From Verrucomicrobiota bacterium (GTDB lineage: Bacteria; Verrucomicrobiota; Verrucomicrobiia; Limisphaerales; JAEYXS01), in the NCBI GenBank assembly GCA_030834415.1, contig JAURFH010000011.1, forward strand, positions 1-38,464: 38,464 nucleotides of DNA. The letters run 5' to 3'. Of this stretch, positions 1 through 38,464 are shown in pieces; position 1 is the stretch's first letter, and every line of letters starts with the position of its first letter. The notes beneath the pieces were generated by a model, which had not been told where the DNA came from, did not search any database, and saw nothing but the letters and a program-made list of their open reading frames with translations. The position numbers were made by a program, and so were the translations under genes.

Positions 1-77
1 ATCATCTTCCGTTAGCTTTGAGTTGGGGTGTTTCGACCCCCTTGGGAATGCGCCTGCGCACCGACCCTTGGCGATCA
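1..77. repeat. 77-bp terminal direct repeat, copy 1 (circular assembly join)
   Basis: Bases 1-77 are identical to 38388-38464. A perfect repeat of exactly 77 bases at contig ends is what a k=77 de Bruijn assembler leaves on a circular or terminally redundant molecule, so it is probably an assembly overlap and not a biological repeat. It lies inside the HNH endonuclease gene, whose frame continues across the join only if one copy is removed. The true circle would therefore be 38,387 bp. Confidence 0.95.
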
Positions 78-390
78 TGTCCCGCACATTGTCCGACTGT
101 GTGCCAGCCTTCAGATGCGCAGGATTACAACAAGAGGGGTTGTCGCAAGTGTGCATGATAACAGTGCCATGCCACTCGTTTGGATTGTCGGGGATAGCCC
201 CGTTGGCGAGAATGTAAGACACCCGATGCGCAAGCATACTGCGTCCCTTTCTCCCGCCGACGCCGATTGACCCATAGCCCTTTACGCGAGTTTTGCCAAC
301 CCAAGGCCAGCACTCGTCAGGACCACAAACATCAACGTATTTCCAAAACCGCTCTTCCAGCGGGAGGCGGGCGCGCGGCCCGTCTTCCAC
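1..390 (-). CDS. HNH homing endonuclease, N-terminal part (gene spans the contig join)
   Basis: This is the first part of a 172-residue protein that continues at 38387-38259 once the terminal repeat is collapsed. The start is GTG at 390, with AGGAG ten bases upstream. Residues 15-110 carry the phage HNH pattern: FWKYV, GPDECWPW (24-30), KGYG, AHRVSY (54-59), a zinc/HNH core with H80, C82, D83, N84, C87, N89 and H92, then GTQSDNVRDM. Proteins of this family nick or cut DNA and often behave as homing endonucleases. It sits between the major capsid gene and the rest of the late operon, a common place for homing genes. Family assignment is firm; mobility is inferred. Confidence 0.9.
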   Translation of the reverse strand, partial: MEDGPRARLPLEERFWKYVDVCGPDECWPWVGKTRVKGYGSIGVGGRKGRSMLAHRVSYILANGAIPDNPNEWHGTVIMHTCDNPSCCNPAHLKAGTQSDNVRDMIAKGRCAGAFPRGSKHPNSKLTEDD

Positions 391-553
391 TGTTCCCGTT
401 CTCCTCAGTCTGTTGTAGTGGCGAGAACATAACCCGGCTAACTCGACCCAAATCGGACGAGAACAGCCAACCACACGACACGATGACATGGAATGCTCCG
501 ATACTGTTCAAAATTGCAGAACAATACCGGAGCATCATGCCATTAGCAAGTGA
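391..553. other. Intergenic stretch downstream of the capsid gene
   Basis: About 160 bases between the capsid stop and the HNH start. The capsid-proximal part holds the long hairpin listed at 493-535. The rest contains an imperfect inverted repeat (CTGTTCCCGT near 390-400 against ACGAGAACAG near 458-467) and the AGGAG ribosome-binding site of the HNH gene. No tRNA or convincing promoter was found. Confidence 0.5.
493..535 (-). terminator. Long hairpin just after the major capsid gene
   Basis: Arms 493-509 and 519-535 pair over 17 bp with two G-U pairs and a nine-base loop, starting 19 bases beyond the capsid stop. There is no U-run on the leftward transcript, so it is not a classical intrinsic terminator. 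It may instead be a partial terminator or a 3' stabiliser that raises capsid mRNA over downstream genes. The structure is directly visible; the role is inferred. Confidence 0.6.
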
Positions 554-1498
554 TCAACTGGTCGTCAAATCCCAAACCGCGCCGTGTGCGGCTTCGTTGC
601 GCATTTCCAGCGTGAACTCGACGAGAAGCTGCTTGCGCTCGCTGTCGCCAGTCTTTGCCAGGTCATGCGTGACGAAGGGACGGAGGTACGAAAGCGCCAT
701 CATGTCCTTCTGCACCAGAAGGGCGTCCCGCGCCCGCATGAAGCGGTTCGGGATGACCTCAAGTTCGCCGAAGTCGGAATCATAGAGATCAATGGCAGCG
801 CTCAGCTTCGAGTCCTCGGCGGACTTGAAACGGGTTGCATTGCCCGTGAACTCCGAGAACTTCTGCTTGTTGAACGCACCCACAAAGATGCACTCAGGAT
901 CGCCGCCGTTATCCCACACGTCACGGAGAACGCCTTTCAGCAGGTTCTCAGTGAACGCGCGCTGCGTTCCGTCCGTGCGGGCGGTGTTGCCCAGAGAACC
1001 GTCACTGCCGCTCGTGCCGTTGCTGGTGTTGGTCGTGATCCACGAGGGAATCGCGCCAAGCTGGCGAGCGGTCGAAACGTCACCTGCCGCTTCAGCACCG
1101 TTGCGGGTGATGATGGCTTCCATGTCGCGCTTGAGTTCGCGGCCCTTCTTGGCGAGCTGGTATGCCATTTCGGACGAGCGACCCGCCTTGTTCACGACTT
1201 CCTGGGTGCCGGAAATACGAACAACCTTGTCCGCGATCTGGCAGGTGTTGGAAAGCCGCGTGGTAGCGGTTACGGCGTCGGTGGTGGCGTCGAAGCCTTC
1301 ACCAACGGCGTTGGACGAAGAAGCCGCCGCGAGAGCGTCGGTCTGCCACTCATGCAGAACCGCGGCAGCGCTGTTGCGGGCGATGCTCGACATGATCGGG
1401 GTGTCGATGGGCGAGATGTCGTAGATGGCGTCCGCGAGGTCTTCGCGGTTGCCCACGGCGTCAAACGCCGTGAAGGTATTGGATACTGGATGGGCCAT
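554..1498 (-). CDS. Major capsid protein, SU10 family (DUF5309-like)
   Basis: A 314-residue protein that builds the icosahedral head. The N-terminus (NTFTAFDAVGNREDLADAIYD, then SPIDTPIMSS) and the following VLHEWQTDALAA and EGFDATT stretches match SU10/DUF5309 capsid proteins of podoviruses, as do the central KKGRELKRDMEAIITRNGAE and the C-terminal EFTLEMRNEAAHG. Length is normal for the HK97-fold family without a delta domain. It lies directly after the scaffold gene, the standard order portal-scaffold-capsid. A 17-bp hairpin follows its stop. Identity is highly likely from motifs and position. Confidence 0.93.
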   Translation of the reverse strand: MAHPVSNTFTAFDAVGNREDLADAIYDISPIDTPIMSSIARNSAAAVLHEWQTDALAAASSSNAVGEGFDATTDAVTATTRLSNTCQIADKVVRISGTQEVVNKAGRSSEMAYQLAKKGRELKRDMEAIITRNGAEAAGDVSTARQLGAIPSWITTNTSNGTSGSDGSLGNTARTDGTQRAFTENLLKGVLRDVWDNGGDPECIFVGAFNKQKFSEFTGNATRFKSAEDSKLSAAIDLYDSDFGELEVIPNRFMRARDALLVQKDMMALSYLRPFVTHDLAKTGDSERKQLLVEFTLEMRNEAAHGAVWDLTTS

Positions 1499-1524
1499 TG
1501 GTTAAAATCCCAATTTGCCCGCGC

Positions 1525-2625
1525 CTACCTACTCCTTTGCATGAGCAGTGCGATCCGCGCTGCGGCGGCATCGTCACTCTTGGGATTGGCGCGGTGGTTG
1601 CGACGAGCAACCGTGAGCCGATCCTGTTGATCCTCACCACGACCGGGCGAACCGGGCCGCACAGTGCGCGACTTCGGCTTGACCAGCTTCTTTTCGGGCG
1701 CGGCACTCGATACCGATTGCGCTTTCACGGCGTCCACAAGAACGTCGATCATGCGAGAGTCGGCAAGATTGCCAATGTCCTGATCCGTAAAGCCCTTGCT
1801 TTTCAGATAGGCGCGCATTTCCTTCGCAACGGTCCCTTCCGGGTCCGCTAACTCGGGATATGTCGTGACCATCCTCTGGCGTTCGGCCTCAAGATGCTGC
1901 TGGACCTGCTGCAACTGCTGTTGCTGCATCTGCTGCTGTTGCTGACCGACCTGGGCGAGTGACGCCCGTAGTGCGGCCTGTTTCTGGTCCCACTCATGCT
2001 TCGTCTTGACGTAAGCGGTCGGGTTTTCGTTAAGCAGCTTGTTCCAGTCAGGCTCTTTGCCCGTGATCTGGCTTTGCAAGGTTTTGGTGAGGGTCGCGAG
2101 GTTTGCGACACGCGATTGCAATTCAGCTTCGGCGGCTGTCACGGCCTGCTGAAATTCAGCGCGTTCCTGTGACAGTGCCTGCGTCTTCTGGGTGTAGTCC
2201 GAAGACCGCTGATACCCCGCAACCGCTTCCGCCAGGGTGACTTCAACCTCTTCGCCATCGACCTTTGCAGTCAGCTTGAGGTCGTTGAACCGCTCGGGTT
2301 CGGCCTCAAAGGCTTGTGCAAGTTCCGCGATGGTGGAGGGAAGTTCCGGGGGAGCGTCGGGCGCATCCTCGGCTGTAACTACCTCATCAGACGTTGCCAG
2401 AGCCTCTTCAACCTCATGGGTCTCGATAGGCTCGGCGCTGACCTCATCCGCTGCCTCATGGCTTGGCGCATCAGGTTCGTCGCTCGGGGTTTCGGTTGGC
2501 TCCGTGGCTCCGATCAATCCTTGAGCGATCCGTTGAGCAGCATAATCGACAGAGTGCCGCTCTTCTCTGTGCATCGGGACGGCTGGCGCTTCCGCCGTGG
2601 CCGTCGTAACGGCTTCTTCAGCCAT
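1525..2625 (-). CDS. Capsid scaffolding protein
   Basis: A 366-residue acidic, low-complexity protein. Residues about 10-95 are rich in A, E, P, D and T. A helical region follows, with a glutamine tract near residues 225-245 (runs of Q broken by M, L and V), then a charged C-terminus rich in K and R. This composition, high coiled-coil potential and position between portal and major capsid gene are typical of podovirus scaffolds, which organise procapsid assembly and then leave. Sequence similarity is not needed for the call and is normally low. The basic end around residues 310-366 would be the likely capsid-binding part (inference). Confidence 0.85.
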   Translation of the reverse strand: MAEEAVTTATAEAPAVPMHREERHSVDYAAQRIAQGLIGATEPTETPSDEPDAPSHEAADEVSAEPIETHEVEEALATSDEVVTAEDAPDAPPELPSTIAELAQAFEAEPERFNDLKLTAKVDGEEVEVTLAEAVAGYQRSSDYTQKTQALSQERAEFQQAVTAAEAELQSRVANLATLTKTLQSQITGKEPDWNKLLNENPTAYVKTKHEWDQKQAALRASLAQVGQQQQQMQQQQLQQVQQHLEAERQRMVTTYPELADPEGTVAKEMRAYLKSKGFTDQDIGNLADSRMIDVLVDAVKAQSVSSAAPEKKLVKPKSRTVRPGSPGRGEDQQDRLTVARRNHRANPKSDDAAAARIALLMQRSR

Positions 2626-2723
2626 TTCGTACCTATTCGTAGGGGTGCCACATTCTGACCCCAGCCCTTCCCATTGGTTTTGACCGTGCGCGTCTTTCGT
2701 GCGGACTTACCCGCCCTACTCAT
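2514..2723 (-). CDS. Possible small basic protein overlapping the scaffold start
   Basis: A 69-codon frame starting with ATG at 2723 that fills most of the 146-base gap before the scaffold and then overlaps it by about 110 bases. The first 35 residues are strongly basic (RAGKSARKTRTVKTNGKG). There is no clear ribosome-binding site, and the overlapping half could simply be a shadow of the scaffold. It is listed because the gap would otherwise be empty in a genome with almost no spacing. Confidence 0.3.
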   Translation of the reverse strand: MSRAGKSARKTRTVKTNGKGWGQNVAPLRIGTKWLKKPLRRPRRKRQPSRCTEKSGTLSIMLLNGSLKD

Positions 2724-2771
2724 GCGCCGTTTTCGGGAATAGCGAATACCGCTGCTCTTGGCTTGGCGGCG

Positions 2772-3047
2772 TTAGAATGGCCCGCGTTTGGGCCTGACAA
2801 GCTGTTCCAGCTTCTTTTTTGCAAGGTCGCCAGCGTGAACGTGCGTCTCAATGGCGGCTTTGATTTTGGGAAGCAGGCTAACGGCTCGGTGCGCGTCCTC
2901 CCGAATGTTCGGGTCTTTCGCATCGCGCCAGATTTCGACAAGCAGCGAGTCAACCTTGTCGAACGCTTCTTTCAGTAGTGGATTCTCAAGCAGCGCCTTG
3001 GCCTTCTGGCCTCGGTTTTCCTGCTTGCGCAGTTCCACATCGTCCAT
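2772..3047 (-). CDS. Small conserved head-region protein, unknown function
   Basis: A 91-residue mostly helical charged protein (LLENPLLKEAFDKVDSLLVE, later IKAAIETHVHAGDLAKKKLE). No family recognised. Its start lies two bases after the stop of the preceding 38-codon gene, and it sits between portal and scaffold, a region where short-tailed phages often keep small head-assembly proteins. The ending of two lysines, LEQLVRPKRG and an aromatic gives a basic tail. Function unknown; coding status is well supported by frame, spacing and composition. Confidence 0.7.
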   Translation of the reverse strand: MDDVELRKQENRGQKAKALLENPLLKEAFDKVDSLLVEIWRDAKDPNIREDAHRAVSLLPKIKAAIETHVHAGDLAKKKLEQLVRPKRGPF

Positions 3048-3049
3048 GA

Positions 3050-3166
3050 TTACTTACCGCGCTTGCCGCGATAAGCCATGTCGCTGCCCTTGTTCAGACG
3101 GGAGCCAACGACGTTGGAGCCGCTGCCATACGAGGTCGGCGGGCTTTTGCTTGCTTTGGGCTTCAT
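3050..3166 (-). CDS. 38-residue basic phage protein
   Basis: Reading the minus strand from ATG at 3166 gives a 38-residue protein rich in K, R, S and G (starts MKPKASKSPP, ends MAYRGKRGK). A GAGG ribosome-binding site lies six bases upstream. The stop is two bases from the next start. Small basic proteins are common between portal and scaffold in this phage type and may bind DNA or the portal (inference). No family recognised. Confidence 0.65.
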   Translation of the reverse strand: MKPKASKSPPTSYGSGSNVVGSRLNKGSDMAYRGKRGK

Positions 3167-3173
3167 GATTGCC

Positions 3174-3317
3174 TCACAGATTTGCCAGAATGAAAAAGAG
3201 CGCCGCATCGTCCGTCTGACGGCGGGAGATAGGCGCTTCGGCCTTGGTTGGCCTTTCCGGGGTGTAAACGAACCAGCCCGGCGTTTCCTCTATCTCAATG
3301 ACTTCCTCAATCCTCAT
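3174..3317 (-). CDS. 47-residue phage protein
   Basis: Starts at ATG 3317, within the last codons of the preceding gene (an 11-base overlap), and ends 7 bases before the next start. The acidic first third (MRIEEVIEIEE) is followed by PGWFVYTPERP, a polar segment and a hydrophobic end (ALFFILANL). Too short for family assignment. The tight fit between two genes and the overlap with the upstream stop argue that it is translated. Confidence 0.6.
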   Translation of the reverse strand: MRIEEVIEIEETPGWFVYTPERPTKAEAPISRRQTDDAALFFILANL

Positions 3318-3486
3318 CCTCCATGGCTTTGCTCAATCGCCATGAGGCGCACCGCAGGCATGCCTTTGACCAGCGCACTTCCCTGATGGCCGAAAGCAGA
3401 TCGTTGTCCTGAAGATAGCCCAGCGCCTTGTCAACTGATTCCCTTGCCACATCAATGGACGCACTAATTTTGAGCTGGTCAGTCAT
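3307..3486 (-). CDS. 59-residue phage protein after the portal gene
   Basis: ATG at 3486 overlaps the portal stop (GATGACTGA arrangement), giving a 59-residue protein starting MTDQLKISAS and ending AMEDED. It is predicted helical, with SVDKALGYLQDNDLLSAI resembling a short helical pair. No family recognised. The upstream extension of this frame lies inside the portal gene and is not part of it. Translational coupling to the portal is likely. Confidence 0.65.
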   Translation of the reverse strand: MTDQLKISASIDVARESVDKALGYLQDNDLLSAIREVRWSKACLRCASWRLSKAMEDED

Positions 3487-5713
3487 CATCTTTCGCCGCA
3501 CCGCCGACAATATCGCCAATGTCATTGCGTTCCAGAACGACCCTCGGCCCAACACTCCGTTGGGCCAATGCGGCCTTCTGCTGTGCCTCGGACGCCCGCA
3601 GACGTGCGTTGAACTCGGCCTCCTGACGCTTCAATTCCATGTCAAGGGCGTGTTTCTCACGCTCCATCTGCATCTGTGCCTGGTGCTTCTCGCGCTCCAA
3701 GAGCAACTGCGCTTGTAGCTTCTGAAGTTCCATTTCGGCCTTGCGCTGGTCCGACTGGGCCTTCATTTGCATGTCGGCTTGCTTCATCTGGATGTCAGAT
3801 TGCGCTTTCTGCTGGTCCATCTGGGCCTGCATCTGCATCTTCTGGCCCTCCATCTGCGCCTTGACCTGTTCGGGGTCAGGCGGCGGCGGGGGCTTGGGCT
3901 GCGATGCCTCGTCGGTCGAAATCTCGCCGAAATACGCTTCCGGCTGCTGCTCGCCCGTTGCTTCAACGAACTTCAACAGCGCATGAGACGCATGGGCCTC
4001 ATTCACAAGCGGACCAAAGCCGCCCTGCATTTGCACGATCTGGCCCTGAATGTCGAGAATCTGACGGCGGGCGACAAGCTGCTGTTCCTTCGATCCATAC
4101 CCCAGGCCAACGGACACCGTAACGTCCATGTGTGGGTTCCAGCGCGACGGCTCGATGGTCACGAACTGACCGCGCAGGCGGATGATCTTCTCACGCTCCT
4201 GATGGGCCACAGTCAGGCGCAGAATCTTCTTGAACAGGTCGCGGATGCCCGTGTTGGCAAAGATGCGAGCGATAAGAAGCTGACGGCGCTGCGATGCGGT
4301 CATCAGCATGTTCATTCCCGCAGCCGTGTCCGAGAGCGCATCAGGATCGAGGCCTTGATTCAGCCTAGACACACCCGCACGGCTCTCCTTGACCTGATCG
4401 GCATACTCCAACATCGGGAAGATATGCCCCGCGATGGAAGGCGTCTGCTGGAACTGGATCGCGTCACCGACCGAATCACGGCCTTCAATGCGGATCGCGC
4501 CGCCAATGGCGTTACTCAGCAGGGTGTCGAGGTCAACCCGCTCGTTCACCGCCGCACGGCTGTTGTTGACGTTGTAAATGTTGTCCAGCAACTGACGCCA
4601 GATGGTCGTCTTCAGCTTCTGAACGTCCTTGACCTGATCCGTAACAGACTGGCCCACAAGCGCATGAGGTGTGGGAACGGGGGTGATGGTCACGAACGGC
4701 TGTTCGGCAACCTCCACGTTCTCCAGGATGCGGTGGCCCGTGCCACCAACGGTGACCTTGCGGACCTCGGCAATGCCGTCTCCGTCGTAGTCCACCCGCA
4801 GGTAACACTCATGTATCCAGACCTCGCGCATGGACGGATCGCGGGCGCTGTTCTCAACAATGTCATCGTCGCCGTGGCGCGTCGTGCGCTCTTCGTTATA
4901 TTCACCCTCGTAACTCGAGGGAATGTCCTTCACGTCATCCCAGGCAAAGCCCTCGGCCACGAGATCGGAGATTGTTTTTTTCACTCGGTGACAAACGAAC
5001 GGAATCAGCATATTGCCCCGTTCGTCGTCCAGCCTCACCGCACGACGGGAGAACAGAAATTCTTCGGGCGGGACGGACTCAACGCGGACACGACCCTCAA
5101 CCGTGGTCCTGACCGCACGAACATCATACAGCTCCATGGGGAGTTCCATGCCCGACATGGGGTCAATCTGCATGTCCGAGATTTCAACGATTTCCTCGAT
5201 GTCAAGTTCGTCGTCCTGATCCAGCTTCGCCAACTCAACGTCGGTCAGCCCGGTGTAATCCTCGCGCTTCTGCTCTTCCCGTTCGTCCCACCAGACCTTC
5301 GCAATACCCTGGCGCAGCATCAGGGCGTCCTTCACCATATCGTAAAGGATTTGGAAGCCGTCGTTCTCCTTGTGGAATACGTAATTTGCGTAATCCGTCG
5401 CCTGCTCCGCGTATGCCTCATCCTCTGGGCCGTAAGGTTCATAGCGCACAGCGTCGTCGCTGGACGTGAAAACCTCGATGATGGAGGGCAGCATCCACTC
5501 AATCGTGTCGTGAACGTCCCGCGACACAATCTGCGAGCGCCCGTCCACCTCGTTGCCAAGAGGCTCGCCGAAGTAATACTTCATGGCCTCTTCGCGGTCG
5601 GCGGTGAAGTCGCCCGCACCGTCATCACCAATGCGCGAGCCTACAGCGGCGTTAATCTGCGCACGGACGATGCTTTGCAGCGTCTCCGCATCGAGGGGCT
5701 TAGGGCCTTCCAT
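3479..5713 (-). CDS. Portal protein (P22/SU10-like) with long C-terminal barrel helix
   Basis: A 744-residue dodecameric portal that forms the vertex for DNA packaging and tail attachment. N-terminal features include DREEAMKYYFGEPLGNEVDG and VSRDVHDTIEWMLPSIIEVF, typical of P22-like portals; TAAGMNMLMTASQRRQLLIA in the middle is also characteristic. From about residue 625 the protein becomes an uninterrupted amphipathic helix with repeated K/Q/M/A units (QMQAQMDQQKAQSD and similar), about 110 residues long. This matches the barrel or crown helix of P22-type portals, which senses head filling. The start is coupled to the preceding gene by TAATG. Confidence 0.93.
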   Translation of the reverse strand: MEGPKPLDAETLQSIVRAQINAAVGSRIGDDGAGDFTADREEAMKYYFGEPLGNEVDGRSQIVSRDVHDTIEWMLPSIIEVFTSSDDAVRYEPYGPEDEAYAEQATDYANYVFHKENDGFQILYDMVKDALMLRQGIAKVWWDEREEQKREDYTGLTDVELAKLDQDDELDIEEIVEISDMQIDPMSGMELPMELYDVRAVRTTVEGRVRVESVPPEEFLFSRRAVRLDDERGNMLIPFVCHRVKKTISDLVAEGFAWDDVKDIPSSYEGEYNEERTTRHGDDDIVENSARDPSMREVWIHECYLRVDYDGDGIAEVRKVTVGGTGHRILENVEVAEQPFVTITPVPTPHALVGQSVTDQVKDVQKLKTTIWRQLLDNIYNVNNSRAAVNERVDLDTLLSNAIGGAIRIEGRDSVGDAIQFQQTPSIAGHIFPMLEYADQVKESRAGVSRLNQGLDPDALSDTAAGMNMLMTASQRRQLLIARIFANTGIRDLFKKILRLTVAHQEREKIIRLRGQFVTIEPSRWNPHMDVTVSVGLGYGSKEQQLVARRQILDIQGQIVQMQGGFGPLVNEAHASHALLKFVEATGEQQPEAYFGEISTDEASQPKPPPPPDPEQVKAQMEGQKMQMQAQMDQQKAQSDIQMKQADMQMKAQSDQRKAEMELQKLQAQLLLEREKHQAQMQMEREKHALDMELKRQEAEFNARLRASEAQQKAALAQRSVGPRVVLERNDIGDIVGGAAKDDD

Positions 5714-5853
5714 TACGCGGCGTTCCTCTTGCCCTCGATCCGCGCAAGGCGATCTTCCAGCTCCTGGATGCGCCGGGTCAGGCGGTTCTCAATGCCCTGC
5801 ATTCGCTTGGTCAGAACGGCTTCGGGGAAACGGCTCATGGTGCGGTCGCTCAT
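5713..5853 (-). CDS. 46-residue coiled-coil protein before the portal
   Basis: ATG at 5853 gives a 46-residue protein (MSDRTMSRFPEAVLTKRMQG, then a helix NRLTRRIQELEDRLARIEG). The second half is a short coiled coil with leucines and isoleucines at heptad spacing. It overlaps its left neighbour by TAATG and its right neighbour by four bases (ATGA), which strongly supports translation. Function unknown; it could be a small oligomeric accessory of portal or terminase (inference). Confidence 0.7.
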   Translation of the reverse strand: MSDRTMSRFPEAVLTKRMQGIENRLTRRIQELEDRLARIEGKRNAA

Positions 5854-6014
5854 TTCAGGTAATCCTCAAACTGTTTGGCAATCGCCAGGGTCAGGGTCGG
5901 GGCCTCGTGGGGGCCGTGCTGTTTCGCAGCTTCGCCCATGATCTTGACGGCCTGCGTCAACGCGAGGGCGCGGACTTCAGGGCTGGAATCGGGCGCTGTC
6001 TTCTGTCGCGGCAT
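5850..6014 (-). CDS. 54-residue phage protein
   Basis: ATG at 6014 begins a 54-residue protein (MPRQKTAPDSSPEVRALALT, ending AIAKQFEDYLK), mostly helical. Its TGA overlaps the next ATG (ATGA). Too short to place in a family. The nine-base gap from the preceding stop and the coupled end fit the operon pattern. Confidence 0.65.
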   Translation of the reverse strand: MPRQKTAPDSSPEVRALALTQAVKIMGEAAKQHGPHEAPTLTLAIAKQFEDYLK

Positions 6015-6023
6015 CTTCGTTCC

Positions 6024-6527
6024 TTAACTCACGTAAAAATGGTCTGTGAAATTGTCCCACCGCCAGCATATCGCCGGGTTAAAATAGTTCGCCCACTCAT
6101 CCGTCCAAATAACCAAGGTGGACCTGTTAATCCCCGGAACAGAGCGCCATTCTGTGCGGGATACGCGCATCTTCTTGGTGTGATACGGCTTGGCAGGCCA
6201 CCACACGGCGAAGTCACGGCCCGCGTGGAGATGCTGCTCTTCCACCGGGTCAACACGTTCGGTCACGCTTAACCATTCCGGCTTGATGCGCGGCTTGGGG
6301 GGAATGGGCACTTCCTTCGTCACAACGGGGGCGCTGCGTACCTTCTTTGTTGCAGCGAATGGCGGCAGATCGGGCAAGCCACGCTCGCCACCTCCATTGG
6401 GGTAACACATGCCTGCAAACGCTTGGATGGCACGGTTGATCTCGTCCGCCTCTGGGTCGTACTCCCCGCCGTCCAGACCCTCCATGAAGGAGCGGTTTAG
6501 CGTCATAAACACGTCGGTTGCGATCAT
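6024..6527 (-). CDS. Conserved phage protein between terminase and portal, unknown function
   Basis: A 167-residue protein. Residues 1-60 are polar with a GGGERGLPDLPPF loop; the C-terminal half has many aromatics (WWPAKPYHTKKMRV, WTDEWANYFNPAICWRWDNF), suggesting a compact beta domain. No catalytic motif seen and no family recognised. The start overlaps the terminase stop (TGATG), so it is translated with the packaging proteins. Position suggests a packaging or head accessory role, but this is inference only. Confidence 0.65.
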   Translation of the reverse strand: MIATDVFMTLNRSFMEGLDGGEYDPEADEINRAIQAFAGMCYPNGGGERGLPDLPPFAATKKVRSAPVVTKEVPIPPKPRIKPEWLSVTERVDPVEEQHLHAGRDFAVWWPAKPYHTKKMRVSRTEWRSVPGINRSTLVIWTDEWANYFNPAICWRWDNFTDHFYVS

Positions 6528-7804
6528 CAGACAATCGCGATCTTCGGTGAAAGGTTTTTAGGCTGCGTCTTGTTGCGTGGTGCGGTCTTGGTAATCGCGC
6601 CATAACGGAACGCATCGGCAGGGTGAGACGCCCAATCGTGCAGGGGCTTGCCCTTCCACGTCCGCTTGTCGTCATCCCATTCCTTGCGGTAGTTGCCCAG
6701 CGCCTCCAGGCCGAGTTCGCACCGTCCCTCGTCAAACCAGCACCGACCGAATATCTGGCGGGCCGCGTTGATGCCCGTCATAACCAATTCATTCGGTGCG
6801 CGGCGCGTATCAACGCCCAGCGTATGGAGAACGTCGGCGTAGCTGGAACCCGTCGCTGACTGTCGTGCGTAGGCGTCGTGGGGCAAGATCGCCTCACCCA
6901 TCGAACACCCGTTTTGCCTCACTCGCTTGCGTATCTCGTCCACATAATAGGCCGGGGCCTCACCGTGGTCGGTGATGAAGTCCACGAGGTGAATTTCCTT
7001 ACCCGCGTACTGCACGAGCCATATTGAGGTGTCATCGGAAACACCGATGTCCCACCACGTATCCACCGTGAAGTTTGATTGGTACGGAACATTTGTGATG
7101 CGCTTTTGTTCACGCGCCGCGATGATCTCATTGGCGTAGTATGCGCCCAGACCTACAGGCTCGTATTCGCCAAGCCAGATGTGCCCGTATCGCTCTGGGA
7201 TGTTGTCTTTGTCGAATTGCCGCTCTTCGTCCAGAACCTTGGGGAAGAACGGGTTGTCTGCGTAGTTAGCACGAACCACCGCCGCACTTGATGGCAGCTT
7301 CCCGCCGCGTAGCAATGCGTCAACCGGATCGCGCTTTGTCCGTGGGTTCCATGAGAACCAGAGTTCCGACCCTTCCTTGCGGATCGTCGGCCTCAACAAC
7401 TCCAACGACCTGTCAGAAAGCGTCTGGGCTTCTTCCACCCACGCATAATCAAAGCCCTCAAGAGACTTGATGCTTTCCGCCGTGTGATCCTGCATACCCT
7501 GAAAGATGATCGTCCCGCCGCCAGGGGTGTTGATCTGCTCCCGCTGCACGTCAAACATCGAGCCAACGCCAAGGCTTTGTATCTTGTCCTCAATCAGACG
7601 CTTGGCCGATTCCCGCAAGGTCTTCTGTACCTCACGAATGCAAACCCCACGCGCACCGGGTTGACCAATGTGCTTGGCTACAACCTGCTCCGCGAAGAAA
7701 TGCGACTTGCCCGACCCTCGTCCACCGTATGCGCCTTTCCAGCGCGCCGGAGACAAGAGGGGAACAAATACCCTAGGCGTCGGAAGCTGTAACGTCTGCG
7801 GCAT
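6527..7804 (-). CDS. terL: Terminase large subunit (packaging ATPase/nuclease)
   Basis: A 425-residue PBSX/Terminase_3-like enzyme that drives DNA into the procapsid and cuts it. Walker A is GGRGSGKS at residues 27-34, preceded by the usual ARWKGAY. Walker B with the catalytic glutamate is WVEEAQ at 122-127. FSWNPRTKRDPVD follows as the coupling region. The C-terminal RNase-H-like nuclease shows WWDIGVSDDTS, then LPHDAYARQSATGSSYADVL, and the closing HPADAFRYG aspartate motif. Length is normal. Overlaps the small subunit gene by 32 bases. Confidence 0.95.
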   Translation of the reverse strand: MPQTLQLPTPRVFVPLLSPARWKGAYGGRGSGKSHFFAEQVVAKHIGQPGARGVCIREVQKTLRESAKRLIEDKIQSLGVGSMFDVQREQINTPGGGTIIFQGMQDHTAESIKSLEGFDYAWVEEAQTLSDRSLELLRPTIRKEGSELWFSWNPRTKRDPVDALLRGGKLPSSAAVVRANYADNPFFPKVLDEERQFDKDNIPERYGHIWLGEYEPVGLGAYYANEIIAAREQKRITNVPYQSNFTVDTWWDIGVSDDTSIWLVQYAGKEIHLVDFITDHGEAPAYYVDEIRKRVRQNGCSMGEAILPHDAYARQSATGSSYADVLHTLGVDTRRAPNELVMTGINAARQIFGRCWFDEGRCELGLEALGNYRKEWDDDKRTWKGKPLHDWASHPADAFRYGAITKTAPRNKTQPKNLSPKIAIV

Positions 7805-8075
7805 TGTCTACAACGACGAAACGAACTTCGTTGATGGTCAGGGGCGCGTGGTCGTCGTCGCCAACGATGGGCTGAACAGCCTTGCCGTCCGTCCGGTCGA
7901 AGATCAGCTTAATCATCTCGCGGTCGCCCTCTAAAGCCATCTCAACAGCTTTGTCTGCCACGACACGCAGCTTGCGGCGGTCGTCATCAGGGCCTAATTT
8001 CTCGGTGAGCGCGAGCATTAAAGCGTCACGCATCGGCTTGTCCGACTTCCGGCCTCCCGGATTGGTCGTTGCCAT
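7773..8075 (-). CDS. Probable terminase small subunit / DUF5681-like protein
   Basis: A 100-residue protein directly upstream of and overlapping terL. Residues 1-35 start with NPGGRKSDKPMRDALMLAL and 35-70 are a helical basic segment (RRKLRVVADKAVEMALEGDR), followed by IKLIFDRTDGKAVQP, a pattern seen in short proteins next to phage terminases. Such proteins usually recognise packaging sites. GAGG lies ten bases before ATG 8075. The family link is moderate; the role is inferred mainly from position. Confidence 0.65.
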   Translation of the reverse strand: MATTNPGGRKSDKPMRDALMLALTEKLGPDDDRRKLRVVADKAVEMALEGDREMIKLIFDRTDGKAVQPIVGDDDHAPLTINEVRFVVVDNAADVTASDA

Positions 8076-8123
8076 AGCTTAAACCTCGGCTAAGTCATTG
8101 TTTCTAAACGAAACTTGGTCTGT

Positions 8124-8540
8124 TTATCCCCGCCCCGCCAAGACGGCCCCAACGGGGCTCTCTGGGGTTACGATGTAGTCTGCAACGTCGTCCAGAAAGT
8201 CGCCGCCGTAGACGGGCTGTAACTCTCCATCCACTTCCTGCGTCCCTGTGACCTGCACAAGTTCGTCCGTCGGGTATACGTCCACATGAAAGCCGTGATT
8301 CTTGGCGCTTGCAAGCACGGGACCCAACTCATAGATGGGCAGACCGTCCGCGTCCGTGTTGCCTGTGTCAACAGGGTGACCACGCAGCGGTCCATGAACC
8401 AGAGCCACAATGCCGTTGCGCTGTGCAACCTTGCGTTCATCGGTGCCGCCGCCTTCACGGGGAAGGTCGATTTCAATGTTGTGAGCGGACAGGAGTTGTT
8501 TTGCTGTTCCACGGTCGGGCAGGGCTAGGTAAACAATCAT
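8124..8540 (-). CDS. Conserved phage protein, unknown function
   Basis: A 138-residue protein with alternating strands and loops (MIVYLALPDRGTAKQLLSAH, later IVALVHGPLRGHPVDTGNTD and ADYIVTPESPVGAVLAGRG). No family recognised. Its ATG overlaps the stop of the preceding fibre-like gene (ATGA). The link suggests a small partner or assembly factor for that structural protein, which is inference. Confidence 0.65.
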   Translation of the reverse strand: MIVYLALPDRGTAKQLLSAHNIEIDLPREGGGTDERKVAQRNGIVALVHGPLRGHPVDTGNTDADGLPIYELGPVLASAKNHGFHVDVYPTDELVQVTGTQEVDGELQPVYGGDFLDDVADYIVTPESPVGAVLAGRG

Positions 8541-10357
8541 GCCGCAATCTTTCGCAAAGCGTCGTTGGCAAGTTGCGCGTCAAAGGCACCATCAACGATA
8601 ATGGCACCACCATCCCACGGCGCGTTACCAGCCACGTTGTTGCCATATCGCTCTGTGGTCACGGTCGGCAGGGTCACAGAGCCATCAGACGCGACCGCCG
8701 CGCCATCCAGTGACAATGCGCAATCATTCGTAGACAGCCGCACAGACAAAGCAAAGTCCCTATCGTCAGCCACTGTTACCCCACTGTCGAAGTCGGCTTG
8801 CGAAACGCCGCCCGTCACAATCTGAACGGCAATCTCGCCCTGTGTGCTTGATCCGCGCCGAAAGATGGTGACGCGGTTGTTGTCGGTCCCGTCGTCCCAC
8901 TGCGCAATGATCTGACTTGTGCTGCCGATGTAAGGCGGGGTGCGCCCCTTGATAATCACCGCTCCCGGCAATCCGCTCACAGTCCGCAAAGGAATATCCC
9001 CTGTCCGCTCCACCGCGGTGGCGAAGGTCCCGATGGGGGTGGTGGGGGTGGTGCCAATTTCTACCTGCGCACCATAAATCAGGATGGACGACGTACCGTC
9101 CAGCGCAACTGTCGCTACGTTGTCTGTTTCCGCAACGGCAACGCGAACATTTCCGGTGAAGTCGGCGCCTGGCGTGAACACAATGCTGCAACGATACCAG
9201 CCGCTGCCAACGGCCTCGATTGCTGATGATGTATGGCCGAGCGTTCCAACCGCGCCCGTCGAAAGATTGAAATAGCTACTCGCGTTTGTCGTGAAATTTG
9301 CCGTCGTCAGCCGCAGCATGGTTACTTGGTCTGACTTGGCAAAAATCGACATGGTGTGCGCCACGTTGCTCAACGTCAGCGCCTGATTCAGATAAACTTC
9401 CCCCGTTCCAGTGGACGAATCGTCCGTGACCTTCCATGCGACGTTGCCGCCACTCGGCGCGGTGCCCTGTGCAAACTCATCAATGCTGTTGACGTTTGTC
9501 CAGGTCGTATCGAATCCGTTGGATTGCAGGCACAAATTGGTCGCCGCACCCTCAACCAGCAGGCCGATTTGCTCCCACCAAGAGCCATTGTATTCGCGCT
9601 TGAACCGAGGGGCGAACCATGGGGCAGACTCGGTGATGTGGTAGGTTCTTGGCGCGGTCTGGTCGGGGTCGGCGTATTCGACCTGCGCGCCCCATACATA
9701 GAACCCGCTGGTGTTGTCGCCATCGTAGGAAGGCACTTCCGTTCCGTCGTCCGAGAACGCCAAGAAAAACCCGGTAGGCGCGGATGTGTAATCTCCGACC
9801 ATCCACAGCAAGAACCAGCCATCGCCCAGTGCGGTCGAATTGGCGCTTATGAATTGCGATCCGCCGGACGCGAACAGTGACCCGTCAGATACGTCAAAGG
9901 CAGCGAAGGCCACTCCCAACCCCACGCCATAGGGTCTGAGGGACAGATAGCGTGACCCCGCCGCCAGCTTGGCGCGCACAGAAAAGATTTTTCGACCTGC
10001 ACCGATTGTGGCGCTCTGATAGAAGGCGTGCACATTGCTGCTGTTGTTCTCACGCACCAAATCGGCGGACATGGAGCCATCAGGCGCAGTCGCCGCATCT
10101 GCAGTGACAATTGTGTTGCTCTTCGTCCACGCCGTTGCTTTATTAAACTGCTCGCTGTACGTCAGCAGGTTGTGGCTCGCGAAACGCAGTATCCCGTCAT
10201 TCCACTCCATGCCGAGTGCGGCGGTGGCAGACGTGGGGACGGCACCGCGGGGGCCGGATGTTTTCGTGAAGTCGTAAAACGCTGACGGCTCATAACCGCG
10301 CAGTTGGAACTTCTGCGAAATGCCGCCCCGACGAATGTTGCCGCCCGCAATCGCCAT
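8537..10357 (-). CDS. Tail/fibre-type structural protein with carbohydrate-binding-like domains
   Basis: The frame opens at 10426, but ATG 10357 (MAIAGGNIRRGG) is the better start because it follows the preceding stop by one base; this gives 606 residues. Two similar beta-sandwich modules are visible, each starting with a typical phage-virion motif: HNLLTYSEQFNKATAWTKSN and, later, TNLCLQSNGFDTTWTNVNS. Both continue with AWKVTDDSSTGTG- or SADLVREN-like strands and a closing IWGAQVE or IYGAQVE segment. These jelly-roll, CBM/LamG-like modules recur in phage fibres and spikes and probably bind host glycans. C-terminal strands end with a helix (FDAQLANDALRKI). Confidence 0.8.
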   Translation of the reverse strand: MAIAGGNIRRGGISQKFQLRGYEPSAFYDFTKTSGPRGAVPTSATAALGMEWNDGILRFASHNLLTYSEQFNKATAWTKSNTIVTADAATAPDGSMSADLVRENNSSNVHAFYQSATIGAGRKIFSVRAKLAAGSRYLSLRPYGVGLGVAFAAFDVSDGSLFASGGSQFISANSTALGDGWFLLWMVGDYTSAPTGFFLAFSDDGTEVPSYDGDNTSGFYVWGAQVEYADPDQTAPRTYHITESAPWFAPRFKREYNGSWWEQIGLLVEGAATNLCLQSNGFDTTWTNVNSIDEFAQGTAPSGGNVAWKVTDDSSTGTGEVYLNQALTLSNVAHTMSIFAKSDQVTMLRLTTANFTTNASSYFNLSTGAVGTLGHTSSAIEAVGSGWYRCSIVFTPGADFTGNVRVAVAETDNVATVALDGTSSILIYGAQVEIGTTPTTPIGTFATAVERTGDIPLRTVSGLPGAVIIKGRTPPYIGSTSQIIAQWDDGTDNNRVTIFRRGSSTQGEIAVQIVTGGVSQADFDSGVTVADDRDFALSVRLSTNDCALSLDGAAVASDGSVTLPTVTTERYGNNVAGNAPWDGGAIIVDGAFDAQLANDALRKIAA

Positions 10358-10358
10358 G

Positions 10359-10703
10359 TTACTGGCCCATCTCCGTAATGTAGACCGTGCCGCTCGCGGA
10401 CACAGACAGCACGGCGATATGCTCACCCGCGCCGATATTTAAGTATTCTGGTGTATAGGCGGGGATAAACATTGCGGTGGAACTTGCGGATGCGTTCGGA
10501 GACACGCCGACGTTGAAGAAAATGTCGGACGTGGACACAACGCGAATGGTGCGCACACCCTCGCCAGGGACCGAAGTCGCGGCGGTCGAGGTGCTTGGGT
10601 TGCTTTCAATCGTGAAGGACGAAAGCGGGCGATAAACCACGTCATCCGCCAAGGCAGCAGACGCCACCAGAAGCAGCGCCGCAGCAGTGATAATGCGCCT
10701 CAT
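10359..10703 (-). CDS. Beta-rich structural-type protein with a Sec signal peptide
   Basis: ATG 10703 with AAGGAG eight bases upstream gives 114 residues; a longer frame upstream lacks support. Residues 1-19 (MRRIITAAALLLVASAALA) are a textbook signal peptide with an ALA cleavage site. The mature part has short strands (RTIRVVSTSDIFFNVGVSP, AEHIAVLSVSASGTVYI type), like small beta-sandwich proteins in phage structural modules. The combination of signal peptide and virion-like domain is unusual. It is the first gene after the early/late boundary hairpin. Alternative: a secreted surface-acting protein made during infection. Confidence 0.75.
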   Translation of the reverse strand: MRRIITAAALLLVASAALADDVVYRPLSSFTIESNPSTSTAATSVPGEGVRTIRVVSTSDIFFNVGVSPNASASSTAMFIPAYTPEYLNIGAGEHIAVLSVSASGTVYITEMGQ

Positions 10704-10961
10704 TAAGCGTCTCCTTTCAAAGTTACCCGACCAGTCAAGCCTCGTCGCCCTCGTGTGAGCGTGTGTGCGGTTCGCTTGTTGGGCCGGGAAATGGAAACGC
10801 CCCACCGCCCAAGTCACATGGGTCAGTGGGGCGCTTGTTATGACATGAGGCACATGGTGCCGTGACCTGCTTTGGCCCCGTCGGGCTGTCCTATCACCTA
10901 TTTTCCGGCGCTCACGTCAACTCTGCCCCGAAGGGCGCAACTCAAAACAGCTTACACGCTT
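10704..10961. other. Early/late boundary intergenic region
   Basis: About 258 bases with no convincing gene on either strand. It contains the terminator-like hairpin at 10798-10833, a small GCCC-CGAA-GGGC hairpin near 10935, a short GGCAC-GTGCC hairpin near 10849-10862, and on the minus strand a TTGACG box near 10915-10920 that could be part of a late promoter, although no good -10 follows at 17 bases. It separates the early leftward genes from the late operon. Confidence 0.55.
10798..10833 (-). terminator. Hairpin terminator candidate between early and late genes
   Basis: CGCCCCAC (10798-10805) pairs with GTGGGGCG (10826-10833), and CCCA/TGGG pairs inside it. On the leftward strand the stem is followed by TTTCCATTTCCC, a short U-rich stretch. 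It could end early leftward transcripts before the late genes, or be the site at which an antiterminator acts. Structure is clear; function is inferred. Confidence 0.6.
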
Positions 10962-11144
10962 TTATTCCGTCCCGATGGGCATGTCAAGCATCGTGGAATA
11001 ATTTTTTTCCTGGCGCATTCCCTGCGCGATCCGGCGCAATTCATCGGCGCGGTCTTTTGGCACCCACTCACTGACGCGGACATGGCCCGCATCGCGCATC
11101 TTCTGCTTGAAGCGGGCCTGTCTTTCGGCGTTGGTGTTGGTCAT
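10962..11144 (-). CDS. Small regulator-like protein (helical, possibly ribbon-helix-helix)
   Basis: A 60-residue protein (MTNTNAERQARFKQKMRDAG, then HVRVSEWVPKDRADELRRIA). The layout of a basic N-terminal helix, a short strand (VRVSEWV) and two helices resembles small ribbon-helix-helix-like or antitoxin-like proteins common in proteobacteria and phages, but no exact family is claimed. Coupled to the preceding gene by TAATG. Last gene of the early leftward operon. Confidence 0.6.
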   Translation of the reverse strand: MTNTNAERQARFKQKMRDAGHVRVSEWVPKDRADELRRIAQGMRQEKNYSTMLDMPIGTE

Positions 11145-11287
11145 TATGCTTCAGCCTTGGCAACGAGCCGCTTGCGCTTCAGGTCAACAGCCTTCATCGC
11201 TTCCGTGCGGGTGGCCTTCCCCAAAAACATTTTAGTTTCCAGCCGACGCAGGGTTGCCGCGTCCTTGCTTGTAAATGTTGCTTTCAT
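11144..11287 (-). CDS. 47-residue basic protein
   Basis: ATG 11287 has a very strong ribosome-binding site (GGAGGAAAG, six bases upstream). The product is 47 residues, basic and helical (MKATFTSKDAATLRRLETKM, then AMKAVDLKRKRLVAKAEA). Its stop overlaps the next start (TAATG). It may act together with the 60-residue neighbour as a small regulatory pair; this is inference. Confidence 0.65.
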   Translation of the reverse strand: MKATFTSKDAATLRRLETKMFLGKATRTEAMKAVDLKRKRLVAKAEA

Positions 11288-11330
11288 CTATCTTTCCTCC
11301 AGGGCCGCCATGTTTCGCGACTTTCAGGAT

Positions 11331-11687
11331 TCATGTCGCTTCGGCAAAGACCGCCACCAGCACGTCGTCCATCGGCGTGATCCAGAACTCATTCCCGCCG
11401 GGATGCTGGCCAGGCGCCTGAATGTAAAGGTCGTCTGCTGCGAATGGGCCAAAGCCGTAGCCGTCGGTGATTGTGGTAGCTAAATAGGTCTTGATCCAAC
11501 AATCGGACCATTGTGCAGGCTCTACCGTCATCGTGACGGGCTCGTCTATTTCAGCCTGATCGGCAATGTATTCGGCGTAGGTGTCGCGGAGATATGCTTC
11601 CGCCTGCTCGCGGGTTTCAAACGCCACGATATAGGCGCCTTCCGCCGCACGATAATTCTCTACCGTGTCCAATGTAGCGTAAAACAT
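11331..11687 (-). CDS. Early phage protein, unknown function
   Basis: ATG 11687 (MFYATLDTVENYRAAEGAYI) follows GGAGGGAAG by five bases, which fixes the start at 118 residues; an upstream start would lack a site. The protein is acidic with a YIVAFETREQAEAYLRDTYA segment and a C-terminal EFWITPMDDVLVAVFAE. No family recognised. A possible promoter lies 40 bases upstream (11726-11754), so it may be expressed separately from the genes before it. Confidence 0.65.
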   Translation of the reverse strand: MFYATLDTVENYRAAEGAYIVAFETREQAEAYLRDTYAEYIADQAEIDEPVTMTVEPAQWSDCWIKTYLATTITDGYGFGPFAADDLYIQAPGQHPGGNEFWITPMDDVLVAVFAEAT

Positions 11688-11725
11688 TTGTCTTCCCTCC
11701 ATGGGCTTCATTGCCCTTCGCCTTA

Positions 11726-11754
11726 TATATAGGGTGTTAGCGGTAACAATGCAA
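11726..11754 (-). promoter_or_regulatory. Candidate leftward promoter (TTGCAT-N17-TATATA)
   Basis: On the minus strand TTGCAT (11754-11749) and TATATA (11731-11726) are separated by exactly 17 bases, in the 80-base gap before the 118-residue gene. The -35 is a weak match, the -10 moderate, and the spacer contains a short inverted repeat-like CCGCTAACACCC. It would serve the small early genes to the left. Confidence 0.4.
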
Positions 11755-11767
11755 GGGGGGGACGGAA

Positions 11768-12142
11768 TTATTTTGCAATTTCTTCCGATAGCCTCTCGGC
11801 CAGGTCATACAGCGCAGCCATCATCCGGCGTTGTGCCGTGCGGGGGTCCATGCCCATCGACCTACCGATGCGGTGCCACGGCGCGTTGTTGGCCTTCGCC
11901 CATGTGATTTTCCCGGCCTCCTCGGGCATCATCTGCAACCAGATAAGCACTTCGTCCATGCGGTCGATTTGCTCGCCCGTGGGACGTATGACCAACTTGG
12001 CGTCGGTGTAGCCGTATGCCTCTTGTGCGCTCCGCACGTAGTCCAGGCTAGGGTTGCACAGGCGCGGGGATTCAATCGGCGGAAGGCGCTTGAGGGTCTT
12101 CGCGGCCTCGCGGAAGCGGTCGAAGAGTTCTGTTGTGTTCAT
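11768..12142 (-). CDS. DUF6362-like helix-turn-helix protein
   Basis: ATG 12142 gives 124 residues; the longer frame upstream overlaps the previous gene and is rejected. The C-terminal half has the DUF6362-type pattern: LIWLQMMPEEAGKITWAKAN, then APWHRIGRSMGMDPRTAQRR and an ALYDLAERL helix. This is a helix-turn-helix in which GRSMGMDPRTAQRRMM would be the recognition region, so a DNA-binding or transcriptional role is likely. ATGA overlap with its upstream neighbour. Family match good; role inferred. Confidence 0.75.
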   Translation of the reverse strand: MNTTELFDRFREAAKTLKRLPPIESPRLCNPSLDYVRSAQEAYGYTDAKLVIRPTGEQIDRMDEVLIWLQMMPEEAGKITWAKANNAPWHRIGRSMGMDPRTAQRRMMAALYDLAERLSEEIAK

Positions 12143-12357
12143 TCGCTTTCCAATGCTTCGACCCGCTCTGCGGAGCGATGTAGGCCAACACATGCGACCC
12201 GTAGCGCGCGCTCGATCCTGCCGATCTGCGTGTTATATCGGCCCGCACCTCCCAACTGGTCGCACAAGATCAGAACGGCGGTGCGGCTCTTCGCAAGGTC
12301 TTCGCGGGCGCGCTCGAGTTCGGTCTTGGGGCGCGTGACGCCGGGGATTTCGGTCAT
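12139..12357 (-). CDS. Small helical protein coupled to the methyltransferase
   Basis: ATG 12357 overlaps the methyltransferase stop (ATGA), giving 72 residues (MTEIPGVTRPKTELERARED, then a helical hairpin with IGRIERALRVACVGLHRSAE). A longer upstream frame within the methyltransferase gene is a shadow. Predicted coiled coil; no family recognised. Confidence 0.65.
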   Translation of the reverse strand: MTEIPGVTRPKTELERAREDLAKSRTAVLILCDQLGGAGRYNTQIGRIERALRVACVGLHRSAERVEALESE

Positions 12358-13007
12358 AGCATCGCCTCCTGTTTGGGTTTTGCAGGTGCTGGCACGAACA
12401 GGTCGGGTTGGTCGTAGGCCTTTTGGATGCGCTCGCAGGCTATGTCGAAGTAGCCGTCGTCCAGTTCGATGCCGATAAACTTGCGGCCTAACTTCGCGCA
12501 GGCAACACCAGTTGTTCCTGATCCCATGAAGGGGTCGAGGATGGCGCCATGCGTCCGCTTTAGCAGCGACTCCATCAGAGCAATCGGTTTCTGTGTCGGG
12601 TGATTGACGCACTCGGCTTGACACGCCGCAAATTTAGGCATAATGGCCGCGACCCTTAGAACCTCGCTTTTCCTGCCGAGGCCATAACTTAGGATGCGCT
12701 CATAATGATGCCCTGCGACGTTACCGATTTCTGAACGCGGGTGAATGGGGACGGCCTTGTGCCAAATATGCACGGCGTCAGGTTCGCCACATGGGTAGTC
12801 TGGGGTGCAAGGCCAAAAGACAAACGACGGGATGGACGGGATCAGACTGCGCAGAACAGGCCAAACAGTGTCAGTCGCAAACAAGTCTTCGCGGTTAGGG
12901 TAAGGCGGGTCAGTGACGACGGCATCGACCTTACCAAGCGTCGGGAGAATGTCGAGGCAGTCGCCAAGGTACAACGTACAATCGCCGATGGTCACGGGTT
13001 CGGTCAT
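12354..13007 (-). CDS. DNA (N4/N6) methyltransferase, beta class
   Basis: A 217-residue S-adenosylmethionine-dependent DNA methyltransferase. The catalytic motif DPPY is at residues 33-36, before the SAM-binding motif DPFMGSGTTG at 158-167, so motif IV precedes motif I as in beta-class enzymes. HPTQKPIALM (136-145) is the conserved motif X region and KFIGIELDDGYFDIACERI follows. The target region between 40 and 130 is short. No restriction enzyme gene is next to it, so it is an orphan enzyme, likely protecting phage DNA or marking it. ATGA overlaps at both ends. Confidence 0.92.
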   Translation of the reverse strand: MTEPVTIGDCTLYLGDCLDILPTLGKVDAVVTDPPYPNREDLFATDTVWPVLRSLIPSIPSFVFWPCTPDYPCGEPDAVHIWHKAVPIHPRSEIGNVAGHHYERILSYGLGRKSEVLRVAAIMPKFAACQAECVNHPTQKPIALMESLLKRTHGAILDPFMGSGTTGVACAKLGRKFIGIELDDGYFDIACERIQKAYDQPDLFVPAPAKPKQEAML

Positions 13008-14680
13008 GCTATGCGGCTCCTGTAAGTTCCAACGGCGCGGTCAAAGTCAAATCGGACAGAACCCGGTTGACCAACCGCCTTAAACCTGACTTTTTTAACG
13101 TGAATCTCCGTCTGGCCGATTGCCTCATAATCGCGTTCGACCACGATCCCAACGTCAGCCTTGTTCACCCAATGCGCCGACCCGGAAATGTCGTACAGGC
13201 TCAAGGGCTGCGTCTTTCCACCCTCGCCACGAAACGGCTTGGCCGGATGGGCGATGAACCAAACATGCACCCCGTGGCCCTGCGCAAACCGCTTCACCTT
13301 CGCCAACATTTGCGACACGTATTCCGTTTCGGTCATCCCGGACGGGCGCTTGTGTTCAATCTCGTTGTAAGGATCAATAACCAAGCCTTGGATGCCGTGA
13401 CGCATAACAGCGCCCCTGGCAGTTTCCAAAATCCAGTCGATTGTTGGGCTGTCGTCGTCCGCGCGGATGAAGAAAAAACGATCCTTCAGCCAAAAGATGG
13501 CCTTGCGTAATTCGTCCTCCGTCATCCGCGCTCGCGGGCCTTCGGCAAATGGCGAGTTGGTCAACTTTTCGGCCAGCTTCGCAACGTGCTCTTCGCCGGG
13601 GTTTTCAAACGAGCAAACCCCACACTTCCACCCCGAATTACGAACAAGGTTCATCATCAGCGCGTCGATAAACTCCGACTTTCCTGACCCCGGAAAGCCC
13701 GTGACAACCGTCAATTCCCCGGCGCGAACCGTGTAGAATTGGTCCAGTTCAAACCAGCCAGTCGATACTGCCCGTTCCCGCCCGTGGCGGTAAAGCTGTA
13801 GCACATCGGTCTCAAACTGCCCCGCATCAAATAGCGACTTAATGGGGTAGGGCTGCGCGTTCTCAATGACCTCCCGGAGAACGTCGGCCCCGTGGTCCCT
13901 TAACGTGTCGTTGGCGTCCTTCGACTGCACGTCATTGAGGTTCGGCCACGTCACTCGCCAACAACGATCCCGACCAATCCGCCGCGCAAGTTCTTCCTCA
14001 AGAGCCTTTCCCGGCGCGTCACCATCGACCGCCAGAATGACCTTTTGCAGCGGGTCCAGCCAAGCCTTACAGTTCCAAACGTAACTAAATTTGGCGTCGT
14101 GTTCCGGGTCCGGGTCTTCGTCTTTGACCTGCTTGGGAGCGCCGTCGGGAACCGAAATGACATTCAGAAACCCTGCCTCCTCAAGCGCCAGCTTGTCCAT
14201 CTCGCCTTCAACGATGATAGCCCAATCTTCGGTGAGGTCGTCCAGGCCGAAAAACACCTTGTCCGCATCCTTCACCTGCCGGAATCGCTTGTCCCCTGAC
14301 CGAAACTTGATGTTGACCAGTTCGCCGTCGCGGAAATACGGAAACTGTATTTCGCCGTCCGCGAACGCGATCCGATTGCGCTCAAGCGTCGTCTCCGTGA
14401 TGCCCCGCGATGCAAACCAGTTAACGACTTTCTCTGGAAGTCCAGATGTCGGAAGTTTCGGCCTGATCTTCGGTTCTGCGTCCCTTCGGGCAATGGTGGT
14501 CCCGGACCAATCGCAATTATGGCACAACCAGACAGCGTGACCGTCAGGCTTGATTGTAACCGACAAGCACGGGTCGCGGCGGTTCTGCGGTTTGCGCCCC
14601 GATGAACACTGCGGGCAAAGCGTTTTGTGATCTCCCGCTCGTTCTGAACGAAGCTGAATGCCGAAGTCCTGAAGGTTCAT
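13004..14680 (-). CDS. Primase-helicase, T7 gp4 / Twinkle-like
   Basis: A 558-residue bifunctional replication protein. A zinc-binding primase domain shows C22, C25, C53 and C56 (CPQC and CHNC). The TOPRIM domain has VEGEMDKLALEEAG (EGE at 158-160) and VDGDAPGKAL near 219-227. The DnaB-type helicase domain has Walker A GFPGSGKS (328-335), Walker B LVIDPYNE (433-440) and a C-terminal ISGSAHWVNKADVGIVVERD. It primes and unwinds at the phage fork. No phage DNA polymerase is seen, so it must work with the host enzyme. Follows the initiator-like gene with an ATGA overlap. Confidence 0.93.
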   Translation of the reverse strand: MNLQDFGIQLRSERAGDHKTLCPQCSSGRKPQNRRDPCLSVTIKPDGHAVWLCHNCDWSGTTIARRDAEPKIRPKLPTSGLPEKVVNWFASRGITETTLERNRIAFADGEIQFPYFRDGELVNIKFRSGDKRFRQVKDADKVFFGLDDLTEDWAIIVEGEMDKLALEEAGFLNVISVPDGAPKQVKDEDPDPEHDAKFSYVWNCKAWLDPLQKVILAVDGDAPGKALEEELARRIGRDRCWRVTWPNLNDVQSKDANDTLRDHGADVLREVIENAQPYPIKSLFDAGQFETDVLQLYRHGRERAVSTGWFELDQFYTVRAGELTVVTGFPGSGKSEFIDALMMNLVRNSGWKCGVCSFENPGEEHVAKLAEKLTNSPFAEGPRARMTEDELRKAIFWLKDRFFFIRADDDSPTIDWILETARGAVMRHGIQGLVIDPYNEIEHKRPSGMTETEYVSQMLAKVKRFAQGHGVHVWFIAHPAKPFRGEGGKTQPLSLYDISGSAHWVNKADVGIVVERDYEAIGQTEIHVKKVRFKAVGQPGSVRFDFDRAVGTYRSRIA

Positions 14681-15333
14681 AGCGGCAGAACCTTTCGGGC
14701 ATCAGGCTTCATCGCAGCCTCGATCCACGCGATAGGCTCGGTGACAGATTCCTTTTGCGCCCGCTGGACAAGTTGGATGACTTGCTGATCCCCGACTAGC
14801 TTCCTCCATTTGCCCAACTCCGACCGTGCATGTTTGTCCGTCGCGCCGTGCTCTGTGAGGTAGTCGAGACAAGCGCCGAAAATTATCTCGGGCAAACACT
14901 TTTCACGATCGCGAGCCGCAGGCTCCCTACGGGAACTCTTATCCTCTCTTATCCTATCAGGCGGGAATGTTCGTGGAACATTCGTGGAATGGGCTTCGGC
15001 ATTTACCGGATTCGGCGGGTATTTTGGCTTCTGCGGCTTGTCAATCCGCTGGTGATGCCAGCCCGTGACCTCTAAATACTCTTGATTATCAACGGCGTAG
15101 ATCGTTACCAGACCATTCGCGGAAAGTTCCTCGACCATTCCAAGAACATTCTCGGAAGTAATGTCATCTCCAGGAAGAATCTGCGCTTTGATCTGGCGGG
15201 CCTTCAATGGCATACGTCCGGCATCGTCACAGAAATTCCATAGGCCGATGAACAACAGACGGGCATTCGTGGAACACTCCATGACCTGTTCGCTCGACCA
15301 GAATTCGGGTTTGATGGACCGAATGCGCGCCAT
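14677..15333 (-). CDS. Phage replication-initiator-like winged-helix protein
   Basis: A 218-residue protein whose first 75 residues match the family starting MARIRSIKPEFWSSEQVMEC, followed by ARLLFIGLWNFCDDAGR, found as replication organiser or helicase-loader-like proteins in many prophages of proteobacteria. The N-terminal part folds as a winged helix; residues about 110-140 are a disordered linker; the C-terminal helical part (LGKWRKLVGDQQVIQLVQRA) could contact helicase. Position directly before the helicase gene agrees with a loader or initiator role. Confidence 0.8.
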   Translation of the reverse strand: MARIRSIKPEFWSSEQVMECSTNARLLFIGLWNFCDDAGRMPLKARQIKAQILPGDDITSENVLGMVEELSANGLVTIYAVDNQEYLEVTGWHHQRIDKPQKPKYPPNPVNAEAHSTNVPRTFPPDRIREDKSSRREPAARDREKCLPEIIFGACLDYLTEHGATDKHARSELGKWRKLVGDQQVIQLVQRAQKESVTEPIAWIEAAMKPDARKVLPL

Positions 15334-15515
15334 TACTCCAGACCCTCCATGTGGCTATACGCCGCGTTGATCTCCCGGCAGACACCGCAAATCCGGTTGC
15401 CCGAGTGATAAGCCGTGAAGGTCTTCCGACACTTCAGGCAGGTCACCTCGCGGGCTTCTCGCTCGTCCAGTGACGAGACGCCGTGCTGATCGTCGTGATA
15501 GCGTTCCTTTTTCAT
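15333..15515 (-). CDS. Small zinc-ribbon/zinc-finger protein
   Basis: A 60-residue protein with two CxxC pairs (C26/C29 in TCLKCRKTF and C43/C46 in RICGVCRE) that probably bind one zinc ion. The tail is AYSHMEGLE. Coupled to its neighbours by TAATG and overlapping starts. Its place between the DnaA-like and initiator-like genes suggests a DNA- or protein-binding helper in replication or early control (inference). Confidence 0.7.
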   Translation of the reverse strand: MKKERYHDDQHGVSSLDEREAREVTCLKCRKTFTAYHSGNRICGVCREINAAYSHMEGLE

Positions 15516-15904
15516 CAGACATACACCCGTGGCGTGATGGTGCGAACCAGCGGCGGCACGATGGCTCGTTCTTTCCTGCCTACGTGGATAAAAAGGAAGT
15601 CCGGGCCGACCGTCCGTTCCGGCGGCGGTTCGTGGTCCCTGACCGCGTTGACCAGTGACAATATATATGGGTCACGCTGTTCTATAAGTGCGTCAACGAC
15701 CTCAACAGCGTGCATGATGGTCGTATGGTGACGGCCCAAAAGTCGCCCCACAGCGGGGTAACTCATGTAGTTCAACTGGTACAGCTTCCAGGCGAGAACC
15801 TGGCGCTTTCGGGCCAGCTTGCGCTTTTTGACCCACGACAGAATTTCTTCTTCCGACGTGTTCCACGCCGCGCAGCAGCGTTTGAAAATCTCCATATGCT
15901 TCAT
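15515..15904 (-). CDS. Stand-alone DnaA domain IV-like DNA-binding protein
   Basis: A 129-residue protein. Residues about 17-72 look like the C-terminal origin-binding domain of DnaA: an arginine/lysine-rich helix (KKRKLARKRQVLAWKLYQLN), YPAVGRLLGR, then HHTTIMHAVEVV, which corresponds to the DnaA signature GRDHTTVLHA. The AAA+ domain of DnaA is absent, so it cannot remodel an origin by itself. It could compete for DnaA boxes or direct host DnaA-dependent loading to the phage origin. GGAGGG six bases before ATG 15904 supports this start. Family assignment is good, role inferred. Confidence 0.85.
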   Translation of the reverse strand: MKHMEIFKRCCAAWNTSEEEILSWVKKRKLARKRQVLAWKLYQLNYMSYPAVGRLLGRHHTTIMHAVEVVDALIEQRDPYILSLVNAVRDHEPPPERTVGPDFLFIHVGRKERAIVPPLVRTITPRVYV

Positions 15905-15905
15905 G

Positions 15906-16304
15906 TCATGCCCTCCATCCGATAAATTCCTCCGGGTAGCCTTCGTTCATCTTGTCCAACTGCCACTTGAGCGTTTTGACGATTCCCTTCCACTCGTGCT
16001 TTTTGATCTGACACGTCCGGTTCGCGGCGGCGCGAAGTTCCAGATAAGTTTCCTTGCCGATCTTGGCTTCGATCCACTCGCCGTGCATTACAGGATCGTC
16101 GGTAAAACGTCGATGGCAGGATGCACAATGCGCCGCAGCGTTGCGGGAGTCCAGGCGGGTTGCGTTGAACCGCCGTGAAATGTGATGGGAACAGTGCAGC
16201 GATGCCTTGCTGTCGCCGTGCCACGACCCGCAGCACTCACACGTCCATTTGGCGCGGGTGCGCACAAGATTTGAAAAGACGGCATCGGCGGCGTTGCGCT
16301 TCAT
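15906..16304 (-). CDS. NinG/Rap-like recombination nuclease
   Basis: A 132-residue protein with the NinG (lambda Rap, structure-specific endonuclease) pattern: CECCGS at 22-27, LHCSHHISRRFNATRL at 37-51, then NAAAHCASCHRRFTDDP at 55-71. The cysteine pairs and histidines form an HNH-like zinc site. Proteins of this type cut branched recombination intermediates and would work with the Rad52-like annealase encoded on the other strand. ATGA overlap with the mom-like gene; one base separates it from the DnaA-like gene. Confidence 0.82.
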   Translation of the reverse strand: MKRNAADAVFSNLVRTRAKWTCECCGSWHGDSKASLHCSHHISRRFNATRLDSRNAAAHCASCHRRFTDDPVMHGEWIEAKIGKETYLELRAAANRTCQIKKHEWKGIVKTLKWQLDKMNEGYPEEFIGWRA

Positions 16305-16999
16305 GTGTTGCCTGAATTTGGAGCGACCTCGCGGGGATGCTCCGCGCTCGCGCTGCCGGGGGGCAGTTCGTCCAATGGACAGGTCGCATTGTTGGGTTTG
16401 GGGTAGGGGTTCGACTTCAGGCCGAGACGTTTAGCGCGGGTTTTCCCGGCCACGTTCAACGGATTCCAGTACAGGTGTTTGCCTTCGTCGTAGTGGGGTT
16501 CAATAGATCGCGACGGCATCAATTCGCGAAGGCGAACAGGGCTTCGAGTCCCCCATGTTGAATTACACGAACGCCCCGGAACGAACTCGCCATCAACAAT
16601 CAAGCCGTCCATCCGGCGTTCACGTTGGCCGTCGTAGTTCCATCCCGCCGCTTGGTAGATGCCTCCGTGATGCCCTTGCGTCCAATCCGCAAACGACACT
16701 GCAAGCGCGTGGCCGTTATTTCGTAGATGGCGGCACCCAAACGCCACAAGCGCCGACAACTGTCCGGTGTAATCATCGCGGCGCACTAGCCGCGCCAGCT
16801 CAACAACGGTCTCAGACCACCGCGTGGGCGGGAACGTAAACACGCAAGCCGCCACGATGTTGTCGCCGTAATCTCCGAATAACCCGCCGCTTTCCCGCAC
16901 GGCGTAGCAGTGTTGGATGTTTGACGGCATCCGGCGCGAGTAATGGTGGTCGCGAACTAGCGGCCAGACTTCATCGGGTGTTGCGCCTGTCAGATTCAT
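16301..16999 (-). CDS. Mom-like DNA adenine modification protein
   Basis: A 232-residue protein, practically the size of phage Mu Mom. Matching features: VVELARLVRRDD (ELARL at 67-71), SFADWTQGHHGGIYQAAGWN at 102-121, and CNSTWGTRSP near 145-154. Mom proteins have a GNAT-like fold and convert adenines to a methylcarbamoyl derivative that blocks many restriction enzymes. GAGGTGG directly precedes ATG 16999. The gene is behind a strong hairpin terminator and has no promoter of its own in sight, which recalls the tight control of mom in Mu, where the product is toxic. Chemistry here is inferred. Confidence 0.8.
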   Translation of the reverse strand: MNLTGATPDEVWPLVRDHHYSRRMPSNIQHCYAVRESGGLFGDYGDNIVAACVFTFPPTRWSETVVELARLVRRDDYTGQLSALVAFGCRHLRNNGHALAVSFADWTQGHHGGIYQAAGWNYDGQRERRMDGLIVDGEFVPGRSCNSTWGTRSPVRLRELMPSRSIEPHYDEGKHLYWNPLNVAGKTRAKRLGLKSNPYPKPNNATCPLDELPPGSASAEHPREVAPNSGNT

Positions 17000-17017
17000 T
17001 CCACCTCACAAAAGGGT

Positions 17018-17050
17018 GGGCGGCGCTGGAAGGGGACACCAGCGCCGCCC
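17018..17050 (-). terminator. Strong attenuator/terminator between repressor and mom-like gene
   Basis: GGGCGGCGCTGG (17018-17029) and CCAGCGCCGCCC (17039-17050) form a perfect 12-bp GC-rich stem with a nine-base loop. On the leftward transcript it is followed by ACCCTTTTG. It lies 35 bases after the regulator stop and 18 bases before the mom-like start, covering most of this gap. It would make the regulator monocistronic unless read through. Confidence 0.8.
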
Positions 17051-17085
17051 ATAACGCACTCGACGGCTGGAGGGACCGGAGCGCG

Positions 17086-17283
17086 TCATTCTGTGAAAAA
17101 GTCAGCGGGCGACAGGTCAATGCCTTCCCTCTTCGCCGCTGCCAGAGTCTTTTGGATCGCTCGTGACGGGACGTTATCACGTATCTTCCAATAAGCAACC
17201 GTGGATTGCGTGGCCCCGATGGCTTCCGCCCACCGTGCCTGCGTCCCGAATTTACGGGTAATCATATCGACTACATCTCTCAT
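17086..17283 (-). CDS. Cro/CI-like helix-turn-helix regulator
   Basis: ATG 17283 gives 65 residues; in-frame starts up to 17307 exist but overlap the promoter. The helix-turn-helix is FGTQARWAEAIGATQSTVAY, with VAYWKIRDNVPSRAIQKTLA following, and the protein ends IDLSPADFFTE as in many small Cro/YdaS-type phage regulators. No C-terminal oligomerisation domain of CI type is present. The predicted promoter puts the transcript start at the A of this ATG, so the mRNA may be leaderless, as for lambda cI from PRM. It probably controls the divergent early promoters. Confidence 0.85.
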   Translation of the reverse strand: MRDVVDMITRKFGTQARWAEAIGATQSTVAYWKIRDNVPSRAIQKTLAAAKREGIDLSPADFFTE

Positions 17284-17421
17284 GCCATTGTTGTACATGG
17301 CGGCCAATCATGGGTCAAGACGGAAAAGCTTTTGACATAGCAATGACGACGTGCCATGTATGGTGTGTCAACCGACGGGAACGCCCGACCTCACAGGGCC
17401 ATCATAGAGGGATTGACAATC
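17284..17421. promoter_or_regulatory. Divergent early control region
   Basis: Leftward: TTGACC (17318-17313), 17-base spacer, TACAAC (17295-17290), transcript start expected at 17283. Rightward: a perfect -35 TTGACA at 17332-17337 but only a weak -10 near 17355-17364, so activation may be needed. The two -35 boxes flank the palindrome AAAAGCTTTT (17324-17333). GCCATGTA occurs once on each strand (about 17304-17297 minus, 17354-17360 plus), and CCAT-NN-ATGG at 17355-17364, which are operator candidates for the adjacent regulator. Confidence 0.65.
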
Positions 17422-17826
17422 ATGTTTGAAGCAATCGAACCAAAGCGCGGAATTTTAAGAAGGCCCGCTATCAAAGGGGTGAAGGTTAGCCGCGACGGAA
17501 AAGGCCGTATCGTTCTGGCCTTTGGTAACGACCTGTGCGAGCGAATCGGCTTCGCCGCAGGGGACCGCATTAACATCCTATGGGGTTCTGGCGACGACGC
17601 GGGACTGATGCGGGTCGAACTCAACCCCAACGGCCATCACAAGCTGTATGCGCGCAAGGACAAGTCAAACACTCTGCGGACCTACACGACCATGCAGCCC
17701 GCATGGATGCAAAAAACCACGGTGCCAAGCACCAGTGCGTTGATCTTGCAAGAGGCCATCCGGTCGGTCACGTTTGATCTGCCAGTTGCGATGTTCTACA
17801 ACAAGCCGATTTCAGTAGTCGCCTAA
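17422..17826 (+). CDS. First gene of the rightward early operon, unknown function
   Basis: ATG 17422 follows GAGGG at suitable distance and gives 134 residues; an earlier in-frame start at 17356 lies in the promoter. The protein has a basic N-terminal stretch (ILRRPAIKGVKVSRDGKGRI), a strand-rich middle (RINILWGSGDDAGLMRVELN) and a hydrophobic C-terminal segment (VTFDLPVAMFYNKPISVV). The FGNDLCERIGFAAGDRINI part resembles a small beta-barrel but no family can be named. Being first in the operon it may be a regulator or host-takeover protein; this is inference. Confidence 0.7.
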   Translation: MFEAIEPKRGILRRPAIKGVKVSRDGKGRIVLAFGNDLCERIGFAAGDRINILWGSGDDAGLMRVELNPNGHHKLYARKDKSNTLRTYTTMQPAWMQKTTVPSTSALILQEAIRSVTFDLPVAMFYNKPISVVA

Positions 17827-17890
17827 CTTTTTCGCGGCCTGGGGGTTGTACGGGCCGAAACACAAACCGGAGTAGATTTGGGTTGATGAA

Positions 17891-17918
17891 GGGGTCAGGT
17901 TGCTAGGTGCCTGACCCC
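17891..17918 (+). promoter_or_regulatory. Perfect 9-bp hairpin in the 5' leader of the next gene
   Basis: GGGGTCAGG (17891-17899) and CCTGACCCC (17910-17918) pair perfectly around a ten-base loop, 10 bases before the AAAGGAGG ribosome-binding site at 17924-17932. No U-run follows on either strand, so it is unlikely to be a terminator. It may insulate or regulate the 131-residue gene, or protect a processed mRNA end. The 110-base gap contains no open frame. Confidence 0.6.
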
Positions 17919-17936
17919 AGCCCAAAAGGAGGAAAC

Positions 17937-18332
17937 ATGGACACAGTTTACTACCACTTTTGCTTCTCATCTGAGAAGCACCGGGTTTTTGACCTCGAAG
18001 GTCGGATTGAGGTCACGGTGTCAAGCTATGGCGAGCCGGCTCGCATTAACTGCCTGCCGGAGCACGCCGACCCCGGATCGCCCGTGGAGTTTGAGTTGGG
18101 CGATATTGAGGTCATCGCCGGAGAAAAGCGTGATGAAAACGGTCACTTTATCTGGCACTATGCCCCGATGCCCAACGACGATCTGGGCAAGGCGCTGGAT
18201 CAGATGATCCGCGACGACCTCAAGCACGACGACATCCGCGCCGCCGCGCTGGACAGCCGCTGGGATGACGAAAATTCGGGCAACTTTGACTTTCACGCGG
18301 TCGCCATGAAGGCGTTTGGTGGCGTGTCATGA
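17937..18332 (+). CDS. Early phage protein, unknown function
   Basis: ATG 17937, with a near-perfect AAAGGAGG five bases upstream, decides the start (131 residues, MDTVYYHFCFSS). The protein is acidic, with strands in the first 70 residues (VFDLEGRIEVTVSSYGEPAR, VEFELGDIEVIAGEK) and a helical second half (LGKALDQMIRDDLKHDDIRA). No family recognised. The strong site and preceding hairpin suggest high and regulated expression. Confidence 0.7.
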   Translation: MDTVYYHFCFSSEKHRVFDLEGRIEVTVSSYGEPARINCLPEHADPGSPVEFELGDIEVIAGEKRDENGHFIWHYAPMPNDDLGKALDQMIRDDLKHDDIRAAALDSRWDDENSGNFDFHAVAMKAFGGVS

Positions 18333-18439
18333 AAACGATTCTCCGCTACGTGGGCGAAGCCCTGACGCTCGCCCTGATCCTTTTCACCCTGTGGGGGCTG
18401 CTGCTGTTGGTCCCAGCAATTGAACGAGGCACACCATGA
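18329..18439 (+). CDS. 36-residue single-span membrane protein
   Basis: ATG 18329 overlaps the preceding stop (ATGA) and its own TGA overlaps the next ATG, giving 36 residues. MKTILRYVGE is followed by about 20 hydrophobic residues (ALTLALILFTLWGLLLLVPA) and IERGTP. It is a probable inner-membrane peptide with a basic cytoplasmic start. Small membrane proteins in early operons can act in superinfection exclusion or host inhibition; no evidence beyond position. Confidence 0.7.
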   Translation: MKTILRYVGEALTLALILFTLWGLLLLVPAIERGTP

Positions 18440-18621
18440 ACGAAGACTGGACGCTGTGGGACTGCGACCAACTAAGGTTTTACGCCGACCGATTGCGCCG
18501 CGTTTACCATGATGAGGGATATTTGCCTTATCCTGGCGGGGCAAAAGTCAGGGAAGCCCACGCATTCCTTTCGGCGATTGTGGAGGGCATGGATAAGAAG
18601 CAGAAGGAACTCGCAGCATGA
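18436..18621 (+). CDS. 61-residue early protein
   Basis: A helical acidic protein (MNEDWTLWDCDQLRFYADRL, ending GMDKKQKELAA) joined by ATGA overlaps to the genes on both sides. Aromatic-rich first half. No family recognised. Immediately precedes the Rad52-like gene and may be expressed as part of the recombination module. Confidence 0.65.
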   Translation: MNEDWTLWDCDQLRFYADRLRRVYHDEGYLPYPGGAKVREAHAFLSAIVEGMDKKQKELAA

Positions 18622-19313
18622 CATTCACGCCAGAACAGGCCGCCGAATTGGAAGCGCCGCTTTCGTCAAACAAGGTCAAAAAACGCAACAAGGCGGGCGT
18701 TGAACTCTCATATATCGAGGGCTGGCAGGCAATCGCCGAGGCTAACCGCATCTTCGGGTTCGACGCATGGAACCGTGAGACGGTTCTGTTGGAGCGGTGC
18801 GGGGAGCCGCGTGAGGTCCAGGACAAGTGGCGCGTGGCCTATTTGGCAAAGGTTCGGATCACCGTTGGCGACGTTATTCGCGAGGGTGTTGGCTACGGCT
18901 CCGGTGTTGCGAAAGACCTTGGCGATGCCTTTGAGTCCGCAATCAAAGAGGCCGAGACGGACGCCATGAAACGGGCGCTGATGACCTTTGGCAACCCCTT
19001 TGGCCTCGCCCTCTACGACAAAGACCAAGCCAACGTCACGACGTGGCACGGGCCGCTTGGACGTACCGCACTCAAAGACAAATTCCGCGAGGTGCAGACG
19101 GACGTTGAGGCCGTTGAGGATGAAGCCAGCCTTGACGCAATCGTGAAGGCCGCAAAGCCTTTGATTGCGCAGGCGTTGAAAGACCTTCCAATTCTTGTCG
19201 ATGGTGATGATGGCGACATTCTTGGGCTACGCGGTGCGGTTGAACGCCGCCGTCAGGTCATCCGCGACAATGAAAAGGCCCGCGAGGCTGACCGCATGGG
19301 GTTTCAGGCATAG
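18618..19313 (+). CDS. Rad52/Rad22-family single-strand annealing protein
   Basis: A 231-residue recombinase that anneals complementary single strands. The N-terminal 140 residues match bacterial and phage Rad52/22 proteins: LEAPLSSNKVKKRNKAGVEL, SYIEGWQAIAEANRIFGFDA, WNRETV, YLAKVRITVGDVIREGVGYG, then AFESAIKEAETDAMKRALMT and FGNPFGLALYDK. The C-terminal part is a variable acidic helical tail, possibly for SSB contact. Located upstream of SSB, so it would act in recombination-dependent replication and concatemer formation. Strong assignment. Confidence 0.93.
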   Translation: MTFTPEQAAELEAPLSSNKVKKRNKAGVELSYIEGWQAIAEANRIFGFDAWNRETVLLERCGEPREVQDKWRVAYLAKVRITVGDVIREGVGYGSGVAKDLGDAFESAIKEAETDAMKRALMTFGNPFGLALYDKDQANVTTWHGPLGRTALKDKFREVQTDVEAVEDEASLDAIVKAAKPLIAQALKDLPILVDGDDGDILGLRGAVERRRQVIRDNEKAREADRMGFQA

Positions 19314-19322
19314 GGGTGTAAC

Positions 19323-19442
19323 ATGGGCAGAGTTAAGGAATGGATGATGGACGAAGAGGAACGCATTGCGGGTGCTTTGCTTGACCGCTTCCCCGACATG
19401 GACCCCGACGAACACAACAACCACGAGAAGGAAATGAAATGA
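19323..19442 (+). CDS. 39-residue acidic protein before ssb
   Basis: ATG 19323, with GGGGTG upstream, encodes 39 residues ([20 protein letters not shown], ending HNNHEKEMK). Its TGA overlaps the SSB start (ATGA), so it is very likely translated. Acidic and helical; no family recognised. Confidence 0.65.
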
Positions 19443-19873
19443 GCAGTGTTAACAAGGTCATCTTGATTGGTAACCTCGGGAAAGACCCAGAAATCCGCAA
19501 AATGCAGTCAGGCGATTCCGTCGCCAATCTCACTGTCGCCACGTCGGAAACGTGGAAGGACAAGCAGACCGGCGAGAAGAAAGAGAAAGCAGAATTTCAC
19601 CGCGTCGTCATCTTTGGGAAGACCGCCGAAATCGCGGAACGTTATCTCAAGAAAGGCTCTAAGGTCTATCTTGAGGGCCAGCTTCAGACCCGCAAGTGGC
19701 AGGACCAGTCTGGGAATGACAAGTACAGCACCGAAATTGTGTTGAGCGGGTTCGGTGGGCGTCTCGTCATGCTTGGCGGGAAGTCGGATGGAAGTCAGGA
19801 CAACAACGATTGGTCGGGCGGTCAGCGGGATAATCAGGCCGATACCGCCATTGACGACGAGATTCCGTTTTAG
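19439..19873 (+). CDS. ssb: Single-stranded DNA-binding protein
   Basis: A 144-residue SSB. The OB fold covers residues 1-105: [80 protein letters not shown], then [16 protein letters not shown]. The C-terminus is a flexible glycine/aspartate tail ending DDEIPF, the acidic tip through which bacterial SSBs recruit partners. Length is a little shorter than E. coli SSB, usual for phages. It protects single strands and works with the Rad52-like annealase two genes upstream. Confidence 0.96.
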
Positions 19874-19876
19874 CCC

Positions 19877-20332
19877 ATGGGAAAGAAGCTGACATTCCTC
19901 TGCTCGCAATTCTTCCTCATCCCCACGGGAGAAGATGCGCAAGCGTATCTGACCAAACATTCTGGCGAATTGGTGCAGGGGGAGTTCAAGCAGCCCCGGT
20001 CCCTGGAACAGAACGCTTTGCTGTGGGCCGTAGCGGAACAGGTGTATCAGAACCTTCCCCCGCAATGGGAAGGCAAGTGGCCCGACAAATACCGCATGGT
20101 CAAGGGGATGCAGCTTTATCTAGGGCTGACCGATGACGTGCTTGTTCCCACGACCCGCGGGGGCGGGACGAAACTTGAACGGTCCCCCACCTCCATCGCA
20201 GAAATGACGCATGACGAGGCGACCGCCGCTGTTGATCTGCTTTTGGATGCGATGAGCAAGTTAGTGGGGTTAACCGCTGACGAACTGAAACAAAATGCAG
20301 GGCCGATGATCGGCGTAAGGAGAACATCATGA
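19877..20332 (+). CDS. Conserved phage protein, possibly NinB-like
   Basis: A 151-residue protein. The segment QPRSLEQNALLWAVAEQVYQ resembles the S-x-x-QN-x-x-LW core of NinB-like recombination proteins; it is followed by GKWPDKYRMVKGMQLYLGLT and a C-terminal helical part (TAAVDLLLDAMSKLVGLTAD). The N-terminal strands and the central location after Rad52 and SSB fit a recombination accessory role. The match is partial, so the family name is tentative. Three bases separate it from ssb. Confidence 0.6.
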   Translation: MGKKLTFLCSQFFLIPTGEDAQAYLTKHSGELVQGEFKQPRSLEQNALLWAVAEQVYQNLPPQWEGKWPDKYRMVKGMQLYLGLTDDVLVPTTRGGGTKLERSPTSIAEMTHDEATAAVDLLLDAMSKLVGLTADELKQNAGPMIGVRRTS

Positions 20333-20421
20333 GTGACCCGATAGAGCGGTTGCGGAGCGCCTGTGTAGTGTTGGTTGGATTGACCGCAAGCCCGTGCTTT
20401 GCTATAAGGGGGCGGGCATAG
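20329..20421 (+). CDS. Very small last gene of the rightward operon
   Basis: ATG 20329 overlaps the preceding stop (ATGA) and has an excellent AAGGAG seven bases upstream. It encodes only 30 residues (MSDPIERLRSACVVLVGLTA, then SPCFAIRGRA) with a hydrophobic middle. Another frame continues open without a start from about 20333 to 20465 and looks protein-like near its end (VLCYKGAGIAYEVSKLW). A frameshift, natural or from sequencing, could join them. Translation start is well supported; the true product length is uncertain. Confidence 0.45.
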   Translation: MSDPIERLRSACVVLVGLTASPCFAIRGRA

Positions 20422-20483
20422 CCTACGAAGTTTCCAAGTTGTGGCCGTGCTTTCTTTGGTGGTAGTGTTGGGTTGTTCCATGG

Positions 20484-20522
20484 CCTGTCGGTTGCTCCAA
20501 CAACTGGCAGGTCTTTTTTTTT
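20484..20522 (+). terminator. Rho-independent terminator of the rightward early operon
   Basis: CCTGTCGGTTG (20484-20494) pairs with CAACTGGCAGG (20501-20511) over 11 bp (two G-U pairs) with a six-base loop, followed by TC and nine Ts. Classic intrinsic terminator on the plus strand. Its T-run overlaps the stop codon of the last late gene coming from the other side, so the two operons meet here. Confidence 0.92.
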
Positions 20523-20718
20523 AACACGTCACGTTATAGACCGCCAGAAAGTCATCAATCCAGCCGTGAGGCTCGCCGGGATCGGGGATCAACTCCACGG
20601 GCGGCGGGCCTATCACGCAGAAGGGGTCAGGAACCCCGGTATTTATTGCGCAACCGCTCACGCTTATCAGCATCAAGCCTGCTGCTGTCACGAGAATCAA
20701 TCGCATCATTGATCGCAT
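20521..20718 (-). CDS. Outer-membrane spanin lipoprotein (Rz1-like)
   Basis: ATG 20718 gives 65 residues (later starts at 20709 and 20706 also possible). The signal peptide MMRLILVTAAGLMLISVSGC ends in a lipobox with cysteine at residue 23, and the mature part is short and proline-rich (PDPFCVIGPPPVELIPDPGE), as in Rz1. About half of the gene lies within the inner spanin gene in another frame, the usual nested or overlapping architecture. After holin and endolysin action it would link to the inner spanin and fuse the two membranes. Indicates a Gram-negative host. Confidence 0.85.
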   Translation of the reverse strand: MRSMMRLILVTAAGLMLISVSGCAINTGVPDPFCVIGPPPVELIPDPGEPHGWIDDFLAVYNVTC

Positions 20719-20842
20719 CCAATGCTTGTTCGGCGTCATCAGCGCGGTGGGCATCCCGCCCCGCACGTTTGCCGTTGACCCAAAAAAAAACGAGGCCGCC
20801 CAAAAGAGCGACCCCGAATCCGAGTACAAGCCAGAGTGTCAT
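20627..20842 (-). CDS. Inner-membrane spanin (Rz-like)
   Basis: ATG 20842 overlaps the holin stop (ATGA), giving 71 residues. One N-terminal transmembrane segment (TLWLVLGFGVALLGGLVFFW) is followed by a basic/acidic periplasmic helix (KRAGRDAHRADDAEQALDAI and onward) with coiled-coil character. This topology, the overlap with the Rz1-like gene and the position after holin and endolysin identify it as the i-spanin. Short compared with lambda Rz, but within the range of small phage spanins. Confidence 0.85.
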   Translation of the reverse strand: MTLWLVLGFGVALLGGLVFFWVNGKRAGRDAHRADDAEQALDAINDAIDSRDSSRLDADKRERLRNKYRGS

Positions 20843-21009
20843 TGACGCGCCTGCTTGTCCCACGCCGACCATGCGAGGCCAGCCAAGGTGACAATCGCGC
20901 CGACGGCAACTTCGACCTCGCCGCTCTCAAGATACCCGTTCGTGACGAGCAAGCCGCCGCCGAAGGTCAGGATGTGGCGGGCAAGGCCAAGGATGGTTTC
21001 TTTCGTCAT
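20839..21009 (-). CDS. Holin (Pam3 gp28-like)
   Basis: ATG 21009 has AAGGAG six bases upstream; the longer frame is not supported. The 56 residues contain two hydrophobic segments (ILGLARHILTFGGGLLVTNG and VAVGAIVTLAGLAWSAW) separated by a short acidic loop (YLESGEVE), ending KQARQ. This fits class II-type small holins such as the Pam3 gp28 family, which form membrane lesions that release the endolysin. One base separates it from the endolysin gene. Confidence 0.85.
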   Translation of the reverse strand: MTKETILGLARHILTFGGGLLVTNGYLESGEVEVAVGAIVTLAGLAWSAWDKQARQ

Positions 21010-21010
21010 G

Positions 21011-21481
21011 TCAGTCTCCTTTGGTGATTTCTTCGGCGCGCTCGTAAAATGCGCCCCAGGTTTCATAGTGAGGTTTCCCCGGACGCCAAGCCTCGATATA
21101 CTGCCCCCATGCTTTCTCCTGCGTCGTAGGAAGGGCCTGGGGCAGCGTCCAGAGCAACAGGCGTGCAAACACGCACGCTAGAACGTCGTTGTGCTGTATG
21201 GCCTCGTAAACGGTCGCGTCGGTGTCGAAATAACCCAACTCACGGGTCGCGCTGACGGCATACAGCTTGGATGCGCGGTGCCGGAACACTCCCACGACGC
21301 CGCCGCCCTTCTCAAACTGCCAAAAACCCCGTGCCGGCCCGCCGATCTGACGGCGATGCTCAAAGCGGGATTCCTGCAAGCCAATGGCAAGCAACATGGC
21401 TCGCGCCTCGCGGCTGTCCATCTTTTTGGGCAGGAACGAGAATGCAGCGGGGATAATGTGGTCGTGGATGTAGTCAATCAT
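21011..21481 (-). CDS. Endolysin, lysozyme/transglycosylase-like
   Basis: ATG 21481 gives 156 residues; the upstream frame overlaps the previous gene. The likely catalytic glutamate is E37 in LAIGLQESRFEHRRQ, followed by IGGPARGFWQFEKGGGV, a pattern of phage lysozyme-like/transglycosylase-like muralytic proteins. No signal peptide or membrane anchor is present, so it depends on the holin for release. C-terminal part has aromatic residues (WGQYIEAWRPGKPHYETWGA). Position before holin and spanins completes the lysis cassette. Exact glycosidase class is uncertain. Confidence 0.82.
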   Translation of the reverse strand: MIDYIHDHIIPAAFSFLPKKMDSREARAMLLAIGLQESRFEHRRQIGGPARGFWQFEKGGGVVGVFRHRASKLYAVSATRELGYFDTDATVYEAIQHNDVLACVFARLLLWTLPQALPTTQEKAWGQYIEAWRPGKPHYETWGAFYERAEEITKGD

Positions 21482-21728
21482 TTTCGCCCCCAAGGGCGGC
21501 ATATCCGGCGAGGTCAATCCATGAATCAGCGTGGAAGCCGTGCTTGAGGCGAACCACCTTCAGCGCCACCATGCACAATGCGACCTGACGCGGCGTGACT
21601 TCATGCCCGAGGATCACAGACCACATCGCTGCAATGTCGTCGGCGTTGTCGGACCAATCGCCGTAGTCCTTCTGACGGTCCCCGCGTGTGATTTCAGCGG
21701 CAGCGGAAAGGATGTCCTCACGCTTCAT
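21474..21728 (-). CDS. DUF6378-like phage protein
   Basis: ATG 21728 has a GAGGG site seven bases upstream; the codon before it is TTG. The 84-residue product matches the DUF6378 pattern: ILSAAAEITRGDRQKDYGDW, DDIAAMWSVILGHEVTPRQV, ALCMVALKVVRLKHGFHADS, WIDLAGYAALGGE. Members are widespread in phages; function unknown. Overlaps the endolysin start by 8 bases and the upstream small gene by 11. Confidence 0.8.
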   Translation of the reverse strand: MKREDILSAAAEITRGDRQKDYGDWSDNADDIAAMWSVILGHEVTPRQVALCMVALKVVRLKHGFHADSWIDLAGYAALGGEND

Positions 21729-21876
21729 CAACGTCCCTCATCATCAGGATGGAATACTTGCCGTGGTGTGTTCCCAGGAACGCAGGCTCCTTGTTCGGGC
21801 CGGGGGCGATGCGCCATCCCTGCGCCATGTAGACGAGGAACCCGTGGAGGGGAGCGTAGATAAAGTCTTGGATCAC
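21718..21876 (-). CDS. 52-residue protein with GTG start
   Basis: GTG 21876 overlaps the metallophosphoesterase stop (GTGA). The 52-residue product (IQDFIYAPLHGFLVYMAQGW, later EPAFLGTHHGKYSILMMRDV) is protein-like and fills the space between two genes exactly, ending in an 11-base overlap with the next. Frames on the same strand in other registers here are rejected in favour of it. No family recognised. Confidence 0.65.
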   Translation of the reverse strand: MIQDFIYAPLHGFLVYMAQGWRIAPGPNKEPAFLGTHHGKYSILMMRDVDEA

Positions 21877-23036
21877 GCCGCATCACGGAGCATGTCAATG
21901 CCGCAGGTTGTCCGTGCGACCTCTCCATATTCGGAGTGCATCACAATCAGCTTCATGTCCCTGCCTGACAACCACCCGCCGCCCGTTGCGTATGCGTCAT
22001 TCGCCGCGAGTGTGCGGACCTGTTCAACGATGCACCCGTTGAACTCCTGCCTGCTGTCGTGGTGGTGATGGCCGCGAAAGAAATACCGATGTTTGGTGAT
22101 GCCCCAATCTTCGGGCCTTTCTGTCGCCATAATGCCCGGAAGGTCGCGGTCCTTGGTTCTGTCGCCATGGACGAAACCCATCAGCGTTTTGCCGTGTCGG
22201 ATGTAATGCCGAAGGGTTGGCGCGTCGTGGACTTTCACGCGGGGTTCGTTCTCATAGACGTTCGCCAGAAGAACGCCCATAGCCATGCCAAGCACGGGGT
22301 CGTGGTTGCCGACCACCGGAACGAAGTGAACCATCTCGTGGTGCGATAACGCCGTGTGGATGCACTGCCGCACCGCTGAAACGCCGATCCGCATGACCCG
22401 TTGCAAACGGGTGTCCACGTCCAGAACGTGGCCGTGTCCGGGCGTCATTCCCGCCATGTTGTCGGCGTGGAAGAAATCGCCAAGGTTGGCAATCACGCAC
22501 TGCCTGGACGACGGCGCTTGAGATACGAGGTAATCAACTGCTCCGCAAAGATCGCGGCGGGCAATGTCAACGTCGAAGTCATCGCCGGATTCCTCCGCCC
22601 ACGCGTACATCCCGAAATGTGGATCGCCCCATGGAATGACGGTCATCAGGTCGTCGTTGTAGGACTTGTCTTTGGCGGGTCGGGGCTTCAGCTTCGGCAG
22701 GGCCTTCGCGGATTCCTTGACGGCATCCAGCGCCATTTCAAGCAGACGTTCACGGTCGGCGGTGGTCTTGACCCATTCCGCCTTAACCTCGCCGTCTGGC
22801 CCGTAAAGGGTCGAACGTCCCTTGATGATGTAGCCGTCAGGCACGGAACCATCCACGTCCGCTCTGCCCACCACACCGCGAGCGGCGCGAAGGCGATTGC
22901 GGTACGTCTCGCGGGGGAGGCCCAAAGCATCTGCCGCAGCCGCCTTATTCCCTTGCGGGCATTCCGGTGTCTTGGTCGCCTCGAATGCCTCTAACGCTTC
23001 CTGCTTTTCAGCATCACTTAGGCCAGGGTTTGCCAC
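21873..23036 (-). CDS. Metallophosphoesterase with N-terminal helix-turn-helix
   Basis: A 387-residue calcineurin-like phosphoesterase. An N-terminal helix-turn-helix is visible at about 28-52 (QGNKAAAADALGLPRETYRN). The catalytic domain shows GDPH (137-140), LGDFFHAD (185-192), VGNHD (242-246), VHGD (289-292) and RGHHHHD (321-327), the full set of metal ligands for two divalent ions. Such phage enzymes hydrolyse phosphodiesters, maybe in DNA or nucleotides. It lies between tail genes and lysis genes, transcribed late. Linkage of DNA-binding part and nuclease-like part suggests DNA as target (inference). Confidence 0.88.
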   Translation of the reverse strand: MANPGLSDAEKQEALEAFEATKTPECPQGNKAAAADALGLPRETYRNRLRAARGVVGRADVDGSVPDGYIIKGRSTLYGPDGEVKAEWVKTTADRERLLEMALDAVKESAKALPKLKPRPAKDKSYNDDLMTVIPWGDPHFGMYAWAEESGDDFDVDIARRDLCGAVDYLVSQAPSSRQCVIANLGDFFHADNMAGMTPGHGHVLDVDTRLQRVMRIGVSAVRQCIHTALSHHEMVHFVPVVGNHDPVLGMAMGVLLANVYENEPRVKVHDAPTLRHYIRHGKTLMGFVHGDRTKDRDLPGIMATERPEDWGITKHRYFFRGHHHHDSRQEFNGCIVEQVRTLAANDAYATGGGWLSGRDMKLIVMHSEYGEVARTTCGIDMLRDAA

Positions 23037-23048
23037 GGGCGGGCCTTC

Positions 23049-23282
23049 CTATTGCTTATCCAGCAACCAGATAATTAGCGAAAATTGCGCCGAAACAATT
23101 GCCAGAATGCCATAAATCATCCACCGACGCAAGGCGGTAACATCCTCGCGTAGCCCGCGCATTTCCTTCCGCGCCTCACTCCACCGCTCGCCGCAACGGT
23201 CCTCATGGCTGTCGATCTTGAGTTCTGCCCGCGATGCAATTTCACGCGCACCGTGGTCAATCACTTGATTCGGAAAGCTCAC
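23049..23282 (-). CDS. Coiled-coil protein with C-terminal membrane anchor
   Basis: GTG 23282 overlaps the preceding stop (GTGA), giving 77 residues. The first 50 are charged and helical (IASRAELKIDSHEDRCGERW, KEMRGLREDVTALRR), then one transmembrane segment (WMIYGILAIVSAQFSLIIWL) and LDKQ. The layout resembles XhlA-like proteins that accompany phage holins. Close to the lysis cassette but separated by the phosphoesterase. Possible second holin or holin partner; not proven. Confidence 0.7.
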   Translation of the reverse strand: MSFPNQVIDHGAREIASRAELKIDSHEDRCGERWSEARKEMRGLREDVTALRRWMIYGILAIVSAQFSLIIWLLDKQ

Positions 23283-23551
23283 GCGCCCTGCTCCTGCTTC
23301 GGCGCTTCCATCGACCGGGACGCGCACCATTGGCCGTCTTCGTTGTCGAAGAACACCACGAAATCCGTTGACGCAATCGCGGAACGGAAAACGACAACGT
23401 AATGCTCTTCGCCGATGTTGTCGGTGAAGGTCGTTTCATCCTCCACGTAGCTTTCCGGGTACGCTGAAAGCATGGTATCCACCACGTCCTGCGGCGTTTC
23501 ACATGACGCGGAAGCCATGAAAAGTGCGCCGATTGCGGCAATTGCGTTCAT
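23279..23551 (-). CDS. Small secreted or lipoprotein-like protein
   Basis: ATG 23551 is preceded by AAAGGAAA; the longer upstream frame is not used. The 90 residues start with a short leader (MNAIAAIGALFMASASC) that ends in a possible lipobox cysteine. The rest is an acidic small domain (DVVDTMLSAYPESYVEDETT, EEHYVVVFRSAIASTDFVVF, DNEDGQWCASRSM). The leader lacks a lysine-rich start, so export is less certain than for the other signal-peptide proteins. No family recognised. Confidence 0.65.
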   Translation of the reverse strand: MNAIAAIGALFMASASCETPQDVVDTMLSAYPESYVEDETTFTDNIGEEHYVVVFRSAIASTDFVVFFDNEDGQWCASRSMEAPKQEQGA

Positions 23552-23656
23552 TATTTTTCCTTTCGCCAATTTCGGCACGCGATCCGGTTTTGCATTTCCT
23601 TGGGTTAAGTGGCTCCGTTGCAGGCCGCAAGAAGGACAACCAGCACAATCCACGTA

Positions 23657-24658
23657 TCAGCGATCGCCAAAGCAGATGACATTGACTGCATCGGGGTTAG
23701 TGTCCGTGCCGCCCGCGTTGACGGTCTTGATCTGCAATTGGCCCGCCGTGATGCCCGACACACGGGCCACGTTGAAGTTTGCATCCTGAAGCGTGATTGT
23801 GCAGGTGTATTGTGCGTTAGTAAAATTCACGTCCCATTCCACGGTGAAGTCGCCCGTGCTGTCGTAGGTGACCGAAGCGACATTCTGGCCCGTCACGGTG
23901 CCGATAGCGGAACCTGATACTGCGAAGCGGACGAAAGCCTTGGCCGCGTATGGGGAACGAACGACCTGATCCGCAGTCACCGTGCGAAGAGCGGTTTGCG
24001 CTTCCATCTCCGCCGCCGTCGCGTTTTCCTGAACACCGGAAATCGTCGTGGAGGCCACGGGAAGGGCTTCCCACGCCACGTCCGTTCCATCGGAGCCAAG
24101 AAACAGGTCAGAGCCACCAACAGGGAGTCGTGCGGCGTCGGCGCTTGAGTCACCGTAGATCAAATCCCCCCGAGCAATGATGATATCGGCGGGGGACGAG
24201 GTGTTGACCGTGGGCGAAAGAAGCTGGAAGTTCGTTCCATCGTAAACGACTTCGACCTTCATTCCGGCCTCTATGTCGCCAGCAGCAAGGTCCGCGTCGT
24301 TCTCTTTCTTGATGGTAACGGCACCAAGACTGTCCACGTTCAGGGTCACGGTGCCATCGTTGTCCGTATGCGCGTCGAAGCACATTTTCAAGCCATCGTA
24401 ATAGCTGGACAGCGTTCGGGTCGCTGATAGCGTCCAGACCGACGAAGACCCGGCAGAGGCAATGACACAGGACTCATCGCCTGACCACCGCGCCACGATG
24501 CCCTCAAGCGCCCGTGCGCCATCGTTCACGGCGGCTGGACTCATGTTCTCAGGGAAGCGGTCGGTATTGGATGCGTCAACAGCGTCGAGGCTGTCAATTT
24601 CGGCTGCGATGGCAGGAACAGCCAGCAGCGCCACCATCGCGATGATGTAGCGTTTCAT
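23657..24658 (-). CDS. Fibre-like structural protein with a Sec signal peptide
   Basis: ATG 24658 (MKRYIIAMVALLAVPAIAAE) with GAGG upstream gives 333 residues. Residues 1-22 are a clear signal peptide. Mature start EIDSLDAVDASNTDRFPENM, then SPAAVNDGARALEGIVARW, is the typical N-terminal motif of phage tail fibres that attach to the tail. A strand-rich body (TVTLNVDSLGAVTIKKENDA, MKVEVVYDGTNFQLLSP) follows, and a C-terminal beta domain (YTCTITLQDANFNVARVSGI). Fibres normally have no signal peptide, so this is odd. Eight bases from the preceding stop. Confidence 0.8.
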   Translation of the reverse strand: MKRYIIAMVALLAVPAIAAEIDSLDAVDASNTDRFPENMSPAAVNDGARALEGIVARWSGDESCVIASAGSSSVWTLSATRTLSSYYDGLKMCFDAHTDNDGTVTLNVDSLGAVTIKKENDADLAAGDIEAGMKVEVVYDGTNFQLLSPTVNTSSPADIIIARGDLIYGDSSADAARLPVGGSDLFLGSDGTDVAWEALPVASTTISGVQENATAAEMEAQTALRTVTADQVVRSPYAAKAFVRFAVSGSAIGTVTGQNVASVTYDSTGDFTVEWDVNFTNAQYTCTITLQDANFNVARVSGITAGQLQIKTVNAGGTDTNPDAVNVICFGDR

Positions 24659-24666
24659 GGGAAACC

Positions 24667-26832
24667 TCAATTTGTAGAAAGAAGGCCGCTCAGGGGCGGT
24701 GCTTGTTCAACGGGTGGGGCGCTTAAAAGGCCACGGTTCATGTTCGCAGAAGGGCGCTGCAACAGGGGCTGCACTGCCGAAGGCGGAGCAGATTGCGCTG
24801 CGGCGGGCGCAGGATTGACAGGCTGACTAGCTTGGATAAGTTGGTAAATTTCATCTGCAATGGTCGGCTCTGCTTCTGCAACCGTATAAAGACGACCAAT
24901 CCAGGATGCCGCCTCATCAATCGCGCCGCGCCCGCGAGCCATTGCCAGGTTCCCGGAACCCAGCGGAACGTCAGCAAGCCATCGAACAAAGCGGGGGTTT
25001 GTCAGCAGTTTTGCAGCGGCGCGGGGTGCAATCAAGGAACCAACAAGCGCATAGCCTGCATCCCTTGGGTCGCCTGTCAGGCTCATGGCTGAACCAGAGA
25101 AAAGCAGCGCGGAAATCAGCGTTCGCGTGGTTCCAGATGTGTTTCTCAAAAGGTCAAGGTTTCGCTCAGAACCAAGAACCTTGGCAAGATTGTCCAACTC
25201 TGATTTCAGGTCGCCATATCGTGTGCCGGAAAAGACCGCGTTCTTGGCCGCGTCGGACATCTTCCGCCAGTTCGTGAGAAACGTGGAGGGGCTGAAATCG
25301 TCGGCGCTTGCGCCAGGATTTGCGCCACCCATATCCTCAAGAAGCCCAAGGACATAAACGTCCCAAGACTCTTCCGGCATTGACGATCTGATCTGGAACA
25401 GCGACGAGATGTCTTCAGATGCCCTCCCGCTTGTTGCCAACCTCTTAACCCTGCCGAACACAGATTCGCCCGACGCGCCATCTTTTAGGATGTTAGATAG
25501 TGCGCCCTCAATTCTGGACATTCCTACGTTGTAAAAGTCGTTGGCTTGGCGGAATGCGGTTACAGCATCCGGCCCAGCAGCTTCCGCAGCGGCCTCAAGG
25601 TCGCGAGACAGTGCGGCATAGATGGAATTTAATTCTGCCCGTTTAGCGCCATTAGTCATAATGGAAGGCGTTGCTAGTTCCTGGCCGATGAAAGACCGCA
25701 GCTCCTTCGCCTGCGCCCATGTGAGAGTCCCGCCCGCTTCCTCAATCGCTTTGGCAAATTTAGCCATGGTCGGGTCGGTTAGCGCCGCACCCAAAGCGGG
25801 CGCGGGGTTGGCCGGGTCTGAGAACACATTCGCCCTAGATGAAAGGGCTTCTGCGGTATTCGTCATCTGCAATATGGGATTGTCAGGCAGGGCGCTATCA
25901 AGTGCGCCGTATAATTCATCAGCCCTGACGGTGAAGTCGGAAACAAAGTCACGGCCACCCTGCTGCAATGCCTCACCTGCGCCAACCCGTCCGGGCCGAA
26001 GCCCAACGGAAGATGCTGTTGGGACGTTGCCGCCGATCCTTTCAACTGCGGATTCGATTTCAGCAAGGCGTGTCAATCGGGCCTCTTCAATCACACCCAT
26101 TCCGCCAGGGACATTAGCAAGTCCCTGTTCCAGGGCCTGAAGTGTTTTGTTCCCCGTCACCGCTCCAGCGGAGTTGGGTGTCACGCCCGCCCGGTCGTAA
26201 CCTCGCAGGGCGTTTAGTATGTTGTCGCCAAATGCGGTATTTTGCAGCCCCGCAGCGGCTCTGCGAAGTGCCGTTATCCCGGCTTGCCCAAGACCCTCAC
26301 CGACAGTCCCACCAAGCACGTCAACGCCACCCTGCAAGACCTTTTCACTAGTGCCTCGTGTGTCTACTGTGCCAAGCAACGGCCCTGCCAAGAAGTCATA
26401 AAGGTTTCCACCGATACCTGTGCCAACCCCCGCGCCAAGGACCCCCCCAAATGTCGGCCCGACAGGCCCGGAAACAGCAGCAGATGGCGCTGCCAGTATA
26501 GCCCCACCAGCGGCACCTATACCACCACCGACCATCTCGGCAGTTTCGCGTCCGACGCTCGCAAGGTCGCCCGCAATGTCAAACCCTTCGGGATTGTAAA
26601 GTGTTAAACGACCTGTGTTGCCGTTGAAGAACATGAAATTTTCATCACCGAACGGCTGTGCGTCAGGGTAGAATTTCCGAAGCGTTGCAAGACGGTCTTC
26701 GGGCGTGTGTGCCGACCCAACAGCCTGCCGAACACCAGCGGGCGCACCCGTGGTTTTGTCCATGATACTTTCAAGGTCAATCTGAACATCTTGAGTGCCG
26801 AGATTGCCGAGTTCAGTGATTATTTCAGCCAT
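24667..26832 (-). CDS. Large internal virion / ejection-type protein
   Basis: A 721-residue protein. After a polar start there is a glycine/alanine-rich hydrophobic stretch at about 95-165 (VGGGIGAAGGAILAAPSAAV, FGGVLGAGVGTGIGGNLYDF) that could insert into or cross the cell envelope. The remainder is helical (residues 250-620), with PAAPAQ-like disordered tail ending PPLSGLLSTN. Location after two other structural genes and the membrane-active segment fit an ejected internal protein that helps DNA enter the cell. No family named. Confidence 0.7.
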   Translation of the reverse strand: MAEIITELGNLGTQDVQIDLESIMDKTTGAPAGVRQAVGSAHTPEDRLATLRKFYPDAQPFGDENFMFFNGNTGRLTLYNPEGFDIAGDLASVGRETAEMVGGGIGAAGGAILAAPSAAVSGPVGPTFGGVLGAGVGTGIGGNLYDFLAGPLLGTVDTRGTSEKVLQGGVDVLGGTVGEGLGQAGITALRRAAAGLQNTAFGDNILNALRGYDRAGVTPNSAGAVTGNKTLQALEQGLANVPGGMGVIEEARLTRLAEIESAVERIGGNVPTASSVGLRPGRVGAGEALQQGGRDFVSDFTVRADELYGALDSALPDNPILQMTNTAEALSSRANVFSDPANPAPALGAALTDPTMAKFAKAIEEAGGTLTWAQAKELRSFIGQELATPSIMTNGAKRAELNSIYAALSRDLEAAAEAAGPDAVTAFRQANDFYNVGMSRIEGALSNILKDGASGESVFGRVKRLATSGRASEDISSLFQIRSSMPEESWDVYVLGLLEDMGGANPGASADDFSPSTFLTNWRKMSDAAKNAVFSGTRYGDLKSELDNLAKVLGSERNLDLLRNTSGTTRTLISALLFSGSAMSLTGDPRDAGYALVGSLIAPRAAAKLLTNPRFVRWLADVPLGSGNLAMARGRGAIDEAASWIGRLYTVAEAEPTIADEIYQLIQASQPVNPAPAAAQSAPPSAVQPLLQRPSANMNRGLLSAPPVEQAPPLSGLLSTN

Positions 26833-28072
26833 CGTTATTCACCGAAAATGAAGTGCCATCGGGGCGGACGTAGATGGGGTAGCCTTCAGATGTAAAAGTT
26901 CCAGTAAATGTGCCATCAGGCCGCGTGGGCGGCGGGTCTGATTGCCCGCTGTCAGGTGACGGAGTTCCTTGGTTTGGAGTATACGAAAAGTCTATTGTGA
27001 CTTTGCTGGGGTCCAGACCATAGGATTCTGCTAGTTTATTGTAGTTGTCCGTTAATTGCTGATAACTCTGGGCGTAGCCTTCATACATTCCCATTGCCTG
27101 CGAAGTGAAATCCTGCCTTTGCTCTGGCGTCAGCGTCAAACCATTAACCAGTTGATTATACAGGTTCATCACACCTTCAGGAACGCCGCGAGCGTTTCTG
27201 ACGGTTGCGGCCTCACCCTCGCGAACCGTTGATCCGGGGTCGATCATTTTCATGTATGCAAACACGAGAGAAATATCACCCGCTGGCGTGCCTGCGACAC
27301 CCGCCTGCTCGACCTTTCTCAACGCCTGGGTCACGTCAATGTAATCAGCGGAGAATTTGGTGTATTCATCGCGCAGCTTCTTTTCATCATCGAACCCCTC
27401 CAAGGGGTCGGGTTCAGGGGGAGGAACAGTGGGGAACACAGGCTCGCCCGCATTAGGACCATCAACCCAACGCAGAACGCCGTTCAAGTCTTCCTCATAT
27501 GTCGGTGTGGTGCCTCTCGGCATGGTCACATCGCGCAAATAAGCGTTATATTCAGGCGTCCCAGGCACAAGGCCAAGCGCAAGCGCGTTGTTTTGCGCGG
27601 AAGTCGGAGTAAGCACACTCTCCGGGCCCTCTGCGATAAGTTCCCCGTTGGCGTCAACAAGGATTTCGCCCGTGCCGAGTGTGACCGGATCGTTTGCGCC
27701 TGGGAACATCTGTTCACCCAAGATGCTCGCCCCGACTTCGGGCGGAACCATGCCGAGGAACGAAGCCTGTTCTGGGGAGAGCAGACCGCCGCCGCCACTT
27801 GCAAGGTACTCCTGCAATGCGGCTTCACGTTCCTGTTGCTTCTGGTATTCTTCCATCTGCATCTGCTGGTCAAGCGACTGCTGCATCATGGGGCCAGCTT
27901 GAGCCAATCCCTGCGCCATGATCCGGCCATATTGACCGGGATCGGTCGAGGGAGCGCCCGCCGCCATCATCGTTCCGCCCAGCAGCCCAAGGGACTGTAT
28001 TCCCGCGTTCATTCGCATGTCTTCCGAATACGGGGAGTTCGTCGGACGATTCAAAAAGTCAAGGATGCCCAT
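26825..28072 (-). CDS. Internal virion/structural protein
   Basis: ATG 28072 (MGILDFLNRPTNSPYSEDMR) overlaps the preceding stop; 415 residues. Helical, with a Q/M-rich coiled coil near 70-90 (QQSLDQQMQMEEYQKQQERE), a loop-rich middle, a helical domain (KLRDEYTKFSADYIDVTQAL) and a proline-rich C-terminus ending GTSFSVNNDG. The arrangement with the neighbouring proteins resembles the ejection-protein group of short-tailed phages. Function inferred from position and composition. Confidence 0.65.
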   Translation of the reverse strand: MGILDFLNRPTNSPYSEDMRMNAGIQSLGLLGGTMMAAGAPSTDPGQYGRIMAQGLAQAGPMMQQSLDQQMQMEEYQKQQEREAALQEYLASGGGGLLSPEQASFLGMVPPEVGASILGEQMFPGANDPVTLGTGEILVDANGELIAEGPESVLTPTSAQNNALALGLVPGTPEYNAYLRDVTMPRGTTPTYEEDLNGVLRWVDGPNAGEPVFPTVPPPEPDPLEGFDDEKKLRDEYTKFSADYIDVTQALRKVEQAGVAGTPAGDISLVFAYMKMIDPGSTVREGEAATVRNARGVPEGVMNLYNQLVNGLTLTPEQRQDFTSQAMGMYEGYAQSYQQLTDNYNKLAESYGLDPSKVTIDFSYTPNQGTPSPDSGQSDPPPTRPDGTFTGTFTSEGYPIYVRPDGTSFSVNNDG

Positions 28073-28076
28073 TGTT

Positions 28077-28910
28077 TTACCCAATCAATCCGCCAAGAAG
28101 ACCAACGCCCGCGCCGATGCCTGCGCCCCACGGGCCGGGGGCTATCATTGCGCCCGTTGCCGCGCCCGATAATGCACCGCCAAGACCCATGGCAAGGCCG
28201 TTGCTGTAAAGCGGCTGGTTGACTGCGCCTGTCGTGGTGCCACCATAGTTCCCTCCGATCCTGGCGAGGTAATCATTCAGGAGCATGTCAGGCAGGGTCT
28301 CTTGATAGTTGAACCGCGCAATATCGGAGTCCAACACGCGCTGTGCCTGACTCTGACGCGCCGCGCCGACGTTCCCAAGCTGGGCCATGTCGAAGTAATC
28401 ATTCGCCGCGAGTTGGGGTGCAAGCTGTGCCGCGCCCATCTGTCGATTGCGCTCGTTCTCGTAGTTCGAGAAGGCATAGGGTGAAATCGCATCACCAATG
28501 CCACGACCAAGGCTTTCAGCATATCCCGCAGAAGGCCCACGGTTGCCCGCATTGTAGATCGAATCCACCCGCTGGCGCACGTCACCCGATACGGTGTCAA
28601 CAAGGCCCTGAAACGCGGGGTTGCCCTGATTGAGATAGTTGCCCTGCAACGTATCAAGCACGGTGTTCTGTGCCGCAAAGTTCAACGGGCTTCCCATCAG
28701 CGCCCGGTTTTCTGTGGCGTTTAGCGCCATTTCGGTCTGTGGCGCAAACGGCGTTACCGTGGCTTCGGGGAAATAGCTTGGCCCGCCGCTGTTGTAACGG
28801 TTCTGGGCTTCGCTGAAAATGTCCCGCAAATAGGGCTGCTGAACCGACCACGGCTCCGCTACCTGCGTCTGCGTGGTCTGCTGCGTTCCACTCTGTCCAC
28901 CGCCACTCAT
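28077..28910 (-). CDS. Internal virion / tail-associated protein
   Basis: A 277-residue protein with a polar T/Q-rich start, then EPWSVQQPYLRDIFSEAQNR, YNSGGPSYFPEATVTPFAPQ and TEMALNATENRAL, a pattern shared by podovirus structural proteins near the ejection genes. The C-terminus is a glycine-rich hydrophobic stretch (LAMGLGGALSGAATGAMIAP, GIGAGVGLLGGLIG) that could associate with membranes. TGATG overlap with the gene before. Confidence 0.7.
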   Translation of the reverse strand: MSGGGQSGTQQTTQTQVAEPWSVQQPYLRDIFSEAQNRYNSGGPSYFPEATVTPFAPQTEMALNATENRALMGSPLNFAAQNTVLDTLQGNYLNQGNPAFQGLVDTVSGDVRQRVDSIYNAGNRGPSAGYAESLGRGIGDAISPYAFSNYENERNRQMGAAQLAPQLAANDYFDMAQLGNVGAARQSQAQRVLDSDIARFNYQETLPDMLLNDYLARIGGNYGGTTTGAVNQPLYSNGLAMGLGGALSGAATGAMIAPGPWGAGIGAGVGLLGGLIG

Positions 28911-29314
28911 CAGACGCGCCCTCCACCGCCGAAGCCGCCACCAGAACCGCCGCCACCACGATTCACGCCGGGGCCGGGACCACCGGGGCTGCGACCACGA
29001 TTGACGCCGGGGCCAAGGCCTGCGGGGCCGCGTCCTGGTGCGCGGTTACCCATTCCGGGGCCACCCCTGCCGCCGCCGAAGTTCGGACGACCTGCACCGC
29101 CAAACGGTCCGCCAAGCAGGCCGGTTGCCCAATTCGGAACCTGCGTCATGGGCGGCTGGACCGGAGCAACGAGGTTTCCGCGTGGCTGAAACTGGTTCAG
29201 GATGCGCGGCTGAATTGGTGCGCTCTGGTTTGCAAACATGCCGGAGCGCGAGTTGGGTCCGGTGAGGAACCGCGCCGCGCCAAAGTTCAATGGATTTCCG
29301 AAGATGGAGTACAT
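28910..29314 (-). CDS. Gly/Pro/Arg-rich low-complexity structural protein
   Basis: ATG 29314 (MYSIFGNPLNFGAARFLTGP) with AAGGAAGG upstream gives 134 residues. The second half is nearly pure glycine, proline, arginine and asparagine with a repeated GPGVNRG unit, encoded by matching DNA repeats (about 28960-28977 and 28998-29016). Probably disordered. Overlaps the previous gene by 28 bases. Function unknown; similar flexible proteins occur in virions. Confidence 0.65.
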   Translation of the reverse strand: MYSIFGNPLNFGAARFLTGPNSRSGMFANQSAPIQPRILNQFQPRGNLVAPVQPPMTQVPNWATGLLGGPFGGAGRPNFGGGRGGPGMGNRAPGRGPAGLGPGVNRGRSPGGPGPGVNRGGGGSGGGFGGGGRV

Positions 29315-29691
29315 GATAGCGCCTTCCTTAAATGCACTTGGCATTGGTGATAGTCTGGGAGAACACGAAGCCATCCCTTGCGGCCCATGACTTCGATTGC
29401 ATCGCAACCTTGCCAAATGGCCCATTCTTCAACAAGCGGCAGATGCTCTTTCAGGTCTTCCAAATCGCCGCCTGCCGCCGCAATCAGGCATGTCGTGCGC
29501 CGGGGGTATTGAATCAGCGTGGTTACGGCCACGGACTTTTCCGTTGCCCATAACTGCATCGCCCCGGACCTGACGGCCTCGAAAATATCTACTAGTTCGT
29601 ATTCCCCGTTTCCGTAGGACAAGGCATCCTCAAGCATGGACGCCACTTCCGGCCAGACTATCGGAACCATCTCAGACGGTACACCGATCAC
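29287..29691 (-). CDS. Conserved podovirus protein (GNAT-like candidate)
   Basis: GTG 29691 overlaps the preceding stop (GTGA); 134 residues. The order WPEVASMLEDALSYGNGEYE, LVDIFEAVRSGAMQLWATEK, VTTLIQYPRRTTCLIAAAGG, then EEWAIWQGCDAIEVMGRKGW matches small proteins common in short-tailed phages. The strand-helix pattern is acetyltransferase-like, but no acetyl-CoA loop can be confirmed by eye. Unknown role in the late operon. Confidence 0.75.
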   Translation of the reverse strand: MIGVPSEMVPIVWPEVASMLEDALSYGNGEYELVDIFEAVRSGAMQLWATEKSVAVTTLIQYPRRTTCLIAAAGGDLEDLKEHLPLVEEWAIWQGCDAIEVMGRKGWLRVLPDYHQCQVHLRKALSCTPSSEIH

Positions 29692-30548
29692 GACACCACC
29701 GCGCGATCAGTGACACGCCGCCAGTTTGTCCCATCCGAAAACGCAGGCACCGCGCCGCCCGCCTCGTCGGTGACGTAAACGAGGCTCGCATTGTGGCTTC
29801 CCGCAGCCGGAAGGCTCGTCTTGGCATAACTTACCAAACCCAAAGGACCAACGACCTGCACGGACCCGTCCGCGTCCACTTGCAGGAGGTCCGTCCCGTT
29901 CCCCGCCCCCACGGTTCCGGCAACCCACCGCCGCAGAACGAAGCGGTCGTTGAGGCCGTCGAACCCGGCGAACCACGAAGGATCGCCGCTCACATCCGCC
30001 CCAGAGAAGTCAAGAAACAGGTTCTTCAACAACCCCGTCAGTTCGACCGTGGGCGTTGTCACGTTGTCAGTGTAGTGGGTCACGCGCCCATAAGGCAGAA
30101 ACCCGTTGCCGTCCATCTCCATGCCGCTCTGGACAACGATATTGCCGTTTTCCGTGACAACGGCGCGGAGTTCCCATCCGTCGGCGTTCGAATAACCGTT
30201 CAGGGGTTGGCTTGCATCGGCCCGCGCACGCCAGAAACAGATGCCCTTGGCCCCTCCGATTTCTTCTTCGCCGGGGATGACGTTCTTTGATCTAACGTCG
30301 ATCCACCATGCAATTCTGGTTGTATCCAGCCGAGAAAACGCCGTGGTTTGATTCGCGATCTGGTCGTCATACGTTGCGTTAATCAGGATTCCGAAATCGC
30401 CCTTGTGGTCGATGATTTGGAATATCTGCGGGCTGACCTGCGAGAGCCAACTTGCGATGATCCTGATCCACTCCGTAAGGTCGGCGTATTCAAGCGGGAT
30501 GGCCTGCGGGCCTACCTGCTCAAACCCTGCGCGGGGGGAGTCTACCAT
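29688..30548 (-). CDS. Tail/fibre-type virion protein
   Basis: A 286-residue beta-rich protein. N-terminal helices (EYADLTEWIRIIASWLSQVS) could anchor it to the tail; strands fill 50-230. The end, PLGLVSYAKTSLPAAGSHNA followed by SLVYVTDEAGGAVPAFSDGT and NWRRVTDRAV, is a C-terminal motif widely found in phage tail and fibre proteins. Coupled to the hub-like gene by TAATG. Confidence 0.75.
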   Translation of the reverse strand: MVDSPRAGFEQVGPQAIPLEYADLTEWIRIIASWLSQVSPQIFQIIDHKGDFGILINATYDDQIANQTTAFSRLDTTRIAWWIDVRSKNVIPGEEEIGGAKGICFWRARADASQPLNGYSNADGWELRAVVTENGNIVVQSGMEMDGNGFLPYGRVTHYTDNVTTPTVELTGLLKNLFLDFSGADVSGDPSWFAGFDGLNDRFVLRRWVAGTVGAGNGTDLLQVDADGSVQVVGPLGLVSYAKTSLPAAGSHNASLVYVTDEAGGAVPAFSDGTNWRRVTDRAVVS

Positions 30549-32041
30549 TACCGCCTGCCCTGATGGACATACTCAACATCAATGCCTTGGGCGTGGTTCC
30601 ACGATCCGCCCGCCGCAATTGAGACGCGGAAATCGTGATACCTACCGGAGTTGTTCTGTGCCGTGTCGCCAATGTCGTTGATGTCTGCGGCGGTGTCAAA
30701 AGATTGCGTTTCCTGCAAGTCTTCTCGTCCCGCAACGGACGTTGTGATGGCCCCACCGTCAACCATGGGGCGGACACGCTGAACCCTTGCGCGGAATCCC
30801 TTGGCGAGTTCATGCGAACCCGTCGTGATTGTTGCCGCGAGGTTGGCCCCGGTGAACGTCCCGTATTGCTGTGACGTGTTGAACGCGGCCAAGAGGCGGT
30901 CACCACCCGTCCACGAAATCGCGTCAAGGGAGAAAGGCACCGTTTCAAGATCGGGATACAACGCGCCAACCTCTTCAAGCGTCGTGCCTAGCGACAGTCC
31001 GCTACCAATACATTCAACTTCAACGTCAGCCGATGACCAACGGGATTCCGGCCAGTGATAGATGAACAGCTTGTTTGGCGTTCCATTGGTGTTTCCCGAT
31101 CCGGGGAAAGACCAAACGATTGTCTTGTTCAACGGGTCGATGCCAGACGTAACCCGCGTCCGCAAGGAAATGTCAAACTGGTTTAACCAAAATTCCTCGT
31201 CAACCTTGCTTTGGCCGATGGCGTGGGACTGCGCCCCGTCCGTGATATAGAACCCCTCGTCGGAAATGTAGTAGGTAAGCCGACCCAACGAAGTTACAGA
31301 CCCAGGAAGCGGGGTGCCGCGCTTGCGGTCGATGGGATCAAAGCGAAACACCAGCGGGGGGCCGACATAGGTCATTCTGTAAATCGCCCGCTCGCAGAAG
31401 ACCAGTCCGTATTCCACGCCTCCGATGATCCTTTGAACGTCGCCGCCTTCCTTCAAATCTTCGTAGTCGCACTGTGTATCAGCGTCAGGGTCGAAGTCCG
31501 TCTGGTCCCGAATGGCAGACCACCACACCCTAGAGCGCTTCACGCCATCGGTCGTGTCGTTTGTGTGTCCCAGAACAAGGAACTGCCCGACAACGCCAAC
31601 GTGGCGAGCCTTGGGCTTGTTCGTGGAGGTAATCATGTCCGCGAAGTTAGCCCCACCCGGCGTGATGGACTGCACCGGGTCGTCGTAGCTCGTGGCAACG
31701 AACGTCTCACCGAATTGCGCAAACTCCCAATCGGAATCGTCGCCAAGAGTGTATCCGCCCGACTTGCTCACATCGTTCCACGTAGTTCCAACGAGGCTGT
31801 AGAGTTTTGACGCATCGCCCGCATAGGCATACGTTTGATGACCCGCGCCAACGGCACCGGAGAACCCACGGCACCGCGCATCTAGTCCCACCGTGGAGAT
31901 AGCGGAGAACGCCTTGTGTGGCTGATAGCTGAATTGGTCGGGGATGACGTTCGTCGCCTCACGCAATCCGGGATTGCCGAAGTCGGGAATGTCAGGAAGC
32001 CACTCGCCGAAGGGGATTGTTTTCAGGCTACGGCGCTTCAT
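30548..32041 (-). CDS. Tail hub/nozzle or DNA-stabilisation protein (beta-propeller-like)
   Basis: A 497-residue protein with a good ribosome-binding site (AGGAGG). N-terminus PFGEWLPDIPDFGNPGLREA, then TNVIPDQFSYQPHKAFSAI, is the usual opening of P22 gp10-like/T7 nozzle-like tail proteins. Repeated blades are visible (YSLVGTTWNDVSKSGGY, WEFAQFGETFVATSYDDPVQ, SRVWWSAIRDQTDFDPDADT, YGLVFCERAIYRMTYVGPPL, LTYYISDEGFYITDGAQSHA). This forms the tail tube end closing the portal channel. Assignment from pattern and gene order. Confidence 0.8.
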   Translation of the reverse strand: MKRRSLKTIPFGEWLPDIPDFGNPGLREATNVIPDQFSYQPHKAFSAISTVGLDARCRGFSGAVGAGHQTYAYAGDASKLYSLVGTTWNDVSKSGGYTLGDDSDWEFAQFGETFVATSYDDPVQSITPGGANFADMITSTNKPKARHVGVVGQFLVLGHTNDTTDGVKRSRVWWSAIRDQTDFDPDADTQCDYEDLKEGGDVQRIIGGVEYGLVFCERAIYRMTYVGPPLVFRFDPIDRKRGTPLPGSVTSLGRLTYYISDEGFYITDGAQSHAIGQSKVDEEFWLNQFDISLRTRVTSGIDPLNKTIVWSFPGSGNTNGTPNKLFIYHWPESRWSSADVEVECIGSGLSLGTTLEEVGALYPDLETVPFSLDAISWTGGDRLLAAFNTSQQYGTFTGANLAATITTGSHELAKGFRARVQRVRPMVDGGAITTSVAGREDLQETQSFDTAADINDIGDTAQNNSGRYHDFRVSIAAGGSWNHAQGIDVEYVHQGRR

Positions 32042-32066
32042 TGTACGGCCTCCTCGTTGTCGTTGG

Positions 32067-32252
32067 TCAACTGGACGACCGCTTCATCATGCCGGTGACG
32101 TACATCTGCTGTGCGCTTTGGCCGGTCTGGGATGCCGCAATCTGGTTGCGGTAGTGCCTGACGAGGCTATCTCTTTCACCGTACTTTTCGATCATCTTTG
32201 CCAGCCGCTTCCGCTGATGATCCGACATCTTCATCTCATTTGAGATATTCAT
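32067..32252 (-). CDS. 61-residue helical protein
   Basis: ATG 32252 follows GAGAGGAG at eight bases; the six codons before are not needed. The product (MNISNEMKMSDHQRKRLAKM, then IEKYGERDSLVRHYRNQIAA and a polar tail) is helical and basic. Overlaps the end of the large DUF7178-type gene by 17 bases. No family recognised. Confidence 0.65.
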   Translation of the reverse strand: MNISNEMKMSDHQRKRLAKMIEKYGERDSLVRHYRNQIAASQTGQSAQQMYVTGMMKRSSS

Positions 32253-34764
32253 CGTAGTCTCCTCTCTCAATTACGTTTGTCTCGTACTCCATCAAGTTAA
32301 CGGTACTGACACTGGGGTCGTCGATGCCACGGGCGATTTGCTCGTACAGTTCGCGCATTTCATCAAGTCTTGCCTGCCTTTCGGATGGTTTCATAGCCAG
32401 CCACGCATCCCTACCCATATCAAATTCTGGGATGTATTGGAACCTTAATCCATTAAGGCCCGCGACTGCCTCCTCGGCCTGACCGGCTTGCGCACCAGCG
32501 CGATCCATCACGCGACTGTCGGTTATGAAGGTGAATCCATCCACCCCATACTCTGTCAGTTTATCCGACAGTTCGCGGGCGAACTCTGGTCCCTGCCGGT
32601 TACGGAAGTACACTTCCACACCAGGGCGGCTGTCGGGGGTGACATTTGGCACGACCTTGGAAATGAATGCGGCATCCTGGTCCGCGTCTTTCGCCACCTC
32701 AACCATCCGGCGCGTAACGTCTGTTGGGTCAAAGTTCTCGCGCACAACGAACTCTGCGTTGAATGCGCGCTCATCCGACTGCATGAATCGACCGTAGGTG
32801 TTGTTCACTTGGTACATCACAACACTTGGGTCGTTGGCAGCAGGAGCGCCCAACAGGCCCGATATTTCGGCTTGCTGCGCGTTCGTCGGACGAAGGCCAG
32901 GACGCTCGACGCTGATACCCAGGACGTACCGCGCAAGAGGGGCTTTGATCTGGTCCAGTTCCGCCTGGGCCTGGGCCTGCCGCGCGTCGTAATCTGCGCG
33001 GGCCGCATCAACGCGCGCCGCGTAGGTTGCGTCAGTGTCGGTGGCGAGTCGGTTGGGCGGGGTGAAACTTTTGTTAATCTCACGACGCAGGGATTTGACT
33101 GCCGCTGGGTCGGCAGCGCCCGCGAAGGATGCTTCAAGTTCGAACGACCCGCCCTCGCCTGCTTTGGTTGTCCACCCGCCGTCCGTCCACCGCTCCTTCT
33201 CAATAAACCACGCAACGGCCTGGAGATCGGCGGGGGTCATGTCCTCAAGGTGAGGGGCAACCGACCGGATGATTCCTTCCTCGTTGATGCGGTCGGCGGC
33301 GTCCCTAAGAACCTTTTGGCCGAAGCCAAACTCGCCACCAACATTGGGGTTCTCCAAGGTCGAACCTTTGCGGTGGTTGCCGGTAACTCCCTTTTCGACA
33401 AGAGGCGGCAGGCGATCCATACCAGCGAGACGCCGAAGATGACGCGCGGCCCAGACATCAATGGTCGCCTGGTCCGTGTAACCGATCAAATTTCCGGTGA
33501 AGTTAGGCGTCTTCGGAGCGCCTTTTGCTGTGCGGAACATATCGAACAGTGCTTTCGTAGCAGCGGGGCTGTTGGTGTTGAATAGTGAGCCAGCAGCACT
33601 GGTGATCAAGCGGAAGGGGTTGTTGGGGTCGTTATGAAGTTGCTGCAGCCGGGTCGGATTCACGTTGCCCGCGTCGAGCATCTCCTGATACAGCCTCATC
33701 TCCTCGTCGTATTCGCCCCGGCTGAATCGGCGCATAATCTCAATGGCATTGTTCCAGTTCATTTCTACGCCGGTCTGGGCAGAGGTCGCGCCGAGAATAT
33801 CCGCGAAGACATCACCCATACCGCCAAACTCATTGCGCAGTGTGGTACGCATCGTGCGATACCAGTTTGCCTGATTCAGTATCTCAGCGGCGTCTGGGTC
33901 GCCTGCCCTCACCCGATCGACAAGATTGCGGACCTCATCGACCTCGCGCTCCACAATTGTTGATTGCCAATCTTCGGGGGAGACACCCTCTGGCGGCTTT
34001 TCAAAACCATACGCTACTTCGCGATAAACGGGCTTGCCCTTATCGACCCTCTGCACATCCATCAGATCCTGCGCCCACCCCTCTGCAGCGGGGTAGTTAG
34101 CTATCTGGGCTTCAACCCGAGCCGCCACCTCTGGATCAAGCGGCGGGCCACCGTTTGTGCGGGGTGGAACGGGCGCATCTAAACCCGTCCCCCTCAAACT
34201 ACCGCCCTCGTCCCCGAAGAACTTACCCCAAATATCAAAATCGCCCACAGCTCGCGCCCCTTGGACGAACGGCCTCACGCTCAGTGCAGTGAGGCCCGCA
34301 TCGGCGGTCCCCATAAGCATCTCGGCAAGAGAACCCGCCCCGGTTTCGGCGCGCTGGGCGTTGTCAAAGGCAATGGGAATGCTGAAAGGTGGTATCATAG
34401 AAAGAACTGTGCCGAGACTTTCCGCGTCGGTGGGTGCGGGCATCTGGGCGATAGGCGGGCCACCTGCACCAGCTTCAAAAGCCCCCACGGGCGATATATT
34501 CCTGCGAACAGAGGCAAGTGGAAACTGAAATTCCGGTGCGAAACTCTGCATCCAGTCGGGCAGATTTGCCTTTTCAATCTCGGACTGGTTGCCGTCAAGG
34601 AGCCACCGCGCTATGTCGAGTTGGAGCGGATTTCCAACGCCGCCAGGGACGAGGGTCGGCTGCTCCATTAGCCCTGGGCGTGTTTCAAGGTTCATCCGCT
34701 GGTCACCGTTGGGCGGCGCTAGTTGACGGATACGGTCAATCGCGTATTGGGTAGCTGTTTTCAT
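32236..34764 (-). CDS. Large multidomain internal protein with DUF7178-like domain
   Basis: An 842-residue protein, the largest in the genome. Residues about 300-430 match the DUF7178 pattern: ILNQANWYRTMRTTLRNEFG, FADILGATSAQTGVEMNWNN, then DMFRTAKGAPKTPNF and IDVWAARHLRRLAGMDR. This domain is seen in polyvalent-type phage and mobile-element proteins injected with the DNA. A coiled stretch follows near 580-620, and a C-terminal domain near 690-790 (PGVEVYFRNRQGPEFARELS). Likely packaged and delivered to the host; enzymatic activity unknown. Coupled to the adaptor by ATGA. Confidence 0.78.
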   Translation of the reverse strand: MKTATQYAIDRIRQLAPPNGDQRMNLETRPGLMEQPTLVPGGVGNPLQLDIARWLLDGNQSEIEKANLPDWMQSFAPEFQFPLASVRRNISPVGAFEAGAGGPPIAQMPAPTDAESLGTVLSMIPPFSIPIAFDNAQRAETGAGSLAEMLMGTADAGLTALSVRPFVQGARAVGDFDIWGKFFGDEGGSLRGTGLDAPVPPRTNGGPPLDPEVAARVEAQIANYPAAEGWAQDLMDVQRVDKGKPVYREVAYGFEKPPEGVSPEDWQSTIVEREVDEVRNLVDRVRAGDPDAAEILNQANWYRTMRTTLRNEFGGMGDVFADILGATSAQTGVEMNWNNAIEIMRRFSRGEYDEEMRLYQEMLDAGNVNPTRLQQLHNDPNNPFRLITSAAGSLFNTNSPAATKALFDMFRTAKGAPKTPNFTGNLIGYTDQATIDVWAARHLRRLAGMDRLPPLVEKGVTGNHRKGSTLENPNVGGEFGFGQKVLRDAADRINEEGIIRSVAPHLEDMTPADLQAVAWFIEKERWTDGGWTTKAGEGGSFELEASFAGAADPAAVKSLRREINKSFTPPNRLATDTDATYAARVDAARADYDARQAQAQAELDQIKAPLARYVLGISVERPGLRPTNAQQAEISGLLGAPAANDPSVVMYQVNNTYGRFMQSDERAFNAEFVVRENFDPTDVTRRMVEVAKDADQDAAFISKVVPNVTPDSRPGVEVYFRNRQGPEFARELSDKLTEYGVDGFTFITDSRVMDRAGAQAGQAEEAVAGLNGLRFQYIPEFDMGRDAWLAMKPSERQARLDEMRELYEQIARGIDDPSVSTVNLMEYETNVIERGDYDEYLK

Positions 34765-35378
34765 ACCACCGACACCTCAGAACGCATGATTGCACCAACG
34801 GGGAAGCGGTCTTGCGAGTCAGACACGTTGACACGGCCCTTGATGTCCTCATAAAGCCTGCCCCACCGCGCTGCGGCTTCGTCGTCTTCCAGGTACATCG
34901 CCGCTTCAAGCAGGGATGCGTAAAGCAGAAGCCCGCGAGCGTTCGTGAACAGCCAATTGGTATCAGCATCGTCAGAGAGCGCGGTGAACTTCTGCCAATA
35001 GTACAGTTTGCCCGTGTACGATCCGCTTGACGGATACGGCGCGAACACGAGGTTATCGCCCTCGATTGTGTAGGCTTTGGGAATGCCCGTATCGCGGGCC
35101 ATGCCGCGCTTCCAGAACTGTTGCGGGGACAGGTATTCGATCCGCGATGCGTCGTTGTCGAGAACAAAGCGCCGCGCACCAAGGAAGCCCGTGGGCAGCG
35201 ATGCGGTCTGCGCGCTGATTGTCACGTCCACGCTGGTTTCCATCGGGCGGATGCGCAGGTCAAGCCCGATCCTATCCTCCGCCATGGCGATAAACTCGGG
35301 GATGCGCGAGGTCAGGTCATCGCGCTCAAGCCATGACGCCACCGCAGACTTGAGTTCTCCATAATTCGTGATGCTCAT
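34761..35378 (-). CDS. Head-tail adaptor protein (SU10 type)
   Basis: A 205-residue protein that would sit beneath the portal. N-terminus NYGELKSAVASWLERDDLTS, IPEFIAMAEDRIGLDLRIRP, METSVDVTISAQTASLPTGF, and C-terminal LYYWQKFTALSDDADTNWLF, ASLLEAAMYLEDDEAAARWG match SU10-type adaptors and gp4/gp11-like connectors. GGGGAG precedes the ATG. Agreement with the SU10-type capsid and portal strengthens the call. Confidence 0.88.
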   Translation of the reverse strand: MSITNYGELKSAVASWLERDDLTSRIPEFIAMAEDRIGLDLRIRPMETSVDVTISAQTASLPTGFLGARRFVLDNDASRIEYLSPQQFWKRGMARDTGIPKAYTIEGDNLVFAPYPSSGSYTGKLYYWQKFTALSDDADTNWLFTNARGLLLYASLLEAAMYLEDDEAAARWGRLYEDIKGRVNVSDSQDRFPVGAIMRSEVSVV

Positions 35379-35872
35379 CGAAACAACTCCCCGCAGCCAT
35401 CATATCCATAGCGTGCGCATGGGTTTAGAATCCGGTGCAACTTGCTGTCGGGGTGGGCTGTAACACTCAACCCCTGACCACGGGCAAACCCCGCCAGGAA
35501 CGCAATCTGCGGCGTCTGGAACCCGTACAACTCCGTGTCCCCTCCAACACCCCACAACGCCACTTCGTGGTCGTGCATGAGCGCGAGTGCGACCATGTAA
35601 GTGATGGTGCAGGTCATCGAACACCCGAAGGTCGCGGTCACTTCCGTCAACGGGTAGCTGATAGAACGCGGAACCTCGGGATACTGTTCCTGCATGACAA
35701 CGGGACAGTCAAAATCGTTGATATGATCCACGCGGGGAAGCCAATTATCCCGCTTGTGCATCTCGAACGCCATTGTCGCGTCCCGGTCGTGGGACTTCGC
35801 CATGACCCATCGCTGGTCGTGGTCGGGAACTTTGTCCTGATAGTCGGGATGACCGCCTACGATCAGGATCAT
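35375..35872 (-). CDS. Conserved phage protein, Rossmann-like, unknown function
   Basis: ATG 35872 (MILIVGGHPDYQDKVPDHDQ) overlaps the preceding stop (ATGA); 165 residues. The pattern of a first beta strand with GGHP, a MAFEMHKRD helix, PVVMQEQYPEVPRSISYPL, then MVALALMHDHEVALWGVGG and QIAFLAGFARGQGLSVTAHP matches a family found in many phages near adaptor genes. Rossmann-type fold likely; activity unknown. The extra N-terminal stretch upstream is from another frame. Confidence 0.75.
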   Translation of the reverse strand: MILIVGGHPDYQDKVPDHDQRWVMAKSHDRDATMAFEMHKRDNWLPRVDHINDFDCPVVMQEQYPEVPRSISYPLTEVTATFGCSMTCTITYMVALALMHDHEVALWGVGGDTELYGFQTPQIAFLAGFARGQGLSVTAHPDSKLHRILNPCARYGYDGCGELFR

Positions 35873-36108
35873 TTGACCGACTTCATCTTGACGATGCAGG
35901 ACCGGGGGATGCACAGGTCGCCGCCGATCTGGCTTGAACACAGGTGCGAAGCAATCACGATAAAGTCCTTCTCGTCGCGCAGGAGGAATCCGACCGATTC
36001 AACCTCGACAGGCTCCATCTCCATCACGTCATCAAGGTCAACCCACGTGCCCGCGCCGCGCTGCGAGCAACTGTCAATCCACTTGACGCGAACCAAATCC
36101 AACTTCAC
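35869..36108 (-). CDS. Small conserved phage protein
   Basis: A 79-residue beta-rich protein: DLVRVKWIDSCSQRGAGTWV, EVESVGFLLRDEKDFIVIAS, then DLCIPRSCIVKMK. Similar short proteins accompany the preceding family in other phages; probably a small beta-barrel. ATGA overlaps on both sides. Function unknown. Confidence 0.7.
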   Translation of the reverse strand: MKLDLVRVKWIDSCSQRGAGTWVDLDDVMEMEPVEVESVGFLLRDEKDFIVIASHLCSSQIGGDLCIPRSCIVKMKSVK

Positions 36109-36449
36109 ACCCGGCCCTCAACGGTCTTGAACTTGTACCAATCAGGATCGTTCAGGAACTTCTTGAGGAAGGCTACCTTCTCCTTGCGGTTCCAGCGCAT
36201 GAAGTCCTGGACCCTCACGCCAGAAAGCCGACACCATTCCATGTAGACCGTGGGCGGGATCGAAGCGACCTTGCGGCCAAAGCCAATATCGCGCTGACCG
36301 TCAACCCGCAGAAGGTGGTTTTCGTCCAGCGTGTCGCTCACGTCCTCGTGGTAGGAGATGCGCGTTTTCATATCGTCAGGGTCGAAGTGGAAGACGGTCT
36401 TTACGCCGCCGTCGTTTCCAATCAGCGCCTTGTCGATGTAGCTACCCAT
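36105..36449 (-). CDS. Conserved phage protein, unknown function
   Basis: ATG 36449 (MGSYIDKALIGNDGGVKTVF) overlaps the stop of the membrane protein gene before it; 114 residues. Strands at the start (TRISYHEDVSDTLDENHLLR), then a helical part (PPTVYMEWCRLSGVRVQDFM, RWNRKEKVAFLKKFLNDPDW). It belongs to the compact group of small genes upstream of the adaptor. No activity can be assigned. Confidence 0.7.
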   Translation of the reverse strand: MGSYIDKALIGNDGGVKTVFHFDPDDMKTRISYHEDVSDTLDENHLLRVDGQRDIGFGRKVASIPPTVYMEWCRLSGVRVQDFMRWNRKEKVAFLKKFLNDPDWYKFKTVEGRV

Positions 36450-36882
36450 CGGGAACCTCAATCTTGCTTGCGTGCAACAAAGGCGACCACGGGGACGCCG
36501 AATACGACACTTCCCATGCCCACCGTTCGGAATCCTCGTTCATTACCACTTCGTGGTGCAGGGTCAGGTTCCGCAGCGACAGGTAGACTTGCTGCCGGAT
36601 TTCCCAGTCCCATTGATAAGTCTGCACCGCCTTGACGGTGAATTCGAAGGCGTCAATCGGTGCCGCGTTCAGACGGAGGTAGGCTTGCCCGAAGGAAACA
36701 TGCCCGCGCCATTCTTGAACGCCCATCCATCCGTTTGCCACAACGACAACGGACAGGAGCAGCCCAAGGCATAGGCGAGCAATGCGCCTGTAACTGGCAT
36801 CTGCCAAGGAAAACCAACCAACCCCATTGTCAGCCCCAGAACCAAAATCACTGACGGGACCGCGCGGGAGAATATCAGCCAC
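36442..36882 (-). CDS. Membrane protein overlapping the O-antigen-ligase-like gene
   Basis: GTG 36882 is preceded eight bases upstream by GGAGGT and gives 146 residues; ATG 36726 is a shorter alternative (94 residues). One membrane segment (LCLGLLLSVVVVANGWM at about 38-54) is followed by a soluble part (GQAYLRLNAAPIDAFEFTVK, TYQWDWEIRQQVYLSLRNLT) reminiscent of the TPR-like tails of some O-antigen ligases. The first 214 bases overlap the ligase-like gene in another frame, an exceptionally long overlap here. Could be a partner protein, or the shifted C-terminal part of the ligase. Confidence 0.65.
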   Translation of the reverse strand: MADILPRGPVSDFGSGADNGVGWFSLADASYRRIARLCLGLLLSVVVVANGWMGVQEWRGHVSFGQAYLRLNAAPIDAFEFTVKAVQTYQWDWEIRQQVYLSLRNLTLHHEVVMNEDSERWAWEVSYSASPWSPLLHASKIEVPDG

Positions 36883-37811
36883 AGACAAAGACCTCCCAAA
36901 GCCAGACCAATCAACCCCGTCTCAGCCCAAAGCTGCAACGGGTCGTTGTGTGCCGCGCCCGCATGGTGGGCAATCTGGACCTCCGTTCGATTGAACAGCA
37001 CTAGATGCTCCATTCCGAAGCGCGGATAGTGGTAATTGAACGCCCCGAAGCCCTGCCCAATGGCGGGATGCTCCAGGATCATGTTAGCCGTGTTCCACCA
37101 CAACTCCACGCGGGCCATCATCGAACCCGCCACCACGTCCCACGCTTCAGGAACGGCGAACAAGACGATTGCCGGAACCGCGATGGCGAAGACAATCAAA
37201 TGACGGGCATGACGCCACAGAAGCCACAAAAACAGGCCGTAGAGCGCGATAAACTCAATCCGGCTGGGTAGTGCCAGCAGATAGGCCAAACACGCTACAA
37301 ACACGCTTAAATGCGCCGCACGGACCCATAGGCGCTCACTGGACGTTCCAAGCCACAAAAGCGGCAACAAAAGGACAACATATTCGGTCGCGAAGTTCTC
37401 GTTCCCGAAAGAACCGTCCCAACCAAGGAAGATGTCAAATGCGATAACACCCGCCGCACAAACCCCTGCAACGCGGATGACCGGGGCCATCCCGTACACC
37501 CTTCCGGCGAAGAAACACGCGGCCAGGGGCAGGAGTTTGTGTAGCTGGTGCAGGCTTTGTCTCTGGTCCTCAGACCACAGAACGGAAAGGCATAACCAGC
37601 CCAGAAACAGCAGGACCGCCGCCGTAACGGCGTCCCACTGAAACCGGAGAAACGGCAGCATAAGGCAGAACGCGTAAAGCACCATCCATTTTGGAAGTTG
37701 CCCAGCGACCAGCCCCGGCCACCAAATCAAAGTAGAAAGGAAGAGGGCGGTCGAGATGACCCAACCGCCCCAAACCTCACTGTGCTTCGATGCGAATGAC
37801 AAGGGTCGCAT
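36669..37811 (-). CDS. O-antigen ligase/polymerase-like membrane protein (WaaL/Wzy_C type)
   Basis: ATG 37811 gives 380 residues and overlaps the previous gene by 35 bases; no good ribosome-binding site is visible, so the start is uncertain. About ten hydrophobic segments are present. Wzy_C/WaaL signatures: GNENFATEYVVLLLPLLW (136-153), SRIEF (183-187), ARVELWWNTANMILEHPAIG (233-252), GFGAFNYHYP, AHNDPLQLWAETGLIGLALG (287-306), GFPWQMPVTGALLAYALG near the end. Members join or polymerise lipopolysaccharide O-chains in the inner membrane. In a phage this suggests surface conversion or superinfection exclusion; it lies in the late operon. Function inferred. Confidence 0.8.
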   Translation of the reverse strand: MRPLSFASKHSEVWGGWVISTALFLSTLIWWPGLVAGQLPKWMVLYAFCLMLPFLRFQWDAVTAAVLLFLGWLCLSVLWSEDQRQSLHQLHKLLPLAACFFAGRVYGMAPVIRVAGVCAAGVIAFDIFLGWDGSFGNENFATEYVVLLLPLLWLGTSSERLWVRAAHLSVFVACLAYLLALPSRIEFIALYGLFLWLLWRHARHLIVFAIAVPAIVLFAVPEAWDVVAGSMMARVELWWNTANMILEHPAIGQGFGAFNYHYPRFGMEHLVLFNRTEVQIAHHAGAAHNDPLQLWAETGLIGLALGGLCLWLIFSRAVPSVILVLGLTMGLVGFPWQMPVTGALLAYALGCSCPLSLWQTDGWAFKNGAGMFPSGKPTSV

Positions 37812-38259
37812 CAATGTCGTTAGTCGAATAGCCCGACGTGGTGATGGCGATAACGCCACCCTCTTCGACGGTCTGATCCGAAAGCGACAGGGTATCAACG
37901 TCACCCGCAGCGGAGTTGGAGAACGAGATGTCCAGCGTGTCCGTTGCGTAAGGCGTGAACGCCGTGGTCCCGGCGGATGCCACACTCACAGTCAGCGAAA
38001 TGTCGTGTGTGGCAATCGCGCCAAACAAAACACTCTCAACCTGCGACAGTGTGCCAGCAATCGGGGAAACCACGAACGTCGTGGACGCCGTGGAGACGTT
38101 TTCCAGCAGAACGGTCAGGTCGCGGCCAACGGGAACAGTGTCCCCGTCGCCGTTGACCCATTCCGCCGTGCCGGTGCCGTCCTGACGAATGTTCCAACCC
38201 GCGAAAGCGAGGCTGGGAACAAGCACCAGAGCGGCCAACAGGGGAAGATAACGCTTCAT
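37777..38259 (-). CDS. Beta-sandwich protein with a Sec signal peptide
   Basis: A 160-residue protein. Residues 1-20 (MKRYLPLLAALVLVPSLAFA) are a clear signal peptide with an AFA cleavage site. The mature part, with DTVPVGRDLTVLLENVSTAS, VVSPIAGTLSQVESVLFGAI, then GVIAITTSGYSTNDIDATLV, resembles small beta-sandwich proteins near capsid genes (decoration-like). TAATG couples it to the HNH gene; it is followed by the O-antigen-ligase-like gene. Export is predicted, so a periplasmic or surface role during infection must be considered besides a virion role. Confidence 0.78.
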   Translation of the reverse strand: MKRYLPLLAALVLVPSLAFAGWNIRQDGTGTAEWVNGDGDTVPVGRDLTVLLENVSTASTTFVVSPIAGTLSQVESVLFGAIATHDISLTVSVASAGTTAFTPYATDTLDISFSNSAAGDVDTLSLSDQTVEEGGVIAITTSGYSTNDIDATLVIRIEAQ

Positions 38260-38464
38260 TATTTCAGTTCCTTCTGTATTTGACTCCAGCCATCGCCGCG
38301 TCGAATGCGGTTAACTGTTGCGCGATTCACGCCGAGTCGTCGGGCCATTTCCGCGCCACTAAGGGAAGACGTGAGAATCTTACTAACATCATCTTCCGTT
38401 AGCTTTGAGTTGGGGTGTTTCGACCCCCTTGGGAATGCGCCTGCGCACCGACCCTTGGCGATCA
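38259..38464 (-). CDS. HNH homing endonuclease, C-terminal part (continues from 1-390)
   Basis: C-terminal portion of the same gene; 38388-38464 duplicates 1-77. Residues about 121-165 form a helix-turn-helix segment (SGAEMARRLGVNRATVNRIR) like the DNA-binding tails that follow HNH cores in homing endonucleases. Stop TAA at 38261-38259 overlaps the ATG of the next gene (TAATG), so the intruding gene is neatly coupled to the late operon. Without joining the ends, this gene looks like two unrelated fragments and neither would be called as a whole. Confidence 0.88.
   Translation of the reverse strand, partial: IAKGRCAGAFPRGSKHPNSKLTEDDVSKILTSSLSGAEMARRLGVNRATVNRIRRGDGWSQIQKELK
38388..38464. repeat. 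77-bp terminal direct repeat, copy 2
   Basis: Second copy of the sequence at 1-77. Collapsing the two copies restores one continuous 172-codon reading frame, which supports a circular or circularly permuted genome. Confidence 0.95.

Follow-up and report, generated by a model that had tools for sequence, protein, structure and literature searches.

The window analysed here is an entire contig of 38,464 bp from a binned genome. Its ends carry an exact 77-bp direct repeat, and the junction is crossed by three IMG/VR contigs, so that the contig closes to a circular map 38,387 bp long. It encodes a short-tailed-phage gene set comprising a terminase, a portal protein (phrog_1216), a scaffold protein, a head protein (phrog_1328), an SU10-type adaptor and matches to ejection and DNA-transfer families. 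As the original prediction had noted, no integrase is visible among the ORFs scanned in the window. The phage is P22/LUZ24-like and lytic-looking; the contig is known only as a member of the bin, and the binned bacterium may not be the host. The features of interest are the following.

554..1498, minus strand: major head protein (phrog_1328, E=2e-105), the upstream flank of the enzyme/p160 module once the circle is closed
34761..35378, minus strand: SU10-type adaptor (PF24175, 117 bits), downstream flank of the module
36105..36461, minus strand: small conserved virion-operon protein (phrog_3982), downstream flank of the module
36442..36882, minus strand: ORF2, the detached C-terminal part of the enzyme, with one transmembrane (TM) segment and a predicted periplasmic helical domain (matches the fused domain of L020, L104, L105 and L192)
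36891..36896, minus strand: Shine-Dalgarno-like GGAGGT, 8 nt before the GTG of ORF2 (from the sequence)
36669..37811, minus strand: P0001, a Wzy_C / O-oligosaccharyltransferase-like polytopic membrane protein of 380 aa (PF04932 match, invariant residues, dN/dS)
37777..38259, minus strand: p160, with a predicted Sec-type signal peptide (MKRYLPLLAALVLVPSLAFA, then G) and a predicted beta-sandwich, the proposed acceptor (signal-peptide rule, AF2, dN/dS); overlaps the enzyme gene
38388..38464, no strand: 77-bp direct repeat of window 1-77 (exact match of the contig ends)

On the closed circle, the gene order is head protein, p160 and enzyme, with the phrog_3982 protein and the adaptor flanking them downstream, which bears out the earlier placement of the enzyme gene between capsid and adaptor genes in the virion operon. 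Beyond that prediction, the gene directly upstream of the enzyme encodes a putatively exported protein, and a detached C-terminal ORF lies downstream. A 205-aa ORF with the look of an HNH-type endonuclease runs across the contig junction (38259-38464 joined to 1-489, minus strand) and sits between the head protein and p160, and a conserved 165-aa ORF (35375-35872, minus strand) between the phrog_3982 protein and the adaptor has no Pfam match and has homologs in the related loci L014, L105 and L106. Elsewhere in the window are a Mom-like DNA modification protein (16301-16999, minus strand; PF25680, 74 bits; phrog_1384) and a tail-fibre-like protein (23657-24670, minus strand; weak phrog_11355) whose N-terminus resembles a signal peptide (MKRYIIAMVALLAVPAIAA). 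A signal peptide is unusual on a tail protein.

P0001 belongs to the Wzy_C/WaaL superfamily, as first proposed: it matches Pfam Wzy_C (PF04932) with 49.6 bits (E=4.8e-13; cut-off 31.7), all 20 family members scanned match the same profile at E<=0.01, and both the AHNDPLQLWAETGLIG and ARVELWW...HPAIG segments on which the assignment was based are present in the ORF. Translation may start at the ATG at 37811 or at a TTG at 37802 that is common to the relative L013. A simple hydropathy count gives six strong segments, and about ten membrane spans are plausible. Compared with its 76%-identical relative in L014, the gene has a dN/dS of 0.16, similar to the values of the head protein and p160, which indicates purifying selection and therefore a gene that is maintained. 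IMG/VR holds close copies at 99% identity and a second group at 77-83%. Across 15 aligned phage enzymes, N137, N139, R234, P249, G252, G254, G256, H288, Q293, G299 and G302 are invariant, and alignment with PDB 7tpg and 9rmk makes R234 and H288 the counterparts of the periplasmic-loop Arg/His of WaaL (R288/H338) and PglL (R298/H349). An AF2 model from a four-sequence alignment was too poor to use (pLDDT 47); its fold matches are meaningless and include no ligase (GT-C) fold.

The enzyme gene has a constant partner. A p160 homolog with a predicted signal peptide stands directly upstream of the enzyme in all 15 aligned phage loci, and in every one of them the two frames overlap or stand a few bases apart. 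These 15 homologs, some of them reached by profile scans, represent 14 lineages at <=52% identity; pairwise identities among the enzymes are 21-38%, except for window/L014 (76%) and L104/L269 (52%). Each of the 15 loci likewise encodes a relative of the window's head protein (50-73% identity in the other 14), and related loci that keep the head protein and adaptor without the enzyme have no p160 detectable by BLASTP. A degenerate search at the DNA level for the motif of exported p160 found copies not followed by a complete enzyme gene only at contig ends. Moreover, the distance matrices of enzyme and p160 are correlated (Mantel r=0.50, p=0.0002, 14 taxa), as are those of head protein and enzyme (r=0.46, p=0.002), and the former correlation is as expected if enzyme and p160 travel together. 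No PHROGs family matches either protein, and tblastn against 50,697 phage records returned no relative for several Wzy queries, no ORF2 match for ORF2 queries and a single match, pelagiphage HTVC106P, for p160 queries. A text search of the literature found no phage-encoded periplasmic protein-glycosylation system. The pair is kept in at least 14 diverged phage lineages from the environment and seems to be undescribed so far. In some loci the head protein gene is seemingly interrupted or shortened (L106 6335-7536; L280 2785-4466; L287 near 2755-4358), and a LAGLIDADG-like ORF inside or just before this gene in L280 and L287 suggests introns or homing endonucleases.

The dN/dS of p160 is also 0.16. 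A simple rule, requiring a basic n-region, a hydrophobic stretch and an A-x-A-like end, served to call its signal peptide; it fits 17 of 17 enzyme-linked p160 proteins and none of six sampled unlinked ones, although the unlinked homologs all come from one pelagiphage-type clade and the contrast is therefore a single evolutionary comparison. The unlinked homologs, which include HTVC106P gp61 adjoining the head gene of that phage, have neither the signal nor the roughly 28 residues that follow it, and complete ones start with MRTLNDYF. The AF2 model of p160 (23 sequences, pLDDT 81) is a beta-sandwich. Its structural matches are weak; among them are jelly-roll proteins of viruses, proteins with TNF-like folds and, with the best TM-scores of the matches listed (0.49/0.59), a capsid chain of KHP30 (7dn2_1). 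At E=1.5e-3, however, the KHP30 match is not significant, and TNF-like folds score similarly. Matches among viral predicted structures are mostly unnamed phage proteins. The cement proteins of KHP30 and GP4 lie on the capsid surface (PMC9698820). The position of the p160 gene near the head protein gene and its predicted beta-sandwich, with the weak KHP30 match, resemble such proteins (KHP30 7dn2, GP4 gp1) and lead us to suggest a cement-like role; p160 differs from them in its signal peptide and in the lack of a significant structural match. It would be unusual for a virion-type protein to be exported.

The enzyme itself is split in the window. In seven related loci (L020, L104, L105, L106, L192, L244 and L269), the enzyme runs on past its last TM segment into a helical C-terminal domain, whereas this domain is a separate ORF in the window group and in L281 and L287. 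ORF2 lies in the -1 frame relative to the enzyme, overlaps its gene by 214 nt and starts with GTG, and in the A4 profile it corresponds to positions 392-498, where the enzyme continues. In the comparison of the window with L014, constraint on the enzyme frame reaches to about ALLAYALG, beyond which dN/dS is 1.6, while in ORF2 the first 33 codons are unconstrained and constraint sets in at about codon 34 (dN/dS 0.32). This change of frame near ALLAYALG led us to consider a programmed -1 frameshift joining the two. However, no slippery heptamer was seen in the conserved stretch, a fusion at this point would lose one TM segment relative to the fused homologs, and in L287 the two genes are cleanly separate. 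We therefore favour two chains, with independent initiation of ORF2 probably from its own GTG; the L014 counterpart of its Shine-Dalgarno-like site is weaker (GGGTGG).

The activity of the enzyme is more difficult to assign, since PF04932 covers WaaL, Wzy and PglL alike and Wzy_C alone cannot separate them (PMC3643930). Among 20 members scanned against curated profiles, three of them bacterial, the nearest models are TIGR03097, a putative O-glycosylation ligase (9 members), and NF058641 TfpM (6 members), all far below their cut-offs (TIGR03097, 36 bits against 188; TfpM, 27.7 against 600 (L020)); one member matches the EPS polymerase profile NF041870 Wzy_EPS. The Pfam scan of the enzyme members gave neither PglL_A (PF15864) nor Wzy_C_2, two domains that TfpO and TfpM are likewise said to lack (PMC12645811). 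A search of solved structures that included the bacterial members was dominated by TPR matches and was repeated with phage sequences only. By score, the resulting profile is nearer to WaaL (7tpg, E=8e-4, over the Wzy_C core) than to the oligosaccharyltransferase 9rmk (E=0.016, 17 bits), both matches being weak. The 9rmk alignment extends from GFGNENF through to the FP motif, across PglL Q178/N180, G316, G318, H349 and E404/P406, and the fit of these residue numbers to PglL Q178, N180, E404 and P406 is the ground on which 9rmk appears to be a PglL enzyme. The GFGNENF and FP regions correspond to features reported for PglL but not for WaaL (PMC3643930). Of the PglL-only residues, the equivalents of N180, G316, G318 and P406 are conserved in the phages, Q178 is replaced by N, H400 is absent, and E404 is D/E in several members and G in the window protein. 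The phage enzymes share with PglL the R298, P313 and H349 equivalents too and, in fused members, a helical domain after the membrane part; they differ from it also in having a dedicated neighbour.

Genomic context adds to this picture. Genes of oligosaccharyltransferases typically, and in well-documented cases, stand beside those of their substrates (PMC3643930, PMC12645811). Three distant bacterial relatives retrieved by a pattern scan (two Atribacterota, one Acidobacteriota) adjoin type IV pilin genes; the Wzy_C relatives found in the order of the bin itself are not beside pilins. The phage arrangement resembles TfpO/PilO and TfpM in that a Wzy_C membrane enzyme gene lies beside the gene of a proposed exported substrate; it differs in being phage-borne and in that the partner is a beta-sandwich head-gene neighbour rather than a pilin.

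The original prediction had the enzyme acting as a ligase or polymerase that alters the surface of lysing cells or released vesicles. Late in infection, a WaaL-type enzyme would transfer a glycan, such as the host's O-antigen, to an envelope lipid or to lipid A-core, the changed surface keeping progeny off debris or kin and p160 being an unrelated neighbour or an accessory. Membership of WaaL's Pfam family, the standing of 7tpg as the best solved relative, the H-N-x9-G-x-x-G motif and the conserved R and H are all consistent with this possibility. However, at PglL-reported positions the phage family has GFGNENF and D/E-F-P motifs, its fused members possess an additional C-terminal domain, and protein O-glycosylation ligases rather than WaaL are its nearest curated profiles. 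In addition, every lineage pairs the enzyme with a putatively exported phage protein and not with LPS genes, the flanks examined hold no LPS-modifying genes, and the distant bacterial relatives adjoin pilins. A WaaL-type ligase would leave unexplained both the 15/15 pairing and the missing signal peptide of p160 homologs without an enzyme. Thus, alteration of host LPS is not favoured: we consider it unlikely, and less likely than an O-oligosaccharyltransferase with a dedicated exported acceptor.

Alternatively, p160 and the enzyme may assemble in the envelope to block superinfection or aid release, the enzyme then binding lipid-linked glycans but not passing them on to p160. The close pairing, the overlap of the two genes and the exported partner would be as compatible with such a complex as with an enzyme and its substrate, but the invariance of the catalytic-type residues R234 and H288 in 15 sequences suggests catalysis and makes this improbable. 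A Wzy-type polymerase causing seroconversion or a capsule change has similarly poor prospects: Acinetobacter prophages do encode Wzy_C polymerases (PMC13228068) and one member here matches Wzy_EPS, yet those of A. baumannii reside in prophages and alter capsule linkage, whereas the enzyme described here lies in a late virion operon without a visible integrase, so that no lasting conversion is expected, and its constant exported partner would go unexplained.

Because of the putatively exported neighbour, the nearest curated models, the 9rmk alignment and the pilin-adjacent bacterial relatives, we read the enzyme, with moderate confidence, as a phage-encoded O-oligosaccharyltransferase and p160 as its own exported acceptor. 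Working like PglL, TfpO or TfpM in O-linked transfer, the membrane enzyme would take a glycan from the host undecaprenyl-pyrophosphate carrier and attach it to Ser/Thr of p160, which Sec would have exported into the host periplasm late in infection; other exported phage proteins might also be modified. Glycosylated p160 may then cover virions during lysis, or have its role at the cell envelope. A bolder version, which we regard as doubtful, is that lytic podoviruses of a widespread group add glycans to their own capsid-decorating protein outside the cytoplasm: a cement-like protein would be exported by Sec, receive a host surface glycan from the phage oligosaccharyltransferase and join the virion at lysis, so that particles carry host sugars. 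Dedicated enzyme-substrate pairs for O-glycosylation are known from bacterial pili. If the O-oligosaccharyltransferase reading is true, it would explain why a head-gene neighbour exists in a signal-peptide form, phages would put host lipid-linked glycans on a protein of their own, and compact enzyme/acceptor pairs would be available.

When the signal-peptide rule was applied to 179 ORFs of enzyme-bearing loci, nearly all positives other than p160 were the enzyme itself, the ORF2-type protein or members of a second small exported family, which is possibly a further acceptor. The L106 homolog of this family lacks the signal. Members with a signal peptide occur in the window (10359-10703, minus strand; MRRIITAAALLLVASAALA) and, either immediately behind the enzyme or a few genes further on, in L105 (8749-9138), L281 (7589-7951) and L283 (2290-2649).
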